Origin: Blautia luti
GTDB lineage: Bacteria; Bacillota; Clostridia; Lachnospirales; Lachnospiraceae
Length of the DNA stretch: 64,000 nt
Direction: 5' to 3'
Assembly (NCBI RefSeq): GCF_033096465.1
Contig: NZ_AP028156.1
Location: 3,056,501-3,120,500, forward strand
Shown: positions 1 to 64,000 of the stretch, one piece after another
How positions within the stretch are numbered: the stretch's first letter is position 1
How the letters are laid out: every line of letters starts with the position of its first letter
Program-made: the position numbers and the translations under genes
The notes under the pieces: generated by a model
Told to the model about the DNA's origin: nothing
The model's database searches: none
Seen by the model: the letters and a program-made list of their open reading frames with translations, nothing else

Positions 1-597
1 TCCCGATTTCACCTGCATCTTCATGGGAATGGATTCCCTGATGATCTCAGTCAGCTCACCTGTGGTAGTGATAGGTCTGATCTGTCTGGCTGCTACAATG
101 TGTTTGGCTATATTTTTCGCAAATTTATCTTCACCGTAATCACGGATGATACGATAGAGTTCTTTTTCTTCATACTGATTAACAATGTCACTGGCTGTCA
201 GTGTCTGGCGCTGATCCATACGCATGTCAAGAGGTGCATCTGCACGATAGGTAAAACCTCTCTCTTCATTATCCAGTTGATAGGAGGATACTCCCAGGTC
301 AAGGACGATCCCATCCACCTTATGGATGTCTCTGGCTGCCAGTTCCTGTACCATGTAACAATAATTGCTGCGAATGATCGTTGCCTGTTTATAGGCGGCT
401 AACCTCTCACTCGCAGCAATTATCGCATCCTGGTCTTGATCTATGCCAATAAATCTCCCCTTGGCAGAAAGTTTTTTACATACCTCACGGGCATGACCCG
501 CGCCTCCTAAAGTGCCGTCCACGTAGATTCCGTCCGGTCTGATGTTCAGGCCCTGGATGGTTTCTTCCAGTAATACAGATTTGTGTTTAAATTCCAT
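1..597 (-). CDS. rsmH: 16S rRNA (cytosine1402-N4)-methyltransferase RsmH, 3' part beyond window
   Basis: RsmH (MraW) methylates N4 of C1402 in the 16S rRNA P-site region using SAM. The first 199 codons are present and the gene runs off the left edge; the family is usually about 310 residues. The reading frame is open from an ATG at 597. The SAM-binding glycine loop [10 protein letters not shown] lies at residues 27-36, followed by an acidic strand end (GIDQDQDA). It lies 57 nt downstream of mraZ on the same strand, the standard start of the division and cell-wall cluster, so co-transcription from the mra promoter is likely. Family assignment is firm; only the C-terminal part cannot be judged. 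Confidence 0.95.
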
Positions 598-654
598 ATC
601 CGTCTCCTGTCTGGATTCCCTTCACGAACTTTCTTTACACCGTGGTCTGATCCC

Positions 655-1086
655 TCAGATCACAATGCCCATATCCTGCATACTCTCCGCAATGCTGTCC
701 ATGTCATCATAATTGCAGTTCTCGCTCCACTTTTCCTTGCTCCATATTTCAATCCTGTTCAGATTACCTGTAAGAACCACATCCTTCTCCAGTCCTGCGA
801 ATTCACGCAGTGTCTGAGGTACAAGGATACGTCCCTGCCTGTCCAGCTCACATGTGGTGGCTCCAGCAACAAAGAATCGTGAGAAAGTTCTGGCGTTTTT
901 GTTTGTAAGTGGTAAAGCTCTGAGTTTCAGTTCAAAGGATTCCCATTCGTCCATCGGATAAATGGATAAGCAACCATCAAGTCCCTTAGTCAGTACGAAC
1001 TCTTCCCCTAAGAGTTCTCTGAATTTCGAAGGAATGATCAGACGCCCCTTCGCGTCGATTGTATGGTTGTACTCACCCATGAACAT
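655..1086 (-). CDS. mraZ: Transcriptional regulator MraZ
   Basis: MraZ is an AbrB-like DNA-binding protein that controls the division and cell-wall cluster and its own promoter. The protein is 143 residues, the normal length, and shows both signature motifs, DAKGR at residues 11-15 and DRQGR at 82-86, one per swapped-hairpin half. The start at 1086 is favoured because a TAGGTGAG ribosome site lies about 6 nt upstream; a second in-frame ATG at 1080 is possible. rsmH follows 57 nt downstream. Regularly spaced GTGG-type repeats upstream (1159-1204) look like its own operator. Confidence 0.96.
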
Positions 1087-1158
1087 ATTATACTCACCTA
1101 CTCTCGGGAAATCTGATTCTCCCCCTCAGATTTCCATGGTGGAAAATGAGCTTCTCTG

Positions 1159-1204
1159 CCACTGCATCCCCATTCTCCACCACTATTCACCACTTTCTAC
1201 CACT
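1159..1204 (-). promoter_or_regulatory. Tandem MraZ-type operator repeats
   Basis: On the minus strand the core AGTGG recurs with its 5-bp unit at 1200-1204, 1190-1194 and 1180-1184, exactly 10 bp apart. A related AATGG (1170-1174) keeps the phase, and another AGTGG lies at 1159-1163, one base out of phase. MraZ proteins are known to bind short G-rich direct repeats spaced about one helical turn apart in the mra promoter. The position, about 75-120 bp upstream of mraZ, fits. That this is autoregulation is inferred. Confidence 0.7.
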
Positions 1205-1330
1205 TATGTTCCCATTCTAAACTATTTAAGCCGAAAAAACAAGTGCCAAACCAAGATTTTTAAAATTTAGAAATATATTAACATTTTCGAAATATCCTTT
1301 ATTTTCGGGTTTTTTTCCAGTTATTTCCAT

Positions 1331-1363
1331 TAAAAAATGGGCTGAAAAACCACTTCAGCCCAT
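1331..1363 (-). terminator. Rho-independent terminator after lgt
   Basis: The arms TGGGCTGAA and TTCAGCCCA (1338-1346 and 1354-1362) form a 9-bp stem. On the minus strand it is followed directly by six T residues (1332-1337). It lies about 160 bp past the lgt stop and closes the long housekeeping transcript before the mra promoter region. Confidence 0.8.
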
Positions 1364-1523
1364 ACTTAACACCGGAATTTATTAATTTCTATTTAAGGAT
1401 TCTTTATTTTTGGGATTTCACACCACTTTGAAATTTTTACTCATTTTTTCAAATAAAATCGTTAAAATGCGCAAAACCTGTTCTTTATTTTTGTTAAGAA
1501 TATACATACCTTCTCACGGTACA

Positions 1524-2468
1524 TTATGAATCCTCTTTCTCTTTTTTCTTCTTTCTCTCCGCCTCTTCCTGCTCCTGCCAGATCCGTTCCCTGCGCTGTC
1601 TGCGCATGGTGTCTCTCTTCTTGACCATCACTCTCTGCACAATAGCTGACGGCACAAAGATGACAAACAATACTGCGGAGATCACCAGAGAAACGCCGAT
1701 CCGTGTTCCGGGAATGCAGAGTTTATCAGTTCTCAGCCATTCAAAAAAGAAACGTCCTGCGCCATAGGCTCCCAGGTACCACATGAACAGTTCGCCCTGA
1801 AATTTCTTTCTTCTGCGCAGAGCCAGAAGTACCAGAAGTATCACCAGACACCACAGGCTTTCATAAAGAAATACAGGCTGTACCTGAATATAGGATATTC
1901 CGTCTATTGTCAGGAGATTATCCCTCATTGTCCCGGAAACTTCCCCGGAACGTACTGCTGAAAGGGGAAGCTGTATTGCCTGGATCCCACTGGTGTATTC
2001 TCCGAAAGATTCTCTGTTAAAAAAGTTTCCCCAGCGTCCGATCACCTGTCCCAGAAGTACTCCCAGACACAGGTTATCTGCCATTTCCCAGAAAGGAGCT
2101 TTCACAACCTTGCAGAAGATCACTGCTGCAAGGATCCCGAACAGCAGACCGCCGTAGAAAACATAGCCGCCGTTTCTCAGATCAAAGATCCCCATAGGAT
2201 TACCCTGATACAGTCCCCAGGAAAAGATCACATAAAACAGCCTGGAGCCAATAACTGAAGCTGCCAGTGAAATGATCGACAGATCCAAATACTTATTGGT
2301 ATCCTGATGGTTCCTTCCTGCCTCCAGCACCACAAGTCCCATTCCCAGAAGGGCACCTATGGCGATGAGCACTCCGTAAATTGTAAATTCCATTCCGAAG
2401 ATCGTAAATGATGCAGGCACATATTCCAGCACCAGATTCAGCCCCGGAAAACGTATCGACATTTCCAT
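1524..2468 (-). CDS. lgt: Prolipoprotein diacylglyceryl transferase Lgt
   Basis: Lgt moves a diacylglyceryl group from phosphatidylglycerol to the lipobox cysteine of prolipoproteins, the first step of lipoprotein maturation in the membrane. The 314-residue protein has about seven hydrophobic segments and the signature GRWGNFFN at residues 144-151. The C-terminus is a charged Lys/Arg/Glu-rich tail of about 40 residues. An AAAGGTGA ribosome site precedes the ATG at 2468; an in-frame ATG at 2462 is also possible. It starts 13 nt after the ychF stop, so translation coupling is likely. Lipoproteins in this window (42.4 and 51.3 kb) would be its substrates. Confidence 0.96.
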   Translation of the reverse strand: MEMSIRFPGLNLVLEYVPASFTIFGMEFTIYGVLIAIGALLGMGLVVLEAGRNHQDTNKYLDLSIISLAASVIGSRLFYVIFSWGLYQGNPMGIFDLRNGGYVFYGGLLFGILAAVIFCKVVKAPFWEMADNLCLGVLLGQVIGRWGNFFNRESFGEYTSGIQAIQLPLSAVRSGEVSGTMRDNLLTIDGISYIQVQPVFLYESLWCLVILLVLLALRRRKKFQGELFMWYLGAYGAGRFFFEWLRTDKLCIPGTRIGVSLVISAVLFVIFVPSAIVQRVMVKKRDTMRRQRRERIWQEQEEAERKKKKEKEDS

Positions 2469-2481
2469 AATTCACCTTTTA

Positions 2482-3579
2482 TTATACGTTGAAACGGAAT
2501 AAGATCACATCGCCGTCCTGTACCACGTATTCCTTGCCTTCCATTCTTACAAGACCTTTCTCTCTGGCACCAGCATAGGAACCGCAGTCCAGAAGATCCT
2601 TATAATTTACAACTTCAGCTTTGATAAATCCACGCTCGAAATCTGTATGGATCTTTCCTGCTGCCTGTGGAGCTTTGGTACCGATCTTGATGGTCCATGC
2701 TCTTGTTTCATCTTCACCGGATGTGAGGAAGCTCATCAGGCCAAGGAGGTGGTAGCTTGCTTTCACCAGTTTCTCAAGTCCGGATTCTGTCAGTCCCAGA
2801 TCTTCCAGGAACATCTTCTTTTCATCGTCATCCAGCTCGGAAATCTCTTCTTCGATCTCAGCACAGATTACGAAGATCTCACTGTTCTGCTCTGCAGCAT
2901 ATTTGCGCACTGCCTGCACATGCTCATTGCTGGCACCGTCATCTGCCAGGTCATCCTCTGCAACATTGGCTGCATAGATCACCGGTTTCCAGGTAAGAAG
3001 ATTATAAGTAGTCATCCATCCTTCTTCGTCCTCATTCTCAAGTTCCATTGTGATGGCCATCTTGCCATCTTCCAGATGAGCTTTTACTTTCTGGAGGAAA
3101 TCAAGTTCCTTGGCAGCTTCTTTATCCATACGTGCTGTCTTGGTCACTTTGGCAATTCTTCTCTCCAGGATCTCCAGGTCAGAGAAGATCAGCTCCAGGT
3201 TAATGGTCTCAATATCACGGAGAGGATCAATGCTTCCATCTACATGGATCACATTGGAATCCTCGAAGCAGCGTACTACATGAACAATCGCATCTACTTC
3301 ACGAATATTTGCCAGGAACTGGTTTCCAAGACCTTCACCCTTGGAAGCACCCTTTACAAGTCCTGCGATATCTACGAATTCAATAACAGCAGGTGTTACT
3401 TTCTTGGAATGATAGAAATCTCCCAGAAGTTTCAGTCTCTCATCCGGTACTGTAACTACGCCCACATTCGGGTCGATGGTACAGAACGGATAGTTCGCAG
3501 ATTCTGCGCCGGCCTTGGTCAGTGAGTTAAATAATGTACTTTTTCCAACGTTTGGTAATCCAACTATTCCCAGTTTCAT
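2482..3579 (-). CDS. ychF: Redox/translation-associated P-loop ATPase YchF
   Basis: YchF (Obg family, OLA1 type) is a universally conserved nucleotide hydrolase that prefers ATP, associates with ribosomes and is linked to stress responses. The 365-residue length is standard. The G1 loop GLPNVGKST lies at residues 7-15, DIAG is the G3-like motif, and a coiled-coil insert is followed by a C-terminal TGS domain with the conserved ending [15 protein letters not shown]. The start is at the conserved MKLGIVG. It sits between thiN and lgt in the same orientation, with a 99-nt gap upstream that may hold an internal promoter. Confidence 0.97.
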
Positions 3580-3678
3580 CTTTCTTCTATATCTCCTTTA
3601 AATGTATTGATCTACAATATTTCCAGACACTTTTATTATTTTATCATAACCCCTTATGATGTGCAAGCACCGGGACTT

Positions 3679-4353
3679 TCAGTCTCTGGACATGATCATC
3701 ATAAGCTGGCCTGATGTATAAGTTACTCTCGCCTGTTTTTCCCTGATCTCATTGCTGACAGTCAGGCCGCTGTCCGCTGCTGTCAGATGATAACCCCGGA
3801 GAGGGTATTTAAAACCTTCCAGCGTCAGGCCATCCACATCACCGCCAATGGAAAAAAACGAAACATACCTGCCGAACTGTTCCTCCCGTTTCAGTACCGT
3901 TCCATCCGGGATCAGGGTCACATAATTATACTGATCGATCAGTGATATTTTCGCCCCTTCATTCTGCCCCAGGATCAACAGTCCGAAATTCGCTATCAGG
4001 TGATCCACCCTGCGTCCGGTTACGCCCAGAATGGCAATGTCCTTCGCCCCTCTGCCAATAGCCAGGTTCATGGCTGACTGTGTATCTGAATCGTCTTTTT
4101 CCGGTTTCAGACGGACGATTTCCATCTCATTTTTTTTACTTTCCAGGAAATCTTTTCCCTCCTGGGAAAGGCTGTCAAAATCTCCCACTGCTGTATCCGG
4201 AAGGATTCCCGCTTTTATAAAAAATTCCAGACCTCTGTCTGCTGCGATCAGTTTTATATTTTTTCTTCCTGCCTGATCTATATTTTTTTTCAAAAAATCG
4301 AGGGCAAAATCACTGTGGATGTCGCCCCCGCTTACTATTATCGTATCTGTCAT
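3679..4353 (-). CDS. thiN: Thiamine pyrophosphokinase
   Basis: This enzyme transfers pyrophosphate from ATP to thiamine, making the cofactor thiamine diphosphate. The protein is 224 residues from the ATG at 4353, close to the family norm of about 210-220. It shows the conserved AADRGLEFF, GDFDS and the KDDSDTQ motif of the catalytic domain, plus GVTGRRVDH. An in-frame TTG at 4365 would extend it by four residues, but a GAGGAAC ribosome site with proper spacing supports the ATG. It follows rpe after 8 nt. The placement after rsgA and rpe matches the common Firmicute prkC-rsgA-rpe-thiN order. Confidence 0.94.
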   Translation of the reverse strand: MTDTIIVSGGDIHSDFALDFLKKNIDQAGRKNIKLIAADRGLEFFIKAGILPDTAVGDFDSLSQEGKDFLESKKNEMEIVRLKPEKDDSDTQSAMNLAIGRGAKDIAILGVTGRRVDHLIANFGLLILGQNEGAKISLIDQYNYVTLIPDGTVLKREEQFGRYVSFFSIGGDVDGLTLEGFKYPLRGYHLTAADSGLTVSNEIREKQARVTYTSGQLMMIMSRD

Positions 4354-4361
4354 GCTGTTCC

Positions 4362-5033
4362 TCAATCAATTTCTCTGATAATGTCATTCATCCGCTCTTT
4401 TGCATGTCTGACACTGGAAGCCAGATCTCCCTTAAATACATAAGAACCTGCCACAAGGAGGTTGGCACCTGCCTTCATTACAGTTTCCATGGTTTCATCA
4501 TTAATACCGCCGTCTACCTGAATATCTACATTCAGATCCTCAGCATCGATAAGCTCTCTCACTTCACGGATCTTCTCTGTACATTCATCCATGTATTTCT
4601 GACCGCCGAATCCCGGCTGTACAGTCATGATCAGAACCATGTCCACATCTTCCAGCATATGGCTGATATCATTTACCGGTGTGGCCGGTTTGATGGATAC
4701 TCCCGCCTTCACTCCTGCTTCACGAATCTGTTCGATGGTTCTTTCCAGATCTTCGCAGGCTTCTGCATGAACGGTAATGGAATCCGCTCCGCATTCCACG
4801 AAATCTCTGATGTATCTTTCCGGCTCTGATACCATCAGATGTACATCAAAAAACAGTTTTGATTCTTTTCTGATAGACTTGATCACCGGCATACCGAAGG
4901 AAATGCTTGGTACGAAATCTCCATCCATCACGTCAATGTGGAGCCACTCGATCCCTTCGTTTTCCAAAATTTTGATCTGTTCGCCCAAACGGTTAAAATC
5001 TGCCGATAAAATGGAAGGGCACAACTGATACAT
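4362..5033 (-). CDS. rpe: Ribulose-phosphate 3-epimerase
   Basis: Rpe interconverts ribulose 5-phosphate and xylulose 5-phosphate in the non-oxidative pentose phosphate pathway. The 223-residue TIM barrel has the expected metal and substrate motifs: LCPSILSADF at the N-terminus, HIDVMDGDFVPS, the loop TVQPGFGGQKY and the phosphate-binding VDGGIN. Start ATG at 5033, 2 nt after the rsgA stop, suggesting tight coupling with rsgA upstream and thiN downstream. Confidence 0.97.
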   Translation of the reverse strand: MYQLCPSILSADFNRLGEQIKILENEGIEWLHIDVMDGDFVPSISFGMPVIKSIRKESKLFFDVHLMVSEPERYIRDFVECGADSITVHAEACEDLERTIEQIREAGVKAGVSIKPATPVNDISHMLEDVDMVLIMTVQPGFGGQKYMDECTEKIREVRELIDAEDLNVDIQVDGGINDETMETVMKAGANLLVAGSYVFKGDLASSVRHAKERMNDIIREID

Positions 5034-5035
5034 AG

Positions 5036-5914
5036 TTAGAATCTCCTTTTCTCTTTTAATTCTTCATACAGCCCAAGATAATCCTCGTATCTGAGACTGC
5101 TGATTTTATGGTTTTCCAAAGCTTCTTTTACTGCGCACCCAGGTTCATGGATATGCCTGCATCCCTGGAATCTGCACTGTCCCTCATATTTACGGAATTC
5201 CGGGAAATAATCTTTTAATTCCTGTTCTTCCATATCTGTCAGATACAGAGATGAAAATCCGGGAGTATCCATAAGATACGTATCTTCGCCTACAGGGATC
5301 ACCTGGGAATGTCTGGTGGTATGTTTTCCCCTTTTCAGCTTCTTGCTGATCTCACCGGTTTCCATTTTTACATTCTCCTGGAGTGCATTTGTAATGGAAG
5401 ATTTTCCCACACCTGACGGTCCTGCCACCACTGTGGTCTTCCCTTTCAGAACCTGCCGGATCTCATCCAGCCCGTCACCCTGAAAAGTACTTGACAGGAT
5501 CACCTGATATCCGCAGCCTGTATAGGTTTCATACAGAAATTCCAGTTCACTGCTGTCTGCCAGGTCCTTTTTGTTAAAGCAGACCACTGCCGGAATATCC
5601 TGTTTCTCCATCATGATCAGGAAACGGTCCAGAAGCATGAAATTCGGTTTGGGATTCTCCATTGCAAAGATCACAAATGCCTGATCTACATTGGCAACTG
5701 CCGGACGGATCAGGGAATTTCTACGGGGAAGGATGGCAGTCACACTGCCTTCCTTCTCCTGTATATCCAGAACTTCTATTTCTACATTATCACCTACAAG
5801 AGGTTTCTGGTTATCTTTCCTGAAAATGCCTTTCGCCTTACATTCATATATCTCATGGTCTTCTGCATAGATGTAATAAAATCCTGCAATACCTTTGATG
5901 ATCTTTCCCTGCAT
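5036..5914 (-). CDS. rsgA: Ribosome small-subunit GTPase RsgA
   Basis: RsgA (YjeQ) is a circularly permuted GTPase that checks late 30S subunit maturation. In order the 292 residues show an N-terminal OB fold, the G4 motif NKKDL ahead of G1 GPSGVGKSS, G3 DTPGF, and the C-terminal zinc site with Cys/His ligands in CRFQGCRHIHEPGC. Permutation and zinc knuckle are diagnostic. It starts 3 nt after the prkC stop; in Firmicutes it commonly follows the kinase and can be a phosphorylation target of it. Confidence 0.97.
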   Translation of the reverse strand: MQGKIIKGIAGFYYIYAEDHEIYECKAKGIFRKDNQKPLVGDNVEIEVLDIQEKEGSVTAILPRRNSLIRPAVANVDQAFVIFAMENPKPNFMLLDRFLIMMEKQDIPAVVCFNKKDLADSSELEFLYETYTGCGYQVILSSTFQGDGLDEIRQVLKGKTTVVAGPSGVGKSSITNALQENVKMETGEISKKLKRGKHTTRHSQVIPVGEDTYLMDTPGFSSLYLTDMEEQELKDYFPEFRKYEGQCRFQGCRHIHEPGCAVKEALENHKISSLRYEDYLGLYEELKEKRRF

Positions 5915-5917
5915 GGT

Positions 5918-8104
5918 CTACTCTGCCTTTTCAAATGTTACAGAATAATCTCCCAGTTTCTGATAAACTCCATTGATCTCTTCATAAAGACAAATGGTTC
6001 CCTCGCTGACACCAGGTGCTCCTGTTACATCCAGGGAATACGGGAATTCCACTGTCTGTCCATCCAGGATCGTCGATGCAGTAGGAGTACCGTTTACTGT
6101 CTGGATCAGTTCCAGACGGATCGAGCCTCCGGAATATCCTTCCGGTGTATTCAGCGCCTGTGTACATTTCCATACTTCTCCGTTGGCAGCCGCTGTACTC
6201 TGCTGTGCGGTGTCTGCTACTGTATCTGTACTGCTGTCTGTATTCTGCTGTGAGGTGGTATCCTGGGATGTATCCTGTGTTCCTGTGCTGACAGTGATCA
6301 CTACATTGGCTGTATCCGGGTCTTCCCAGCTGTCTGCTTCCGGTTCCTGGCTGATAACCTCGCCGGCTGCCACATCTGTGCTCTGTTCTTCCTTGACTTC
6401 TACATTCAGGAATTTGCTGAATTTGGTAACAGCATCGTTCTTTGTCAGTCCTACTACATTCGGAACCTGAACGCTTTCACCGTAATCGATTCCACGGCTT
6501 ACTGTCAGGGTTACTGTGTCTCCTGATGATACAGATGTACCTGCTTCAGGGCTGATGGAATCTACATATCCCAATTCAACCATTGCATTACCGTCATCAT
6601 CCACTTCAGAATACTCTTTCTGTACCGTAACATTCAGTCCCATATCTTCCAGTGTCTGCTGTGCATCAACGCCAGTCCGTCCATCCATATCCGGAATGGT
6701 TACCTGCTGAGCGCCTTTGCTGATATAATACTTGATGGTTGTGTATGGTTCCACCTTGCTTCCCTCTGGAATATCCTGGGAAGAAATGGTTCCTTTTGCC
6801 TGGTCAGAAGCTTCCTCACCCATTGGCTGGATGCCAAGCTTCATGTCGTTAGTGATTGTTTTTGCTTCTTCTTCTGTTTTTCCTCTCAGATCAGGAACAG
6901 TTACCATTCCGTCATCTGAATCAGACTGGGCTGTCTCTGTCTGTTCTGTCTTCGTGTTCTGTGTCTGTCCGCCGATGAGTCCGGATGCCTTTCCGATCAC
7001 CAGGATAAGAGCGATCAGGATCACAACTCCCAGGATCAGCACCGCAATAGTCAGGCCATGTCCTCCGCCTGATCTGCGCTTCTTCTCTGAACGGCTATTT
7101 TTCCTGTGACGGCCTTCTTCCGGCTCATCGTCATAATCTGTCTCATTAAACTCCTCTTCCAGTGCCTCAGGTTCCGGTTTGGAGACCTGCTTCGGCATAT
7201 GCTTGATCTCTCCAAGCTCTTTATCTGAAATAACTACTGTTTTCGCATCTGTATCCACAGAAGTCAGGGTAACGAAATCTCCCTGAGGATCAATGAGGGA
7301 ATGCTTCAGATCTGCGATCACATCCTCCATGTTCTGATATCTGCGGTCTACACTCTTCTGTGTACATTTCAGTATGATCTGCTCCAGGCTGTGAGGCAGC
7401 TCCGGTGTGTAAACACTTGGCGGAACCATCTCTTCCTGAAGATGTTTGATCGCAATGGCTACTGTAGTGTCACCGTCAAAAGGTACTTTTCCGGTTACCA
7501 TCTCATAAAGGGTGATACCCAGTGAATAGATGTCACTCTTCTCATCGCTGTAACCGCCCCTTACCTGTTCCGGTGAGCTGTAATGGACGGATCCCATTAC
7601 ATTGGAACTGATGGTATTGGAAGACGCAGCACGGGCAATACCGAAGTCTGTCACCTTTACTTTACCGTCCATGGAAATAATAATATTCTGGGGTTTCACA
7701 TCACGATGTACGATTCCGTGGCTATGAGCAGCTTCCAGTCCCATGGAAACCTGGATTGCAATACTGGTAGCCTCTTTTACAGAGAGCTTTCCTTTCTTGG
7801 AGATGTATTCTTTAAGAGTGATCCCTTCGATCAATTCCATTACAATGTAATAGACGCCGTTGTCATCTCCTACATCAAATACATTTACAATATTGGGGTG
7901 TGTCAGAACTGCTGCAGCCTGTGCCTCACTTCTGAACTTGCGGATAAATGTTGTATCCTCCCGAAATTCCGGCTTAAGCACTTTCACTGCAACAAAACGG
8001 TTCAGTTTATGATCCTTCGCCTTGTATACATCTGCCATTCCGCCGGTTCCTATTTTGCCTAATATTTCATAGCGTTCTGCTATGATCATTCCTGTCTTTA
8101 ACAT
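5918..8104 (-). CDS. prkC: PASTA-domain Ser/Thr protein kinase PrkC/Stk
   Basis: This membrane receptor kinase senses peptidoglycan or lipid II and phosphorylates division, wall and translation proteins. The 728 residues comprise a Hanks-type kinase domain (about 10-270; GTGGMADVYKA loop, VAVKVLK lysine, HRDVKPQN catalytic loop, DFGIAR), an acidic then Arg/Lys-rich juxtamembrane stretch, one membrane span near 350-370, and three PASTA repeats (PDLRG, PDMDG and PNVVG starts, about 400-605). A Ser/Thr/Gln linker and an extra C-terminal beta-rich domain of about 85 residues follow. That last domain goes beyond the minimal PASTA architecture. The start ATG at 8104 overlaps the phosphatase gene by 7 nt, so kinase and phosphatase are made together. 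Confidence 0.96.
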   Translation of the reverse strand: MLKTGMIIAERYEILGKIGTGGMADVYKAKDHKLNRFVAVKVLKPEFREDTTFIRKFRSEAQAAAVLTHPNIVNVFDVGDDNGVYYIVMELIEGITLKEYISKKGKLSVKEATSIAIQVSMGLEAAHSHGIVHRDVKPQNIIISMDGKVKVTDFGIARAASSNTISSNVMGSVHYSSPEQVRGGYSDEKSDIYSLGITLYEMVTGKVPFDGDTTVAIAIKHLQEEMVPPSVYTPELPHSLEQIILKCTQKSVDRRYQNMEDVIADLKHSLIDPQGDFVTLTSVDTDAKTVVISDKELGEIKHMPKQVSKPEPEALEEEFNETDYDDEPEEGRHRKNSRSEKKRRSGGGHGLTIAVLILGVVILIALILVIGKASGLIGGQTQNTKTEQTETAQSDSDDGMVTVPDLRGKTEEEAKTITNDMKLGIQPMGEEASDQAKGTISSQDIPEGSKVEPYTTIKYYISKGAQQVTIPDMDGRTGVDAQQTLEDMGLNVTVQKEYSEVDDDGNAMVELGYVDSISPEAGTSVSSGDTVTLTVSRGIDYGESVQVPNVVGLTKNDAVTKFSKFLNVEVKEEQSTDVAAGEVISQEPEADSWEDPDTANVVITVSTGTQDTSQDTTSQQNTDSSTDTVADTAQQSTAAANGEVWKCTQALNTPEGYSGGSIRLELIQTVNGTPTASTILDGQTVEFPYSLDVTGAPGVSEGTICLYEEINGVYQKLGDYSVTFEKAE

Positions 8105-8844
8105 TTTTTCACCTCATTTGCGAATGGTTCTATCAATACAATTGCAATATTGTCCTTGCCGCCGTTGCGGTTTGCTTCACTGATCAGAGCCTGTCCTCTT
8201 TCCTGCAGATCTCTGTCTGTATCGGAAATGATCTCTCCGATCCTATCATCTTCAACCATATTGCTCAGTCCATCCGAGCACATCAGAACCACATTTCCCG
8301 GTTCCAGCTTCAGATCAAAGAAATCCACATCTACAGTTCTTTCCGCCCCAAGCGCTCTTGTGATGATATTTTTATCCGGATGGTTCCTTGCCTCCTCGGC
8401 ATTAAGCTCTCCCATCCTTACCATCTCCTGCACCAATGAGTGATCTTTCGTTATCTGCTGAATCTGTTCTCCTGCCACGTAGAGCCGGCTGTCGCCCACA
8501 TTCGCCACATAGGCATAATGCCCCACTATCGTAGCAGCCACCATGGTGGTACCCATTCCTCTCAGCTTTTCGTCCTTCTGTGCCTGAGTAATAATTTCAG
8601 TATTTGCACTTTCGATCGCATGCCGGATTACTTTCACAGGGTTGAAATCCGCATCCTCACGAATCTCTTCCACCACAATACCAACAGCATGGGAAGACGC
8701 ATAATCCCCGGCATTATGTCCCCCCATGCCGTCAGCAACTACAAACAGATTCGGAAGATTTCCAACCGGGTCAGCAGAGGCGAACACATAATCCTGGTTC
8801 ATCTTCCGCTTCTGCCCGACGTCAGTAGCTGAATATATCCTCAT
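8098..8844 (-). CDS. stp: PP2C-family protein phosphatase (PrpC/Stp)
   Basis: This metal-dependent Ser/Thr phosphatase reverses the phosphorylation made by the neighbouring PASTA kinase. The 248-residue length is typical. PP2C metal-binding motifs are visible: VADGMGGHNAGDYAS, the short GDSRLY, CSDGLSNMV and the terminal GKDNIAIVL. It lies directly upstream of prkC, with a 7-nt overlap, and 1 nt after the rlmN stop. Confidence 0.96.
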   Translation of the reverse strand: MRIYSATDVGQKRKMNQDYVFASADPVGNLPNLFVVADGMGGHNAGDYASSHAVGIVVEEIREDADFNPVKVIRHAIESANTEIITQAQKDEKLRGMGTTMVAATIVGHYAYVANVGDSRLYVAGEQIQQITKDHSLVQEMVRMGELNAEEARNHPDKNIITRALGAERTVDVDFFDLKLEPGNVVLMCSDGLSNMVEDDRIGEIISDTDRDLQERGQALISEANRNGGKDNIAIVLIEPFANEVKKC

Positions 8845-8845
8845 G

Positions 8846-9886
8846 TCACTTCTCGCTTTCTGTTTTTTCCATATAGCTTTTTCTTAACTGTCCACAGGCA
8901 CCGTCAATATCGCTGCCCATTTCCCTTCTAATAGTAACATTTATTCCACATTTTTCAAGTTTTATTTTAAAATTCTCCACAGCCTGCCGTGTAGAACGCA
9001 CATAGGAACGCTCCTTGATAGGATTGACCGGGATCAGGTTTACATGGCAGTTAATATCACGGATCCTGCCGGAAAGTTCCCGGGCATCTTCGTCACTGTC
9101 ATTTACCCCTGCCACCAGGCTGTACTCAAAGGTGATCCTTCTTCCGGTCACCTGGAAATAATGCCTGCATGCTTCCAGCACTTCATCCATAGTATATTTA
9201 TTGGCAATGGGCATCAGTTCCTTTCTCTTCTCATCATTCGGTGCATGAAGGGAAAGAGCCAGCGTCATCTGAAGCTTCTCTTCTGCCAGCTCATAGATCT
9301 TCGGAACCAGTCCGCAGGTAGAAACTGTAAGATTTCTCTGGCTGATATGAAGTCCTCCGTCTTCTGTAAGAATATGTATGAAACGGAGAAGATTTTCATA
9401 ATTGTCCAGCGGTTCCCCTGTGCCCATCACTACTACGTTGGATACCCTTTCCCCTGTCAGGGACTGAATCCTGTAGATCTGATCCAGCATTTCGGACGGT
9501 TGCAGGCATCTGGTCAGCCCGCCGATGGTAGAAGCACAGAATCTGCATCCCATCCTGCATCCTACCTGTGAAGAGATACAGACGGAATTTCCGTGCTTAT
9601 ATCTCATAAGAACGCTCTCGATCACATTGCCGTCTGTCAGGCGGAACAGATATTTCTGGGTTCCATCCAGCCTGGAAGTCTGGACATCCACCACTTCCAG
9701 TGCTGTAATGGGATATTCTTTCAGTTTTTCTCGCAGACCTTTGGAAAGATTGGTCATCTCATCGTAAGAGGTCACCAGATGTTCATGAAGCCAGCTGTAG
9801 ATCTGCTTTGCCCGAAATGGCTTATCTCCCAGAACTGTCATCAGTTCTTTCAGTTCATCGATAGTCATTGACTTGATATCTGTCAT
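8846..9886 (-). CDS. rlmN: 23S rRNA/tRNA adenine C2-methyltransferase RlmN
   Basis: RlmN is a radical SAM enzyme that methylates C2 of A2503 in 23S rRNA and A37 in some tRNAs. The 346-residue protein has the radical SAM cluster motif CRMGCRFC near residue 110, VVMGTGEPLDNY, and the C-terminal region around RREMGSDIDGACGQL that carries the methyl-carrier cysteine. An AGGAGA site supports the ATG at 9886. It lies between rsmB and stp with gaps of 3 and 1 nt. Confidence 0.97.
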   Translation of the reverse strand: MTDIKSMTIDELKELMTVLGDKPFRAKQIYSWLHEHLVTSYDEMTNLSKGLREKLKEYPITALEVVDVQTSRLDGTQKYLFRLTDGNVIESVLMRYKHGNSVCISSQVGCRMGCRFCASTIGGLTRCLQPSEMLDQIYRIQSLTGERVSNVVVMGTGEPLDNYENLLRFIHILTEDGGLHISQRNLTVSTCGLVPKIYELAEEKLQMTLALSLHAPNDEKRKELMPIANKYTMDEVLEACRHYFQVTGRRITFEYSLVAGVNDSDEDARELSGRIRDINCHVNLIPVNPIKERSYVRSTRQAVENFKIKLEKCGINVTIRREMGSDIDGACGQLRKSYMEKTESEK

Positions 9887-9889
9887 ATT

Positions 9890-11242
9890 TTATTTTCTCC
9901 TGAATTTTGCAATAAAGAAACCGTCTGTCTTATGAACACCAGGAAGAAGCTGCAGATATCCCAGAGCTGTGGTCTCTGAATGAAGTTCTTCCGGAAGATA
10001 AGGATCCAGACTCTCCAGCTTAAACGGATAATTGTTCATAAACCACATCATATTCTCTTCGTTTTCTTCTCTGGCGATGGTACAGGTACTGAATACCAGC
10101 ACTCCGCCCGGCTTCACATATTCTGCCGCACGGTCCAGGATCGTTCTCTGAAGGATCACGATTTCTTCCTGTTTCTGCGGCGTAACCCTGTACTTGATCT
10201 CCGGTTTCTTGCCAATCACTCCGTAACCGGAGCATGGCACATCTGCCAGAACAATGTCTGCCTTCAGTTCAGAATCCACATCAAAGACTGTGGCATCCAT
10301 CACCCTTGCCTGTATATTAATGGAATCTGTACGACTGATATTTTCTTCGATCAGATCCACCTTGTACTGGCTCACATCTCTGGCATCCACAGTTCCGTAA
10401 TCACCCATCTTATCCGCTGCATGAAGGCTTTTACCTCCCGGAGCAGCACACATATCAATGATGTAATCTCCCTTTTTCGGATCAGCCACTTCCGCTACCA
10501 GCATGGAACTAACATCCTGTACCTGGATCTTTCCCTGGATAAAAGCGTCCAGTGCCAGAATATGATTATAATTGGAAATTTCATAAGCATATGGAAGATA
10601 CGGGGCAGGCTTTACCTCCACTCCCTGATTCACAAGACTCTGATAAATCTCTTCCTGGGGATACTTATGGACACGGCATCTTACAGTAACCGATTTCTCT
10701 GTAAGGAAATCTGCCAGGATTTTCTCTGTTTTCTCTTCCCCGTAATCCTTAAGCCAGCGTTCCACCAGATTCTCTGGCATGGAATATCTGACTGACAGAT
10801 ACCTGACTAGATTCTCTTCTCTGGATGGATATCTGAGATTTTTCTGTTCCCGGGCAATGGTACGCAGTACCCCGTTCACAAAAGGTTTCAGATTATAGAA
10901 GCCCTTTCGCTGTGCCAGTTTCACTGCTTCATTGCATACCGCACTGTCCGGAACACTGTCCATAAATTTAATCTGATATACAGCACTGCGCAGGATTTCC
11001 CTGATAGCAGGCTTCATTTTATCTACTGTGATCTTTGAATAAGAATCAATAATATAATCGATCAGAATACGATATTCCAGAGTTCCCTCGCAGACTCTGG
11101 TGATAAAAGCTCTTTCCTGTCTGGGAAGGAACTGGTACTTGGAAAGCGCATTGCGGATGGCAATATGACTGTGCTTTCCCTCTTCTTCTATTTCAAGCAG
11201 TATTTCCAGGATCAGTTCCCTGGTATTTATTCCATTAATCAC
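9890..11242 (-). CDS. rsmB: 16S rRNA (cytosine967-C5)-methyltransferase RsmB
   Basis: RsmB methylates C967 of 16S rRNA. The 450 residues contain an N-terminal NusB-like RNA-binding domain (about 1-150) and a C-terminal SAM domain with MCAAPGGKS, the motif IV cysteine in DVPCSGYG and the catalytic motif VI cysteine in STCT. The start is a GTG at 11242 with GGAGG eight nt upstream; it overlaps the preceding stop as GTGA, giving coupled translation with the metallopeptidase gene. Confidence 0.96.
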   Translation of the reverse strand: MINGINTRELILEILLEIEEEGKHSHIAIRNALSKYQFLPRQERAFITRVCEGTLEYRILIDYIIDSYSKITVDKMKPAIREILRSAVYQIKFMDSVPDSAVCNEAVKLAQRKGFYNLKPFVNGVLRTIAREQKNLRYPSREENLVRYLSVRYSMPENLVERWLKDYGEEKTEKILADFLTEKSVTVRCRVHKYPQEEIYQSLVNQGVEVKPAPYLPYAYEISNYNHILALDAFIQGKIQVQDVSSMLVAEVADPKKGDYIIDMCAAPGGKSLHAADKMGDYGTVDARDVSQYKVDLIEENISRTDSINIQARVMDATVFDVDSELKADIVLADVPCSGYGVIGKKPEIKYRVTPQKQEEIVILQRTILDRAAEYVKPGGVLVFSTCTIAREENEENMMWFMNNYPFKLESLDPYLPEELHSETTALGYLQLLPGVHKTDGFFIAKFRRK

Positions 11243-11927
11243 GGTCTCGTCCTCCGGCCAGTATGATCAGTCTTAAAAGCTGCAGGATAGATGATGCCAG
11301 AGCTGCCACATAAGTAAGGGCTGCTGCTGTAAGGACTTTCTTCGCGCCTTTCACCTCATCCGGTCCCAGCATTCCTGAACTGCCAATCATTTTCAGTGCT
11401 CTGGAAGAAGCATTGAACTCTACAGGCAGTGTCACCAACTGAAAAAGTACAGCCAGTGAAAACAGCAGGATTCCCAGTGTCAGCAGCGGACGGAGTGAAA
11501 AGATCAGTCCGGCCAGAAATAAGGGCCATGATAACATAGACCCGATATTCGCCACAGGAACAATGGCTGTCCTGAAGTTCAGCGGTACATAATTTACAGA
11601 ATCCTGAATGGCATGTCCGCACTCATGTGCTGCCACGCCTATGGCAGCTACGGAAGTTTTGTCATAGACATCCTGGGACAATGCGATCTGTCTGCTTCTT
11701 GGATCATAGTGATCTGTCAGACTGCCCGCAATGGGAACTACCGACACATCTGTGATTCCTGCCATATGCAGGATCCTGGAAGCGGCTTCCGCTCCTGTCA
11801 GTCCCGATGCGCTGCGCACTCTGTTATAAATGGCAAATGTACTCTTTACTCTGGCAGATGCAGCCAGAGATAATACCATACCAATCACCAGTAATATATA
11901 AGTAGGGTCAAAATAGTATCCGTACAT
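11235..11927 (-). CDS. YugP-like membrane zinc metallopeptidase
   Basis: This is a 230-residue membrane protein of the neutral zinc metallopeptidase (YugP) family. The zinc motif HECGH lies in AAHECGHAIQ near residue 120, between hydrophobic segments at the N-terminus, about 150-190 and the C-terminus. The cellular substrate is not established for the family. Placement between fmt and rsmB is a common clostridial arrangement. The stop overlaps the GTG start of rsmB. Confidence 0.9.
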   Translation of the reverse strand: MYGYYFDPTYILLVIGMVLSLAASARVKSTFAIYNRVRSASGLTGAEAASRILHMAGITDVSVVPIAGSLTDHYDPRSRQIALSQDVYDKTSVAAIGVAAHECGHAIQDSVNYVPLNFRTAIVPVANIGSMLSWPLFLAGLIFSLRPLLTLGILLFSLAVLFQLVTLPVEFNASSRALKMIGSSGMLGPDEVKGAKKVLTAAALTYVAALASSILQLLRLIILAGGRDRD

Positions 11928-11931
11928 TCAA

Positions 11932-12879
11932 TCACTCCTTATGATCTGTAAAACGTGTTCCTGCTTCCATATGATATCCCCGCAGGAAAACCTCTGCTTC
12001 CATTCGTTTCTTTCCTTCCAGCTGCACTTCTGTAAGAATAAGCACTCCGTCTTTACATGCAACATGGATTCCCTGTGCATCTGTGCCCATCACAGTTCCC
12101 GGTTCTGCATCTGAAGTTTCCTGGCCAAGTACGCTCTTCCATACCTTCAGTGTCTTTCCATTTACAAAAGTGTATGCGCTTGGCCACGGATTCAAACCTC
12201 TGACCAGACGTTCCAGTTCAGCTGCCGGTTTCGAGAAATCCATCAATCCCATCTGTTTGGTGATCATGGCTGCATAAGGTGTAGGACTCTCTTGGGGCTG
12301 TTTCTCAGGTGTCACAGTTCCCTGTTCAATAGATGGAAGAGTTTTGATCAGAAGTTCCGCTCCTGCCTGTGCCAGCTTGCCGAAAAGGCTTCCTCCTGTT
12401 TCCTCTTTATCCAGAGGGATCACGATCTTCGAAAGCATATCTCCGGTATCCAGTCCTTCTCCCATCTGCATGATGGTAACACCTGATTCCTTCTCCCCGT
12501 CGATCACAGCCTGCTGGATGGGTGCAGCTCCTCTGTACTTCGGCAGAAGTGATGCATGAATATTGATGCATCCGTATTTCGGAAGTTCCAGAACCTCTTT
12601 CGGAATGATCTGTCCGAAAGCTGCTACGATAATGATATCCGGCTGGATTTCCTTAAGTGTATCCAGAAATTCCTGATTATTTCTGATTTTCTGAGGCTGA
12701 TAAACCGGGATCTCATGCATCAGTGCTTCTTCTTTCACCGGTGTCGGCATCAGAGTCTTTCCTCTTCCCTTAGGTTTGTCCGGCTGAGTCACTACTGCTG
12801 CAACCTCATATCCGGCTTCCACCAGAGCTTTCAGCGGCGGTACTGCGAAATCCGGAGTTCCCATATAAACTGTCTTCAT
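11932..12879 (-). CDS. fmt: Methionyl-tRNA formyltransferase
   Basis: Fmt formylates initiator Met-tRNA using 10-formyltetrahydrofolate. The 315 residues show the N-terminal formyltransferase fold with the catalytic region NIHASLLPKYRGAAPIQ and the downstream D-T-G in GEGLDTGDM, followed by the C-terminal tRNA-binding domain. It is adjacent to def (25 nt), which removes the formyl group after translation starts; the pair is near-universal. Confidence 0.97.
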   Translation of the reverse strand: MKTVYMGTPDFAVPPLKALVEAGYEVAAVVTQPDKPKGRGKTLMPTPVKEEALMHEIPVYQPQKIRNNQEFLDTLKEIQPDIIIVAAFGQIIPKEVLELPKYGCINIHASLLPKYRGAAPIQQAVIDGEKESGVTIMQMGEGLDTGDMLSKIVIPLDKEETGGSLFGKLAQAGAELLIKTLPSIEQGTVTPEKQPQESPTPYAAMITKQMGLMDFSKPAAELERLVRGLNPWPSAYTFVNGKTLKVWKSVLGQETSDAEPGTVMGTDAQGIHVACKDGVLILTEVQLEGKKRMEAEVFLRGYHMEAGTRFTDHKE

Positions 12880-12904
12880 ATACTATTTCACCAATTCCTC
12901 TCGC

Positions 12905-13381
12905 TTATTCTTCATCTTCATCATAAGTTACATGGTGAAGTTCTCCCTCCACCAGCTCTGTATACATATGTCCGTCAAGATGATCGATCTCATGACAGAA
13001 AGCACGTGCCAGAAGGCCTTCTCCTTCATATTCCACTTCATTCATATCTATATCCAGAGCTTTTACTTTCACATAGTTGGGACGTGTAACCTGTCCTGCC
13101 ATTCCCGGTACGCTTAAGCATCCCTCATCTCCTGTCTGCTCTCCGGATGTCTCAAGGATCTCAGGATTGATCAGTACGATAGGGCCTTCTCCTACATCGA
13201 TCACTACGATTCTTTTGAGGATTCCAACCTGCGGTGCAGCAAGTCCTACGCCCATCGCATCATACATGGTATCCAGCATATCCATGATCAGTTCATGGTT
13301 CCTTGGTGTCATCTTGTCTACCGGTCTGCTTACCTTCGTAAGTACCGGATCACCTTCTACTCTGATTGTTCTAAGTGCCAT
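12905..13381 (-). CDS. def: Peptide deformylase
   Basis: Def removes the formyl group from nascent N-terminal methionine. The 158-residue protein has the three family motifs GVGLAAPQVG, EGCLSVPG and the metal-binding CHEIDHLDG (Cys plus two His). Start ATG at 13381. It sits between priA and fmt in the usual order. Confidence 0.97.
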   Translation of the reverse strand: MALRTIRVEGDPVLTKVSRPVDKMTPRNHELIMDMLDTMYDAMGVGLAAPQVGILKRIVVIDVGEGPIVLINPEILETSGEQTGDEGCLSVPGMAGQVTRPNYVKVKALDIDMNEVEYEGEGLLARAFCHEIDHLDGHMYTELVEGELHHVTYDEDEE

Positions 13382-13435
13382 TTTCTCTTCTCCTTTTCTT
13401 ATCTTAATGATCGCAGAGGCAAAAATATCTGCTTT

Positions 13436-15655
13436 TTAACTGAAATCAAATTGTATGTATATCTTCCGGAAACCGGAATTTATCTCTATATATTTCTCCA
13501 TCTGATCCCTGATCCGGACCAGGGTTCCGTAATCTTCATGTTTCAGATAGATCACCTGTCTATAAATGTCCTTTACTTTACCCACCGATGCATAGGCAGG
13601 CCCTATAACATGGAGATCTTTTTTCTTATAGATCCTGTTTATATAGAGCTGCAGATAGTGCATGGCCTGTATCAGAAGTTCTTCTTCCGGGCAGGATCCC
13701 AGGACAGCCATCATATGTGCTGCCGGCGGATAATCCATCAGTTCCCTGTAGCTCATCTCTTCCTCATAGAAAGCTTCATAGTCCTGTACAGCCGCTGCCT
13801 GGATACTGTAATGATCCGGATGATAGGTCTGGATCACAGCCTCCCCCGGCTTTTTTCCTCTTCCGCATCGTCCCACTGCCTGGCACAGAAGTTGAAAAGT
13901 CCGTTCCCCGCATCGGTAATCATCCGCATTCAGGGAAAGATCTGCAGCGATCACTCCCACCAGGGTCACATCAGGGAAATCATGTCCTTTTACGATCATC
14001 TGGGTTCCGATCAGAACATCTGCTTCATGAGCGGCAAAAGACGCCAGGATCTTCTCATAACTTCCCTTGTTTCTGGTAGTGTCAAAATCCATTCTCAGGG
14101 TTCTCACTCCTGGAAATGTGTCCTGCACTACTTTCTCAATCTGCTGGGTGCCGGCTTTAAATCCGCCGATATACGGTGAACCGCACTCCGGACACACCTG
14201 TGGTTTCTTTGTTTCATATCCGCAGTAATGGCAGATCAGTCTTCCGTTATTGTGCTCGGACAGAGATACATCACAGTGGGGACATTTCATCACATGGCCG
14301 CAGGATCTGCAGGACACAAAACCTGCATAACCTCTTCTGTTCAGAAAGAGCATGATCTGTTCCCGGCTTTCCAGCCTTCTTTCTATCCCTTCCCACAGTT
14401 CTCTGCTCAGAATGGAACGATTTCCGGCCTTCAATTCCTCTCGCAAATCTACAATGGAAACCTTCGGCATGGGACGCTCCCCGTATCTGGCCTTCAGTTT
14501 CACCAGAACATATTCATCACTCACAGCTCTGCTGTAAGCCTCCAGGGACGGAGTAGCTGATCCCAGCACCACCCTGGCGTGCTCCAGTTCTGCTCTTTTT
14601 ACTGCGGTTTCCCTGGCATGATACCTAGGGCTGTTCTCGCTTTTATAACTGGGTTCATGTTCTTCGTCGATCACAATAAGCCCCAGTCTGGAAAAAGGTG
14701 TAAACAATGCTGATCTGGGACCTACCATTACCTGCACTTCTCCCTTTCTGGCACGCTTGAACTGGTCATACCGTTCCCCCTGGGACTGTCTGGAATTGAT
14801 CACGGAAACTTTTTCTCCGAATCTGGCATAGAAACGCCGTACAGTCTGATAGGTCAGGGCAATCTCCGGGATCAGCACAATTGCCTGCTCTCCTCTGTTC
14901 AGTGTTTCTTCAATGAGTTTCATATATACCTGTGTTTTGCCGCTTCCTGTAACTCCCTCCAGAAGCACGGGACGGGGCTGGGCACTCTTCCATTCCTCCA
15001 GAATACATTGGACTGCGCTCTCCTGCTCCGTGGTAAGAGGCAGTGGTTCTTCTTTCTGAATATCCCCGGTGTTCAGTGAATTCCTCTGAACTTCATCATA
15101 TTCTATATGAAGGATTCCCTGCTCTTCCAGTTTCTTTACCACAGAAGCAGCGACCCCAAGCTCTCTGGATGCCGTGGTATAGTCCAGCCGTTTCTCCTGC
15201 AGTAGTTCACGCAGAAGCCGGGTTCTGGCTTTAAACCGGGTCTTTTCCAGCTGTGCCAGGATCTCTGCAGCCTTTTCTTCTGAAATACTCAGACTGAGAT
15301 AACGTTTTTCCTTTGCCCTGATCTTCTCTTTGATCGGAAGGACTGTCTTTAAAGCCTGGATCATGGTGGATCCATAATTTTCCTTCATCCAGGCTGCAAG
15401 AGCGATCAGTCTGGACTCTGTAGTCTCCTCTGCACTGCAGCATCCTGCGATCTCTTTTAATATGGAGGGATCTACCTTCGCTTCCTGGGAAAGACCGGTC
15501 ACATACCCTTTTCTGAGCTGATTACTGTTTCCAAAGGGGATGGATACTACCATCCCCAGTTTTATTTCCTGTTCCAGATGTGCCGGGACACAGTACTGAA
15601 AGCTCCGATCCAGCTTGTCACTGGAAATATCTATTATTATATCAGCATAAATCAT
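13436..15655 (-). CDS. priA: Primosomal replication restart helicase PriA
   Basis: PriA reloads the replicative helicase at stalled forks. The 739 residues contain an N-terminal 3'-end-binding domain, the helicase core with Walker A GVTGSGKTQVY, a DEEH box, and a zinc region of paired cysteines (CRSCGHVMKCPHCD and CHYCGYETKKPQVCPECG), then the C-terminal helicase lobe ending with QAVGRCGR. The start ATG at 15655 is 8 nt after the murE stop. Length and motifs are normal. Confidence 0.97.
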   Translation of the reverse strand: MIYADIIIDISSDKLDRSFQYCVPAHLEQEIKLGMVVSIPFGNSNQLRKGYVTGLSQEAKVDPSILKEIAGCCSAEETTESRLIALAAWMKENYGSTMIQALKTVLPIKEKIRAKEKRYLSLSISEEKAAEILAQLEKTRFKARTRLLRELLQEKRLDYTTASRELGVAASVVKKLEEQGILHIEYDEVQRNSLNTGDIQKEEPLPLTTEQESAVQCILEEWKSAQPRPVLLEGVTGSGKTQVYMKLIEETLNRGEQAIVLIPEIALTYQTVRRFYARFGEKVSVINSRQSQGERYDQFKRARKGEVQVMVGPRSALFTPFSRLGLIVIDEEHEPSYKSENSPRYHARETAVKRAELEHARVVLGSATPSLEAYSRAVSDEYVLVKLKARYGERPMPKVSIVDLREELKAGNRSILSRELWEGIERRLESREQIMLFLNRRGYAGFVSCRSCGHVMKCPHCDVSLSEHNNGRLICHYCGYETKKPQVCPECGSPYIGGFKAGTQQIEKVVQDTFPGVRTLRMDFDTTRNKGSYEKILASFAAHEADVLIGTQMIVKGHDFPDVTLVGVIAADLSLNADDYRCGERTFQLLCQAVGRCGRGKKPGEAVIQTYHPDHYSIQAAAVQDYEAFYEEEMSYRELMDYPPAAHMMAVLGSCPEEELLIQAMHYLQLYINRIYKKKDLHVIGPAYASVGKVKDIYRQVIYLKHEDYGTLVRIRDQMEKYIEINSGFRKIYIQFDFS

Positions 15656-15663
15656 AAATCTGT

Positions 15664-17121
15664 TTATTTTTCAGCCAGGATATCAGCGATCAGGACTCTC
15701 TCATCCATAGGATATTTCTTACCTTTGATCTCCTGATAATCCTCATGGCCTTTTCCGGCAAGTACGATAATGTCTCCCGGTTCTCCATGATGGATCGCAT
15801 AGGCAATGGCTTCCTTACGGTCAATGATCTCTACATATTTCCCGCTGGTCTTCGCCATTCCCACCTTGATATCATCAATGATCGCCTGTGGTTCTTCATC
15901 ACGTGGGTTGTCGGAAGTGATAATAGTAAGATCTGCCAGCTTTCCGGAAACCTCTCCCATCTCATAGCGGCGCAGCTTAGAACGGTTGCCACCACATCCG
16001 AACAGGCATACCAGTCTGTGAGGGTTGTATTCTCTCAATGTTGTGAGCAGACTCTCCAGCGCCATGGCATTATGTGCATAATCGATCATCAGTGTAAATT
16101 CATCTGAAACTTTCACCATCTCGATACGTCCTTTGACTTTCGCTACTTTCAGGGCCTTTAGGATATTCTCCTCTGAAACCTTGAAATGGCGGCAGATTGC
16201 AATGGCAGTAAGAGAATTATAAATGCTGAATTTACCAGGAATGTCAATTTCCACATGGAAATCCAGCAGTCCCTTCAGATGATAGGAAATTCCCAGATAT
16301 CCTTTGCCACCTACCAGTTTCGCATCTTCTGCACGCAGATCTGCCTCCGGTGAGAATCCATATGTCTCCAGCTGACAGGTGTGGCCTTCTATGATCTTGT
16401 CGAAATGTTCATCGTCTCTGTTTACGATTCCCACTTTACACTGTTTCAGAAGAAGCGATTTGCATCTGAGATAATCATCGAAGTCCTTATGTTCATTCGG
16501 TCCGATATGGTCCGGTTCAATATTGGTGAAAATACCAAAATCAAAAATAAATCCCTGGGTTCTGTGAAGCATCAGTCCCTGAGAAGAGACTTCCATTACC
16601 ACACAGTCACAGCCTGCTTCCACCATTTCATGGAAATATTCCTGTACCATGTAGGATTCCGGCGTTGTGTTTTTGGCAGGTATTTTTCTGTCACCGATGA
16701 TCGCTTCGATGGTGCCAATCAGGCCTACTTTATAGCCAGCATTTTCCAGAATGGATTTAACCATATAGGTGGTGGTGGTTTTTCCCTTGGTTCCTGTAAT
16801 TCCGATTGTTTTCAGCTTTTCTGCCGGATAGCCGAAATATGCTGCTGAAATAAAGGCCATAGCATAGCGGGTATCTTTTACAAGGATCATTGTCACATCT
16901 TCCGGAGCTTCTACAGCTTCTTCCACTACCAGGACTTTCGCTCCTTTCGCCACCACATCCGGCACGAATTTATGTCCGTCCACTACAGCTCCGCGGATAC
17001 AGATAAAAAGAGAGCCTTCTTCCACTTTCCTGGAATCATAAATAACATTCTTAACTTCCTGGTCTGTAGTTCCCTGAAGGCAGGTATATTCCAGACGTTC
17101 TAATAAGGATACTAATTTCAT
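15664..17121 (-). CDS. murE: UDP-MurNAc-tripeptide synthetase, meso-DAP type
   Basis: MurE adds the third residue of the peptidoglycan stem peptide in the cytoplasm. The 485-residue protein has the ATP loop GITGTKGKTTT and the specificity motif DNPRDEEP. DNPR is the signature of meso-diaminopimelate-adding enzymes (lysine-type enzymes differ there). This agrees with the diaminopimelate epimerase gene at 28.6 kb. Start ATG at 17121; priA follows on the same strand. Confidence 0.96.
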   Translation of the reverse strand: MKLVSLLERLEYTCLQGTTDQEVKNVIYDSRKVEEGSLFICIRGAVVDGHKFVPDVVAKGAKVLVVEEAVEAPEDVTMILVKDTRYAMAFISAAYFGYPAEKLKTIGITGTKGKTTTTYMVKSILENAGYKVGLIGTIEAIIGDRKIPAKNTTPESYMVQEYFHEMVEAGCDCVVMEVSSQGLMLHRTQGFIFDFGIFTNIEPDHIGPNEHKDFDDYLRCKSLLLKQCKVGIVNRDDEHFDKIIEGHTCQLETYGFSPEADLRAEDAKLVGGKGYLGISYHLKGLLDFHVEIDIPGKFSIYNSLTAIAICRHFKVSEENILKALKVAKVKGRIEMVKVSDEFTLMIDYAHNAMALESLLTTLREYNPHRLVCLFGCGGNRSKLRRYEMGEVSGKLADLTIITSDNPRDEEPQAIIDDIKVGMAKTSGKYVEIIDRKEAIAYAIHHGEPGDIIVLAGKGHEDYQEIKGKKYPMDERVLIADILAEK

Positions 17122-17186
17122 TTAGATTTATTTCCTCCGTTATATTTACACATTATATATAAGAATATCACACCTCCCCTATGGTT

Positions 17187-18371
17187 TCAACGTTCATTTT
17201 TGCCTTTCAGACGGGCAAAAGCGCCGATTCCCGACATTGCAGCAAAGAGCAGAAGCACTATAGACAATCCTGTTTCCGTCTGGTCTCCTGTGGCAGGCTT
17301 GCTGGCTGTTTTATAAGAAATTCCAGTCTGGCTGCCGTAACTGCTGCTCTGATAAGAAACCGGATCTGATGCAGGGGTAGGCGTCACACCGAAATTAGTC
17401 CCGAATCCATTTACCCCTGCCTGGCTTACCGTCGGTGACGGAACAGGTGTGGAGGATGGCATTGGGGTGAGTGTGGCTTTCGGTGTCTCTGTTGGAACGG
17501 CGGTTGGTTTTTTCGTAGGGTTTGGTGCCGGACTTTCTGTGGAGTCCGGACTCTGTGAAGGATCCGGTTCCGGGACTTTTGTAGGTTCCAGCACCTCTGT
17601 TGGTTCTGGTTCTTCAGGAGTCTGCTGCACGGCTCTTACATGAAGAACCGGTGATTCTCCCTCTGCCAGGATCTGTGCCTCCTCCCCTGATCCCATCTGG
17701 AGATAGCTGGCAGCTCCCGGCCGGTCTTTCTGCAGCGGTTCTTCCTGGATGACAGAATACATCATATCCTCCTGTGGAGTACGGTATTCTTCTCTTAATA
17801 AAACCGGAAAACTGAGAGCGGTTTCTCCCTCTTCCATTTTCTCTGTATCAATGATACTGGTCAGTCTGATAATTTCTGTACTTTCTCCTTTCTGATTGAT
17901 AACCGCCACCGGCTCTGCCTGGGTCTGCTCAGAAAGTGTATCGATATCCGGCTGAAAATATTCAGAAATATAAGTGATCATAAAATATTCCGTCTTCTGA
18001 TCTGCCTGTTCCGGCTCCTCTTCCGAAAGTTCGGACTGCATCTGGATTTCATCCTCATCTGCATCCTGACTGTTTTCCTGTTCCACAATCTCTTCATTCT
18101 GTACATCATTTCCGGGATCCTGATCTGGTTCTGCTGTTTCCTGTGCACTGTCTGTATGCACTTCGTCCAGGCCTCTGATCTTCACTGTGAGTTCTGCCCT
18201 GAAATTTTCTTCATCTGTCCATACGGCATTTTCTTCCAGACCGACAGAAGGATTCTCCTGTTGCGCGCCTCTGGTATTTCTCATTGTCATGGCAGGTGCC
18301 ATAACTGCTGCTGTCAAAGCAATTGCTGTTATCGCAGCTGTTTTTGTATGATTCCCTGTTCTTTTTTTCAT
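17187..18371 (-). CDS. Sortase-type cell-wall-anchored protein, Pro/Thr-rich stalk
   Basis: This is a 394-residue surface protein of unknown function. An N-terminal signal segment (about 10-28) precedes an acidic Gln/Glu-rich region and a globular part (about 120-260). A Pro/Thr/Ser stalk (about 265-325, repeated EP, TP and SP) looks like a wall-spanning linker. The C-terminus is a sorting signal: PATGD, a hydrophobic stretch (LSIVLLLFAAMSGIGAF) and the basic tail RLKGKNER. The motif lacks the canonical leading Leu-Pro, as is common for PxTGD variants in this group. Its leader contains a 10-bp inverted repeat. No sortase gene is in the window. Confidence 0.8.
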   Translation of the reverse strand: MKKRTGNHTKTAAITAIALTAAVMAPAMTMRNTRGAQQENPSVGLEENAVWTDEENFRAELTVKIRGLDEVHTDSAQETAEPDQDPGNDVQNEEIVEQENSQDADEDEIQMQSELSEEEPEQADQKTEYFMITYISEYFQPDIDTLSEQTQAEPVAVINQKGESTEIIRLTSIIDTEKMEEGETALSFPVLLREEYRTPQEDMMYSVIQEEPLQKDRPGAASYLQMGSGEEAQILAEGESPVLHVRAVQQTPEEPEPTEVLEPTKVPEPDPSQSPDSTESPAPNPTKKPTAVPTETPKATLTPMPSSTPVPSPTVSQAGVNGFGTNFGVTPTPASDPVSYQSSSYGSQTGISYKTASKPATGDQTETGLSIVLLLFAAMSGIGAFARLKGKNER

Positions 18372-18410
18372 AGTTCCTGTCTCCTTATGAACATATGGAT
18401 CATAGCTCTG

Positions 18411-18469
18411 ATCCGTTTACAATCTGTCAACTTTTCCACTTTCGCGGCTTTCTCTTATGGTAAACGGAT
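18411..18469 (-). promoter_or_regulatory. Inverted repeat and possible promoter upstream of the wall protein gene
   Basis: ATCCGTTTAC at 18411-18420 is the exact reverse complement of GTAAACGGAT at 18460-18469. Between them on the minus strand lies a small CCGC-GAAA-GTGG hairpin with a GNRA-type loop and a TTGACA hexamer (TATGAT follows 20 bp later, a loose spacing). The arms could fold as an RNA leader or act as a split operator. No known riboswitch class was recognised. Confidence 0.4.
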
Positions 18470-18731
18470 ATCTACACAGACATAGGCATCTCTCCTCTCT
18501 ACTATAAAGCAGATATAAAAACATAAAAAGAGAAATCTGCACCGACCTGGTGCGTGAAATTTTTCATTTCTGCAGAATACAGAAATGGAACATTCTCACT
18601 CTAACACGTCCTTACACAGAAAGCAAGAGGTGCCGGGAATTATATATTTATTTTAAGGTTTGTTTATAAATTTTCCGTTTCTTTTAGAAATATGACATAC
18701 TTTGAACATATTTTACCGATATAATAAGTCT

Positions 18732-18812
18732 TGGATAGATGAAAAACCACTCTCTATCTCCCCCCTCAAAAAACAACAGCCTCCGCAGAAATGCGGGGGC
18801 TGTTTGCGTTAC
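18732..18812 (+). ncRNA. Candidate small RNA with C-rich loop, or stray terminator
   Basis: A TATAAT (18720-18725) precedes a hairpin (GATAGA 18734-18739 with TCTATC 18753-18758), a single-stranded run with six C residues (18760-18765), and an 11-bp GC-rich stem (18776-18786 with 18793-18803). The C-rich seed between two hairpins resembles sRNAs of Firmicutes that bind ribosome sites. No good -35 is seen at normal spacing and the plus-strand U-tract is weak. The T-run is better on the minus strand, so it may simply be a terminator. Confidence 0.3.
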
Positions 18813-18825
18813 TGTTAAGTTTCTA

Positions 18826-18854
18826 TTGAATTTTTTCTGTCAGTCTTTTATAAT
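18826..18854 (+). promoter_or_regulatory. Sigma-A-type promoter of arcC
   Basis: TTGAAT (18826-18831), a 17-bp spacer and TATAAT (18849-18854) match the housekeeping consensus. Transcription would begin near 18861, leaving a leader of about 120 nt before carbamate kinase. Confidence 0.75.
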
Positions 18855-18905
18855 GTAAACTATCATTATGATAAGTCATTTGTATGTTTTCAATAAAGAA
18901 ATATA

Positions 18906-18945
18906 ACAGTTCAGCATTTTCATACAGTGGTATCTGCTGAATGGT
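18906..18945 (+). other. Stem-loop in the arcC leader
   Basis: TTCAGCA (18910-18916) pairs with TGCTGAA (18935-18941), extendable by flanking bases, inside the predicted 5' leader of arcC. No T-tract follows, so it is not a terminator; it could be a protein-binding or mRNA-stability element. Confidence 0.35.
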
Positions 18946-18982
18946 TATCAAACACAAATAATAAAGAAATGAGGTAATTCCC

Positions 18983-19915
18983 ATGAGCGAAAAAATTACA
19001 GTAGTTGCACTGGGTCACAGAGCACTTGGCACCACTTTACCTGAACAGAAAATCGCTACCAAGAAGGCAGCCAAAGCCATCGCCGATCTTGTAGAAGCAG
19101 GAAACCGTGTAGTAGTTTCCCACAGTAACGGCCCACAGGTCGGAATGATCCATACAGCCATGAACGAATTCGGAAAAGCACATCCGGATTATACTTTCGC
19201 ACCTATGTCTGTATGTTCTGCCATGAGCCAGGGATATATCGGATATGACCTTCAGACTGCTATCCGTGCAGAACTGATCTCCCGTGGTATTTATAAACCG
19301 GTTGCCACTGTTCTTACACAGGTGGTTATTGATCCATATGACGATGCTTTCGCTGAACCGGAGAAGATCATCGGACGTATTCTCACAGAAGAAGAAGCTG
19401 CTGCTGAAGAGAATAAAGGAAACTTTGTTACCAGACTGGAAGACGGCACTTATAAGAGAATCGTAGCTGCACCGAAACCACAGAAGATCGTGGAACTGGA
19501 AACAATCCGTACTCTGGTTGACGCAGGACAGGTTGTGATCGCTGCAGGGGGCGGCGGAATTCCGGTTATGGAACAGGGAATCGATCTCCACGGTGCAAGT
19601 GCCATTATCGAGAAGGATCTTACCTGCGGACTTCTGGCAGAAGAACTGAACGCAGATACTTTACTGATCCTCACAAGTGTAGAAAAAGTAAGTCTGAACC
19701 TTGATAAAGCCGACGAGGAATTCCTGGGCGGAATCTCTGTAGAAGAAGCTAAGAAATACATGGCAGAAAATCAGTTTGCACCAGGATCCATGCTTCCGAA
19801 ATTCGAAGCAGGCATCTCTTTTGTTGAAAAAGGAGAAGGACGCAGAACTGTGATCACAGATATTGCTCATGCGAAAGATGGCTATTTCGAAAAAACAGGA
19901 ACTATTATTCATTAA
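18983..19915 (+). CDS. arcC: Carbamate kinase
   Basis: Carbamate kinase converts carbamoyl phosphate and ADP to carbamate and ATP, the energy-yielding last step of arginine or agmatine breakdown, or runs in reverse. The 310-residue amino-acid-kinase fold shows HSNGPQVG and AAGGGGIPV. The usual GGNA glycine motif at the N-terminus reads GHRA here. arcA and arcB are absent from the window; the gene stands alone with its own promoter and terminator. A GAGG ribosome site precedes the ATG. Confidence 0.93.
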   Translation: MSEKITVVALGHRALGTTLPEQKIATKKAAKAIADLVEAGNRVVVSHSNGPQVGMIHTAMNEFGKAHPDYTFAPMSVCSAMSQGYIGYDLQTAIRAELISRGIYKPVATVLTQVVIDPYDDAFAEPEKIIGRILTEEEAAAEENKGNFVTRLEDGTYKRIVAAPKPQKIVELETIRTLVDAGQVVIAAGGGGIPVMEQGIDLHGASAIIEKDLTCGLLAEELNADTLLILTSVEKVSLNLDKADEEFLGGISVEEAKKYMAENQFAPGSMLPKFEAGISFVEKGEGRRTVITDIAHAKDGYFEKTGTIIH

Positions 19916-19964
19916 TTGAAATTTATGGCTGCCAGAGGACAGCTGAATATTTCAAAGATATACG

Positions 19965-19993
19965 AAAAGGGACGCCGTAGCGTCCCCTTTTTA
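19965..19993. terminator. Bidirectional terminator between arcC and nrdD
   Basis: AAAAGGGACGC and GCGTCCCCTTTTT flank a CGTA loop; T-runs follow the stem in both directions. It serves arcC on the plus strand and the convergent nrdD on the minus strand. Confidence 0.88.
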
Positions 19994-19994
19994 T

Positions 19995-22130
19995 TTACAT
20001 TGATTTTCGTTCAGCTATTTCAGCCATCTTAGCTTCGTTAAGACGGGTGTCACCATGAACACGGCTGTAGGATAAGTAACCGTTCATGCGGTCGATCTTG
20101 GTAAGATTCTTGGAACCGCAGACAGGGCAGACATCCATTTCCAGTTCTTCGTGACCACAGTCATCGCAGTAAGCCAGGGAAAGATTTACTCCCTCATAGT
20201 AGCCCAGAGCCATGGCACGTCTGATCAGGGTACGGATAGCTTCCCGGTTATAGTCGATAGGATAACGGACATACTGAATCTTGCCTCCATTGCACAGTTC
20301 CCAGAAACGACCTTCCAGATCCTGTTTCTCGATGGGCGTCACGTCCTCAGTTACGTGGCAGTGGAAGCTGTTGCTTACATACGGACGATCCGATACACCT
20401 TCGATGATCCCGTACATCTTACGGAACTGTTCTACCTGAAGACCGCAGAGACTCTCTGCCGGTGTTCCGTAGATTGCATAAAGATAACCGTCCTCTTCCT
20501 TGAACTGGTTTACTTTTTCATTAATATATTTGAGAACTTCCAGGGCAAACTGGCCATCTTCTGCAATGGATTTGCCATTATAAAGTTCCTGGAGTTCATT
20601 TAACGCTGTGATTCCGAAAGAAGCGGTCATTGGTTTTAACAGCTTGCCGATCTTTTCGTTTGGCTTAAGATGACCACCATAGAAACCACCCTCACAGTAA
20701 GCAAGAGGATTGGTGGATGCACGCATCTGGCCCAGATAATCATAAGTACGGATATGAAGATTTCGGATCATTTCCAGATAGAAATCAAGGACCTCATAGA
20801 AATCTCTGCTCTCCGCTCTGGCTTTCGCCAGGATCATAGGAAGGTGAAGACTGACAGCACCGATATTAAATCTTCCTACAAATATCGGCACATCCTTATC
20901 ATCTGCAGGATGCATGCCGCCTCTTTCGTACCATGGGCTTAAGAAAGCTCTGCAGCCCATAGGACTGATAACCTTCCCATACTGCTTGTACATGCTGGCA
21001 ATATAACCCTTACCTGACATGGAAAGCCAGTCCGGATACATGGTCTTCGCGGAACAGTCAACTCCAGCCTCGAACACATCCTCACTGATCTTTCCCTTTC
21101 CATGAATATTCTCATCATAGAGGAACACAATCTTCGGGAAAAGTACCGGTTTCTTATGTCCGGCTTTACCCTGACCGCCTTTATGGACTGCCAGAAGTGA
21201 CATACTGCACATTTTCTCGAACTGACCGGTTCCAAGTCCAAGGGTAACTGTTACGAAAGGATAATCTCCTCTGGAGGAACCAACTGTGTTCAGCTTGTAC
21301 TCGATTCCCTGCCATCCCTGGTCATACTCTCTTCTGACTTTATCAAGAGCTCTTTCGATGGCTTTCTCTTCTCTTCCCACCCAGCTTGGATCGGAATATT
21401 TCATAAATTCTTCTACATATCTGTCATAGCTCTTCTTCGCATAGGGAGCCAGGATCTTATCTACCTCAGGTACGGTAAATCCACCGTACTGCTGGGCTGC
21501 TGTGCTCAGGATGATATCTCCCATAACATCAAAAGCAGTATCCAGTGTCTTCGGCTCATTGTACCAGACATTTCCCATCTCAAAACCACCGCTGAGTACA
21601 GCTGCCACATCAAACAGACAGCAGTTCATGGTATCCAGCCTTGCAGACTGATCATGAATGTAAATATATCCATCCTTGCATGCCTGCAGCTCATTACGGT
21701 TCATGAAGAATTTCCGGTAAAGTTCTTTATTCAGTTCATTGAAGATCAGACTTCGCTTGGTGGCAACCAATGCACTGTCCGTATTGGCATTACTCTTATC
21801 ACCGATGTAACGGATCGCCTGACTCTTCGTATACACATCATCCATCATGTGAATGAAATCCAGCTTATAATTTCTGTAGTCGCGATAGCTCTTGGCAACT
21901 GCAGGATTCACACGTTCCAGGGCGCCTTCCACAATATTATGCATCTCCTGGATCTGGATCTCATTCTTCCCGAGAGAAGCTGCATGTTCCTCTGCGAAAC
22001 GGCAAATAAAATCCTGCTCCTCCTCTGAGAATGTATATAAAATTCTGGCTGCTGATTTATTGACAGCAGCGACGATCTTCCTGGAATTAAACAGTTCTTT
22101 CGTTCCGTCTTTCTTTATCACATAAATCAT
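19995..22130 (-). CDS. nrdD: Anaerobic (class III) ribonucleoside-triphosphate reductase, first copy
   Basis: This glycyl-radical enzyme makes deoxynucleotides without oxygen. The 711 residues contain an N-terminal ATP-cone (about 1-95), the finger-loop barrel, a C-terminal zinc site (CDDCGHEELEMDVCPVCG) and the radical glycine in RMNGYLSYSR. No fused redox domain is present, in contrast to the second copy at 38.6-40.9 kb. The activase gene nrdG is not adjacent. NrdR-like boxes lie just upstream (22149-22203). Confidence 0.93.
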   Translation of the reverse strand: MIYVIKKDGTKELFNSRKIVAAVNKSAARILYTFSEEEQDFICRFAEEHAASLGKNEIQIQEMHNIVEGALERVNPAVAKSYRDYRNYKLDFIHMMDDVYTKSQAIRYIGDKSNANTDSALVATKRSLIFNELNKELYRKFFMNRNELQACKDGYIYIHDQSARLDTMNCCLFDVAAVLSGGFEMGNVWYNEPKTLDTAFDVMGDIILSTAAQQYGGFTVPEVDKILAPYAKKSYDRYVEEFMKYSDPSWVGREEKAIERALDKVRREYDQGWQGIEYKLNTVGSSRGDYPFVTVTLGLGTGQFEKMCSMSLLAVHKGGQGKAGHKKPVLFPKIVFLYDENIHGKGKISEDVFEAGVDCSAKTMYPDWLSMSGKGYIASMYKQYGKVISPMGCRAFLSPWYERGGMHPADDKDVPIFVGRFNIGAVSLHLPMILAKARAESRDFYEVLDFYLEMIRNLHIRTYDYLGQMRASTNPLAYCEGGFYGGHLKPNEKIGKLLKPMTASFGITALNELQELYNGKSIAEDGQFALEVLKYINEKVNQFKEEDGYLYAIYGTPAESLCGLQVEQFRKMYGIIEGVSDRPYVSNSFHCHVTEDVTPIEKQDLEGRFWELCNGGKIQYVRYPIDYNREAIRTLIRRAMALGYYEGVNLSLAYCDDCGHEELEMDVCPVCGSKNLTKIDRMNGYLSYSRVHGDTRLNEAKMAEIAERKSM

Positions 22131-22148
22131 ACTATTTTACTCCCATAT

Positions 22149-22203
22149 ACAACATATAGTATTCGTACACCACATAAGGTGCTATTCTTCCTATATGTGG
22201 TGT
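22149..22203 (-). promoter_or_regulatory. NrdR-like boxes upstream of first nrdD
   Basis: Three 16-bp segments resemble the NrdR consensus (ACACwATATATwGTGT): 22149-22164, 22167-22182 and 22188-22203. The last two form an inverted repeat (CACCACATA with TATGTGGTG), centred about 21 bp apart. The match is looser than at the second nrdD, but the same motif at both reductase genes supports it. The nrdR gene is not in the window. Confidence 0.55.
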
Positions 22204-22251
22204 GCTTATCAAGTATAGCACATACTCTGTAAAAAAGAAAGGGGTAAATAA

Positions 22252-23097
22252 TTATTCGTCATATTGCTGAATCTGATACATGGCAAAGTAATTATATTGG
22301 TCATCCAGTGAAATAACTTTCAGTTCGTCTCCTGTATGTAATTCCAGGTCCACCTGCTGTTTCGCCTTGTCAAACGTCAGAGTCTTTTCCTTCCCTGTAT
22401 CAGCTTCTGTGATCTCCAGGGCAACCGCCTCCCAGCCTGCTTCTGCAATATATTCTCCAGGCATAAGGATCTCATCATCTTCTGTACCGGTTTCTCCCAC
22501 TACATAAGTACCGATATCCGTATCTATCAAAGTACATTCATATTCATCCAGTTCATCCTGCCCTGTAAGCTCCTGGCTTTCCTCTTCTGTCACAGATTCA
22601 CTGTCCGCATCTGTCAGCCCCAGATGATCTGCCACCTTTTCAATCACACTGTCCACATCCAGGGAATCCGGTACAAAGGAATATAAAGCAACTGCGCCTG
22701 CAAATACCACCCAGAAGATCGTGGATATTCTGCTCTTTTTCGCAGGCTTCGAAGATTTCTGCGCTGAAGTCTGTGTTTTTCCTGTATAGGTACGTACGGT
22801 CTGTGTCCCTGCAACTGCCCGGGACTGTCCTGCAGATGAAACTGACTTCTTTGCTGTATTTGGCACCATGCTTCTGGAAGTATTTTTCCCTTTTGCAGTA
22901 CTTTTCGCTGTTCTGTCAGGCAGTGGAATTTCATTTTCCTTCATTGCCTTACGCACCTTCTCAGAAGCATGTCTGTAATGCTCTGACCGGTCCTCATTCA
23001 GATGATACATGACCGCATCATTTCGATATGGCATTCCGCAGTATTTACACCGTCCGTTTACCACTGGCCCATCGCAGACCTGGCATCTTTTTCCCAT
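22252..23097 (-). CDS. Zinc-ribbon membrane protein of unknown function
   Basis: The family was not recognised. The 281 residues begin with a zinc ribbon (CQVCDGPVVNGRCKYCG, two CxxC pairs), then a Lys/Ser/Thr-rich basic region (about 60-125), one membrane span (about 130-150) and an extracytoplasmic acidic domain with beta-rich character (about 170-281). Topology would place the ribbon inside and the C-terminus outside. It is divergent from asnA and upstream of nrdD on the same strand; the NrdR-like boxes lie between it and nrdD. Function cannot be stated. Confidence 0.75.
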   Translation of the reverse strand: MGKRCQVCDGPVVNGRCKYCGMPYRNDAVMYHLNEDRSEHYRHASEKVRKAMKENEIPLPDRTAKSTAKGKNTSRSMVPNTAKKSVSSAGQSRAVAGTQTVRTYTGKTQTSAQKSSKPAKKSRISTIFWVVFAGAVALYSFVPDSLDVDSVIEKVADHLGLTDADSESVTEEESQELTGQDELDEYECTLIDTDIGTYVVGETGTEDDEILMPGEYIAEAGWEAVALEITEADTGKEKTLTFDKAKQQVDLELHTGDELKVISLDDQYNYFAMYQIQQYDE

Positions 23098-23236
23098 CTC
23101 TCATCCCCCTCTTTGTCAAACGGATATCCGTCATCCGCCTGGTTGCCGGCCCATAACCCTCTGGCAGTTTATGGTTATATTCCGTTTTCGTTCTCATTTT
23201 ATTGTAACATTTTATGCCAATCTTGCAAGGTGCAAA

Positions 23237-23265
23237 TTGCCAAGAACACTTTTTCCTGCTATAAT
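23237..23265 (+). promoter_or_regulatory. Promoter of asnA
   Basis: TTGCCA (23237-23242), a 17-bp spacer and TATAAT (23260-23265). Predicted start near 23272 gives a leader of about 60 nt. Confidence 0.7.
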
Positions 23266-23333
23266 AGCGAGGTGTGAGATTAATGGATATTCGCGTAGAA
23301 TATACAAATATGAAAAATAGGAGGATTCCAACA

Positions 23334-24341
23334 ATGGAACAGATTAAAATTCCTGATGGATATCATTCAGCTTTAAACCTCCATGATACCCAGATTGCCA
23401 TTAAGACCGTGAAGGATTTCTTCCAGCAGACTCTGTCACAGAAACTGAATCTGCTGCGTGTTTCCGCTCCTGTATTCGTCAACCCGTCATCCGGTCTGAA
23501 CGATAACCTTAACGGCGTAGAACGCCCTGTAAGCTTCGACATCAAGGGACAGGATGAAACAGCAGAGATCGTTCATTCCCTTGCGAAATGGAAAAGATAT
23601 GCACTGAAGAAATACGGCTTCGCTCACGGCGAGGGCCTGTATACAGATATGATTGCCATCCGCCGCGATGAAGACCTGGACAACATCCATTCTGTATATG
23701 TAGACCAATGGGACTGGGAAAAGATCATCAGCAAAGAAGAACGCAACATGGATACTCTGGTTTCCACAGTACGCGCCATCTACAGCGTGCTGCGCAAAAC
23801 TGAGAAGTACATGGCTGTACAGTATGACTATATCGAAGAAATCCTTCCAAGAGAGATCGCATTTGTCAGCACTCAGGAGCTGGTAGACATGTATCCTGAC
23901 CTTACTCCGAAGGAACGTGAATACAAGATCGTTAAAGAAAAAGGTGCTGTATTCCTTATGCAGGTTGGTAAAACTTTAACCAACGGAGAACGCCATGACG
24001 GACGTGCACCGGACTATGATGACTGGGAATTAAACGGTGATATCCTGGTATATTATCCGGTTCTGGACATCGCTCTGGAGCTTTCTTCCATGGGTATCCG
24101 TGTAGACGAAGACGCTCTGGATAAACAGCTGACTATCGCAGACTGCGATGACAGACGTGAACTTCCTTTCCAGAAAGCTATCCTGAATAAAGAGCTTCCA
24201 TATACCATCGGCGGCGGCATCGGTCAGTCCCGAATCTGTATGTTCTTCTTACGCAAAGCTCATATCGGTGAAGTACATGCTTCCCTGTGGCCGGAAGAGG
24301 TTATGGCAGAAGCTGAGGCTAAGGGTGTTCAGCTTTTATAA
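23334..24341 (+). CDS. asnA: Aspartate-ammonia ligase (asparagine synthetase A)
   Basis: AsnA makes asparagine from aspartate, ammonia and ATP. It is a class II tRNA-synthetase-like enzyme of about 330 residues; this one is 335. Characteristic stretches include RVSAPVFV, DQWDWEK and the terminal GGGIGQSRICMFFLRKAHIGEV. The frame is open further upstream, but GGAGG at 23320-23324 and family alignment favour the ATG at 23334. Monocistronic with its own promoter. Confidence 0.96.
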   Translation: MEQIKIPDGYHSALNLHDTQIAIKTVKDFFQQTLSQKLNLLRVSAPVFVNPSSGLNDNLNGVERPVSFDIKGQDETAEIVHSLAKWKRYALKKYGFAHGEGLYTDMIAIRRDEDLDNIHSVYVDQWDWEKIISKEERNMDTLVSTVRAIYSVLRKTEKYMAVQYDYIEEILPREIAFVSTQELVDMYPDLTPKEREYKIVKEKGAVFLMQVGKTLTNGERHDGRAPDYDDWELNGDILVYYPVLDIALELSSMGIRVDEDALDKQLTIADCDDRRELPFQKAILNKELPYTIGGGIGQSRICMFFLRKAHIGEVHASLWPEEVMAEAEAKGVQLL

Positions 24342-24373
24342 TAAAATTTCGAAAAATTTTATATTTCGTTATA

Positions 24374-24402
24374 TTGACATCATACGCCCCGCAGACTATC
24401 AT
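24374..24402 (+). promoter_or_regulatory. Promoter upstream of the CBS protein gene
   Basis: Consensus TTGACA (24374-24379), 17-bp spacer, TATCAT (24397-24402). It yields a leader of about 108 nt that contains paired CATATG elements (around 24419-24445). A second weaker set (TTGCCA at 24483 and TATTTA at 24506) would give an almost leaderless message. Confidence 0.6.
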
Positions 24403-24516
24403 AACCACAGAAGCATCTTCCATATGCTTCCACCATATGATGCCAGGATAAAGATCTCCGGATCCTAACCTGATATCTGCAATTGCCAAATTAAAATTAA
24501 CGGGGTATTTACAAAA

Positions 24517-24963
24517 GTGAACATTTTATTCTTTTTAACACCAAAAAGTGAAGTAGCGTACATCTTTGAAAATGAAACCTTACGCCAGACACTGGAGAAG
24601 ATGGAACACAGGAAATTTTCCTGCATCCCCCTTCTCAGCCTGGACGGCAAATATACCGGAACCATTTCCGAGGGCGACCTTCTCTGGGGTATGAAAACCT
24701 TAAACGTACCGGATCTGAAGACATCTGAAGGAATTTCCATCATGGCGGTTCCCCGCCGTGCAACCTATAAGGCCGTTCACGCAAACTCCAATATGGAAGA
24801 CCTCCTGGATAAAGCCATCAACCAGAATTACGTTCCGGTGGTGGATGACCAGGGATATTTCATTGGGATCATCACACGTAAGGAAATCATCAAATACTGC
24901 TACAAAGAACTGAAAAAATATGCAGAAGCTTCCGAAACATCAGAAACCTCTGCATCAAAGTAG
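24517..24963 (+). CDS. CBS-domain pair protein
   Basis: The 148-residue cytosolic protein consists of two CBS motifs (about 1-60 and 70-130) that usually bind adenine nucleotides and report energy state. The start is a GTG at 24517; the N-terminus MNILFFLTPKSEVAYI has the usual first-strand form of stand-alone CBS proteins. The C-terminus is a Glu/Ser/Thr-rich tail. The partner protein is unknown; it follows asnA on the same strand behind its own promoter. Confidence 0.85.
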   Translation: MNILFFLTPKSEVAYIFENETLRQTLEKMEHRKFSCIPLLSLDGKYTGTISEGDLLWGMKTLNVPDLKTSEGISIMAVPRRATYKAVHANSNMEDLLDKAINQNYVPVVDDQGYFIGIITRKEIIKYCYKELKKYAEASETSETSASK

Positions 24964-24977
24964 AGTCACATAATCCT

Positions 24978-25025
24978 GAGACTGCCGGGTTCCATCACAG
25001 GGAACCCGGCAGTCTCATTTTTTAT
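24978..25025 (+). terminator. Strong terminator after the CBS gene
   Basis: A perfect 16-bp GC-rich stem (24978-24993 with 25001-25016) with a 7-nt loop is followed by a T-run (25018-25023). It also separates the convergent BASS transporter gene. Confidence 0.92.
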
Positions 25026-25033
25026 CTGTCTTT

Positions 25034-25972
25034 TTATTCTTCTTTCTTCTGTGCTAGCAGTTTCCCGAACAATGCAGCCAGAACCTGCTGAAAAAGTGTT
25101 CCGATCATAACCGGAAACATCACTTCTCCCGGAAAATATGCAGCTGCGATCACCGCTCCCGCACTGATATTCCTCATTCCGGTTCCATACATCATGGAAA
25201 CCGCCGTGGTGCGGTCCCGCCTGAAAATATGAGCCACCAGCCATCCCAGTGCATATCCGGAAGCAGCCAGAACCAGAATTGCCAGTGCAACCTTTACCCT
25301 CTGCATATTCATATCGCGGATATAAGGAGCCACCTTAGAAGAATTGGATGTTACTACAAACATCAGCGCCAGTTTGGAAAAAGGCGCCAGTTTCCCCGGC
25401 CATGTCTTCATCACTTTTCCATCTGTAACCTGATTCAGTGCCATTGCCGCAACTGCAGGCAGAGCCACCATAAATACCAGTTCTCTCATCATCTTCGTGG
25501 AATCCATAGTTACCGCAGAACCCAGCAGGATCTGCAGCGTTGCCGGGATCAGAAACGGCGCAAGCACAGTATCAAGTACCACCAGCGATAAAGACAGGGG
25601 ACTGTTGCCCTCATAGATGGTCACCCACATCAGGCTTACCACTGCCGTCGGAACTGCAAATTCCAGCACCATTCCCGTGATCAGATCCATATTATCGCCG
25701 AAGAACAGATGACCAGCTCCACAGGCTGCTGCCGGGATCACCACATGAAGCAGAAGCAGGATCAGGATCAGCGGTCCAGGATGACGAAATACATTGGCCA
25801 CATCCTTAAATCTGGACTTCAGTGCCCCGGAAAATGTTATAAATGCAAACACGGCCGGCACATAAGGCAGACCGTGTTTGGCAATATCAGGAAAGCATAC
25901 ACCCAGTAACAGACAGGTCGGTGTTACCAGTGCCATCCACTTTTCTATAAAACTGTTAAATCTTTTCAGCAT
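25034..25972 (-). CDS. Bile acid:sodium symporter (BASS) family transporter
   Basis: The 312-residue membrane protein has about nine to ten hydrophobic helices and the family signature GTGMRNISAGAVIAA near residue 255. BASS proteins carry organic anions such as bile acids, pantoate or keto acids with sodium; the substrate cannot be told from sequence. The start ATG at 25972 lies 1 nt after the ABC ATPase stop, so it is probably co-transcribed with the amino acid ABC genes. Confidence 0.85.
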   Translation of the reverse strand: MLKRFNSFIEKWMALVTPTCLLLGVCFPDIAKHGLPYVPAVFAFITFSGALKSRFKDVANVFRHPGPLILILLLLHVVIPAAACGAGHLFFGDNMDLITGMVLEFAVPTAVVSLMWVTIYEGNSPLSLSLVVLDTVLAPFLIPATLQILLGSAVTMDSTKMMRELVFMVALPAVAAMALNQVTDGKVMKTWPGKLAPFSKLALMFVVTSNSSKVAPYIRDMNMQRVKVALAILVLAASGYALGWLVAHIFRRDRTTAVSMMYGTGMRNISAGAVIAAAYFPGEVMFPVMIGTLFQQVLAALFGKLLAQKKEE

Positions 25973-25973
25973 C

Positions 25974-26714
25974 TTATAAAACCTTTGAAAGAAAATCTCT
26001 CAGTCTCTGGTTCTTCGGGTTGGCGAAGAACTCTTTCGGAGTATTCTCCTCCTGGATCTTACCATCATCAATGAAAAGGACTCTGGTTGCCACTTCTCTG
26101 GCAAATCCCATCTCATGGGTAACTACAGCCATAGTCATACCGGACTGTGCCAGCTCTTTCATCAGCTCCAGAACCTCTCCGACCATCTCAGGGTCAAGTG
26201 CGGAAGTCGGCTCATCGAAAAGCATTACATCCGGATTCATAGCCAGGGAACGCGCAATGGCAATACGCTGTTTCTGTCCGCCGGAAAGCATATTCGGATA
26301 TGCATTGGCTTTATCCGGAAGTCCCACACGTGCCAGAAGCTCGTCTGCTTTCTTCGATGCTTCGTCCTTTGTCATCAGCTTCAGTTCTACAGGAGCCAGC
26401 ATAATGTTCTCTTTTACTGTCTTATGTGGAAAAAGATTAAACTGCTGGAATACCATTCCGATTTTCTGACGGTGTCTGTTAATGTCAACTTTCGGGTCTG
26501 TAATATCCGTTCCTTCGAAAAGGATCTGTCCCCCTGTTGGAACCTCCAGAAGATTTAAGGATCTCAGGAAAGTAGATTTACCGGAACCGGACGGACCGAT
26601 GATGGCTACCACTTCTCCCTGACAGATATCCGTTGTAATTCCGTCAAGAACCTGATTGGTGCCAAAGGCTTTCTTCAGATCTTTGACCTGGATCAGTACA
26701 TTCTTATCGCTCAC
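25974..26714 (-). CDS. Polar amino acid ABC transporter, ATP-binding protein
   Basis: The 246-residue ATPase of the GlnQ/HisP type has Walker [10 protein letters not shown], signature LSGGQKQR, Walker [12 protein letters not shown] and the H-loop VTHEMGF. It powers uptake of polar amino acids with the permease and binding protein next door. The start is a GTG at 26714, overlapping the permease by 11 nt with an AGGAG site inside that gene. Confidence 0.95.
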
Positions 26715-27411
26715 TGGTTCTTAATCTCCTTTCCAGTTTATTCATACCCCATGTAAGGATTCCGACGATCACAAGATAGATTGCAGCAGCTGCCATCAGA
26801 GGCCAGAACGCATTATATGTACGGCTCTGGATCAGCATTGCGCCCTTTGTCAGATCCATCATACCGATGTAACCGATGATGGATGTTTCTTTGATCAGCA
26901 CGATAAATTCATTTACTAGTGCAGGAAGTACGTTCTTAAACGCCTGTGGGATAATGATCAGGCGCATGGTCTGGCTGAAGTTCAGTCCCAGGCTTCGTCC
27001 TGCTTCTGTCTGTCCCTGGTCAATAGACATAATACCGGAACGGACGATCTCAGCCACATAAGCACCGGAGTTGATACCGAAGGCAAGACCACCTACGATG
27101 ATCTTGTTAACGCTTACAGAACCAAAGATTACAAAGTTCATGATCAACAGCTGGATCATGGTTGGTGTTCCACGGATCACGGTCAGGTAAACTCTGCAGA
27201 TCGCATTGAGAATCTTAAATGAACCTGACTTATCATGAGCAGAACGGATGATCGCTACAAGGAAACCGATGATCAGACCTACGATTACCGCAAATACAGT
27301 GATAATGAGGGTTGTTTTCAGACCATCCAGAAGCCAGAGATAGCGGTCATCTTTAATAAAGTTCAGATAAAAATCTTCTTTTACACTCGCTAATATCATA
27401 GGATTATTCAT
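26704..27411 (-). CDS. Polar amino acid ABC transporter, permease
   Basis: The 235-residue permease of the HisM/GlnP type has about five membrane helices. The EAA loop [25 protein letters not shown] contacts the ATPase. It lies between binding protein and ATPase genes in the usual order; a stem-loop (27433-27461) separates it from the binding-protein gene. Confidence 0.95.
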
Positions 27412-27432
27412 AAAAACCTCTGTCTCGTAAAG

Positions 27433-27461
27433 AGAGCTGTTGGCAGATCGTCAACAGCTCT
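27433..27461 (-). other. Intercistronic stem-loop between binding protein and permease genes
   Basis: AGAGCTGTTG (27433-27442) and CAACAGCTCT (27452-27461) form a perfect 10-bp stem with a 9-nt loop. No good T-run follows on the minus strand, so partial termination or protection of the upstream binding-protein message is more likely than full termination. Confidence 0.55.
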
Positions 27462-27516
27462 GTTGTATTGTTCTTTTTATTTGAGATACCACGGATTGCT
27501 CCGCTGTGCTCCCAGA

Positions 27517-28305
27517 TTATTTTTTGACAATGATAACCTGGCTTGCATCTGCATAAGTATCTGTAAAGTCAACGCTTGATTTACGGTCTTCTGTTACAGT
27601 CATACCTGCTGCGCCGAAATCTGCTTTACCGGACTGTACTGCCGGAAGGATGGAGTCGAACTCCATATCTTCGATCTTCAATTCATATCCAAGTTTGTCA
27701 CAGATCGCCTGGGCGATATCTGCGTCGATACCTACGATATCATCACCTTCATGATATTCGTATGGCTCGAATTCAGCGTTAGTAGCCATTACCAGTGTTC
27801 CGTTAGAACGGTCAACATCTTTCGGAGACTCATATGGAGTCTTGCCTGCATCTTCACCAATATAGTTGCTCATGATGCTGTCAACGGTTCCGTCATCTTT
27901 CAGTTCTTTCAGAGCTCCGTTGATCTTATCAAGAAGTTCGTCATTGCCTTTCTTTAAGCAGATTGCGTATTCTTCCTGCTCGAATGGCTCATCCAGGATC
28001 TTAAGGTCATCGTTGTTCTCAACGAATTTCTGCGCCGGCTGTGAATCGATGATCACGCAGTCGATCTGGCCTGCTTTTAATGCCTGAACAGCTTCGCTTC
28101 CTTTATTATAACGTTCTACTGTAGAGCCATCTTTCTCATAATCAGATGCATCAAGGTCACCTGTTGTACCAAGCTGAACACCGATCGTTGCTCCAGCAAG
28201 GTCATCTTTAGATTCAACTTTCTGAGCTGCGGATACGCTTCCTGCCATGGAAACTACCATAACTGCACTGATTGCAAGGGCTGCAAATCTTTTCTGATCT
28301 TTCAT
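27517..28305 (-). CDS. Amino acid ABC transporter, substrate-binding protein
   Basis: This extracytoplasmic solute-binding protein (family 3) delivers a polar amino acid to the permease. The 262 residues begin with a signal peptide (MKDQKRFAALAISAVMVVSM, then AGSVSA) and two lobes follow, ending YADASQVIIVKK. The AGGAGG site puts the start at 28305 although the frame is open far upstream. The signal peptide contains no cysteine, so the usual lipobox of Gram-positive binding proteins is missing and a signal peptidase I site after SVSA is likely. How it stays near the membrane is not evident. Confidence 0.92.
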   Translation of the reverse strand: MKDQKRFAALAISAVMVVSMAGSVSAAQKVESKDDLAGATIGVQLGTTGDLDASDYEKDGSTVERYNKGSEAVQALKAGQIDCVIIDSQPAQKFVENNDDLKILDEPFEQEEYAICLKKGNDELLDKINGALKELKDDGTVDSIMSNYIGEDAGKTPYESPKDVDRSNGTLVMATNAEFEPYEYHEGDDIVGIDADIAQAICDKLGYELKIEDMEFDSILPAVQSGKADFGAAGMTVTEDRKSSVDFTDTYADASQVIIVKK

Positions 28306-28332
28306 CTTTCTTCCTCCTCGCATCCGAAAGTA

Positions 28333-28440
28333 TAGATACCGCTGCCATCTTTCCCTCTTGCAGGGACCGCAGCGTATAATTATGCGTTTCGGCTGTATAT
28401 TTTTTGTTTTTAATTTTAACATACTTTCTATAAAATGCAA
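28333..28440 (-). promoter_or_regulatory. Promoter and leader hairpin of the ABC binding-protein operon
   Basis: On the minus strand TTGCAT (28435-28440), a 16-bp spacer and TAAAAT (28413-28418) make a promoter. The leader folds as CGCTGC/GCAGCG enclosing TCCCT/AGGGA (about 28339-28375), between promoter and ribosome site. No known riboswitch class was recognised. Confidence 0.5.
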
Positions 28441-28602
28441 GGTAAAACTTGAATGACAGAAGTATTTTCCATATAATGTATAATATGATTTCGTTAAAAA
28501 CACTAAGTTTTTCACTTTTTCATAACATTTTTCCTTTATAGTAACAGATATTGGAAAACTAAGAGGCGTATAAATATAATAACCAATAAGGAGGATTTGC
28601 TG

Positions 28603-29454
28603 ATGAAATTCACGAAAATGCATGGTATCGGAAACGATTATGTATATGTAAACTGTTTTAAGGAGACTGTAGAGAACCCCTCTGCTGTGGCCAGATATGT
28701 CAGTGACCGTCACTTCGGGATCGGTTCTGATGGTCTGATTCTGATCAAGCCGTCTGATGTGGCAGACTGCGAGATGGATATGTACAATCTGGACGGTTCC
28801 CAGGGTGCCATGTGCGGAAACGGGATCCGCTGTGTTGCCAAATATGCCTATGACTACGGCATCGTAAATAAGAAACATATCTCCGTGGCAACCAGAAGCG
28901 GGATCAAATATCTCGATCTCACTGTAAAGGACGGCAAAGTTTCCCTGGTGAAAGTAAACATGGGTTCCCCGATCCTCACTGCCAGACAGATCCCTGTAGT
29001 CTCTGAGAAAGAACAGGTGATCAATGAGCCTCTTTCCGTAAACGGAGAGACCTATTATATCACTGCTGTTTCCATGGGAAATCCTCACGCCATCGTTTAC
29101 ATGGCAGACGTGGATCATCTGGATATCGAGAAGATCGGACCTTCTTTCGAAAACCATGTGGCATTTCCTGACCGTGTAAATACAGAATTTGTTCAGGTGA
29201 TCGATGATCATACCCTGAAGATGCGTGTGTGGGAAAGAGGTTCCGGCGAGACACTTGCCTGCGGTACCGGTGCCTGTGCAGTAGCTGTTGCTTCTATTTT
29301 AAATGGTCACGTGGACGACAGCCAGCCGGTAACTGTGAAGCTTCTCGGCGGAGATCTGGAGATTTTCTGGGATCGCCAGGAGAATCTCGTCTACATGACA
29401 GGCCCGGCCACTACAGTCTTCGACGGAGAGATCGACGTCAGCTTCCTGAAATAA
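28603..29454 (+). CDS. dapF: Diaminopimelate epimerase
   Basis: DapF converts LL- to meso-diaminopimelate for lysine and peptidoglycan synthesis. The 283-residue protein has both catalytic cysteines in conserved settings, MCGNGIRC and ACGTGAC, and the start [22 protein letters not shown] lies 7 nt before the ATG at 28603; in-frame TTG and CTG codons just upstream are not needed. It complements the DAP-type MurE in this window. Confidence 0.97.
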
Positions 29455-29476
29455 AAACTCTTTACATATCAAAAAC

Positions 29477-29530
29477 AAAAGGGATATCTGCCATCCTCTC
29501 ATGACACATATCCCTTTTTCTATTCTGACT
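29477..29530. terminator. Terminator between dapF and azlD
   Basis: AAAAGGGATAT (29477-29487) pairs with ATATCCCTTTTT (29518-29529) across a 30-nt loop. T-runs on both strands suit these convergent genes. Confidence 0.8.
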
Positions 29531-29558
29531 CTCTCGGAATTTCTCTGATTATCCACAT

Positions 29559-29882
29559 CTACATGGCAAATTCCAGTATTCTTTCCACAATAAATACCGC
29601 AGCACATGCGAATAACGCAACAGTGAGAAGGCTCTTCTCCTTATACGCAGCGATCAGTGCCACAATAAATCCAACAGCCGCCGAAATCACACTGTCTGTA
29701 GCAAAAAGGATTGCCGGGAATGTCATGGCTGCCAGGCACGCATACGGCACATAATACAGAAATGATTTGATAAACGGGCTGGTGATCTCTTTTCTGGATA
29801 GTGCCAGAGGAAGCATACGGATCAGATAAGTCACTCCCGCCATTACCAGAATATAGATATAAATATTATGACTCATGAACAT
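29559..29882 (-). CDS. azlD: Branched-chain amino acid exporter small subunit AzlD
   Basis: The 107-residue membrane protein with about four helices belongs to the AzlD/BrnE family, the small partner of AzlC in branched-chain amino acid export. LIRMLPLALSRK near the N-terminus is typical. It overlaps the azlC end by 17 nt. GAGGAGG supports either the ATG at 29882 or at 29876. Confidence 0.9.
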   Translation of the reverse strand: MFMSHNIYIYILVMAGVTYLIRMLPLALSRKEITSPFIKSFLYYVPYACLAAMTFPAILFATDSVISAAVGFIVALIAAYKEKSLLTVALFACAAVFIVERILEFAM

Positions 29883-30588
29883 TCTCCTCCTCTTTCTCTT
29901 CTATCGGGCAGAAATAGGCTGCTGCTCCTGCTACGATCAATGTTGTGATAATGATCACGAAACCTGAGGAAACTTTTGACAGCAAAGGAACCACTTTAAA
30001 CAGGGTACTGATTGCCATCGCAGCCACAACCACTGCCAGCACTGCCTTATTCTGCTTCGCAGGTGGAATAATGATGGCCAGAAACATTCCATAAATCGCC
30101 ACACTCAACGCGCTCATCATGAAATCCGGAAGCAGATTTCCGGAGATTGCTCCTGCCAGGGTTCCAAGTACCCATCCCGGGATGGCCACACACATGGCTC
30201 CATAGTTATAAAATGCACTCACCTTGCCCGGCTGGCTGGCACTGATTCCGAAGATCTCATCTGTCACGCCAAATGCTGCAATATAACGGTGCACCAGTGA
30301 TTCGTCCCGCCTGAATTTCTGCGCCAGGGAAAATGACATCAGACAGTAGCGAAGATTGATGATCAGCTGGGTCAGCGCCATTTCCCAGTATGAACCGCTC
30401 ATCACCATGATCTCAAGACCTGCAAACTGTCCCGCTGATGTTACATTGGTCAGTGAGATCAGAACTGCCTGCCAGATACTTAATCCGTCTGCCACCGCCA
30501 TCATACCAAATGTAAACGATACGGCGAAATACCCCAGTCCAATAGGTACGCCGTCTCTTAAACCTTTCCTGAAGCTCTCTCTTTTCAT
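29866..30588 (-). CDS. azlC: Branched-chain amino acid exporter large subunit AzlC
   Basis: The 240-residue membrane protein of the AzlC/BrnF family forms an exporter of leucine, isoleucine, valine or analogues with AzlD. Family features include the N-terminal GLRDGVPIGLGYFAVSFTFG and the GVTDEIFG segment in the middle. The stop overlaps azlD, so the two are coupled. No Lrp-type regulator lies beside it. Confidence 0.92.
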   Translation of the reverse strand: MKRESFRKGLRDGVPIGLGYFAVSFTFGMMAVADGLSIWQAVLISLTNVTSAGQFAGLEIMVMSGSYWEMALTQLIINLRYCLMSFSLAQKFRRDESLVHRYIAAFGVTDEIFGISASQPGKVSAFYNYGAMCVAIPGWVLGTLAGAISGNLLPDFMMSALSVAIYGMFLAIIIPPAKQNKAVLAVVVAAMAISTLFKVVPLLSKVSSGFVIIITTLIVAGAAAYFCPIEEKEEENVHES

Positions 30589-30636
30589 AAAGCTTCTCCT
30601 CCTGTTGTGCTTTATATATAAGATCTACACAGATAA

Positions 30637-30664
30637 CCCGGAGGACACTTCTTCGGCCTCCGGG
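30637..30664 (-). terminator. Probable terminator after the SGNH-like gene
   Basis: CCCGGAGG (30637-30644) and CCTCCGGG (30657-30664) form an 8-bp GC-rich stem 11 nt past the stop. The tail on the minus strand is only TTATCTG, so efficiency may be modest. Confidence 0.5.
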
Positions 30665-30674
30665 CTGCATATAC

Positions 30675-31649
30675 TTATGATTTTTTCAGATTTTTCATTA
30701 CCAGGGAATAGATCCTTTTATAGGTTTTCATTGAATAATGAAGTCCGTCATCCAGTCCTCCCCTGAATTCATTATGGGTGGTATAGCCGAATTTCATCAG
30801 ATACGAATAGGTATCGATCCACGTGTACCTGTCTCCCAGGCCTTTTTGCAGGGCTTCATTGAATCCCCTGACTTCAGATTCTTTCCGGGTGTGCTTCATG
30901 GCTGTATTAACCGGATTTACTGACATATAAAACAGTTTACAGTTAAAACCGGACAACTGCTTCGCCAGATTCTTCATGTATGTAATATATTCGGATGCTT
31001 TTTTCTGATAATCAAACTCCGTGCCTCTTCTGTGAATAAGATCATTTACTCCCAGGTTGAAGACAACTGCTGTCGCTCCTTCTTCTGCTTCTGCCGCTTT
31101 CAGCGCCTTCGTCAGAGATTCTTCCGCAGTCTCTTTCATCCATGCCAGTCCCTGTCTACCTTTACAGATAAAGCTGACTTTATCACTGACACTGTTCTGG
31201 TACTGACCGATCAGAGTCTGTCCCATCATTACTGTACGTGAATCCCCTACGAAAATAATTCTGGAATATTGATCCAGATTCGCCGCCAGATTCTTCACAT
31301 TGATATCCGGTTCCTGACTCCAACGGTATCTTACCGGATACAGATGCATATTTCTGGTAACCTTGATGGTCTCATATGCCTGATACTGTGGGTTTCTGGT
31401 CTGTCCCCTCTTCGTGGACCAGCCCAGGAATGTGTAATCAGAACCATTTCTGTCCGATGGAAGAGTGACAGTTCCTGCTACAGATGCCTTCTTTACCATC
31501 CTTCCCCCGGAAGCTTCCAGAGTTACTGTCATTGTTTTACTTCTTACGACCTGAAGCTGCGCCTGTACTTTTCCCTGGGATATCACCGGATTCCCTGTAC
31601 ATATCAGAACTCCTGCCAGAATACCACATAATATTTTCCTGATCTTCAT
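30675..31649 (-). CDS. Secreted SGNH/GDSL-like hydrolase with N-terminal repeat domain
   Basis: The 324-residue exported protein has a signal peptide (MKIRKILCGILAGVLICTG), a beta-type domain of about 70 residues resembling InlB B-repeats (ending YTFLGWSTKRG), then an SGNH fold from about 120. The nucleophile block reads FVGDSRTVMMG, the glycine/Asn blocks are visible (FNLGVNDL) and a late Asp-x-x-His-type block is DDGLHY. Such proteins act as esterases or deacetylases on surface glycans; the substrate is unknown. An AGGAGA site supports the ATG at 31649. Confidence 0.75.
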   Translation of the reverse strand: MKIRKILCGILAGVLICTGNPVISQGKVQAQLQVVRSKTMTVTLEASGGRMVKKASVAGTVTLPSDRNGSDYTFLGWSTKRGQTRNPQYQAYETIKVTRNMHLYPVRYRWSQEPDINVKNLAANLDQYSRIIFVGDSRTVMMGQTLIGQYQNSVSDKVSFICKGRQGLAWMKETAEESLTKALKAAEAEEGATAVVFNLGVNDLIHRRGTEFDYQKKASEYITYMKNLAKQLSGFNCKLFYMSVNPVNTAMKHTRKESEVRGFNEALQKGLGDRYTWIDTYSYLMKFGYTTHNEFRGGLDDGLHYSMKTYKRIYSLVMKNLKKS

Positions 31650-31677
31650 TTTTTCTCCTGTTATCATTACTGTTCTC

Positions 31678-31726
31678 AGTAAACAAAATATGCTGCAAAA
31701 TTCATTCTTACAATTTTACAGCATAT
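31678..31726 (-). terminator. Terminator after the Fur-family gene
   Basis: ATATGCTGCAAAATT (31688-31702) pairs with AATTTTACAGCATAT (31712-31726), followed on the minus strand by TTTTGTTT. It ends the permease and Fur transcript. Confidence 0.75.
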
Positions 31727-31767
31727 CTGTATTTCCGTCAAGAGAAGCCTGTTTTCCCATGCCACCG

Positions 31768-32190
31768 TCACTTCTCTTCCAGGCGGTTTTTACACTCTTT
31801 GCACACTCCATACAGAATAGAATTCTTACACTGCAAGGTAAATCCATGACTCTCTTCAATATGATGTGAAATCTCTTCCATGAAATGACACTCCAGATGA
31901 ATGATCTTGCCGCATTTCACACATTTCAGATGCAGATGCTGCTCACAGCCCCGTCCAGGCTCTACATACTGGTAAGCCGCCTGGCATCCCTTTTCTGCTA
32001 CATATTTGATCACAGTGCCTTCCTTCGCCAGCTTATCCAGATAGCGGTAAATGGTTGTAATATTTACTTCACTGTCGTGTTCTTTTAAGTATTCGTCCAC
32101 ATCTGCGGCTGTTACCGTGTGGTCGTTGCTGTTCTTCAGATATTCAAGTATTTTCCTGCGGCTTGCTGTCGCATAACTGCTTCCCGCCAT
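31768..32190 (-). CDS. Fur-family metal-responsive regulator
   Basis: The 140-residue repressor has the Fur winged helix (NITTIYRYLDKLAKEGTV) and a C-terminal metal domain with HLHLKCVKCGKIIHLECHFMEE and a closing CKEC. The paired CxxC motifs give the structural zinc site; histidines plus ECH form the sensor site. Whether it senses zinc, iron or manganese cannot be read off. It lies 8 nt downstream of an ArsP_2-like permease, so it probably controls that operon through the repeats at 33086-33139. Confidence 0.9.
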   Translation of the reverse strand: MAGSSYATASRRKILEYLKNSNDHTVTAADVDEYLKEHDSEVNITTIYRYLDKLAKEGTVIKYVAEKGCQAAYQYVEPGRGCEQHLHLKCVKCGKIIHLECHFMEEISHHIEESHGFTLQCKNSILYGVCKECKNRLEEK

Positions 32191-32198
32191 AATTCCTC

Positions 32199-33053
32199 CT
32201 AAAATACGATTCCAGATAATTCAATCACGATCCCCCAGAATACCCCAAGTCCATACAGAGTCCCGATAATCTTCAGATTCTGTGCCCTGTCATGGTTCAG
32301 ACGGAACAGGATCAGAAGTCCTACTCCCGCATTTACCAGAAGTCCTGCCATCATGGCACCTGCTCCGATAATGTGATCCAGGTATAGCTGAGTGATCACT
32401 ACAGAAGAAGCACAGTTGGGGATCAGTCCTACAAGGGCTGCGATCAGTTCACCTACTACCGGTGCCCCTGTGAAAAGTCCTGCCAATGTCTCTTCTCCCA
32501 CTAATCCAATGATAATATTTAAAGCCAGAGAAATCAAGAAAATATATACAAAAACATGCAAAGTATGAGACAGTGCCGAGGAAATCAGTCCATGTTCACA
32601 GTTACAGCGTTCCTCCTCGCAGATCTCATGGATGTCCATGTCTTTCTCCTGCTTCTTCAAAATATGCGTATACACATACTCCACAATAAGTCCTGATAAT
32701 ATTCCGATGGCAGCTTTACATGCCAGAATCTTGATGATCGTAGCTGCAGGAACCGCATTGGAGATCATGATCGGGAACATCTCATCCGAAGTAGAAAGAT
32801 AAACCGCGATCAGTGTTCCCACTGTAATCACTCTCCCTGTGAAAAGGCTCGAAGCTGCAGCCGAGAAACCACACTGTGGGATCATCCCCAGAAGTCCGCC
32901 CCAGACAGGTCCCAGTTTTCCTGCTGTACGGATCCTGTTTCGGGCAGCAGAACCGGTCTTGTGTTCCAGCCACTCCATAAATAAATACGTAAGAAAAAGA
33001 AACGGCAGCAGCTTCACACTGTCAATTACTGAATCCAAAATAATATCTGTCAT
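32199..33053 (-). CDS. Putative 10-TM metal/arsenical permease (ArsP_2 type)
   Basis: The 284-residue membrane protein appears duplicated. Each half carries a similar loop (GMIPQCGFSAAAS and GLIPNCASSVVIT) within about five helices. The central cytoplasmic loop is Cys/His-rich (HEICEEERCNCEHG), a likely metal site. It resembles proteins annotated as putative arsenic efflux or manganese transporters; direction and substrate are uncertain. The frame is open 25 codons upstream, but GGGAGGG directly before the ATG at 33053 defines the start. Co-transcribed with the downstream Fur regulator. Confidence 0.75.
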   Translation of the reverse strand: MTDIILDSVIDSVKLLPFLFLTYLFMEWLEHKTGSAARNRIRTAGKLGPVWGGLLGMIPQCGFSAAASSLFTGRVITVGTLIAVYLSTSDEMFPIMISNAVPAATIIKILACKAAIGILSGLIVEYVYTHILKKQEKDMDIHEICEEERCNCEHGLISSALSHTLHVFVYIFLISLALNIIIGLVGEETLAGLFTGAPVVGELIAALVGLIPNCASSVVITQLYLDHIIGAGAMMAGLLVNAGVGLLILFRLNHDRAQNLKIIGTLYGLGVFWGIVIELSGIVF

Positions 33054-33085
33054 ATGACCCTCCCTGTATTTCCAGACAATCTGCA

Positions 33086-33173
33086 TATTTGCAACCTGTT
33101 CGTATTTGCAATTCATTTGTATTTGCAACTTATTTGCATTTTTGTATTATATCTCATTTTTCCGATTTGTCAA
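33086..33173 (-). promoter_or_regulatory. Promoter and direct-repeat operator of the permease-Fur operon
   Basis: On the minus strand TTGACA (33168-33173), a 16-bp spacer and TATAAT (33146-33151) form a consensus promoter. Just downstream the 9-mer TATTTGCAA (plus-strand reading) occurs at 33086-33094, 33103-33111 and 33120-33128, exactly 17 bp apart, with TATTTGCAT at 33131-33139. The core TTGCAA is palindromic. The array covers the start point and leader, where a bound repressor would block transcription. Confidence 0.7.
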
Positions 33174-33185
33174 GGTGTATGAAAT

Positions 33186-33234
33186 AGAAAAAAGACCCTT
33201 ATCCGAATATGGGGGAAATCCTGATAAAGGTCTT
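33186..33234 (-). terminator. Terminator after metY
   Basis: AAGACCCTTATC (33192-33203) pairs with GATAAAGGTCTT (33223-33234); a TTTTTTC tail follows on the minus strand. It isolates metY from the downstream permease promoter. Confidence 0.75.
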
Positions 33235-33294
33235 CTTATTCACGTTCTGTTGTTCATGCAATAATAAAGGAGGTATATACTATGAATTAATTAT

Positions 33295-34608
33295 TTATTC
33301 AGCTACTGCCTTGAATGCTTCGTCAAGGTCCTGAATGATGTCGTCGATGTTCTCAGTACCGATAGAAAGACGGATTGTGTTTGGTTTGATACCCTGGTCA
33401 AGAAGTTCTTCTTCTGTACACTGACTGTGTGTTGTTGTAGCTGGATGGATAACAAGAGATTTAACATCAGCTACGTTAGCAAGCAGTGAGAACAGTTCCA
33501 GGTTGTCGATGAAGTCTTTTGCTTTCTGAGCGTCACCCTTGATCTCGAATGTAAAGATAGAACCGCCGCCGTTCGGGAAATATTTCTTGTAAAGTTCCTG
33601 CTGGCTTGGATCTGTGGATACAGACGGATGATGAACTTTCTCTACCTGTGGGTGATTATTTAAGTACTGAACTACTTTCAGTGCGTTCTCTACATGACGC
33701 TCTACACGAAGAGACAGTGTCTCAAGTCCCTGAAGGAAGATGAAGGAGCTTACAGGAGAGATTGTTGCACCTGTGTCACGAAGAAGGATCGCACGGATCT
33801 TTGTAACAAATGCAGCTGGTCCGCAGGCTTTTGTGAAGCTTACTCCGTGGTAGCTTGGGTTTGGCTCTGTCAGGGATGCAAATTTACCTGATGCTTCCCA
33901 GTCGAATTTACCGCTTTCAACGATCACACCACCGATTGTTGTTCCGTGTCCACCGATGAACTTGGTTGCTGAATGTACAACGATGTCTGCGCCGTATTCG
34001 ATCGGTCTTACAAGGTAAGGTGTAGCAAATGTGTTATCTACAACAAGCGGGATCTTATGTGCGTGAGCGATCTTTGCGACAGCTTCAATATCAACTACAT
34101 CAGAGTTCGGGTTTCCAAGTGTTTCAATGTAAACAGCTTTTGTGTTGTCCTGGATTGCGTTCTCTATTTCTTCAAGGTTGAATACATCAACGAATGTTGT
34201 TGTGATTCCGTAAGCCGGAAGTGTATGCTCAAGAAGGTTTGTTGTTCCACCGTAGATGTTCTTAGCTGCTACGATGTGGTCACCCTGCTGCGCAAGATTC
34301 TCGATTGTGTATGTGATCGCTGCAGCACCGGATGCTACTGCAAGTGCTGCGGAACCACCTTCAAGTGCTGCGATTCTCTTCTCGAATACATCTTCTGTCG
34401 GGTTTGTAAGACGTCCGTAAATGTTACCTGCATCTTCAAGTCCGAAACGAGCTGCTGCGTGATCGCAGTTTCTGAATACGTAAGAAGATGTCTGGTAGAT
34501 CGGTACTGCTCTTGCATCTGTAACCGGATCCGGGCTTTCCTGTCCTACGTGAAGCTGTAATGTTTCAAATTTAAATTTTCTGTCTTTTCTTTCGATTTTT
34601 TTGCTCAT
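33295..34608 (-). CDS. metY: O-acetylhomoserine (thiol)-lyase
   Basis: This PLP enzyme makes homocysteine from O-acetylhomoserine and sulfide, entering methionine synthesis; related forms also make cysteine. The 437 residues match the Cys/Met metabolism PLP family: [15 protein letters not shown], the PLP lysine in [10 protein letters not shown], and the insert after GKFDW typical of the 430-residue sulfhydrylases rather than the shorter cystathionine enzymes. Start ATG at 34608. A leader of about 190 nt carries no SAM riboswitch or T-box that I could see. Confidence 0.93.
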
Positions 34609-34800
34609 GTTTTTCCCTCATCTTTCTTCTGATATATGATAATTGGTCTTGCTTTCTATGTTTTATGTTCAGTTTATCAACATCGACACATTCGTTTTTC
34701 TTCTATACAAATTCGATTCTGGCTCTTTAATACTCTCATCTCTAAGCCTCTTCTCTTTCTACGTATTTCATATCTGTTTGATATGATTTAGCATAGTTGT

Positions 34801-34829
34801 ATATTATCACCGTATTCCTAGTATGTCAA
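34801..34829 (-). promoter_or_regulatory. metY promoter with embedded sulfur-regulator motif
   Basis: TTGACA (34824-34829), a 17-bp spacer and TAATAT (34801-34806). The spacer holds ACTAGGAATAC (34812-34822), which is repeated exactly in the promoter of the Rrf2 regulator at 37.8 kb and contains the GGAAT core known from CymR-type boxes. Confidence 0.65.
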
Positions 34830-34949
34830 TATGAAAAAGGAAGTTTTTAACAAATAATCGTTTCTTAAATTCTATAGTCTCTTATAGTTTCAAACTATAT
34901 GTTTAAAAGTACGGATGACACATCACATATTCTGCACCCATCGCAGCAA

Positions 34950-36032
34950 TTATTTAATGCAGCTCTCGATCACGCCTCCGCCTACAACGATATCTCCGTC
35001 GTACAGAACAACCGCCTGTCCTCTTGTGATGGCTCTCTGCGGTTTGTCAAAGCGTACATGAAGAACTCCGTCCTCTGTCTGCCATGCCACAGCATCCTGC
35101 TCCGGATGACGGTAACGAATCTTGGCCTTCAGTCTCATCGGTTCTTTCAGTGATTCGCAGGAGATCAGATTCACTTTCTCTGCTGTCAGTTCTGTATGGA
35201 AAAGATCCTCATTGCTGCCTAATACAACCTGATTAGTTTTCGGAGAAATATCACAGACATACAGTCTGGCTGCTGCCGGGATTCCCAGGCCGCGTCTCTG
35301 GCCAAGTGTATAGTGAATGATTCCCTTATGTCTGCCAAGAACATTTCCATTCATGTCTACGAAATCTCCAGGTTTGGATTTACGTCCTGTGTACTGCTCG
35401 ATAAACTTGGCATAATCTCCGTCCGGTACGAAACAGATATCCTGGCTGTCATGTTTTCTGGCATTGACGAATCCATTCTCCTCTGCTATCTCACGAACTT
35501 CTGTCTTGCGCAGTCCTCCAAGGGGCAGGGAAATATGCGCAAGCTGTTCCTGTGTGAGCATATAGAGCACATAACTCTGATCCTTGGTGTCATCTACTGC
35601 TTTCTTTAATAAATAGCGGCTTTTTTCCTCATCATATTCCACCCGGGCATAGTGACCGGTTACAATATAATCGTATTCCAGCTCGCGCATTCTCTGGAAC
35701 ATCTTGTCGAATTTCAGATAACGGTTGCAGTCAATACAGGGGTTGGGAGTGCAGCCATGCTCATAGGCATCCACGAAGCGGTCCATAACATCTTCTTTGA
35801 ATCTCTCAGAGAAATTGAAGACATAATATTTGATCCCCATTCTGTAGCACACGCTTCTGGCATCCTCTACATCGTCCAGGGAGCAGCAGGTTTTCTCTCT
35901 TTTAATCCCTACATCCTCATTATGAAACAGTTTCATGGTAGCACCAATGCACTGATCACCAGATTCTTTTGTAAGTAGAGCTGCCACAGAGCTGTCTACT
36001 CCGCCGCTCATTGCGATAATAGCTTTTTTCAT
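34950..36032 (-). CDS. mnmA: tRNA 2-thiouridine(34) synthase MnmA
   Basis: MnmA thiolates U34 in Lys, Glu and Gln tRNAs using sulfur relayed from a cysteine desulfurase. The 360 residues have the PP-loop SGGVDSSV, the catalytic cysteines in NPCIDCNR (about 100) and DICFVP (about 200), and the C-terminal beta-barrel. It is located among sulfur genes between cysK and metY, which suits a shared response to sulfur supply. Start ATG at 36032. Confidence 0.96.
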   Translation of the reverse strand: MKKAIIAMSGGVDSSVAALLTKESGDQCIGATMKLFHNEDVGIKREKTCCSLDDVEDARSVCYRMGIKYYVFNFSERFKEDVMDRFVDAYEHGCTPNPCIDCNRYLKFDKMFQRMRELEYDYIVTGHYARVEYDEEKSRYLLKKAVDDTKDQSYVLYMLTQEQLAHISLPLGGLRKTEVREIAEENGFVNARKHDSQDICFVPDGDYAKFIEQYTGRKSKPGDFVDMNGNVLGRHKGIIHYTLGQRRGLGIPAAARLYVCDISPKTNQVVLGSNEDLFHTELTAEKVNLISCESLKEPMRLKAKIRYRHPEQDAVAWQTEDGVLHVRFDKPQRAITRGQAVVLYDGDIVVGGGVIESCIK

Positions 36033-36103
36033 TTTTTATTCCATCCTGTCTTAAAGGTGATTGTTCTTAAATTCCCATAGCTATTCTATCACACCTAGTC
36101 AAT

Positions 36104-36132
36104 ATAAAAAAAGCCCCTTTCAGGGCTTTTTT
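36104..36132. terminator. Terminator between cysK and mnmA
   Basis: AAAAAAAGCCC, a short CTTTCA loop and GGGCTTTTTT make a compact stem with runs of T on both strands; on the minus strand it ends cysK. Confidence 0.85.
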
Positions 36133-36163
36133 ATATTTCAACCGATTACACTGGTAATCTGTT

Positions 36164-37093
36164 TTATACAAATAATGGTGTAGAATAGTAACGGTCTCCT
36201 GAATCCGGGAGAAGTGCTACGATAGTCTTTCCTTTGTTTTCCGGTCTCTTTGCAAGCCGGATCGCTGCGTGGAGAGCCGCACCGGAGGAAATACCTACCA
36301 GGATACCTTCATGTTTTGCAATAAATTTACCTGCTGTAAATGCATCCTCGTTCTGTACAGGGATGATCTCGTCATATACGCTGGTGTTCAGTGCCTTCGG
36401 CACGAATCCTGCACCGATTCCCTGAATCTTATGCGGGCCGCTTTTTCCTTCGGAAAGTACCGGTGATGTGGCTGGTTCTACTGCTACTACTTTCACATCC
36501 GGATTCTGGGATTTCAGATATTCACCAACACCTGTGATTGTTCCGCCTGTACCAACACCGGCTACAAAGATATCTACCTGTCCGTCTGTATCTTTCCAGA
36601 TTTCCGGTCCTGTTGTTTTTCTGTGGATCGCCGGGTTCGCCGGGTTTTCAAACTGTCCCGGGATAAAGCTGTTTTCATATTCTTCTGCCAGTTCGTTAGC
36701 CTTGGCAATCGCTCCGTTCATACCTTTGGTTCCATCTGTAAGTACGATCTCTGCGCCGTATGCTTTCAGGATGTTTCTTCTCTCAACACTCATTGTTTCA
36801 GGCATGGTGAGGATTACTCTGTATCCTTTGATCGTTGCCAGAGATGCAAGACCGATTCCTGTGTTTCCGGATGTAGGCTCAATGATCACTGCGCCTGGTT
36901 TCAATACGCCTCTCTCCTCAGCATCCTCGATCATGCTCAGTGCGATACGATCCTTCGCACTTCCTGCCGGGTTAAAGTACTCAAGCTTTACCAGTACCTT
37001 AGCTTCCAGTCCAAGTTCTTTCTCAATATTTCCAACCTCAAGAAGAGGAGTATTTCCAACAAGTTCTGCTGCATTCTTATAAATTTTTCCCAT
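36164..37093 (-). CDS. cysK: Cysteine synthase A (O-acetylserine sulfhydrylase)
   Basis: CysK makes cysteine from O-acetylserine and sulfide using PLP. The 309 residues show the PLP lysine in [11 protein letters not shown], the [10 protein letters not shown] substrate loop, the phosphate-binding [10 protein letters not shown] and the SSGAA motif. Normal length. It follows the Rrf2-type regulator and has its own promoter (TTGACA, 17 bp, TATTAT). Confidence 0.96.
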
Positions 37094-37145
37094 GAGTTCG
37101 ACCTCCTATTTCATACTATATATATATGAATTATATGTTATATAC

Positions 37146-37174
37146 ATAATATGCTAAAACACACCTCTTGTCAA
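37146..37174 (-). promoter_or_regulatory. cysK promoter
   Basis: TTGACA (37169-37174), a 17-bp spacer and TATTAT (37146-37151). Alternating AT dyads (TATATA-rich, 37110-37145) fill the leader; the 11-bp motif seen at metY is not present here. Confidence 0.7.
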
Positions 37175-37175
37175 G

Positions 37176-37217
37176 AGAAAAAAATAAAAAAGAAGCATAT
37201 CACTTTCGCGATATGCC
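37176..37217 (-). terminator. Terminator after the Rrf2 gene
   Basis: GCATATC (37195-37201) pairs with GATATGC (37210-37216), followed on the minus strand by TTCTTTTTTATTTTTT. It overlaps the cysK promoter region, keeping regulator and cysK transcripts separate. Confidence 0.8.
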
Positions 37218-37258
37218 TCCCTCTTCCACGATTGATCATTGCCTCTTTGCCACATTGA

Positions 37259-37693
37259 TCAGATCACATAATCATTTCCCATCTGCTCATACCAGTCTTT
37301 CAGATCCTGGAGTGTCACTTTATCCAGCACTCCTTCAATGGCTTCATCCAGCATCTTCCACAGACGGAGGGTTACGCACTCTCCGGCTCTGCTACACTGA
37401 TTGGGGTCGTCCTCCAGACAGGCCACAGGTTTCATACTGCCTTCTGTCAGGCGCAGGATCGTGCCCACAGTATAAGTCTTCGGCTCTCTGGCCAGCATAT
37501 ATCCACCCTGGGCTCCCCGTAAGCTCTTTACATATCCTGCTTTCTTTAATGATGAAATGATCTGCTCCAGATATTTCTCTGAAATATCTTCCCTGGCTGC
37601 AATATCTTTGATCTTGACTAACTCACCTGTGTTATGCACAGCCAGATCCAGCATCAGTCTTAATGCATATCTTCCCTTGGTTGAAATCTGCAT
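37259..37693 (-). CDS. Rrf2-family regulator (IscR/CymR-like)
   Basis: The 144-residue regulator has the Rrf2 winged helix (MQISTKGRYALRLMLDLAVH; LRGAQGGYMLAREP). Three cysteines follow in CLEDDPNQCSRAGEC, spaced C-x7-C-x5-C, close to the iron-sulfur ligands of IscR (C-x5-C-x5-C). CymR-type cysteine repressors lack this triad, so a cluster-binding sensor is favoured. It is surrounded by cysK, mnmA and metY rather than iscS/iscU. Autoregulation through the shared promoter motif is likely. Confidence 0.88.
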   Translation of the reverse strand: MQISTKGRYALRLMLDLAVHNTGELVKIKDIAAREDISEKYLEQIISSLKKAGYVKSLRGAQGGYMLAREPKTYTVGTILRLTEGSMKPVACLEDDPNQCSRAGECVTLRLWKMLDEAIEGVLDKVTLQDLKDWYEQMGNDYVI

Positions 37694-37814
37694 GTGTTCA
37701 AAACCTCCTGTTTCTCAGTTTCTTTGTATGCTGCAGTCTCTCTTTCATGTATCTGCAATGGCCCCGCCCGCCTTCTCATGACAGAAGAAACTTAGATTTT
37801 TAATATTTTATTTT

Positions 37815-37844
37815 ATTATATAGTATTCCTAGTTGTTTAGTCAA
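37815..37844 (-). promoter_or_regulatory. Rrf2 regulator promoter with embedded motif
   Basis: TTGACT (37839-37844), an 18-bp spacer and TATAAT (37815-37820). The spacer contains ACTAGGAATAC (37823-37833), identical to the 11-mer in the metY promoter, which suggests autorepression. Confidence 0.65.
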
Positions 37845-37942
37845 GATGTTTTTCATATTCCCATGGGAATGCAAGGAAATAGTAGTTTCTTATATTCGTA
37901 TGTGCAAAAAAGAACCCTGCATACAGGATCCTTTTTTACTGT

Positions 37943-38371
37943 TTATTTTTCCAGTTCTTCTGTTGTAGTAAATACATTAAAACCGTTATTTTTAAGAACA
38001 CTTTCGGTCACTGTGATATCCTCGGAATGCAGGATTACAACAGGAATGAGGTCTTTTCTGTGGAAAGATGTGTAGATGTAGTCCAGACTTACATTGCTGT
38101 CAGCCAGAACTTTCAGAAGTTCATCCAGTCCGCCTACCTGGTCTTTCATATCTACTACGATGGCCTGTGTGATACGGTTCATATATCCACTCTTGTTCAA
38201 AATGAGCTCTGCTTTATCTGGATCATTGCAGATCATACGGAAAATTGCGAATTCCGGTGCATCGAAGCATGCGAAACCATAGATGTTAATATCATTATCT
38301 GTCAGCATGCCTGTCACTCTTTTCAGACTTCCCGCTTTGTTTTCTACGAATACAATGTTCTGTTTTATCAT
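37943..38371 (-). CDS. Tandem ACT-domain protein
   Basis: The 142-residue protein consists of two ACT domains (about 1-70 and 71-142), ligand-binding modules that usually sense amino acids. The opening IVFVENKAGSLKRVTGMLTDNDINI is a textbook ACT start. It has no catalytic part. Such free-standing ACT pairs are uncharacterised regulators in clostridia. It lies alone, between the Rrf2 regulator and nrdD. Confidence 0.85.
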   Translation of the reverse strand: MIKQNIVFVENKAGSLKRVTGMLTDNDINIYGFACFDAPEFAIFRMICNDPDKAELILNKSGYMNRITQAIVVDMKDQVGGLDELLKVLADSNVSLDYIYTSFHRKDLIPVVILHSEDITVTESVLKNNGFNVFTTTEELEK

Positions 38372-38456
38372 CTTTTTTCCTCCAGGTATTGCTTAAATTA
38401 ATTTTCTTTCTATATTATAACATCTTCTCCCGCAAATTTAAATCCCTGCCCACAAA

Positions 38457-38487
38457 CAGTTACTGTTCACTCCGTGCACAGTAACTA
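38457..38487. repeat. Palindromic intergenic element
   Basis: AGTTACTGT (38458-38466) and ACAGTAACT (38478-38486) are perfect inverted arms around an 11-nt loop. The 14-mer CAGTTACTGTTCAC that starts it recurs exactly at 60623-60636, suggesting a dispersed palindromic repeat. Confidence 0.45.
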
Positions 38488-38506
38488 ACCCAATTCTCAT
38501 CCACTG

Positions 38507-38536
38507 TAAAACGCCGGGAATACTCCCGGCGCTTTC
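38507..38536 (-). terminator. Terminator after second nrdD
   Basis: CGCCGGGA (38512-38519) pairs with TCCCGGCG (38524-38531), with TTTTAC on the minus strand side, 29 nt past the stop. Confidence 0.75.
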
Positions 38537-38564
38537 GTTATATTATACACTTATGATCCTGTAT

Positions 38565-40943
38565 TTACATTTCTTCATCCACATATTTCTGAATATTGGA
38601 CGCATTCACATATTTGGTAATATGTTCTCCCTCTGCGATGACCAGAGTAGGTGCCTGCATGATCCCGAACTGTTTCGCAAGTTCCGGATTCTTCTCTGCA
38701 TCCACGATTTCCAGTTCCTCGCCCTCAAGCATCTTCTTCGCCATTCTGCAGTTCGGGCAGGTGCTTGTGGTGAACAGATATTTATGCGCAGCTACCGGCT
38801 CGATCTTTACATCATCCTCAGTCATAGTCACCATACTTGTATGCACAGGACGGATCTTTTTCACATCTGAGTGCATCACATCATACAGAGTACGGTTCTT
38901 ATATTCCTGTGCCTTGCCATCGTTCCAGTTCTGTACAGGACGGTAATATCCGGTAATACGACTGTAGACCTCTGCCTTCTTTCCACATTTCGGACAGGTA
39001 AAATGTTCTCCGCTGATATAGCCATGTTCCCTGCATACGGAATAAGTAGGAGAAATGGTATAATACGGCAGCTTGTAATTCTCTGCGATCTTACGTACCA
39101 GTGCTGCAGCAGCCTTCCAATCCGGAAGCTTTTCGCCGATAAATGCATGGAATACCGTACCTGAAGTATAAAGAGTCTGCAGCTCATCCTGGATATCCAG
39201 GGCATCGAAAATATCTGTGGTATATTCTACCGGCAGGTGGGAGCTGTTTGTATAATACGGAGTATCTCCCTCTTTTCCTGCTGTACGGATATCCGGCCAG
39301 CGCTTCCTGTCATGTTTGGCCAGACGGTAAGCTGTAGATTCCGCAGGAGTTGCCTCCAGATTAAACAACTCACCCTCATATTCTTCCTGATAGTCAGACA
39401 GGCGCTCTCTCATATGCAGAAGAACCTCTTTGGTAAATTTCTGTGTTGCCTCATCAGACATATCTTTACCAAGCCAGCATGCATTCAGGCCCACTTCATT
39501 CATACCGACCAGACCGATGGTTGAGAAATGGTTGGAAAAGCTTCCCAGATATCTCTTGGTATACGGATACAGTCCCTCGTCCAGAAGCTTACCGATGACC
39601 TCTCTCTTAATATGAAGAGAACGTGCGGAAATATCCATCATGTGATCCAGACGTCTGTAGAATTCCTCCGGTGTTCTGGACAGATATGCGATCCTCGGCA
39701 TATTGATGGTCACAACTCCTACAGATCCGGTGCTCTCACCTGAACCGAAGAATCCGCCGCTCTTCTTACGGAGTTCACGAAGATCCAGACGCAAACGGCA
39801 GCACATGCTTCGGATATCACTTGGTTTCATATCGCTGTTAATATAATTGGAGAAATATGGCGTTCCGTATTTCGATGTCATTTCGAAGAGAAGACGGTTG
39901 TTCTCTGTATCAGACCAGTCGAACTCTTTCGTAATGGAATAAGTCGGGATCGGATACTGGAATCCTCTTCCGTTGGCATCTCCCTCGATCATGGTCTCGA
40001 TGAATGCCTTGTTGATCATATCCATCTCTTTCTTGCAGTCTTTGTACTTGAAGTCCATATTCTTACCGCCAACGATAGCCGGCAGCTCTGCAAGGTCATC
40101 CGGAACAGTCCAGTCCAGGGTGATGTTGGAGAATGGTGCCTGTGTTCCCCATCTGCTCGGTGTATTTACACCGTAGATAAAGGATTCAATACACTTCTTC
40201 ACTTCCGGATAAGTCAGGCTATCTGCCTTTACAAAAGGCGCCAGATATGTGTCAAAGGAGGAAAAAGCCTGTGCGCCTGCCCATTCATTCTGCATGATCC
40301 CCAGGAAATTTACCATCTGATTGCACAGAACGCTCAGATGTTTCGCAGGAGAAGAAGTGATCTTTCCCTCAATGCCTCCAAGACCTTCCTGGATTAGCTG
40401 TTTCAGGGACCACCCTGCACAGTATCCTGTAAGCATGGACAGATCATGGATGTGGATATCTGCATTTCTGTGTGCTTCTGCGATCTCATTATCATAGATC
40501 TCAGATAGCCAGTAGTTGGCTGTTACTGCACCTGAATTACTCAGGATCAGGCCGCCTACGGAATAGGTTACTGTAGAGTTCTCCTTTACACGCCAGTCTT
40601 CTACTTTAACATAGCTGTTTACGATTTCTTTATAATCAAGAATGGTAGATTTCATGTTGCGGACTTTCTCTCTCTGCTTGCGGTAAAGAATATAAGCCTT
40701 CGCCACGTCAGCGTATCCTGCCTGGATCAGTACGTTCTCCACACTGTCCTGGATTTCTTCAACAGTAATCTTATTCTCTTTGATCTTATTCTGAAAATCT
40801 GATGTTACACGAAGTCCAAGAAGATCGATCATATCATTGCTGTAATTTTTATCCTTCGCATCAAATGCTTTATGAATGGCTGACGTGATCTTACTTAGTT
40901 TAAACTCGTCCAGTTCGCCATCTCTTTTTACTACCTGAAACAT
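38565..40943 (-). CDS. nrdD: Anaerobic ribonucleotide reductase with fused glutaredoxin-like domain
   Basis: This is a second class III ribonucleotide reductase of 792 residues. It has an ATP-cone (about 1-95), the reductase barrel, a zinc site (CREHGYISGEHFTCPKCG), the radical glycine in RITGYYRPVQNWN, and then a C-terminal domain of about 75 residues with the redox motif TSTCPNCRM, the cis-proline region APTLV and a glutaredoxin-type end. The fusion implies reduction by an internal thioredoxin/glutaredoxin-like unit rather than formate. The frame is open 49 codons upstream, but the conserved MFQVVKRDG and a GGGGG site mark the start at 40943. Two strong NrdR boxes lie upstream; no nrdG is adjacent. 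Confidence 0.94.
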   Translation of the reverse strand: MFQVVKRDGELDEFKLSKITSAIHKAFDAKDKNYSNDMIDLLGLRVTSDFQNKIKENKITVEEIQDSVENVLIQAGYADVAKAYILYRKQREKVRNMKSTILDYKEIVNSYVKVEDWRVKENSTVTYSVGGLILSNSGAVTANYWLSEIYDNEIAEAHRNADIHIHDLSMLTGYCAGWSLKQLIQEGLGGIEGKITSSPAKHLSVLCNQMVNFLGIMQNEWAGAQAFSSFDTYLAPFVKADSLTYPEVKKCIESFIYGVNTPSRWGTQAPFSNITLDWTVPDDLAELPAIVGGKNMDFKYKDCKKEMDMINKAFIETMIEGDANGRGFQYPIPTYSITKEFDWSDTENNRLLFEMTSKYGTPYFSNYINSDMKPSDIRSMCCRLRLDLRELRKKSGGFFGSGESTGSVGVVTINMPRIAYLSRTPEEFYRRLDHMMDISARSLHIKREVIGKLLDEGLYPYTKRYLGSFSNHFSTIGLVGMNEVGLNACWLGKDMSDEATQKFTKEVLLHMRERLSDYQEEYEGELFNLEATPAESTAYRLAKHDRKRWPDIRTAGKEGDTPYYTNSSHLPVEYTTDIFDALDIQDELQTLYTSGTVFHAFIGEKLPDWKAAAALVRKIAENYKLPYYTISPTYSVCREHGYISGEHFTCPKCGKKAEVYSRITGYYRPVQNWNDGKAQEYKNRTLYDVMHSDVKKIRPVHTSMVTMTEDDVKIEPVAAHKYLFTTSTCPNCRMAKKMLEGEELEIVDAEKNPELAKQFGIMQAPTLVIAEGEHITKYVNASNIQKYVDEEM

Positions 40944-41062
40944 AATTAATGCCCCCATCTTCTCTTGTTTGCAGCGGCTTTTGTTCCCGCTGTTTTCTTC
41001 TCGTCTTTTCAAACGCTGTAGGTCTATTGTATCAGAGTCTCTCTCTTCCGTCAACAGCAAAA

Positions 41063-41112
41063 ACACCATATATTGTATCCTTATTTGCATGTAAGAACAC
41101 TATATGGTGTTT
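41063..41112 (-). promoter_or_regulatory. Paired NrdR boxes upstream of second nrdD
   Basis: ACACCATATATTGTAT (41063-41078) and ACACTATATGGTGTTT (41097-41112) closely match the NrdR consensus and are 34 bp apart, about three helical turns, the usual arrangement for cooperative NrdR binding. Confidence 0.8.
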
Positions 41113-41127
41113 ATCATTTATTTTTCT

Positions 41128-42363
41128 CTATACAACTTTCCCGTAGATCTCCCGTGGAACCCTTGCTTTTACAAGGATTCCGGTCTCTGTATATTCTTCT
41201 GAGAGCAACTGTCCGTATTCGCGGATCAGCTGAATTTTGCCCGCTTCCTGATAGGGAAAAATCCGTTCCATATAAATCTGATCCTCTGCCAGAAGTCTCG
41301 CCAGAAGTTCTCCCAGTTCCTCCAGCCCCTGTCCTGTTCTGGCTGAGATCTTCAGGGAATAATCCGACTTGAAATCACGGAGCACGCAGGCTCCCGGTAC
41401 ATCCTGTTTATTAAACAGTGTAATGATCTTCTTTCCCATTACCCCCAGTTCACGAAGGGTCTCGTATACCACATGCATCTGCATTTCGGCCTGGGGATTG
41501 GATGAATCTACCACATGGATAATGTAATCTGCATATTTCGCCTCTTCCAGGGTACTTTTGAACGCCTCAATAAGATGATGGGGCAGCTTATGGATGAAAC
41601 CTACTGTGTCTGTAAGCAGGATCTGCTGTCCATCCTGAAGGTTCAGAAGCCTTGTAGTAGGATCCAGCGTTGCAAACAGCTTGTCCTCAGAAAGCACTTC
41701 CGACCCTGTAAGCTTATTCAGCAGCGTGGATTTCCCTGCATTGGTATAGCCTACGATAGCTACAGTTTTCATATTCCCTCTGGCGCGGCCTGAACGGATC
41801 AGTTCCCTGTGTTTCTCTACCTGGACAAGTTCCTGCTTCAGTGCGGAAATCCTGGTACGGATCAGCCTTCGGTCAGTCTCCAGTTTCTTCTCTCCGGGGC
41901 CTCTGGTTCCGATACCGCCGCCCAGACGGGACAAAGATTCCCTCAGACCAACCAGACGCGCTGCCCGATAACGCAACTGAGCCAGTTCTACCTGAATCTT
42001 GCCTTCACTGGTCACAGCTCTTGCGGCAAAAATATCCAGGATCAGAAGAGTTCTGTCCATTACCTTACAGTCCAGCTCCCGTTCCAGATTATTCAGCTGT
42101 GCAGGCGAAAGCTCATCGTCACAGATCACGCCTGTGGCATTCAGGGCATATACCAGGGCCCGTACTTCTTCGATCTTCCCTTTTCCAATATAGGTTCCCG
42201 GATGCACGGCCTCCCGGTTCTGGATCACCTTGCCCACCGTGACAGCCCCTGCTGTAGATGCAAGTTCCTCCAGTTCATCCAGGGAAACTTCCACATTCTC
42301 ATCTGCTGCAGTCTGTACACCGATCAGGATCACCCGCTCCTCTAATCTGCCAAATTCTTCCAT
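41128..42363 (-). CDS. hflX: GTPase HflX
   Basis: HflX is a ribosome-splitting GTPase that rescues stalled ribosomes after heat or antibiotic stress. The 411 residues contain the N-terminal HflX domain with a glycine-rich linker (RLGGGIGTRGPGEKKLE), G1 GYTNAGKST, G3 DTVGFI and G4 NKQD. Start ATG at 42363, 9 nt after the TPR lipoprotein stop. It ends the minus-strand block starting at rho. Confidence 0.96.
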   Translation of the reverse strand: MEEFGRLEERVILIGVQTAADENVEVSLDELEELASTAGAVTVGKVIQNREAVHPGTYIGKGKIEEVRALVYALNATGVICDDELSPAQLNNLERELDCKVMDRTLLILDIFAARAVTSEGKIQVELAQLRYRAARLVGLRESLSRLGGGIGTRGPGEKKLETDRRLIRTRISALKQELVQVEKHRELIRSGRARGNMKTVAIVGYTNAGKSTLLNKLTGSEVLSEDKLFATLDPTTRLLNLQDGQQILLTDTVGFIHKLPHHLIEAFKSTLEEAKYADYIIHVVDSSNPQAEMQMHVVYETLRELGVMGKKIITLFNKQDVPGACVLRDFKSDYSLKISARTGQGLEELGELLARLLAEDQIYMERIFPYQEAGKIQLIREYGQLLSEEYTETGILVKARVPREIYGKVV

Positions 42364-42372
42364 AGATACTCC

Positions 42373-43422
42373 TTATCCTACACGTGATCGTAAAAATGCC
42401 CGTTCTTTTTTGGCAGTCTTATCGTCCGGATACATTTCCAGATATTCTTCTGCTTTCTGCAATGCAGTAGTAAAGTCAAGCTTTTTCTCATAAACTACCA
42501 TTTCATTGAACAGCAGACTCTGCAGTGTTTCATCATCTGCTGAAGAAAGACCTGTCGTTATATTGGCAAGTGCACTGTCGTAATCACCGTCTTCTATGTC
42601 ACACAATGCCAGACCGTTATATCCTTTGGCACCTTTTTCTTCTTTAAAGACATACGCCTGGAACTGCTGTCTGGCACTGGTTGTATCTTTCTGTGCCATA
42701 TACACCATTCCCTGAAGCAGAAGCGCTTCCGTATTTCCTCCATCAGCAGCCTGTGTCAGTTCAGACAAGGCATTCTCATAATCGTCCATATAATAATAGA
42801 CCCTGCCTCTGTCGCAATGATCCTGGGCATTCTTTGCCTCAGATGCCAGGGCTGCCTCCAGATATCTGGTTCCGTCTGCTTCCATATCTTTGTCCAGATA
42901 AACACCGTAAATCCGAAGTGCCATATCATAGGTTGCATCTTCTCCGTATGCCTGCTCGAAATCCGCAGATGCCTCCTCATAGGAATCCATGGCAAGAGCC
43001 ACCTTACCTGTGAGGAAATACAGATCTGCATCCATATCATAGGATTCTGCTATGCTCTGACAGTCTGCCATAGCTTCATCGTAAGCTTTCGTCTTCAGAT
43101 AAGCTGCCGCACGGTATGACAGGATATCTTTCTTCAGTGCCTTGCCCACTTTATCACTGTTCAGCGCATGATTAAAATCCTCAATAGCCTGCTCATAATT
43201 TCCCAGGCGCAGATTGGCTACCCCGGCCCCCCTGTAGGACTGGGCCAGTTTTACCCCTGCTGAAATAGCTGCCTCATATTCCTGCAGTGCAGCATCGAAA
43301 TTCTCTGCTTCCAGATCCTGGGCTGCCTGTTCATAGTTTTTCATTTCTTCTGATCCACAGCCTGCGAATGCTGTCATTCCCAGACCTACTGCCAGAATCC
43401 ATGCTGTCTTTCTGTTTCTCAT
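42373..43422 (-). CDS. Tetratricopeptide-repeat lipoprotein
   Basis: The 349-residue exported lipoprotein has a signal peptide ending in the lipobox FAGC (Cys about 22), then a chain of about eight TPR-like helical hairpins with recurring YEQA/YDEA patterns (about 30-345). TPR arrays bind other proteins; the partner is unknown. It lies between glmM and hflX and may be co-transcribed with them. Lgt at 1.5 kb would modify it. Confidence 0.85.
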   Translation of the reverse strand: MRNRKTAWILAVGLGMTAFAGCGSEEMKNYEQAAQDLEAENFDAALQEYEAAISAGVKLAQSYRGAGVANLRLGNYEQAIEDFNHALNSDKVGKALKKDILSYRAAAYLKTKAYDEAMADCQSIAESYDMDADLYFLTGKVALAMDSYEEASADFEQAYGEDATYDMALRIYGVYLDKDMEADGTRYLEAALASEAKNAQDHCDRGRVYYYMDDYENALSELTQAADGGNTEALLLQGMVYMAQKDTTSARQQFQAYVFKEEKGAKGYNGLALCDIEDGDYDSALANITTGLSSADDETLQSLLFNEMVVYEKKLDFTTALQKAEEYLEMYPDDKTAKKERAFLRSRVG

Positions 43423-43440
43423 AAAATTCCCTTACCAGTT

Positions 43441-44787
43441 TTATTCAACGATCAGACCTTCCGCTTCCATTACGCGGACTACCTGTTCTACGTTCTCACG
43501 GCAGATCTCATCTGTTCCGGCTTCTACCATTACACGGATGAGCGGTTCTGTTCCGCTTTCACGGACAAGAATACGTCCATCCTCTCCCAGTGCCTTCGCA
43601 ACTGCTTCTACTGCTTCCACTACCTTCGGATTCTCTCTGGCAGTTTTTTTGTCAGCTACACGGACATTTCTGAGGAGCTGTGGATATACTTTCATTTCTT
43701 TTGCCAGATCACAGAGAGTTGCCTTTTTCTCCACACATGCTTCCATTACCATAAGAGAAGTAAGAATTCCGTCTCCTGTAGCAGCATAACGGCTGAAAAT
43801 GATATGTCCGGACTGCTCTCCGCCCAGGCTGTAACCATTCTCCATCATGTTCTCTGCCACATATTTGTCCCCTACTGCTGTCTGCTCATAATTCATATTC
43901 TCTCTTTCCAGGGATTTATACAGACCCAGGTTGGACATTACAGTAGTTACTACTGTATTTCCGTTTAATCTTCCCTGTTCCTTCAGGTATTTGCCGCAGA
44001 CGTACATGATCTTGTCACCGTCGATCATATTTCCCTTATGGTCTACAGCAATACAGCGGTCTGCATCGCCGTCATAGGCAAAACCGATATCCAGCCCGTT
44101 TTCAACTACATATTTCTGCAGAACTTCAATGTGTGTAGATCCGCAGTTTGTATTGATATTGGTGCCGTCCGGCTGGTTGTTGATCACATAGGTCTTCGCC
44201 TGAAGTGCATCGAATACACTCTTGGCAATCGCTGAAGAACTTCCGTTGGCACAGTCAAGTCCCACCTTAATTCCCTTGAAATCCCGGCTGGGAATGGAGA
44301 TCAGATGTCCGATATAACGGTTTCTGCCTGATGCAAAATCAATGGTACGTCCCACATCTTCTCTGGTAGCCAGAGGCAGCTCTTCCAGCTCTCCGTCCAG
44401 ATATGCTTCGATCCTTGCCTCTACTTCCGCTTCGATCTTCTGTCCGTTTCCGTTCAGAAGCTTGATCCCATTGTCATAAAACGGATTGTGGCTTGCGGAG
44501 ATCATGATACCACAGTCAAAATCCTCTGTTCGTACTGCATAGGAAACACTTGGTGTTGTAGTTACATGAAGAAGATATGCGTCTGCTCCTGATGCAGTCA
44601 GTCCTGCTACCAGCGCATATTCAAACATATAGCTGCTTCTGCGGGTATCTTTTCCAATGACGATCTTCGCCTTATGGTCTCTTCCATAATACCATCCTAC
44701 ATAACGTCCCACTTTAAATGCATGATTTACTGTAAGCTTTACATTGGCTTCTCCACGGAAACCGTCTGTTCCGAAATATTTTCCCAT
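43441..44787 (-). CDS. glmM: Phosphoglucosamine mutase
   Basis: GlmM converts glucosamine 6-phosphate to the 1-phosphate for UDP-GlcNAc and wall synthesis. The 448 residues have the N-terminal GTDGFRG, the phosphoserine loop MISASHNP (about 100), the metal loop DGDADRC and the C-terminal phosphate-binding RESGTEPLIRVM. Start ATG at 44787. A hairpin (44828-44856) lies between prfA and this gene. Confidence 0.97.
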   Translation of the reverse strand: MGKYFGTDGFRGEANVKLTVNHAFKVGRYVGWYYGRDHKAKIVIGKDTRRSSYMFEYALVAGLTASGADAYLLHVTTTPSVSYAVRTEDFDCGIMISASHNPFYDNGIKLLNGNGQKIEAEVEARIEAYLDGELEELPLATREDVGRTIDFASGRNRYIGHLISIPSRDFKGIKVGLDCANGSSSAIAKSVFDALQAKTYVINNQPDGTNINTNCGSTHIEVLQKYVVENGLDIGFAYDGDADRCIAVDHKGNMIDGDKIMYVCGKYLKEQGRLNGNTVVTTVMSNLGLYKSLERENMNYEQTAVGDKYVAENMMENGYSLGGEQSGHIIFSRYAATGDGILTSLMVMEACVEKKATLCDLAKEMKVYPQLLRNVRVADKKTARENPKVVEAVEAVAKALGEDGRILVRESGTEPLIRVMVEAGTDEICRENVEQVVRVMEAEGLIVE

Positions 44788-44827
44788 AGCGATTCTCCTT
44801 TTATGCTTTACTCAACATCCTGTTTCT

Positions 44828-44856
44828 GTCCGGATATCTGCTGACTGCTTCCGGAC
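44828..44856 (-). other. Stem-loop between prfA and glmM
   Basis: GTCCGGA (44828-44834) pairs with TCCGGAC (44850-44856) around a 15-nt loop. There is no minus-strand T-run. It might weaken readthrough or mark an RNA processing site. Confidence 0.35.
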
Positions 44857-44894
44857 GGTTTTCACACTTTCTGCAGACATCAGCATAACATATT

Positions 44895-45971
44895 CTATGC
44901 TTCATCCTGTAAATTGCTTAATTTCGCTGCCTGGTCTGCTGCAATCAGGCTGTCGATGATCTCATCCAGGTCACCGTTGAGGATATTCTCCAGACGGTGA
45001 AGGGTAAGTTTGATCCTGTGGTCAGTGACACGTCCCTGAGGGAAGTTGTAGGTTCTGATCTTCTCAGAGCGGTCTCCTGTTCCGATCTGGCTTCTTCTGG
45101 CTTCTGCCTCCGCATCATGCTGTTTGGCAAGTTCCATCTCATACAGACGGGAACGAAGCACTTTCAAAGCTTTATCCTTATTCTTCAGCTGGGATTTCTC
45201 ATCTTGGCAGGAAATTACGATTCCTGTAGGGATATGGGTCAGACGTACTGCGGAGTCTGTAGTATTGACACACTGTCCACCATTTCCGGATGCACGGAAT
45301 ACATCGAATTTACAGTCATTCATGTCCAGATGGAAGTCAATTTCCTCCGCTTCCGGCATAATGGCTACTGTACAGGTAGAGGTATGGATCCTTCCGCCTG
45401 ATTCTGTCTCAGGCACACGCTGTACACGGTGTACACCGCTTTCATATTTCAGTCTGGAATAAGCACCTGCGCCTGTGATCATAAAGGTGACTTCCTTAAA
45501 TCCGCCGATCCCGTTCTCATTCAGACTCATCATCTCTGTTTTCCAGCGGCGGGACTCTGCATATTTCACATACATACGGTAGATCTCTGCTGCAAAAAGG
45601 GCAGCCTCATCTCCGCCTGCACCTGCACGGATCTCCACAATAACGTTCTTGCTGTCATTAGGATCCTTCGGAAGAAGAAGGATCTTTAACTCATGTTCCA
45701 GTTCTTCTACATTCTTCTTCGCTTCGGAAAGCTCCTCTTTGAGCATTTCACGCATTTCTTCGTCTTTTTCTTCCTCCAGCATCATAAGACTGTCCTGGAT
45801 GGTTTCTTTGTTCTTTTTATATTCACGATAGGTATCTACGATAGGCTGCAGATCGCTCTGCTCCTTCATCAGCTTCTGAAAATGTTCCTGATTATCTGTA
45901 ACGCCAGGTTCTCCCAGCTCATTGAGCACTTCTTCGAAACGAATGAGCAGATCATCTAATTTATCAAACAT
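44895..45971 (-). CDS. prfA: Peptide chain release factor 1
   Basis: RF1 ends translation at UAA and UAG. The 358 residues show the codon-reading P-x-T motif (PET in [14 protein letters not shown]) and the catalytic GGQ in [16 protein letters not shown]. Standard length. The start overlaps the prmC stop by 8 nt. PrmC methylates the GGQ glutamine. Confidence 0.97.
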
Positions 45972-46869
45972 ATTTTTCCTCCTGTAGTAGTGGTCGTTGT
46001 CCCAGGACTACACGGTCAAGGCCGCACAGATCCTGTCTGATCTCCGTCTTTATAAAGCCCTCTTTCTCAAGAAGCTCCTTCACATCCTTTCCCTGTTCAC
46101 AGCCGATCTCGTACAAAAGCCAGCCGCCGGGGCGGATATGATCCATTGCCTGCCGGGTGATCTCACGGTAAAAATAAAGGCCATCCTCCATCCCGTCCAG
46201 TGCCATGCGGGGATCATGAAGCCGGACTTCCTCCATTAATCCCTCAATCTCTCCGCTTGGAATATACGGAGGATTCGAAATAAGCATATCATATCCTGTT
46301 ACTTTTTCTGCATTGTCTTTTTTACTGAAATATTCTGCAGAAAACAGGTCACTTTTAACAAATTTTGTTCTGTCTGCAGTCCCAAGCTCCCTGGCATTTC
46401 GTATTGCCACTTCCAGAGCTTTCTCCGACAGATCCACTCCGATACCGGAAGCTTCCGGTACCTCAAGCATCAGACTTGTGATAATACATCCGGAACCTGT
46501 ACACATATCCAGGATACGTGGGGCCTTGTTTCCCTTCAGAAGCTCCAGTGCAGCTTCCATCAGTGTCTCTGTATCCTGTCTGGGAACCAGTACATCCTCA
46601 TTTACATAAAATTCATATCCCATAAAAAAAGCCTGATGCGTCAGATGCTGCAGCGGAATGTGTTCGGCCCGTTTCCGGATCAGCTCCTGATACCGGCAGG
46701 CGGTTTCCTCAGTAACACCCTCGTCCCCATGTGCAAAATAATACGCCCGGCTTTTTCCAGTGATATATTCCAGAAGGAGCCAGGCATCAAGCCCGGCTTC
46801 CCTAATCCCGGACTGTTCCAGGATCTTCTGTCCATTTTTCAATAATCCATTCAGAGTCTCTCCGCTCAT
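45964..46869 (-). CDS. prmC: Release factor glutamine methyltransferase PrmC
   Basis: PrmC methylates the GGQ glutamine of release factors. The 301 residues have a helical N-terminal domain, a SAM fold ([11 protein letters not shown]) and the substrate motif NPPYI. prfA follows with an 8-nt overlap, and the start overlaps the DUF1385 gene by 4 nt. Confidence 0.96.
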
Positions 46870-47858
46870 GGATTTACCTCTTCTGTATCCTCATAAGGGA
46901 TGTCTTTCCCGAATTCTTCTTTCAGGTATGCTCTCCAGTCAAATACGGCTTCTACTGCTTTTATGGCAACCACTGCCATATCCTCTGTAGGTTCCTTCGT
47001 AGTCAGCAGCTGCATTGCCAGACCCGGCTTGCTGAAAAAGTTTGCCAGTTTGCTGTCTGATCTGCCTGCCCACTGAATGATCTCGAAAGAAATGCCGGCT
47101 ACTACAGGTACCATAAGAAGTCGTCCGAAGAGCCTTACCCAGTATACAGGTACCAGTACGAAGATAAAATGCAGGAAAATGCTCACCAGCATGACCAGAA
47201 ACAGAAAGCTTGTTCCGCATCTCTTATGCTGTCTGGAACTTGCCATCACATTCTCTACTGTAAGAGGCAGTCCGTGTTCCACACAGTTGATGCATTTATG
47301 TTCTGCACCGTGGTACATGAATGTACGCTGGATATCCTTCATCCTGGAGATCAGCAGCATATATCCCATAAACAATGCCAGCTTCACAAATGCTTCCACG
47401 ATCGTTACCACAAACTCGGAAGCTCCTACTTTCCTGCACAGGCTGGCAAGCGCATAGGGAAGAAGCATAAACGCTGCAATAGACACAATAATGGAAATTG
47501 CTACTGTTACATATAAGAGCCATTTGAATTGTTTGTCCTCTTTGGCTTTCTTTGCAGCACGCTCTTCCTCTGAAAGAGCTGCATTCTTCTGTGCGTCCTC
47601 TTCATCCTCTTCGTCTCCTGCGATCTCTGCAGAATACATCAGGCATTTGGTTCCCACTACCAGGGAATCCACGAAGCTGACTACGCCACGGATCAGAGGA
47701 TATCTCAGAAATTTCGCATTTCCGAACACACACTTATAATCTTCGACTTTTAATTCGATCTCTTTATCCGGTCTGCGCACTGCAATGGAATATTTGTCCT
47801 TATGGCGCATCATGATTCCTTCCATTACAGCCTGACCGCCGATATTTGATGACTTCAT
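46866..47858 (-). CDS. DUF1385 (YqhQ-like) membrane protein
   Basis: The 330-residue membrane protein has the family-defining start SNIGGQAVMEGIMMR, a charged loop rich in Glu/Asp/Ala (about 80-115), and about four to five membrane helices. The YHGAEHKCINCVEHG motif near residue 190 is highly conserved and could bind metal. The biochemical role is not established. Its place before prmC-prfA is common in Clostridia. Confidence 0.88.
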   Translation of the reverse strand: MKSSNIGGQAVMEGIMMRHKDKYSIAVRRPDKEIELKVEDYKCVFGNAKFLRYPLIRGVVSFVDSLVVGTKCLMYSAEIAGDEEDEEDAQKNAALSEEERAAKKAKEDKQFKWLLYVTVAISIIVSIAAFMLLPYALASLCRKVGASEFVVTIVEAFVKLALFMGYMLLISRMKDIQRTFMYHGAEHKCINCVEHGLPLTVENVMASSRQHKRCGTSFLFLVMLVSIFLHFIFVLVPVYWVRLFGRLLMVPVVAGISFEIIQWAGRSDSKLANFFSKPGLAMQLLTTKEPTEDMAVVAIKAVEAVFDWRAYLKEEFGKDIPYEDTEEVNP

Positions 47859-47880
47859 CCTTTTCTCCCAAAGAACAGGA

Positions 47881-47908
47881 AAGGTTGAGATTTCCCAACC
47901 TCAACCTT
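47881..47908 (-). terminator. Stem-loop after rpmE, weak terminator
   Basis: AAGGTTGAG and CTCAACCTT form a perfect 9-bp stem 23 nt past the rpmE stop. Downstream minus-strand sequence is T-rich (TTTCCTGTTCTTT) but not a clean run, so it may attenuate rather than end transcription into DUF1385. Confidence 0.5.
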
Positions 47909-47930
47909 CTCAATTCATACTATATTCTGA

Positions 47931-48131
47931 TTATTTCAGGCCGTATTTCTTGTTGAACTTATCAATACGTCCACGAGCCTGAGCAGCTTTCTGCTGACCT
48001 GTGTAGAATGGATGACATTTGGAGCAGATTTCTACGTGGATGTCCTGTTTAGTAGAACCTGTTACGAATGTGTTACCACAGTTGCAGGTTACAGTTGCCT
48101 GATAATAATTCGGATGGATTCCTTCTCTCAT
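47931..48131 (-). CDS. rpmE: Ribosomal protein L31, zinc-binding form
   Basis: This 66-residue 50S protein has C16, C18, C36 and C39 in CNC and CSKC, the zinc-binding type of L31. An AGAGAGG site 8 nt upstream supports the ATG at 48131; an in-frame GTG three codons earlier is less likely. It follows rho, as in many Firmicutes. Confidence 0.97.
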
Positions 48132-48251
48132 GATTTTCACCTCTCTATAAGATTCTATTTTCTATTCGTATTCATTTGACGAATTTACTATTAAACAGCT
48201 TTATGATTATAACATAGCCCCCAGGGGAATGCAAGATATTTTAGTTTTTTT

Positions 48252-49673
48252 TTAAATAAATTTCTGTTTCTTCGCCATCTGGACAAATTCCGCATTATTA
48301 CGGGTTCTGGCAAACATATTCAGGATCTGTTCCACCGCTTCATCAGGCTTCATTCCATTCAATGCCTTGCGCATATTGTATACAGCTTCCTGTTCTTCCT
48401 GATCCAGGAGAAGGTCTTCTCTTCGTGTTCCGGATTTCTGGATATCAATGGCAGGGAATACCCTCTTCTCCTGCAGCTTTCTGTCAAGGACAAGCTCCAT
48501 ATTTCCGGTTCCCTTAAATTCTTCGTAGATCACGTCATCCATCTTGCTGCCTGTATCTACCAGTGCTGTAGCCAGGATGGTAAGGCTTCCGCCTTCGCGC
48601 ATGTTTCTGGCTGCACCGAAGAATCTCTTCGGCATATGAAGAGCTGCAGGGTCCAGACCACCGGAAAGAGTTCTTCCGCTTGGAGGAATGATCAGGTTGT
48701 AGGCCCTGGCAAGTCTGGTGATGGAATCCAGAAGGATGGTTACGTCTTTTTTATGTTCTACCAGACGGCGTGCACGCTCCACTACCATCTCAGATACACG
48801 TTTATGGTGCTCCGGAAGCTCATCGAAGGTAGAGTAAATAACCTCTACGTTATTTCCCCTGATAGCTTCTTTTATGTCTGTAACCTCCTCCGGGCGCTCA
48901 TCGATCAGAAGGATGATCAGATGCATATCCGGATTGTTCCTCTGGATAGATTTGGCCACATCTTTCAGAAGTGTGGTCTTGCCGGCTTTCGGGGGAGATA
49001 CGATCATGCCTCGCTGGCCTTTTCCGATGGGGCTGATCAGGTCTACGATCCTCATGGCTACTGTTCCGCCAGGGCGTTCCATTACCAGACGCTCATTGGG
49101 AAAGATCGGTGTCATATCCTCGAAATTATATCTTTTCTGCCCTTCACTTGGGTGAAATCCATTGATGGATGTCACATATAACAGGGCGCTGAATTTCTCT
49201 CCCTGTGTCTTGATCCTGATGTTTCCACGGATGATATCACCGGTTTTCAGATTAAATCTGCGGATTTGGGAGGGAGATACGTAAATATCATTTTCTCCCG
49301 GAAGATAATTCTCGCAGCGGATAAATCCATATCCATCCGGAAGCACCTCCAGAATACCATCCGCCTTTTCTCCGCTGTCAAGCTGAACAGCTTCTGCCGG
49401 AACATGGTACTGGTTTCCTGCACCCTGCTGTGCATGGGCCGGTTCCTGCACTCTGTCCGGATGTCTTTCCGGAAAACGGGTTTCCTGTCTTGTTTCCTGT
49501 TTTCCTTCCATTCTGGACTCCTGTTTCTCTTCTTTTTCTCTCTGCTGCTCATCTTCTTCAAGCATACGCTCAATGAGTTCCGGTTTTCTTAATGCAGAAA
49601 TCCCTTTCAGTCCTCTGGCCTTGGCTAATTCTTTTAATGTTGCCAGAGACAATGATTCATACTTTTCTCTCAT
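48252..49673 (-). CDS. rho: Transcription termination factor Rho
   Basis: Rho is the hexameric RNA helicase that ends transcription. The 473 residues have an N-terminal Rho_N helical domain (about 1-45) and a charged Glu/Gln/Arg insert (about 45-100), larger than in E. coli. These are followed by the cold-shock RNA-binding fold ([21 protein letters not shown]), Walker A PPKAGKTT and the Q-loop/R-loop regions. Start ATG at 49673. It heads the minus-strand block to hflX. Confidence 0.96.
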
Positions 49674-49851
49674 AAAATACCTCTCTGCCTTTTCGTACTC
49701 TTATTTGGGGGTGATAACTTTATTTACTTATCGTCTGTATTTCTTTGATCTTATGGAATAAATCGTCTGAAACGACGTGGATATCAGATTTTGGCTTTAT
49801 CTTATCACATTTTATTTTCGCTGTCTACTGTCATATATCCGTAAATTGAAA

Positions 49852-49878
49852 GACCGGAAGCCCTGCTGGCTTCCGGTC
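49852..49878 (-). terminator. Terminator after the ATLF-like protease gene
   Basis: GACCGGAAGCC (49852-49862) pairs with GGCTTCCGGTC (49868-49878) over a 5-nt loop; TTTCAATTT follows on the minus strand. Confidence 0.75.
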
Positions 49879-49912
49879 CGCTATGTACGATTTCTTTTTT
49901 ATGTTTTAATTT

Positions 49913-50911
49913 CTATTTCCAGATGATGCTGTACATTTTCTTTACAGTTGCAACACGGGCATCTGTGATGCTGTCGTATGCTGCTTTTATAGCTTCATAA
50001 GTCTTCGGTCTCTGTGCTTTTAATGTTGAAGGGCTTAAGATGTATTCTTTCGCAGATTCAGCGAAATATTCTGCACTGTTCTGAGTTACATAAGCCTTAT
50101 TATAAGCTGTGTACAGGTTCTTTTCCTGATTGTATACTGCCTGGAATGCAGCTTTCGTATCTACATTTCCTGCTACGAATGCTACAAAATGACCTAACTC
50201 ATGATAAATGGCCGGATCATTGTCTCTCATAATGATCTTCTGGTTACGTGCATTGAAATAACCTGTGTAGTTAACAGAAGGATCGATCTCAACTGTAAAT
50301 CCAAGGGTTCTGAATGCTGACAGTACATTGGCTGCTTCCTTCGGAGCGATCTGACCTACCTCAACAGGTCCCTTCTGGGCTGTATTCTGTTTTTCAGTTA
50401 CTGCCGCTGTATTTCCGCTGGTGTTTGTAGTTCCTGCGGTATTGGCAGTGGATGACGCGGAGTTCTTTGCTGTAGTAGTTGTGACAACTGTTGTTGTAGT
50501 GGTTGTTGTAACTTTTTTAACTTTGGACTTCTTGGTATATTTCTCCTTTACTGCTGTTACAACTGTTTTTTTGGTTGTCACTGTTGCAGCTGTTGTTTCG
50601 CTGTTTTTCTGGCTTCTTTTCGTTTTTTTCGGCAGCGTCTTTGTATAGGATTTCTTGGCTGCTGATTTTAGTTTCACGTTCTTGGTTGATGTTTTCTTGC
50701 TTGTCTTGGTCGTTGTCTTCGGTGCTGATGCAAGAGGTGTTTCATCTTCTTCGATATTTGTTTCCAGGATCGGATCCGTATAGGATGGAAGTTCCGGTAC
50801 CTGATTCTGCTGTACAACTGCGGTTCCTCCTACTGCTACTGCAAGTAAAACCGCGGTCAGTCCAGCGGCTGCTTTTCTGTTCTTAAATAATGCTGCGAGT
50901 TTCTTTCTCAT
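49913..50911 (-). CDS. Secreted ATLF-like zinc metalloprotease with Lys/Thr-rich linker
   Basis: The 332-residue protein has an N-terminal signal/anchor (about 14-34), a low-complexity Lys/Thr/Ser region (about 60-180) probably lying in or along the wall, and a C-terminal protease-like domain. The zinc motif HELGH starts at residue 237, and the third ligand is probably in SAEYFAES (Glu 281/285), the spacing of the anthrax lethal-factor-like (M34) family. The Clostridioides difficile secreted protease PPEP-1 (Zmp1) belongs there and is also under a c-di-GMP-I riboswitch. Here too an aptamer and terminator lie upstream (51154-50981). The substrate is unknown; nearby surface proteins are candidates. 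Confidence 0.8.
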   Translation of the reverse strand: MRKKLAALFKNRKAAAGLTAVLLAVAVGGTAVVQQNQVPELPSYTDPILETNIEEDETPLASAPKTTTKTSKKTSTKNVKLKSAAKKSYTKTLPKKTKRSQKNSETTAATVTTKKTVVTAVKEKYTKKSKVKKVTTTTTTTVVTTTTAKNSASSTANTAGTTNTSGNTAAVTEKQNTAQKGPVEVGQIAPKEAANVLSAFRTLGFTVEIDPSVNYTGYFNARNQKIIMRDNDPAIYHELGHFVAFVAGNVDTKAAFQAVYNQEKNLYTAYNKAYVTQNSAEYFAESAKEYILSPSTLKAQRPKTYEAIKAAYDSITDARVATVKKMYSIIWK

Positions 50912-50980
50912 AGACCTTACACATCCTTTCTTACTGTGAACCTATATATGTGCCGGGAAATAGTACGTTTTATAGCAATA

Positions 50981-51010
50981 AAAAAACCGTTCATCCATGA
51001 TAAACGGCTA
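50981..51010 (-). terminator. Riboswitch expression-platform terminator
   Basis: On the minus strand CCGTTTATC pairs with GATGAACGG (9 bp, one G-U) and is followed by seven T residues. It stands between the c-di-GMP aptamer and the protease gene, about 70 nt before the start codon, so ligand binding can decide whether the gene is transcribed. Confidence 0.85.
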
Positions 51011-51073
51011 CCACAAAAACAAGCTGACACCTGTCAACTTTCCCTATCATCACATCACATAATAGAAATTTAA

Positions 51074-51154
51074 TGCGGCAACCGGCTGTCATAGTCTCTG
51101 CGACCTTAGACCCTTGGCTTTGCGTCCCTGCTTTTCAACAGGTTTGCCTTTGTG
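51074..51154 (-). ncRNA. Cyclic di-GMP-I (GEMM-I) riboswitch aptamer
   Basis: Read on the minus strand the element contains the class hallmarks in order: AGGCAAACC, a GAAA tetraloop (tetraloop-receptor partner), GGGACGCAAAGCC, GGGTCTAAGG and the closing CAGCCGGTTGCC. The G preceding GCAAACC matches the base reported to favour c-di-GMP over cGAMP in this fold. A promoter starts transcription right at its 5' edge and a terminator follows. Class assignment is firm; on or off direction is not determined. Confidence 0.93.
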
Positions 51155-51158
51155 TATA

Positions 51159-51188
51159 AGTATATCTCCCCGGATAGCATTTTGTCAA
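51159..51188 (-). promoter_or_regulatory. Promoter of the riboswitch-protease transcript
   Basis: Consensus TTGACA (51183-51188), an 18-bp spacer and TATACT (51159-51164) place the start near 51152, just at the 5' end of the aptamer. Confidence 0.85.
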
Positions 51189-51343
51189 TAGCCTTCCGGC
51201 ATTATTCTATATTTTTTCTTATTATTTCGTCCCATATTGTCAGCATTTTTTTCCAATTTCTTCCTGATTGGGATTTTCTTTTCCCGGGAATCTGCTATAC
51301 TGTTAATAAGAACGTTTTTTATCATATTACAAGGAGCGAACAA

Positions 51344-52264
51344 ATGCCAAATTTCCATTCTGCCCGCCCCCTTATCCTGCTGATCCTCATTCCTGTCCTT
51401 CTGTTTACAGGATGCGGCTCCTCCGGCAGCGATCCGGATGAACCGCCGGTCTATTCCCCCCTTCAGGTTCTGGTACCTGAAGCACCGGGCAAAAAAACTC
51501 TGGGAACTTCCCCACTGGTCCTGGATATCTCTGATACAGATCAGGGCTATCTCACTGCTGTCTCAGATTCCACAGATCAGATGATGAACGTTCAGCTTAC
51601 CGCTGAAGACGGGGTTGTCTATTCCTATTTTATCAGTCCCGGGGAAAGCGCTGTTATTCCTTTTTCCAGTGGAAGCAGCACTTACCAGGTCAGCTGCTAC
51701 CAGCAGATCAGCGATTCCCAGTATGCAGCACTTTATGCTGATACCCTGGAAATAAAACTTGCCAATGAATTTCTGCCATTTCTCTATCCGAACCAGTACG
51801 TAAACTTTACTCCGGATTCAGAAGCCAGTAAGCTGGCCCTTTCCATGGTATCTGAAGATACCTCAGATATTGATGCCCTTCAGACCATTTATAATTATGT
51901 AGTTTCTCATGTAACCTACGATTATGATCTGGCAGATACTGTAGCTTCCGGATACCTTCCTGATGTAGATGAGACCCTGCAGACAGGCAAAGGGATCTGC
52001 TTCGATTACGCAGCCCTTACTACAGCCATGCTCAGAAGCTGCGACATTCCCTGCAAGCTTCAGATAGGATATGCCGGGGATATCAAACATGCATGGATCA
52101 ATGTCTATATCCGTTCCAGAGGCTGGGTTGACAAGGCTGTAGAATTCAGCGGTGACTCCTGGTCACGTATGGACCCTACCTTCGACTCCAACAGCGAAGA
52201 CAAGGATACTATCCAGGAATACATAGGGGACAATAACAATTACACCGTACAGTTTACAAGATAG
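51344..52264 (+). CDS. Transglutaminase-like lipoprotein
   Basis: The 306-residue exported lipoprotein has a signal peptide with lipobox LLFTGC, a Pro/Asp-rich spacer, a beta-rich middle and a C-terminal transglutaminase-like domain. The catalytic triad is visible: Cys in GKGICFDYAALT, His in IKHAWINVY and Asp in RMDPTFDSN. Such proteins act as surface proteases or crosslinkers. AAGGAGCGAACAA puts the start at 51344, although the frame is open far upstream through the riboswitch promoter region. It is divergent from the riboswitch-controlled protease and 33 nt before the pilC-like gene, so it heads the pilus-like operon. Confidence 0.85.
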   Translation: MPNFHSARPLILLILIPVLLFTGCGSSGSDPDEPPVYSPLQVLVPEAPGKKTLGTSPLVLDISDTDQGYLTAVSDSTDQMMNVQLTAEDGVVYSYFISPGESAVIPFSSGSSTYQVSCYQQISDSQYAALYADTLEIKLANEFLPFLYPNQYVNFTPDSEASKLALSMVSEDTSDIDALQTIYNYVVSHVTYDYDLADTVASGYLPDVDETLQTGKGICFDYAALTTAMLRSCDIPCKLQIGYAGDIKHAWINVYIRSRGWVDKAVEFSGDSWSRMDPTFDSNSEDKDTIQEYIGDNNNYTVQFTR

Positions 52265-52297
52265 CATCTATGAATTAAAGAAAGGAACCTGAAATTT

Positions 52298-53341
52298 ATG
52301 AAAAACAAATTCACTGATCAGGAACTTTTTCATTTCTGTGAACAGTTTTCCATTCTTCTTCACTCCGGCATCTCCTGCGCAGAGGGACTTTCCCTTATGC
52401 AGGAAGACAGCCGCACCCAGCAGGGGAAGGATTTCTTCCAGTCCCTTCTGAATGATTTCGAAGAGAATGGCTCTTTTGCCACAGCGCTGGAACATTCCGG
52501 AAAGTTTCCCTCTTCCATGATCTCCTATGTGAAAATAGGCGAAGAAACCGGCTGTCTGGACGAAGTATTAAAAAGCCTTTCCCGCCACTATGAACAGGAA
52601 CTGGAAATTTCCGAAACGATCCGCAGTGCAGTCACCTATCCGTTGCTGATGCTGGTGATGATGGCCGCCGTGATCGTGATCCTGCTTGTCAAAGTCCTGC
52701 CTGTATTCCAGCAGGTTTTCCGGCAGATGGGACTTGAAATGAATAATTTTTCCAACGGACTTTTAAATGCAGGAAATCTGATCTCCCGCTACTCTGCCGC
52801 AGCCCTGATCCTTGTTCTTGTGCTGATGGCAGGCTTCGCCGTATTATTTTTCACCGACAGGGGACGGACATTTCTGAGCAGACTTTCCGGCAGGCTCCCC
52901 TTTATCAGGGAAATCGCCGTTTCCACAGATTATGCCAGACTGACACAGGCCATCGCCATGGGACTTCACAGCGGAATGGATCATATGATCACCCTGGAAA
53001 TGGCCCAGGAACTGATCTCTCAGGAATCTGTCAAGGAGAAAATCCCAAAAGCGATCCACCTTTTGGAAGAAGGAGCACTTCTGGAGGACGCACTGTCGGA
53101 AGCCGGACTCTTCGAGGGAATGGACGCCAGACTGATCACAGTCGGACTTCGCGCCGGTGCTGCAGATGAGGTTATGACCAGCCTTGCAGACCGCTACAGA
53201 GATTCTTCCCTGAATGTCACAGGTAATATCATTTCCATAGTAGAACCTACTATTGTAATCATCTTCTCTCTTCTGGTAGGTCTGGTACTTCTGTCAGTAA
53301 TGATGCCGCTGCTTGGCATTCTTTCTAAAATTGTTGTCTGA
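52298..53341 (+). CDS. Type IV pilus / type II secretion inner-membrane platform protein (PilC/GspF-like)
   Basis: The 347-residue platform protein has two GspF repeats (about 10-130 and 205-330), each helical with paired E-rich motifs (KIGEETGCLDEVL and VGLRAGAADEVM), and membrane spans near 110-135, 160-185 and 310-340. It would couple the ATPase to the pilin fibre. It is slightly shorter than classical PilC (about 400). The ATG at 52298 follows the transglutaminase gene; the next gene starts 10 nt after its stop. Confidence 0.9.
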   Translation: MKNKFTDQELFHFCEQFSILLHSGISCAEGLSLMQEDSRTQQGKDFFQSLLNDFEENGSFATALEHSGKFPSSMISYVKIGEETGCLDEVLKSLSRHYEQELEISETIRSAVTYPLLMLVMMAAVIVILLVKVLPVFQQVFRQMGLEMNNFSNGLLNAGNLISRYSAAALILVLVLMAGFAVLFFTDRGRTFLSRLSGRLPFIREIAVSTDYARLTQAIAMGLHSGMDHMITLEMAQELISQESVKEKIPKAIHLLEEGALLEDALSEAGLFEGMDARLITVGLRAGAADEVMTSLADRYRDSSLNVTGNIISIVEPTIVIIFSLLVGLVLLSVMMPLLGILSKIVV

Positions 53342-53351
53342 GGAGGCTGCC

Positions 53352-53702
53352 ATGGATTTATTTGAACCAACCGGCAGACGGGTCCGGCGGCAGATCCGAC
53401 ACTTTCTGCCTGTATTTGTCCTTGCCGTGCTGTTCCTGGTCTTTTATCTGGGGATTTCCGTTGCAGGAACAGAAGCTGTTAATAAAGAACAGACCACTTT
53501 GAAGCAGGCCTTAGAGCAGGGTGCTATCCGTACCTATGCCATGACCGGGCAGTATCCCCAGAGCCTGGATGAGCTTCTGAATGATTACCATATTACCTAT
53601 GACTCTGACAAATTTGTAGTGGAGTATGTTCCAAACAGTTCCAATCTGCTCCCCTCCATCAGTGTTCTGATACTTTCTTCTCAGAAGGGAGGTCCGTCAT
53701 GA
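53352..53702 (+). CDS. Small membrane-anchored pilin-like protein
   Basis: The 116-residue protein has a basic N-terminus (RRVRRQIR), one membrane span (about 18-38) and a short helical then strand domain. The piece GAIRTYAMTGQYPQSLDELLNDY resembles the post-helix region of type II secretion pseudopilins. A normal prepilin cleavage motif with Glu+5 is not evident. AGGAGG sets the start at 53352. The stop overlaps the next ATG. Specific role unknown. Confidence 0.7.
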   Translation: MDLFEPTGRRVRRQIRHFLPVFVLAVLFLVFYLGISVAGTEAVNKEQTTLKQALEQGAIRTYAMTGQYPQSLDELLNDYHITYDSDKFVVEYVPNSSNLLPSISVLILSSQKGGPS

Positions 53703-54193
53703 ACCGTAATTCCAGACGCAGTCATTCCATTGATACGCTTTTTGTCATCACCCTTCTGGGACTGTTCCTGATCTTTCTGCTGATGATGCTGCTTTTTTCC
53801 ACCCAGGCATACCGGACAGCTGTAGAAGGAAATCAGGAGAATAACAATCTTTATACAGCCTCTGCCTATATTACAGAGAAATTCCGGCAGCATGACAGCA
53901 GTCAGTCAGTGTCTCTGGATACCCTGGACAATCTTCCTGCATTCTGCATGACAGATACCATAGACGGAACTTCTTATGTTACCTACATTTATCTGCTGGA
54001 TCACCAGCTGAAAGAACTTTTTACTGCAAAAGGCAACGTCCCTTCTCCAGAAATGGGAACGTCCATCGCCAGTCTGGAAACCTTTCAGGCAGAGGAAACA
54101 TCAGAGGGTTTTTACCGGATCTCCATGGAAGACCTGCAGGGACATACCACAAGCCTGCTGCTTCATCCCGGCCCGCCTGTAACTTCAGAATGA
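53699..54193 (+). CDS. DUF4860-like membrane-anchored protein
   Basis: The 164-residue protein has one long membrane span (about 13-35) and an external alpha/beta domain. It resembles the DUF4860 proteins that accompany PilC- and PilT-like genes in Lachnospiraceae. No Glu+5 prepilin motif is seen. ATGA overlap with the gene before it. Probable pilus-fibre or platform component, by context only. Confidence 0.7.
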   Translation: MNRNSRRSHSIDTLFVITLLGLFLIFLLMMLLFSTQAYRTAVEGNQENNNLYTASAYITEKFRQHDSSQSVSLDTLDNLPAFCMTDTIDGTSYVTYIYLLDHQLKELFTAKGNVPSPEMGTSIASLETFQAEETSEGFYRISMEDLQGHTTSLLLHPGPPVTSE

Positions 54194-54211
54194 CATGAAA
54201 GGGAGGAACTT

Positions 54212-54688
54212 ATGCGTAAATTGTACAACCACTCAAAATCCACCTTGTTCCTGATGGAAATGATCCTGTCTATTCTGATCCTTTCTCTAACCTGCACTGC
54301 CTGTGTACAGATCTTCGCAGCTGCCAGAAATAACCGTGAGAAAGCACGACAGTACAACCACATCCAGGAACTGACTGTCTGTGCAGAAGAGGTTCTGGAA
54401 GGATGGGACGGCCGGAATGAAACTTTCACAGACCTTCTGCCCTGCAGTACCCAGACAGAAGATACCCTCCAGTACTTCTATGATTGGAACTGGGAACTGT
54501 GCGAAAAAGCAGATGTCTGCTATACCATGACTATCCGGCTGAAAACTTCCAACCTGGAAAAAAGTGCTGATCTGGCCTTCACAGATCAGAAAGGTAACAG
54601 TCTGTATCAGACTTCCATTGCCTTTCCTTTTCAATCAGAAAATATGTCCTCATCCAACTCCGTTTCAGAAAGGAACACCTCAGAATGA
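54212..54688 (+). CDS. Prepilin-like (minor pseudopilin) protein
   Basis: The 158-residue protein has a class III-type N-terminus: a short basic leader, then STLFLMEMILSILILSLT, with a Glu placed like Glu+5 of type IV pilins at the edge of the hydrophobic helix. The external domain has several cysteines. It is the best prepilin candidate of the cluster. GGGAGG lies upstream; the stop overlaps the next start. Confidence 0.72.
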   Translation: MRKLYNHSKSTLFLMEMILSILILSLTCTACVQIFAAARNNREKARQYNHIQELTVCAEEVLEGWDGRNETFTDLLPCSTQTEDTLQYFYDWNWELCEKADVCYTMTIRLKTSNLEKSADLAFTDQKGNSLYQTSIAFPFQSENMSSSNSVSERNTSE

Positions 54689-55182
54689 ATAAACGAAGAA
54701 CACAATTTCTTTCCATGGGAATTCCATCTATGTTCGTTATTTTCTCAGTTCTGTGTCTGGTGATCCTGGCGCTTCTCACCCTGGGAACTTCCAGGCAGGA
54801 TCTGCAGGCTGCACAGGTTTCCCTGAAGCAGACCACCGACTACTGCAATGCCTGTACACAGGCCAGTGCACAGTATCAGAATATTGTTGCTGCAGCCAGG
54901 GACGCAGCTTGCGCTTCCTCTGACAAATCAGATTATCTTTCCCGTATGAAAAATCTCGTAAAAGATTTTTCTGATATTTCCCTGACATGGGACAGCACAA
55001 ACCAGACCGCTTCTTTTGTCTTAGACTACTCAGACAGCCAGGGACTGTATGTGGAATTTCAGCTTTCCTGGCCTGCTCAGGATTCCTCTTTCTCGCCGCA
55101 GCTTCTCACCTGGAAGACTGTCACCACCGGAACCTGGAATCCCAATAACAGACAGCCCGTATATAAAGGAGAACAATCATGA
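54685..55182 (+). CDS. Membrane-anchored pilus-cluster protein
   Basis: The 165-residue protein has a basic start (MNKRRTQ), one membrane span (about 14-35), an amphipathic helix (SRQDLQAAQVSLKQTTDYC) and a C-terminal beta-rich part with Trp residues. Not recognised beyond its cluster. ATGA overlaps on both sides (54685 and 55179) show strict co-translation with its neighbours. Confidence 0.65.
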   Translation: MNKRRTQFLSMGIPSMFVIFSVLCLVILALLTLGTSRQDLQAAQVSLKQTTDYCNACTQASAQYQNIVAAARDAACASSDKSDYLSRMKNLVKDFSDISLTWDSTNQTASFVLDYSDSQGLYVEFQLSWPAQDSSFSPQLLTWKTVTTGTWNPNNRQPVYKGEQS

Positions 55183-56240
55183 CCGAACAGATCATACCTG
55201 ATTATTTATCTTATGCTACCGAAAACCATGCATCCGATATCTTTATCATTGCAGGACGTCCCCTTTCTGTAAAGATCGACGGTAAAATGTCCATCTTCGG
55301 AGAACGTCTTATGCCGGACGATACAGACCGTCTAATCCACCAGATCTATTCTATGGCAGGAAACCGAAATATTGACCCTTTCCTTCAGACAGGAGACGAT
55401 GATTTCTCCTTCTCTATCCCCGGTCTCTCCAGATTCCGTGTCAATGCCTATCGTCAGAGAGGTTCCCTGGCTGCTGTGATCCGTGTGATCGCTTTCGATC
55501 TTCCGAATCCGGATATTCTCCATATCCCGGAAGAAGTAATGTCCGCAGCTGATTTCACCAAAGGCATGGTTCTGGTCACAGGCCCTGCTGGAAGCGGTAA
55601 ATCCACCACCATGGCATGTATCGTAGACAGGATCAACCACTCCAGGGAAGGACATATCATCACTCTGGAAGATCCTCTGGAATACCTGCACCGCCATGAT
55701 AAATGTATTGTCAGCCAGCGTGAGATCTGCACAGATACAGAAAGCTATCTGGTATCCCTGCGCGCCACACTGCGCCAGAGCCCGGATGTGATCCTTCTTG
55801 GCGAAATGCGTGATTACGAAACCATCCAGACTGCCATGACAGCTGCCGAAACCGGTCATCTGGTTCTCTCAAGCCTGCATACTACAGGCGCAGCCAACAC
55901 CATCGGCAGGATCGTAGATGTTTTTGAACCCAGCCAGCAGCGACAGGTTTCTATCCAGCTGTCCATGGTACTTCAGGCAGTCATCTCCCAGCAGCTGGTA
56001 CCGGATATCAACGGACATAACATCCCTGTCTTCGAAGTCATGCGCTTGAACCCGGCCATCCGCAATATGATCCGCGATAATAAAGTCCACCAGATCGACG
56101 GTGTGATCTCTTCTTCTGCCCACGAAGGCATGCGCGCCATGGATCAGAGCCTTCTGGAACTTTATAAACAGGGACGCATTACCAGAGAAACCGCATTGAA
56201 ATACGCTTCCAACGGAGATATGCTGAAGCGGAAACTGTAA
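55179..56240 (+). CDS. pilT: PilT-family twitching ATPase
   Basis: PilT drives pilus retraction. The 353 residues show Walker A GPAGSGKST, the Asp box ITLEDPLEY, Walker B SPDVILLGEMRD, the His box GHLVLSSLHTTGA and, near the C-terminus, AIRNMIRDNK, a close version of the PilT-specific AIRNLIRE motif; PilB lacks that. It is the only motor ATPase in this operon. The start overlaps the previous gene (ATGA). A strong terminator follows. Confidence 0.93.
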   Translation: MTEQIIPDYLSYATENHASDIFIIAGRPLSVKIDGKMSIFGERLMPDDTDRLIHQIYSMAGNRNIDPFLQTGDDDFSFSIPGLSRFRVNAYRQRGSLAAVIRVIAFDLPNPDILHIPEEVMSAADFTKGMVLVTGPAGSGKSTTMACIVDRINHSREGHIITLEDPLEYLHRHDKCIVSQREICTDTESYLVSLRATLRQSPDVILLGEMRDYETIQTAMTAAETGHLVLSSLHTTGAANTIGRIVDVFEPSQQRQVSIQLSMVLQAVISQQLVPDINGHNIPVFEVMRLNPAIRNMIRDNKVHQIDGVISSSAHEGMRAMDQSLLELYKQGRITRETALKYASNGDMLKRKL

Positions 56241-56256
56241 AAAATTTCTTATTATA

Positions 56257-56320
56257 TAAAAAGAGCTGTTTTACATCTGCTGTCATTTTTCTCATGACAA
56301 CAATGTAAAACAGCTCTTTT
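56257..56320. terminator. Strong bidirectional terminator after pilT
   Basis: AAAGAGCTGTTTTACAT (56260-56276) pairs with ATGTAAAACAGCTCTTT (56303-56319) across a loop holding a second small hairpin; A/T runs flank both sides. Confidence 0.9.
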
Positions 56321-56376
56321 CGTCTGACATATAAACTCATTCAATTTTTCAATTCAGGCAAATATCCCCTGTCCGA

Positions 56377-56877
56377 TCAATGAACCAGGTTTCCTACTAC
56401 TCCATAGGATACGATATACATAATGATCGTTGCCAGGACAATACCCGACAGAATTGCCAGAGATGATTTCTTGATATCAACTTCCAGCAGAGATGCAACC
56501 AGTGCTCCTGTCCATGCTCCTGTTCCCGGAAGAGGAATTCCTACGAAGAGCATCAGACCCCAGAATTCATATTTCTTTACCTGATCGCTTTTTCTCATTG
56601 CCCTGTTCTCCAGACGGACAATCAGTCCATGGAACAGTTTCGTTTTCTTCATCACCTTAAAGATCTTCCGGATAAAAAGCAGAATAAACGGAATCGGGAT
56701 AATATTTCCGATCACACACAGCGGAATGGCCTTTGCCGCTGAAATCTTCAGCAGGGACGCTGCCAGAAGCCCGCCTCTTAACTCCAGGATCGGAATCATG
56801 GAGATGATAAACACCGCACCCTCCGGTGAAATAAACTGTGACAGATTATTGGAAAACCAATGTACCAGTACTTCCAT
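56377..56877 (-). CDS. Small multi-drug export (COG2426) membrane protein
   Basis: The 166-residue membrane protein with about four helices shows PILELRGG near residue 30 and GIPLPGTGAWTG near 115, the two conserved re-entrant-type motifs of the family called putative small multi-drug export protein. Real substrate unknown. It follows hisC by 8 nt. Confidence 0.85.
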   Translation of the reverse strand: MEVLVHWFSNNLSQFISPEGAVFIISMIPILELRGGLLAASLLKISAAKAIPLCVIGNIIPIPFILLFIRKIFKVMKKTKLFHGLIVRLENRAMRKSDQVKKYEFWGLMLFVGIPLPGTGAWTGALVASLLEVDIKKSSLAILSGIVLATIIMYIVSYGVVGNLVH

Positions 56878-56885
56878 AGAACCTC

Positions 56886-57941
56886 CTATTTCAGATAATC
56901 TTTCAAAACATTAATAAATGTCTGCATCTCTTCCTGTGTCCCGATGGTAATACGAAGGAAATTGTTTGTTCTTCCCTTCGGGAAATATCTTACGTAAATA
57001 TGCTTTTCCCGCAATGCTTCGAAGATTTTCTCGGCCGGGCATGTCTCATGAGCAGCGAAGATAAAGTTAGACATGGAATCCTGGAAAGAAAATCCCAGGG
57101 CTTTCAGTTCCTTCTTAGTCCATTCTCTGGTCTCTATGATCTTATTGCATGTCTCCTGGAAATATGCCTGATCCTTCACTGCTGCCACACCTGCTGCCAG
57201 GGCAGTGCGGTCCATGGTATAGGAATTGAAAGAATATTTCACATCATTCAGATATTTGATCAGTTTCTCATTTCCGCAGGCAAAACCGATACGCATTCCT
57301 GCCAGGGAACGGGACTTGGAAAAAGTCTGCACAACCAGAAGATTATCATATTTTTCGATCAGTGGCAATGCCGATTTTCCACCGAAGTCCACATAGGCTT
57401 CATCCACGATCACGATCACATCCTGATTATGTCTGATAATCTCCTCCACATCTTCCAGCTGCATCTCCACACCTGTAGGTGCATTCGGGTTGGGGAAAAT
57501 CACTCCGCCGTTTTCCCTGAAATAATCTTCTTTCTTTATATGAAAGTTCTCATCCAGAGCAGGTCTTTCATATGGGATCTTAAACAGATCTGCCCATACA
57601 TCATAGAAAGAATAGGTAATATCCGGAAACAGCACCGGCTTTTCTGAATTAAAAAAGGTCAGAAAGCTCATGGCCAGCACATCGTCTGAACCAACTCCTA
57701 CGAATACCTGTTCATCTTTCAGACTGTACATCTGCGCAATAGCATGAACCAGATCATAAGCTGCAGGGTCCGGATAAAGACGCATGGCATCCATATCCAT
57801 CTCCTTCAGTGCTTTCTCTACTCCCGGTGCCGGAGGATACGGATTCTCATTGGTATTCAATTTAATCATATCCGGCTGGTTTGGCTGCTCGCCAGGTGTA
57901 TATGGAATTACTTTACGTACATTTTCTTCCCAGGTACTCAT
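56886..57941 (-). CDS. hisC: Histidinol-phosphate aminotransferase
   Basis: This PLP enzyme of histidine synthesis has 351 residues with the class I/II aminotransferase fold: NTNENPYPPAP at the N-terminus, FPNPNAPTG, the DEAY motif and the PLP lysine in TFSKSRSLAGMRIG. No other his genes are near, so a broader aromatic aminotransferase role cannot be excluded. Start ATG at 57941. Confidence 0.92.
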   Translation of the reverse strand: MSTWEENVRKVIPYTPGEQPNQPDMIKLNTNENPYPPAPGVEKALKEMDMDAMRLYPDPAAYDLVHAIAQMYSLKDEQVFVGVGSDDVLAMSFLTFFNSEKPVLFPDITYSFYDVWADLFKIPYERPALDENFHIKKEDYFRENGGVIFPNPNAPTGVEMQLEDVEEIIRHNQDVIVIVDEAYVDFGGKSALPLIEKYDNLLVVQTFSKSRSLAGMRIGFACGNEKLIKYLNDVKYSFNSYTMDRTALAAGVAAVKDQAYFQETCNKIIETREWTKKELKALGFSFQDSMSNFIFAAHETCPAEKIFEALREKHIYVRYFPKGRTNNFLRITIGTQEEMQTFINVLKDYLK

Positions 57942-58039
57942 TTTTTCTTTCCTCTCTTAGCTGTATTTTCATCCCGTGCACTTTAACACGGTAACGTGTT
58001 CTCACATATCTGCTATTGTAATCATATGAAGAGAATTTG

Positions 58040-58387
58040 TCAATTTCTATCTTTTTTATTTTTCTTTTCCGCCTCATATTCCTTCAATTCGTTCAATGCC
58101 TGTCCGGACAAAGGATACAGAAAAATAATATTAAAGATCGTCATCAGCCCAATTCCCACATCTCCCAGATCCCACACAAAAGTATATGCAGCGATCCCGC
58201 CGCTAAACAGCATGATCAGTGCCAGGATCTTATAAGCAGTCTGCCAGCACCATTTATCTCCGAACAGATACGCCACGTTACTTCTGGCATAAAACAGAAT
58301 CCCCAGACCGCTGCCTCCCGGCAGAGGAATACGGATCATATCTCCCCATAAAAAAGAATAGACTTTCTCAATTATTGTCACAATCAT
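58040..58387 (-). pseudogene. Internally deleted sodium:alanine symporter (AGCS) remnant
   Basis: The 115-codon frame joins the first part of an AGCS carrier (MIVTIIEKVYSFLWG, family N-terminus) to its last part (from about RSNVAYLFGDKWCWQ to NIIFLYPLSGQALNELKEYE). AGCS proteins have about 450-480 residues, so some 350 central residues, including the transport helices, are missing, in frame. The junction lies near GSGLGILFYARS. It begins 8 nt after the udk stop. Unlikely to transport; it could still be translated. Confidence 0.75.
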
Positions 58388-58395
58388 TATAAAAA

Positions 58396-59052
58396 TTATC
58401 CTCGTCTTTCTCCAACTGTACACTTTTTATCCTGATCAGAAAGCTGCTCCAAAAGCTGCCTGATCTTCGACACAAACAGATCAAAGGCTACATTATTCTT
58501 ACCACTGTTGATCACGATATCCGCTTTCGCCCTCGTAGGTTCCACATACAGATAGTGCATCGGTTTTACAGTGGTCAGATACTGTTCGATGATCCCGTTA
58601 AGATCTCTGCCGCGTTCCTCCACATCTCTGGAAATACGGCGCAGAATCCTCTCGTCTGCGTCTGCCTCCACATAAACCTTGATATCCAGAAGATCACGGA
58701 TCCTTTCATCTGCCAGAAGCAGGATTCCTTCCACCAGGATCACCGGCCTTGGTTCGATCTTAATTACTTTATCGGAACGATTATGCTGACTGTAATCATA
58801 GACCGGGCATTCGATGCTCTTTCCTGCTTTCAACTGTTTTAAGTGCTCTACCAGAAGATCTGTCTCCAGGGAATCCGGATGATCGTAGTTTACCTTCACA
58901 CGTTTCTCAAAGAGGATTCCGTCCTGTCTGCGATAGTAATTATCGTGATAGATCACCACCACATCATCCCCGAAATGTTTCTTTATTCTGTTCGTAAATG
59001 TGGATTTACCGGAACCAGACCCCCCGGCAATCCCGATAATAATACTTTCCAT
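58396..59052 (-). CDS. udk: Uridine kinase
   Basis: Udk phosphorylates uridine and cytidine for nucleotide salvage. From the family-typical start MESIIIGIAGGSGSGKST the protein has 218 residues, with the P-loop, the YYRRQDG substrate region, DHPDSLETD and the lid RRISRDVEERGRDLNGI. An in-frame ATG at 59091 would add 13 residues but has a poor ribosome site. The GAGATAGG site supports 59052. Confidence 0.9.
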   Translation of the reverse strand: MESIIIGIAGGSGSGKSTFTNRIKKHFGDDVVVIYHDNYYRRQDGILFEKRVKVNYDHPDSLETDLLVEHLKQLKAGKSIECPVYDYSQHNRSDKVIKIEPRPVILVEGILLLADERIRDLLDIKVYVEADADERILRRISRDVEERGRDLNGIIEQYLTTVKPMHYLYVEPTRAKADIVINSGKNNVAFDLFVSKIRQLLEQLSDQDKKCTVGERRG

Positions 59053-59185
59053 CCTTCCTATCTCTTTTCTTATCTCTACAGTAAATTTCATAATTAACCC
59101 AGTGTGAAAATCATAGCATAATTTCGTACTTTTTTATAGAAGTTTTTTGCTTAATTTCGACAGAAAAAATTTCTGCCACCAAATA

Positions 59186-59232
59186 CAGCTCCGTCTCCGC
59201 CGCAGTGCGATCCTGCCCGGAGGGCTTTTTAT
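59186..59232 (+). other. Terminator-like hairpin with no upstream gene
   Basis: GCTCCG (59188-59193) can pair with CGGAGG(GC) (59218-59225) around an inner GCAG/CTGC stem, followed by TTTTT on the plus strand. No plus-strand gene lies upstream within 2.8 kb, so it may end an antisense or small RNA, or be chance. Confidence 0.25.
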
Positions 59233-59265
59233 TTCATAAGAACATTACGGAGTAATTTCCCAGTG

Positions 59266-59325
59266 AAATAAAAAATACCCGCCATGGAGATGTTTCAATA
59301 TCACCAGAGCAGGTATTTATTTTAT
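59266..59325 (-). terminator. Terminator after the siroheme reductase gene
   Basis: AAATACC and GGTATTT arms (plus-strand 59272-59280 and 59311-59318) with partly paired inner bases are followed by a TTTTTTATTT tail on the minus strand, just past the 59348 stop. Confidence 0.65.
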
Positions 59326-59347
59326 TCTCAGTTCATGTTACGCATAC

Positions 59348-60262
59348 TTAGATTTCGCTGATCAGTTTCTCATTCACATACTCGAATCCCAGGCGGTTTA
59401 CAGTATCCGCGAAACGTTCGCCTGCTATTCCCTCATCTCTGAAAAGGAGGATTGCTCTTTCTACTACTTTCATCACCTGTTCCTCATCTGTAAAGATTCT
59501 GGTAAGTGTACGTCCGTGGGCGACTCTCTTACCCCAGCGGCCGCCTATGTAGATCTTGTATCCATCCTGATATTCTGTAACTGCACCGAATGGACATCTG
59601 CCTTTACAGCGGCCACAGTGGTTGCATTCTTCCGGATTGATATAAATCTTGCCGTCTATTACTTCCGGGACTTTCACCGGGCAGTTTTTGGCGATCTGAC
59701 AGACTTTGCAACCACGGCATTTCTCTGTATCCGGTTTCGGGATTCGCTGACCGATGATTCCCAGGTCATTCAAGTTTGGTTTTACACAGTTGTTGGGACA
59801 TCCACCTACTGCTATTTTGAATTTATGTGGCAGTGTTACGTTGTGATATCCTAAATAAAAACGTTCATGGATTTTTTCGCTGAGTGAAAATGTATCGATG
59901 AGACCATACTGACAGGTGGTTCCTTTGCAGGATACAACAGGTCTCACCAGACTTCCGGTTCCGCCGGTTGTCAGACCATGTTCTGCCAGAAGTGCGATAG
60001 CGCCCTCGAGGTTCCCATAGGGTACACCCTGGATTTCCATGCTCAGACGGGTGGTCATTGTGATCTCTCCGTTTCCGAACTTCTCAGCTGCGTCGGCGAT
60101 GGCACGGTGTTCCTCTGTGGTGATGCGGCCATTTCTTGTGATCACCCGTATGTTGAAGATGTCATCATAACGTTTATCTTTTAAACATCCAAGACCTTTT
60201 ACACGCTTGATTTCTTCCGGGCTTATCTTCGTACCGGTAGTTGCTTCTTTCTCCTGTTTCAT
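59348..60262 (-). CDS. Siroheme-type sulfite/nitrite reductase with two [4Fe-4S] ferredoxin motifs
   Basis: The 304-residue reductase has one ferrodoxin-like half domain (about 35-105, TTRLSMEIQGVP), the siroheme-iron-sulfur ligand set CKGTTC and GGCPNNC, and two ferredoxin clusters (CRGCKVCQIAKNCP and CNHCGRCKGRCP) inserted near 190-240. It resembles AsrC-like anaerobic sulfite reductase or small nitrite reductases; no AsrA/AsrB partners are beside it. Substrate is unresolved. It is divergent from a LysR regulator and has a long structured leader (60263-60551). Confidence 0.85.
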   Translation of the reverse strand: MKQEKEATTGTKISPEEIKRVKGLGCLKDKRYDDIFNIRVITRNGRITTEEHRAIADAAEKFGNGEITMTTRLSMEIQGVPYGNLEGAIALLAEHGLTTGGTGSLVRPVVSCKGTTCQYGLIDTFSLSEKIHERFYLGYHNVTLPHKFKIAVGGCPNNCVKPNLNDLGIIGQRIPKPDTEKCRGCKVCQIAKNCPVKVPEVIDGKIYINPEECNHCGRCKGRCPFGAVTEYQDGYKIYIGGRWGKRVAHGRTLTRIFTDEEQVMKVVERAILLFRDEGIAGERFADTVNRLGFEYVNEKLISEI

Positions 60263-60551
60263 TTGAATTCTCCTTTTTCTTGCACTTTTGTATTGCTCAT
60301 TCCAGTAACTTATACTGTAAAAAATCTTATCGTTTAGATAAGTTCCCCTATTTTTTACAGTATTATTGTTTGTTAAGCGGATATTCTTAATCCGCTTCGC
60401 TACGTGGCTCTACACCAAATAATCTGCTCCGCAGTTTATCAGGAGAAACTTGCACTCCTCCTGATATAAGCAAGTCCCCACCCACTGCTTATTGCTTTTC
60501 ACAATTGCAGCAGAGGACTTACTTGATTTGATTAAACTGGAATCTCGTTTC
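60263..60551 (-). other. Structured 5' leader of the reductase gene, possible riboswitch or attenuator
   Basis: The predicted message starts near 60551 and has about 290 nt before the ATG. In minus-strand order: AAGTCC with GGACTT enclosing CTGCT/AGCAG; ATCAGGAG with CTCCTGAT (60458-60465 and 60438-60445); CTGC/GCAG; AAGCGGAT with ATCCGCTT (60375-60397); and lastly CTTATC/GATAAG (60326-60342) followed by TTTTTT. TGCTTAT/ATAAGCA (60486-60492 with 60466-60472) competes with the first stem. ACTGTAAAAAAT and ATTTTTTACAGT (60314-60325 and 60350-60361) enclose the last hairpin. Known classes were not recognised. It might instead be a dispersed repeat. Confidence 0.5.
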
Positions 60552-60557
60552 TTATTG

Positions 60558-60601
60558 ATTATAGAACCTATAAATGATAAAATCAATTTATTAGATTTTA
60601 T
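60558..60601 (-). promoter_or_regulatory. Reductase promoter overlapped by a LysR-type binding site
   Basis: On the minus strand TTGATT (60581-60586), 17 bp, TATAAT (60558-60563). The dyad ATAAAATC-N9-GATTTTAT (60577-60601) is the ATC-N9-GAT form of LysR recognition sites and covers the -35, between the reductase and the divergent LysR gene. Confidence 0.65.
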
Positions 60602-60710
60602 GAAATAATAAGTTAAATTTATCAGTTACTGTTCACAGGCCAATGGTAACATTTATCGTATATTAATAACTAAACATTAAAGATCACTCATACTCCGGGA
60701 GGAAATTCTT

Positions 60711-61559
60711 ATGCTGGATCACAGAACTGAAACTTTTATGACCGTGTGCAATGTTATGAACTATCGCGAGGCTGCTGAACTGCTGCACATTACACAGCCG
60801 GCAGTTACGCAGCACATACAGTTTCTGGAAAAGGAATACGGCTGCCGTCTTTTTCTCTACGAAAATCGCAAACTTATCAAAACACCTGCTGCCCGGATGC
60901 TGGAGGATTATTTATGTTCTGCAAAACAACGTGAGGATTTTCTCCGGGAAAAGCTCAAAAATAATGGCCTTCGTGAACTGCGCATCGGCGCCACGAAGAC
61001 CATTGGAGATTATGTAATTACTGACCAGATTCATAAATTCCTGGACCAATCTGATACGTCCCTGACATTGATCGTCGATAATACGAAGCATCTTCTTCAA
61101 CTGCTTGAGCAGAATGCACTGGACTATGCCATTATCGAGGGATATTTTGACAAAAACAGATTCGGAAGCCAACTGTACCGCAGAGAGTCATTCGTAGGAA
61201 TCTGCCCGAAAGACCACCCCTTTGCCGGAAAAGAAGTCTCCGTAGAAGACCTTCTGTCCGAAACCCTCATCCACCGCGAAAAAGGCTCCGGAACTCTGGC
61301 GATCCTGGAAGACAAACTCCTGGAACACAACGAATCCCTGGAACGCTTCCACCGCCACATCTGCATCTCCAGCTTCAAAATGATCATCGATCTGATCAAA
61401 TCCGGGTATGGGATCTCTTTCGTCTACGAAGTCCTCGCCAAAAGCGACCCAGAACTTGGGATTTTCACCCTTAAGGGGGAACCACTGATCAGGGAGTTTA
61501 ATATTATTTATCTGAAGTATGCGGAGGTTGGAGAGAAGATTGGGTGGTTTTTGGATTAG
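60711..61559 (+). CDS. LysR-family transcriptional regulator
   Basis: The 282-residue regulator has an N-terminal winged helix (about 1-65; NYREAAELLHITQPAVTQHIQFLEKEYG) and a periplasmic-binding-like sensor domain (about 90-282). It is divergent from the siroheme reductase and probably regulates it through the dyad at 60577-60601. The ligand is unknown. GGGAGG lies before the ATG. Confidence 0.92.
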   Translation: MLDHRTETFMTVCNVMNYREAAELLHITQPAVTQHIQFLEKEYGCRLFLYENRKLIKTPAARMLEDYLCSAKQREDFLREKLKNNGLRELRIGATKTIGDYVITDQIHKFLDQSDTSLTLIVDNTKHLLQLLEQNALDYAIIEGYFDKNRFGSQLYRRESFVGICPKDHPFAGKEVSVEDLLSETLIHREKGSGTLAILEDKLLEHNESLERFHRHICISSFKMIIDLIKSGYGISFVYEVLAKSDPELGIFTLKGEPLIREFNIIYLKYAEVGEKIGWFLD

Positions 61560-61627
61560 TGAAATAGACAGCCCCCCTTTGTCTATCTCGCACTGCTTTC
61601 GTACTTTTTCCTCAGCATTTATTTTAT

Positions 61628-62407
61628 TTACAGTCCGGCAGGATTCCAGGAATCATTATCCAGTTTATTCAGCATCTCCTTCAGATCAACAGTATATGCA
61701 ACCTTTACATCACTGTCTTTTTTGATGATAAATTCAGAGAGCCCATATTCTGAACCGTTGTCTGCCCAGTCATATGTATATCCCAGTCTCGTCCATGGAT
61801 ATTTCCCGTCAAAATAACTGGAGATAATATTTGAATCAAACCATTCTTTATAGTCCTCATCAACTTCATCTGAAAATGCATCTGTCATTTCTATTGTTCC
61901 GATATCTGAGACATATGCCGGACGGAAAACGTCTTCCGGTTTTGCCCACATAGCCGTAAAATAATCAGATTCATTATCCGGGCGCAGACCAAGGAGTTCT
62001 TTTATTCTTGTCTGCCAGTCTGTCACATTCTCTTTATTTTTCTGATACCATTCTTCCAGTTCGCCGCCTGTAAACGTCCACACATTTCCCCATTCCAGTT
62101 TTACATCTGCGCCATCCGGATAACTGTCCGGATATTTATGGAATGTATAAAGAAGGATTCTGCCATCCTGATCGTAAACGGCATATGGCTGTCCCTCCTC
62201 CAGACTTACTACGGGAAGGATTTCATCCTTGTCAATGATCAGTGCATCTTCAACCGCATCATCGCAGAGGATCTGCTGATCCGTTTCACTTTCTGCTGAA
62301 AGCTCTGTTTCTTCTGCCTGAACGCTTACCGTTGTTTTGCCTGACAATGTAATTGCAGAAATCAGGATACTGTTCACGATCATGATTTTCCATAATTTAT
62401 TTTTCAT
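61628..62407 (-). CDS. Secreted protein of unknown function
   Basis: The 259-residue protein has a signal peptide (MKNKLWKIMIVNSILISAIT, cleavage near SVQAEE), an acidic first third and a folded domain with GLRPDNESDYFTAMWAKPEDVFRPAYVSDI, which I know only as part of uncharacterised proteins. It is rich in Trp, Tyr and Asp. It starts 42 nt downstream of the broken alkylsulfatase frame, so it may be co-transcribed with it. No function can be assigned. Confidence 0.7.
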   Translation of the reverse strand: MKNKLWKIMIVNSILISAITLSGKTTVSVQAEETELSAESETDQQILCDDAVEDALIIDKDEILPVVSLEEGQPYAVYDQDGRILLYTFHKYPDSYPDGADVKLEWGNVWTFTGGELEEWYQKNKENVTDWQTRIKELLGLRPDNESDYFTAMWAKPEDVFRPAYVSDIGTIEMTDAFSDEVDEDYKEWFDSNIISSYFDGKYPWTRLGYTYDWADNGSEYGLSEFIIKKDSDVKVAYTVDLKEMLNKLDNDSWNPAGL

Positions 62408-62448
62408 ATATTATTTTTCCTTTCTGTATAAATGTGAAAATATTTAGT

Positions 62449-63297
62449 TCACATTTGATGGATAAATCTCTGTAATGGTCGGTGCCATCCACGTCTAAGT
62501 GTAGGAGAAATATAACTTGTTCTACCCTTGGACTGTCCCATACCAATACCAATGGCAAGGGATCCTGTTTCACCACCATCAAGCATTGTTCCATACTGAT
62601 AACTTGCTCTTCGTCCCATAGCAGTACCTGCATAAATATTCTCGCTGACAGCATGCTTCTCAAAGCCTTCCGGTGCAATTACCTGCACATTGCCGGCTTG
62701 TACCTCTTCTTCCGAAACAATTCCCTTGACTCCACCGAAATGATCAACATGAGAATGGCTGTAGATCACTGCCTTTACAGGAAAAGCGCCCAGATTCTCT
62801 TCCACCAGGGCAAGAGCCGCTTGTGCACACTCTACACTCATCAATGGATCTACTACAATCCATCCTGTATCGCCTTTTATGAATGTGACATTTGACATAT
62901 CATAGCCACGCACCTGATAAATTCCATCCGTTACTTCAAAAAGACCATAAATATGATTCAGCTGTGTATCTCTCCAAAGACTGGGATTCGCTGTATCCGG
63001 AGCATCCTGATCCAGAAAAGCATATGCCGTCTGACTCCATACAACCTTCCCGTTTTCATCACAAATATCCAGAGTATCCGGAGAAGCAAGCAGACCTTTG
63101 GTCGCATTCTCAAACTCCGTAGTATCTTCAAAATCCAGCAATGCATAAACTTCCTGATTTGCATCAATCGTATACTGGGTAGCCGGTTTGCTTTCCGCTG
63201 TTAATTCTGATGCTGCAATTGCGGTTGAACTGCCACAGACAGTCATGGTAAATGCCAATGCAGTGGCAATCATAGTAATTACTTTTTTTCTTTTCAT
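62449..63297 (-). pseudogene. Truncated, frameshifted alkyl/aryl-sulfatase (SdsA1-like)
   Basis: The 282-codon frame matches the start of secreted SdsA1-type alkylsulfatases: signal peptide ending AIAAS, NPSLWRDTQLNHIYGLFEV, IYQVRG, the zinc motif SHSHVDHFGG and ENIYAGTAMGRRASYQYG. The family has about 620-660 residues. After TSYISPT the frame slips by one base near 62507: the family-like continuation LDVDGTDHYRDL lies in the next frame and soon runs out. The remaining zinc ligands, dimer domain and SCP2-like domain are absent. Inactive by inference. Confidence 0.85.
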
Positions 63298-63388
63298 GAT
63301 ATTTTCCCCCTTTGTTCCATTTTCATAATACTGCTTTCTGAGCCTGTTAAACAGCAGAGCTTAACTGCTCTGGTTTTAGTGTGGTGAG

Positions 63389-63832
63389 TTAGTTTTCGGT
63401 CTTTCCGAAATTGATTCCAAGTACGATCATATTGATCCCCTGCATCAAAACAGAAAAAGCGATCATATATCCTGCAGAGATCATGGTAAGTACAGGATGA
63501 GTAAATGAAATGATGCTGACAATTACGGATAAAACACCGCACACAATGCTCAGGATACCTTTTCCTTTAGATGTTTTATATACCTTTGCGCCGCCGGCAA
63601 TCTGGAAAATACCATAAATCAGAATGATTGCACCAACCAGATAAGCAGCCATTACGTCTGTGATGAACCGCCGAATGCCGCTGAATAATAAGATAATACC
63701 TGCAAGTCCTTCCAGAACACCGAGAATACATGCTCCGATTTCTTTCTTTTCTTTGGATAAAGAAAGGATTACAAGCTCAATACCATTTACAAACAGAAGG
63801 ATTCCCAGGATCCATCCGATGGCAAGAAAAAG
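63389..63832 (-). pseudogene. 5'-truncated DUF308 (HdeD-like) membrane protein
   Basis: The frame translates to about 146 residues with five hydrophobic helices of the DUF308 type (AIGWILGILLFVNGIELV, then MAAYLVGAIILIYG), but it begins at a stop codon (63833-63835) with no proper start; the first internal ATG is at 63652. HdeD-like proteins have about 180 residues, so the N-terminal part is gone. The upstream DNA codes in another frame for the end of a different membrane protein, so the two were fused by deletion. Confidence 0.65.
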
Positions 63833-64000
63833 CTACAAAATATGGTGACATTTTAATGGAAAACCTGTCACTGCGGTTAAAAAGATCGATCAGTGCAAAT
63901 CCGATGGCAGCCATCAGAAAACCGTTAGTAGTATGTAAAATGGTATCCCAGATAGGGATTTTTACATAAAAGGCATTGATCTCGCCAAGAATTTCTGCGG
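63777..64000 (-). pseudogene. C-terminally cut membrane protein fragment (DUF2238-like), runs off the right edge
   Basis: From the right edge the minus strand encodes AEILGEINAFY, WDTILHTTNGFLMAAIGFAL and DLFNRSDRFS, resembling the core of DUF2238-type membrane proteins, then departs after MSPYFVAF and stops at 63777. The last part overlaps the DUF308 frame. The 5' part of this gene lies outside the window. Confidence 0.5.

Follow-up and report, generated by a model that had tools for sequence, protein, structure and literature searches.

Two questions are raised by this locus: in which direction does c-di-GMP switch the protease gene that lies behind its riboswitch, and which protein does the protease cut? 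The window analysed here is the whole 64,000-nucleotide stretch of Blautia luti DNA. From the sequence alone, the original prediction had placed on its minus strand a complete unit of promoter, GEMM-I aptamer, terminator with seven T and protease gene, and had drawn a parallel with PPEP-1 of C. difficile. Each element was checked separately, and the unit was borne out. Our preferred reading, with a probability of about 0.48, is that an exported protease of the ATLF/PPEP type is governed by a c-di-GMP-I riboswitch of the OFF kind, and that its main target would be the adjacent transglutaminase-like lipoprotein.

The promoter (TTGACA-18-TATACT; 51159..51188, minus strand) was assigned by consensus match, with agreement at 11 of 12 positions. 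It is followed by the c-di-GMP-I riboswitch aptamer (51074..51158, minus strand). A covariance-model search confirmed this aptamer class: RF01051 matched over its full length (model positions 1-87 of 87) with 80.9 bits, compared to a gathering threshold of 35 bits. Sub-threshold Rfam matches in the leader were regarded as chance. The intrinsic terminator (50980..51009, minus strand) consists of an 11-pair stem, a 3-nt loop and seven T, with a hairpin energy of -11.9 kcal/mol. The folded leader was more stable than 200 of 200 shuffles (z -4.0). A second terminator-like hairpin was also seen between the aptamer and the main terminator, at window positions 51040-51021 (minus strand).

The direction of the switch was deduced from base pairing. 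The last 11 bases of the aptamer, CGGUUGCCGCA (51074..51084, minus strand), form the predicted 5' arm of an antiterminator, and UGUGGUAGCCG (51005..51015, minus strand) its predicted 3' arm. The two arms can pair over 11 uninterrupted bp (duplex -17.0 kcal/mol). Because the last five bases of UGUGGUAGCCG begin the terminator stem, the antiterminator and terminator helices are mutually exclusive. The expression platform is coupled to the aptamer, by pairing only, through the overlap of the antiterminator with both aptamer and terminator. From this pairing we infer that the protease riboswitch should be of the OFF type, with the ligand freeing the terminator arm and stopping transcription. When the whole leader was folded without ligand, forcing the terminator gave -59.8 and forcing the antiterminator -55.6. 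The terminator fold thus beats the antiterminator fold energetically, and the balance between OFF and ON must therefore be kinetic, set by the order of synthesis.

Conservation of this layout was assayed within the genus. A c-di-GMP-I match was present in 39 of 64 genomes, and one locus was taken for 30 of these 39. Twenty-seven of the 30 loci were of the protease type; one (L008) ends at a contig edge and two (L034, L036) have other genes. The protease gene itself was read at two of the 27 loci (L011, L012) and inferred from position and length at the remaining 25, which include the own-genome copy, whose sequence the window shows. The pairing test covered 25 of the 27 loci, L010 and L024 having too little readable leader. 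Between the aptamer 3' strand and the terminator arm, an uninterrupted helix of 10 bp or more was possible at 19 of the 25 loci versus 1.3% of dinucleotide shuffles, and one of 8 bp or more at 22 of the 25 versus 20% of shuffles. The mean uninterrupted pairing was 10.1 bp in the loci and 6.7 bp in the shuffles. Three loci (L016, L017, L021), with 7 uninterrupted bp, were no better than shuffles, and three others (L025, L028, L033), with 8-9 bp, were matched by 6-14 of 100 shuffles. Altogether, these comparisons suggest that an OFF-type platform is conserved across much of the genus.

The spacer of these leaders showed a further feature. A block near UUAAAUUCCGAUUUAGUGACGU, just 3' of the aptamer and within the loop enclosed by the predicted antiterminator, is strikingly similar across many loci of the genus (L010, L013, L015-L021, L024 and others), and window positions 51016-51073 (minus strand) hold a divergent copy of it. 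An Rfam search of the window leader gave no match for this block.

The genome (3.74 Mb, one contig) contains five c-di-GMP-I matches. A search of it for c-di-GMP-II aptamers gave no match, which does not establish absence, since no control gave a signal. One of the five c-di-GMP-I matches (G000:C1:3412969-3413098; 53.7 bits) precedes a sortase-pilus cluster (L037:4479-16577, G000:C1:3396000-3415500), in which the aptamer is followed by a small ORF, a signal peptidase, a 2124-aa LPETG protein, a pilin carrying GramPos_pilinBB and SpaA domains, two sortases and a pilin-like protein. Gene order and strand suggest that they form one operon. The terminator of this operon includes the aptamer 3' strand in a 17-pair helix, so the ligand should block termination here. 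This would be an ON-type layout, opposite to that of the protease. An ON-type c-di-GMP-I layout, with the aptamer 3' strand repeated in the terminator, was also observed at L036 (G326). Three other aptamers of the genome (L038, L039, L040) adjoin large signalling-type genes. By eye, at least one of these genes encodes a GGDEF motif, which would point to feedback control.

The gene behind the predicted OFF-type leader (49913..50911, minus strand) encodes an ATLF/PPEP-like zinc protease of 332 aa, which is probably exported. Residues 1-34 (50810..50911, minus strand), with a basic start, a hydrophobic core and no Cys, were assigned by eye and would act as a signal peptide or signal anchor. Residues 63-150 (50462..50725, minus strand) form a basic Lys/Thr-rich region, in agreement with the long Lys/Thr stretch described originally, and are identical to two relatives at 50/88 and 44/88 positions. 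The catalytic domain, delimited by profile and predicted structure, spans residues 186-332 (49916..50356, minus strand) and holds the HELGH zinc-binding motif at residues 237-241 (50189..50203, minus strand). Further downstream lie Y274, the candidate oxyanion Tyr, and E281, the candidate third zinc ligand (50069..50092, minus strand). The spacing from E238 is 36 residues to Y274 and 43 to E281, as for E154, Y190 and E197 of PPEP-3.

The M34/ATLF-like family named in the original prediction was examined by profile and by structure. PF07737 (ATLF) matched with 37.2 bits, above its curated cut-off of 27.4 bits. This profile is described as covering an N- and a C-terminal domain; the match comprised residues 236-310 only, in one stretch, and the N-terminal half of the protease is Lys/Thr-rich. 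As this low-confidence N-terminal half blurred the Foldseek search of the full-length model, the catalytic domain was predicted alone. Structure prediction then gave the C-terminal domain the fold shared by Pro-Pro endopeptidases (PPEPs) and the lethal factor catalytic domain, with HExxH and the downstream Glu present. The highest structural Z was that of the lethal factor catalytic domain, with which the PPEPs were tied. Both approaches thus uphold the family assignment. The domain has about 41 fewer residues before HExxH than PPEP-1, in the region where the substrate-covering S-loop would lie. Judged from alignment ranges, no clear equivalent of an S-loop with Trp/Tyr at PPEP-1 residue 103 was seen. 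An ATLF search of 299 genomes gave matches in at least two. The same family gave no match in the own genome, where the protease gene is unreadable, so this result does not speak for absence. Two other genera of the family have divergent ATLF-like proteins, one of 240 aa (L006 in G262) and one of 224 aa (L007 in G267), neither with a Lys/Thr region.

The protease gene is followed by a terminator-like hairpin (49851..49879, minus strand) and by a gene named from its sequence as transcription terminator Rho (48252..49673, minus strand). On the other side, a divergent gene encodes the proposed substrate, a transglutaminase-like lipoprotein (51344..52264, plus strand; Transglut_core 77 bits). It is followed by a type IV pilus-like cluster (52298..56240, plus strand) with a PilC-like T2SSF protein (52298, plus strand), small membrane proteins that are pilin-like by eye (plus strand) and a T2SSE ATPase that is PilT-like by eye (55179, plus strand). 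Neighbourhoods were compared at 34 aptamer loci (27 of the protease type), own locus included, over about 1.5 kb on each side. Since these loci are short, the counts are lower bounds: a Rho start was found downstream in at least 10 of the 34, the lipoprotein upstream in at least 21, and at least 22 loci, all of the protease type, have a PilC-like gene in the vicinity. Outside the genus, 103 of 107 loci with the lipoprotein also have a PilC-like gene in its neighbourhood.

The lipoprotein carries a candidate cleavage site. Its start reads FTGC-GSSGSDPDEPPVYSPLQVLVP and includes E-P-P-V-Y (51440..51454, plus strand), where the cut would fall between the two prolines, the first of which is 10 residues past the lipid Cys. 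Within the genus, the linker was read in 30 loci plus G327, with two readings of G302; other genera contributed 107 loci. These 107 come from the 106 best-scoring of 132 other family genomes with the lipoprotein, themselves found among 397 genomes drawn from a larger group; the sample leaves aside the 26 genomes with the lowest scores and a second copy in two cases. Two of the 107 have an upstream stretch of less than 400 bases, and 24 have no lipid Cys by pattern. In other genera, a locus was counted as lacking the unit when neither an HExGH frame nor an unreadable stretch was present upstream, up to 1.7 kb; at one locus (L117), which has no motif, an unreadable stretch occupies the unit's place.

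The motif PP[VSLAI][YFI] was found in the linker of 24 of the 27 genomes with both unit and lipoprotein. It was present in 21 of 23 genomes with the unit adjacent, and in three of four (G334, G312 and G335, not G327) whose unit is at a different place in the genome or on a separate contig. The three exceptions are G302 (ELPVF), G323 and G327. Conversely, none of the 110 loci without a recognised unit had the motif, neither the three in the genus (G324, G329, G333) nor the 107 in other genera. In these other genera, PP of another kind occurs in 14 of 107 loci, and RDNTPxVLxP is a frequent text. G348, which has the motif on a contig that ends before the unit's place, was excluded from both counts. 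Over 25 motif-bearing rows (the 24 plus G348), P2 is Glu in 21, P2' is Val in 21 and P3' is Tyr or Phe in 23. The linker nearer the lipid Cys varies, and the first Pro lies 9-13 residues from this Cys; the residues after the motif are also conserved.

Distance between unit and lipoprotein differs among the exceptions to adjacency: in G334 (L091) and G312 (L096) they are about 11 kb apart on the same contig and the PP site is kept, and in G327 (L218) they lie on different contigs and the site is absent. In G262 and G267, the ATLF-like genes are on contigs other than those of the lipoproteins (L124, L153), which do not have the motif.

In the readable part of the own genome, EPPV[YF] codons gave nine matches, compared to one for a reversed-pattern control. 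Only two ORFs of more than 100 aa contained them: the lipoprotein and a 352-aa enzyme that resembles PlsX and is presumably cytosolic. EPPL[YF], with CTN leucine, gave two matches that were discarded, as both lie in frames resembling cytosolic enzymes.

A tree of the lipoprotein domain without its linker (41 rows, ten from other genera) grouped every motif-bearing protein into a single clade, in which 25 of the 27 rows have the motif. The co-occurrence of motif and unit therefore counts as one event, maintained across much divergence (about 51-82% identity to the window lipoprotein), and a Fisher test of this association was discarded for the same reason. Moreover, as the block after the motif is conserved too, a structural role of the PP block is possible. 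In this clade, PPV[YF] could then simply serve as the structural beginning of the lipoprotein domain, and the protease would have another target or be inactive. Together with the single origin of the motif, the trimmed loop region before HExxH would fit this explanation, as would the precedent of CD1597 of C. difficile, for which no activity was reported to be detectable although its HExxH is intact (PMC11460543), and which also calls for broader caution on activity. However, a similar downstream block, TPxVLxP, is found in many loci of other genera without the PP block, and the two relatives that could be read in the genus both keep the zinc ligands and the Tyr of the protease. We consider a purely structural motif rather unlikely.

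The original prediction favored surface adhesins as substrates, and the protease could indeed release LPXTG adhesins or pili as PPEP-1 does, the candidates being the 2124-aa tip adhesin and other wall-anchored proteins. The aptamer of the sortase-pilus operon, with its opposite logic, would suit such a role, and the single PP of the tip adhesin, AEPPKV at residue 1958 of 2124, sits on the wall side. This site, however, has no Val at P2' and neither Pro nor an aromatic residue at P3'. In a scan of nine wall-anchor-type proteins of the own genome (one clipped at its start), none of the seven PP sites was of the XXPPXP form of known PPEPs. The C-terminal 400 residues of the adhesin had partial weak matches (27-56% identity over parts) in 11 of the 63 other genomes of the genus, where the protease unit is widespread. 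A wall-anchor-type protein of 2245 aa (L075:2148-8885, minus strand) carries EEPPLY at residues 40-45, near the start of the mature chain; the broader motif is thus not unique to the lipoprotein, but a cut at this end, far from the anchor, would free almost nothing. These observations weaken the case for an adhesin, which we now find unlikely; the conserved linker motif speaks more for the adjacent lipoprotein. That the protease acts on proteins of a host or of other microbes would agree with its probable export and with the top structural Z of the lethal factor catalytic domain, tied as it is with the PPEPs, but is highly improbable: the enzyme has just 332 aa, the profile found no second ATLF stretch in it, its basic region could keep it at the cell, and many of its loci have a PilC-like gene nearby.

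Against the lipoprotein as substrate, E-P-P-V-Y lacks the Pro that PPEP-1 and PPEP-2 have at P3' in their natural sites. According to the part of the source considered here, PPEP-1 and PPEP-2 cut before Pro-Val in substrates encoded by adjacent genes. Peptides that combine Val at P2' with a residue other than Pro at P3' were also cleaved by PPEP-2, whereas Tyr or Phe at P3' was accepted by PPEP-1 in a context for which Pro at P2' is considered necessary (PMC10413326).

If the lipoprotein is the target, the locus could work as follows. With c-di-GMP bound, the aptamer would keep its 3' strand, the terminator would form and the protease gene would be silent. Without c-di-GMP, this strand would pair with the terminator 5' arm and the gene would be read. 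The exported protease would be held near the membrane or wall by its N-terminus and basic Lys/Thr region, and would cut between the prolines of E-P-P-V-Y/F beside the lipid anchor, so that the lipoprotein would be shed from the cell surface at low c-di-GMP. Wall attachment, as supposed in the original prediction, would not in itself be new, since PPEPs joined to the wall through extra domains appear in the published account (PMC12828418). The sortase-pilus operon would be switched oppositely by an aptamer of the same class. We propose only tentatively the wider picture of riboswitch-controlled shedding of a type IV pilus-linked lipoprotein, in which the pair arose in one lineage and the protease is off when the sortase pilus is on.

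The riboswitch-protease unit is real, and its aptamer and fold are ordinary. Two points go beyond the first reading: the predicted OFF platform, which much of the genus shares and to which a class I pilus switch would run opposite, and a specific candidate substrate site in the adjacent lipoprotein. Sequence comparison thereby names one leading candidate cleavage site for a PPEP-like protease. If the proposal is true, c-di-GMP-controlled shedding by a PPEP-like protease would reach beyond C. difficile to a clade in another genus. Its target would be a lipoprotein associated with a type IV pilus-like cluster, and one aptamer class would serve both the ON and OFF branches. It would also provide a first functional handle on the transglutaminase-like lipoprotein of such clusters. 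Among the papers listed in a literature search, no title or abstract opening described the protease-lipoprotein pair; a 2021 PPEP domain phylogeny may list the protein.

Among known systems, anthrax lethal factor (M34) shares 18% identity with the protease, whose residues 236-310 alone match the ATLF profile. Unlike lethal factor, the protease is the product of a single riboswitch-controlled gene beside a pilus-like cluster. PPEP-2 of P. alvei and PPEP-3 of G. thermodenitrificans are 18-25% identical to it over the aligned domain and, in contrast to the protease described here, are presented in the sections of the sources considered without mention of a riboswitch. According to the corresponding section, PPEP-3 and PPEP-4 have neither an identified natural substrate nor an identified function (PMC12828418). 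CD1597 resembles our protein in having a PPEP-like domain with an N-terminal extension and an intact HExxH; it differs in that, as far as its source was covered, it has no signal peptide, is found in spores and is not mentioned with a riboswitch.

The closest parallel is PPEP-1 (Zmp1, CD2830). In C. difficile, class I c-di-GMP riboswitches are described as OFF and class II as ON, PPEP-1 being under a class I OFF switch and controlled inversely to its adhesins (PMC11477304, in the part considered). The parallel drawn originally therefore holds for the aptamer class and the predicted OFF direction, and extends to the ATLF/PPEP fold and to a candidate substrate that is encoded by the neighbouring gene and carries Pro-Pro-Val close to its anchor. 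The two systems differ in several respects. Instead of an LPXTG adhesin, the substrate proposed here is a lipoprotein whose gene adjoins a type IV pilus-like cluster; its site has Tyr or Phe at P3', and the protease has an extra Lys/Thr region and a shorter N-terminal half of its domain. Finally, the oppositely switched surface operon uses a class I aptamer in this genome, where C. difficile uses class II.
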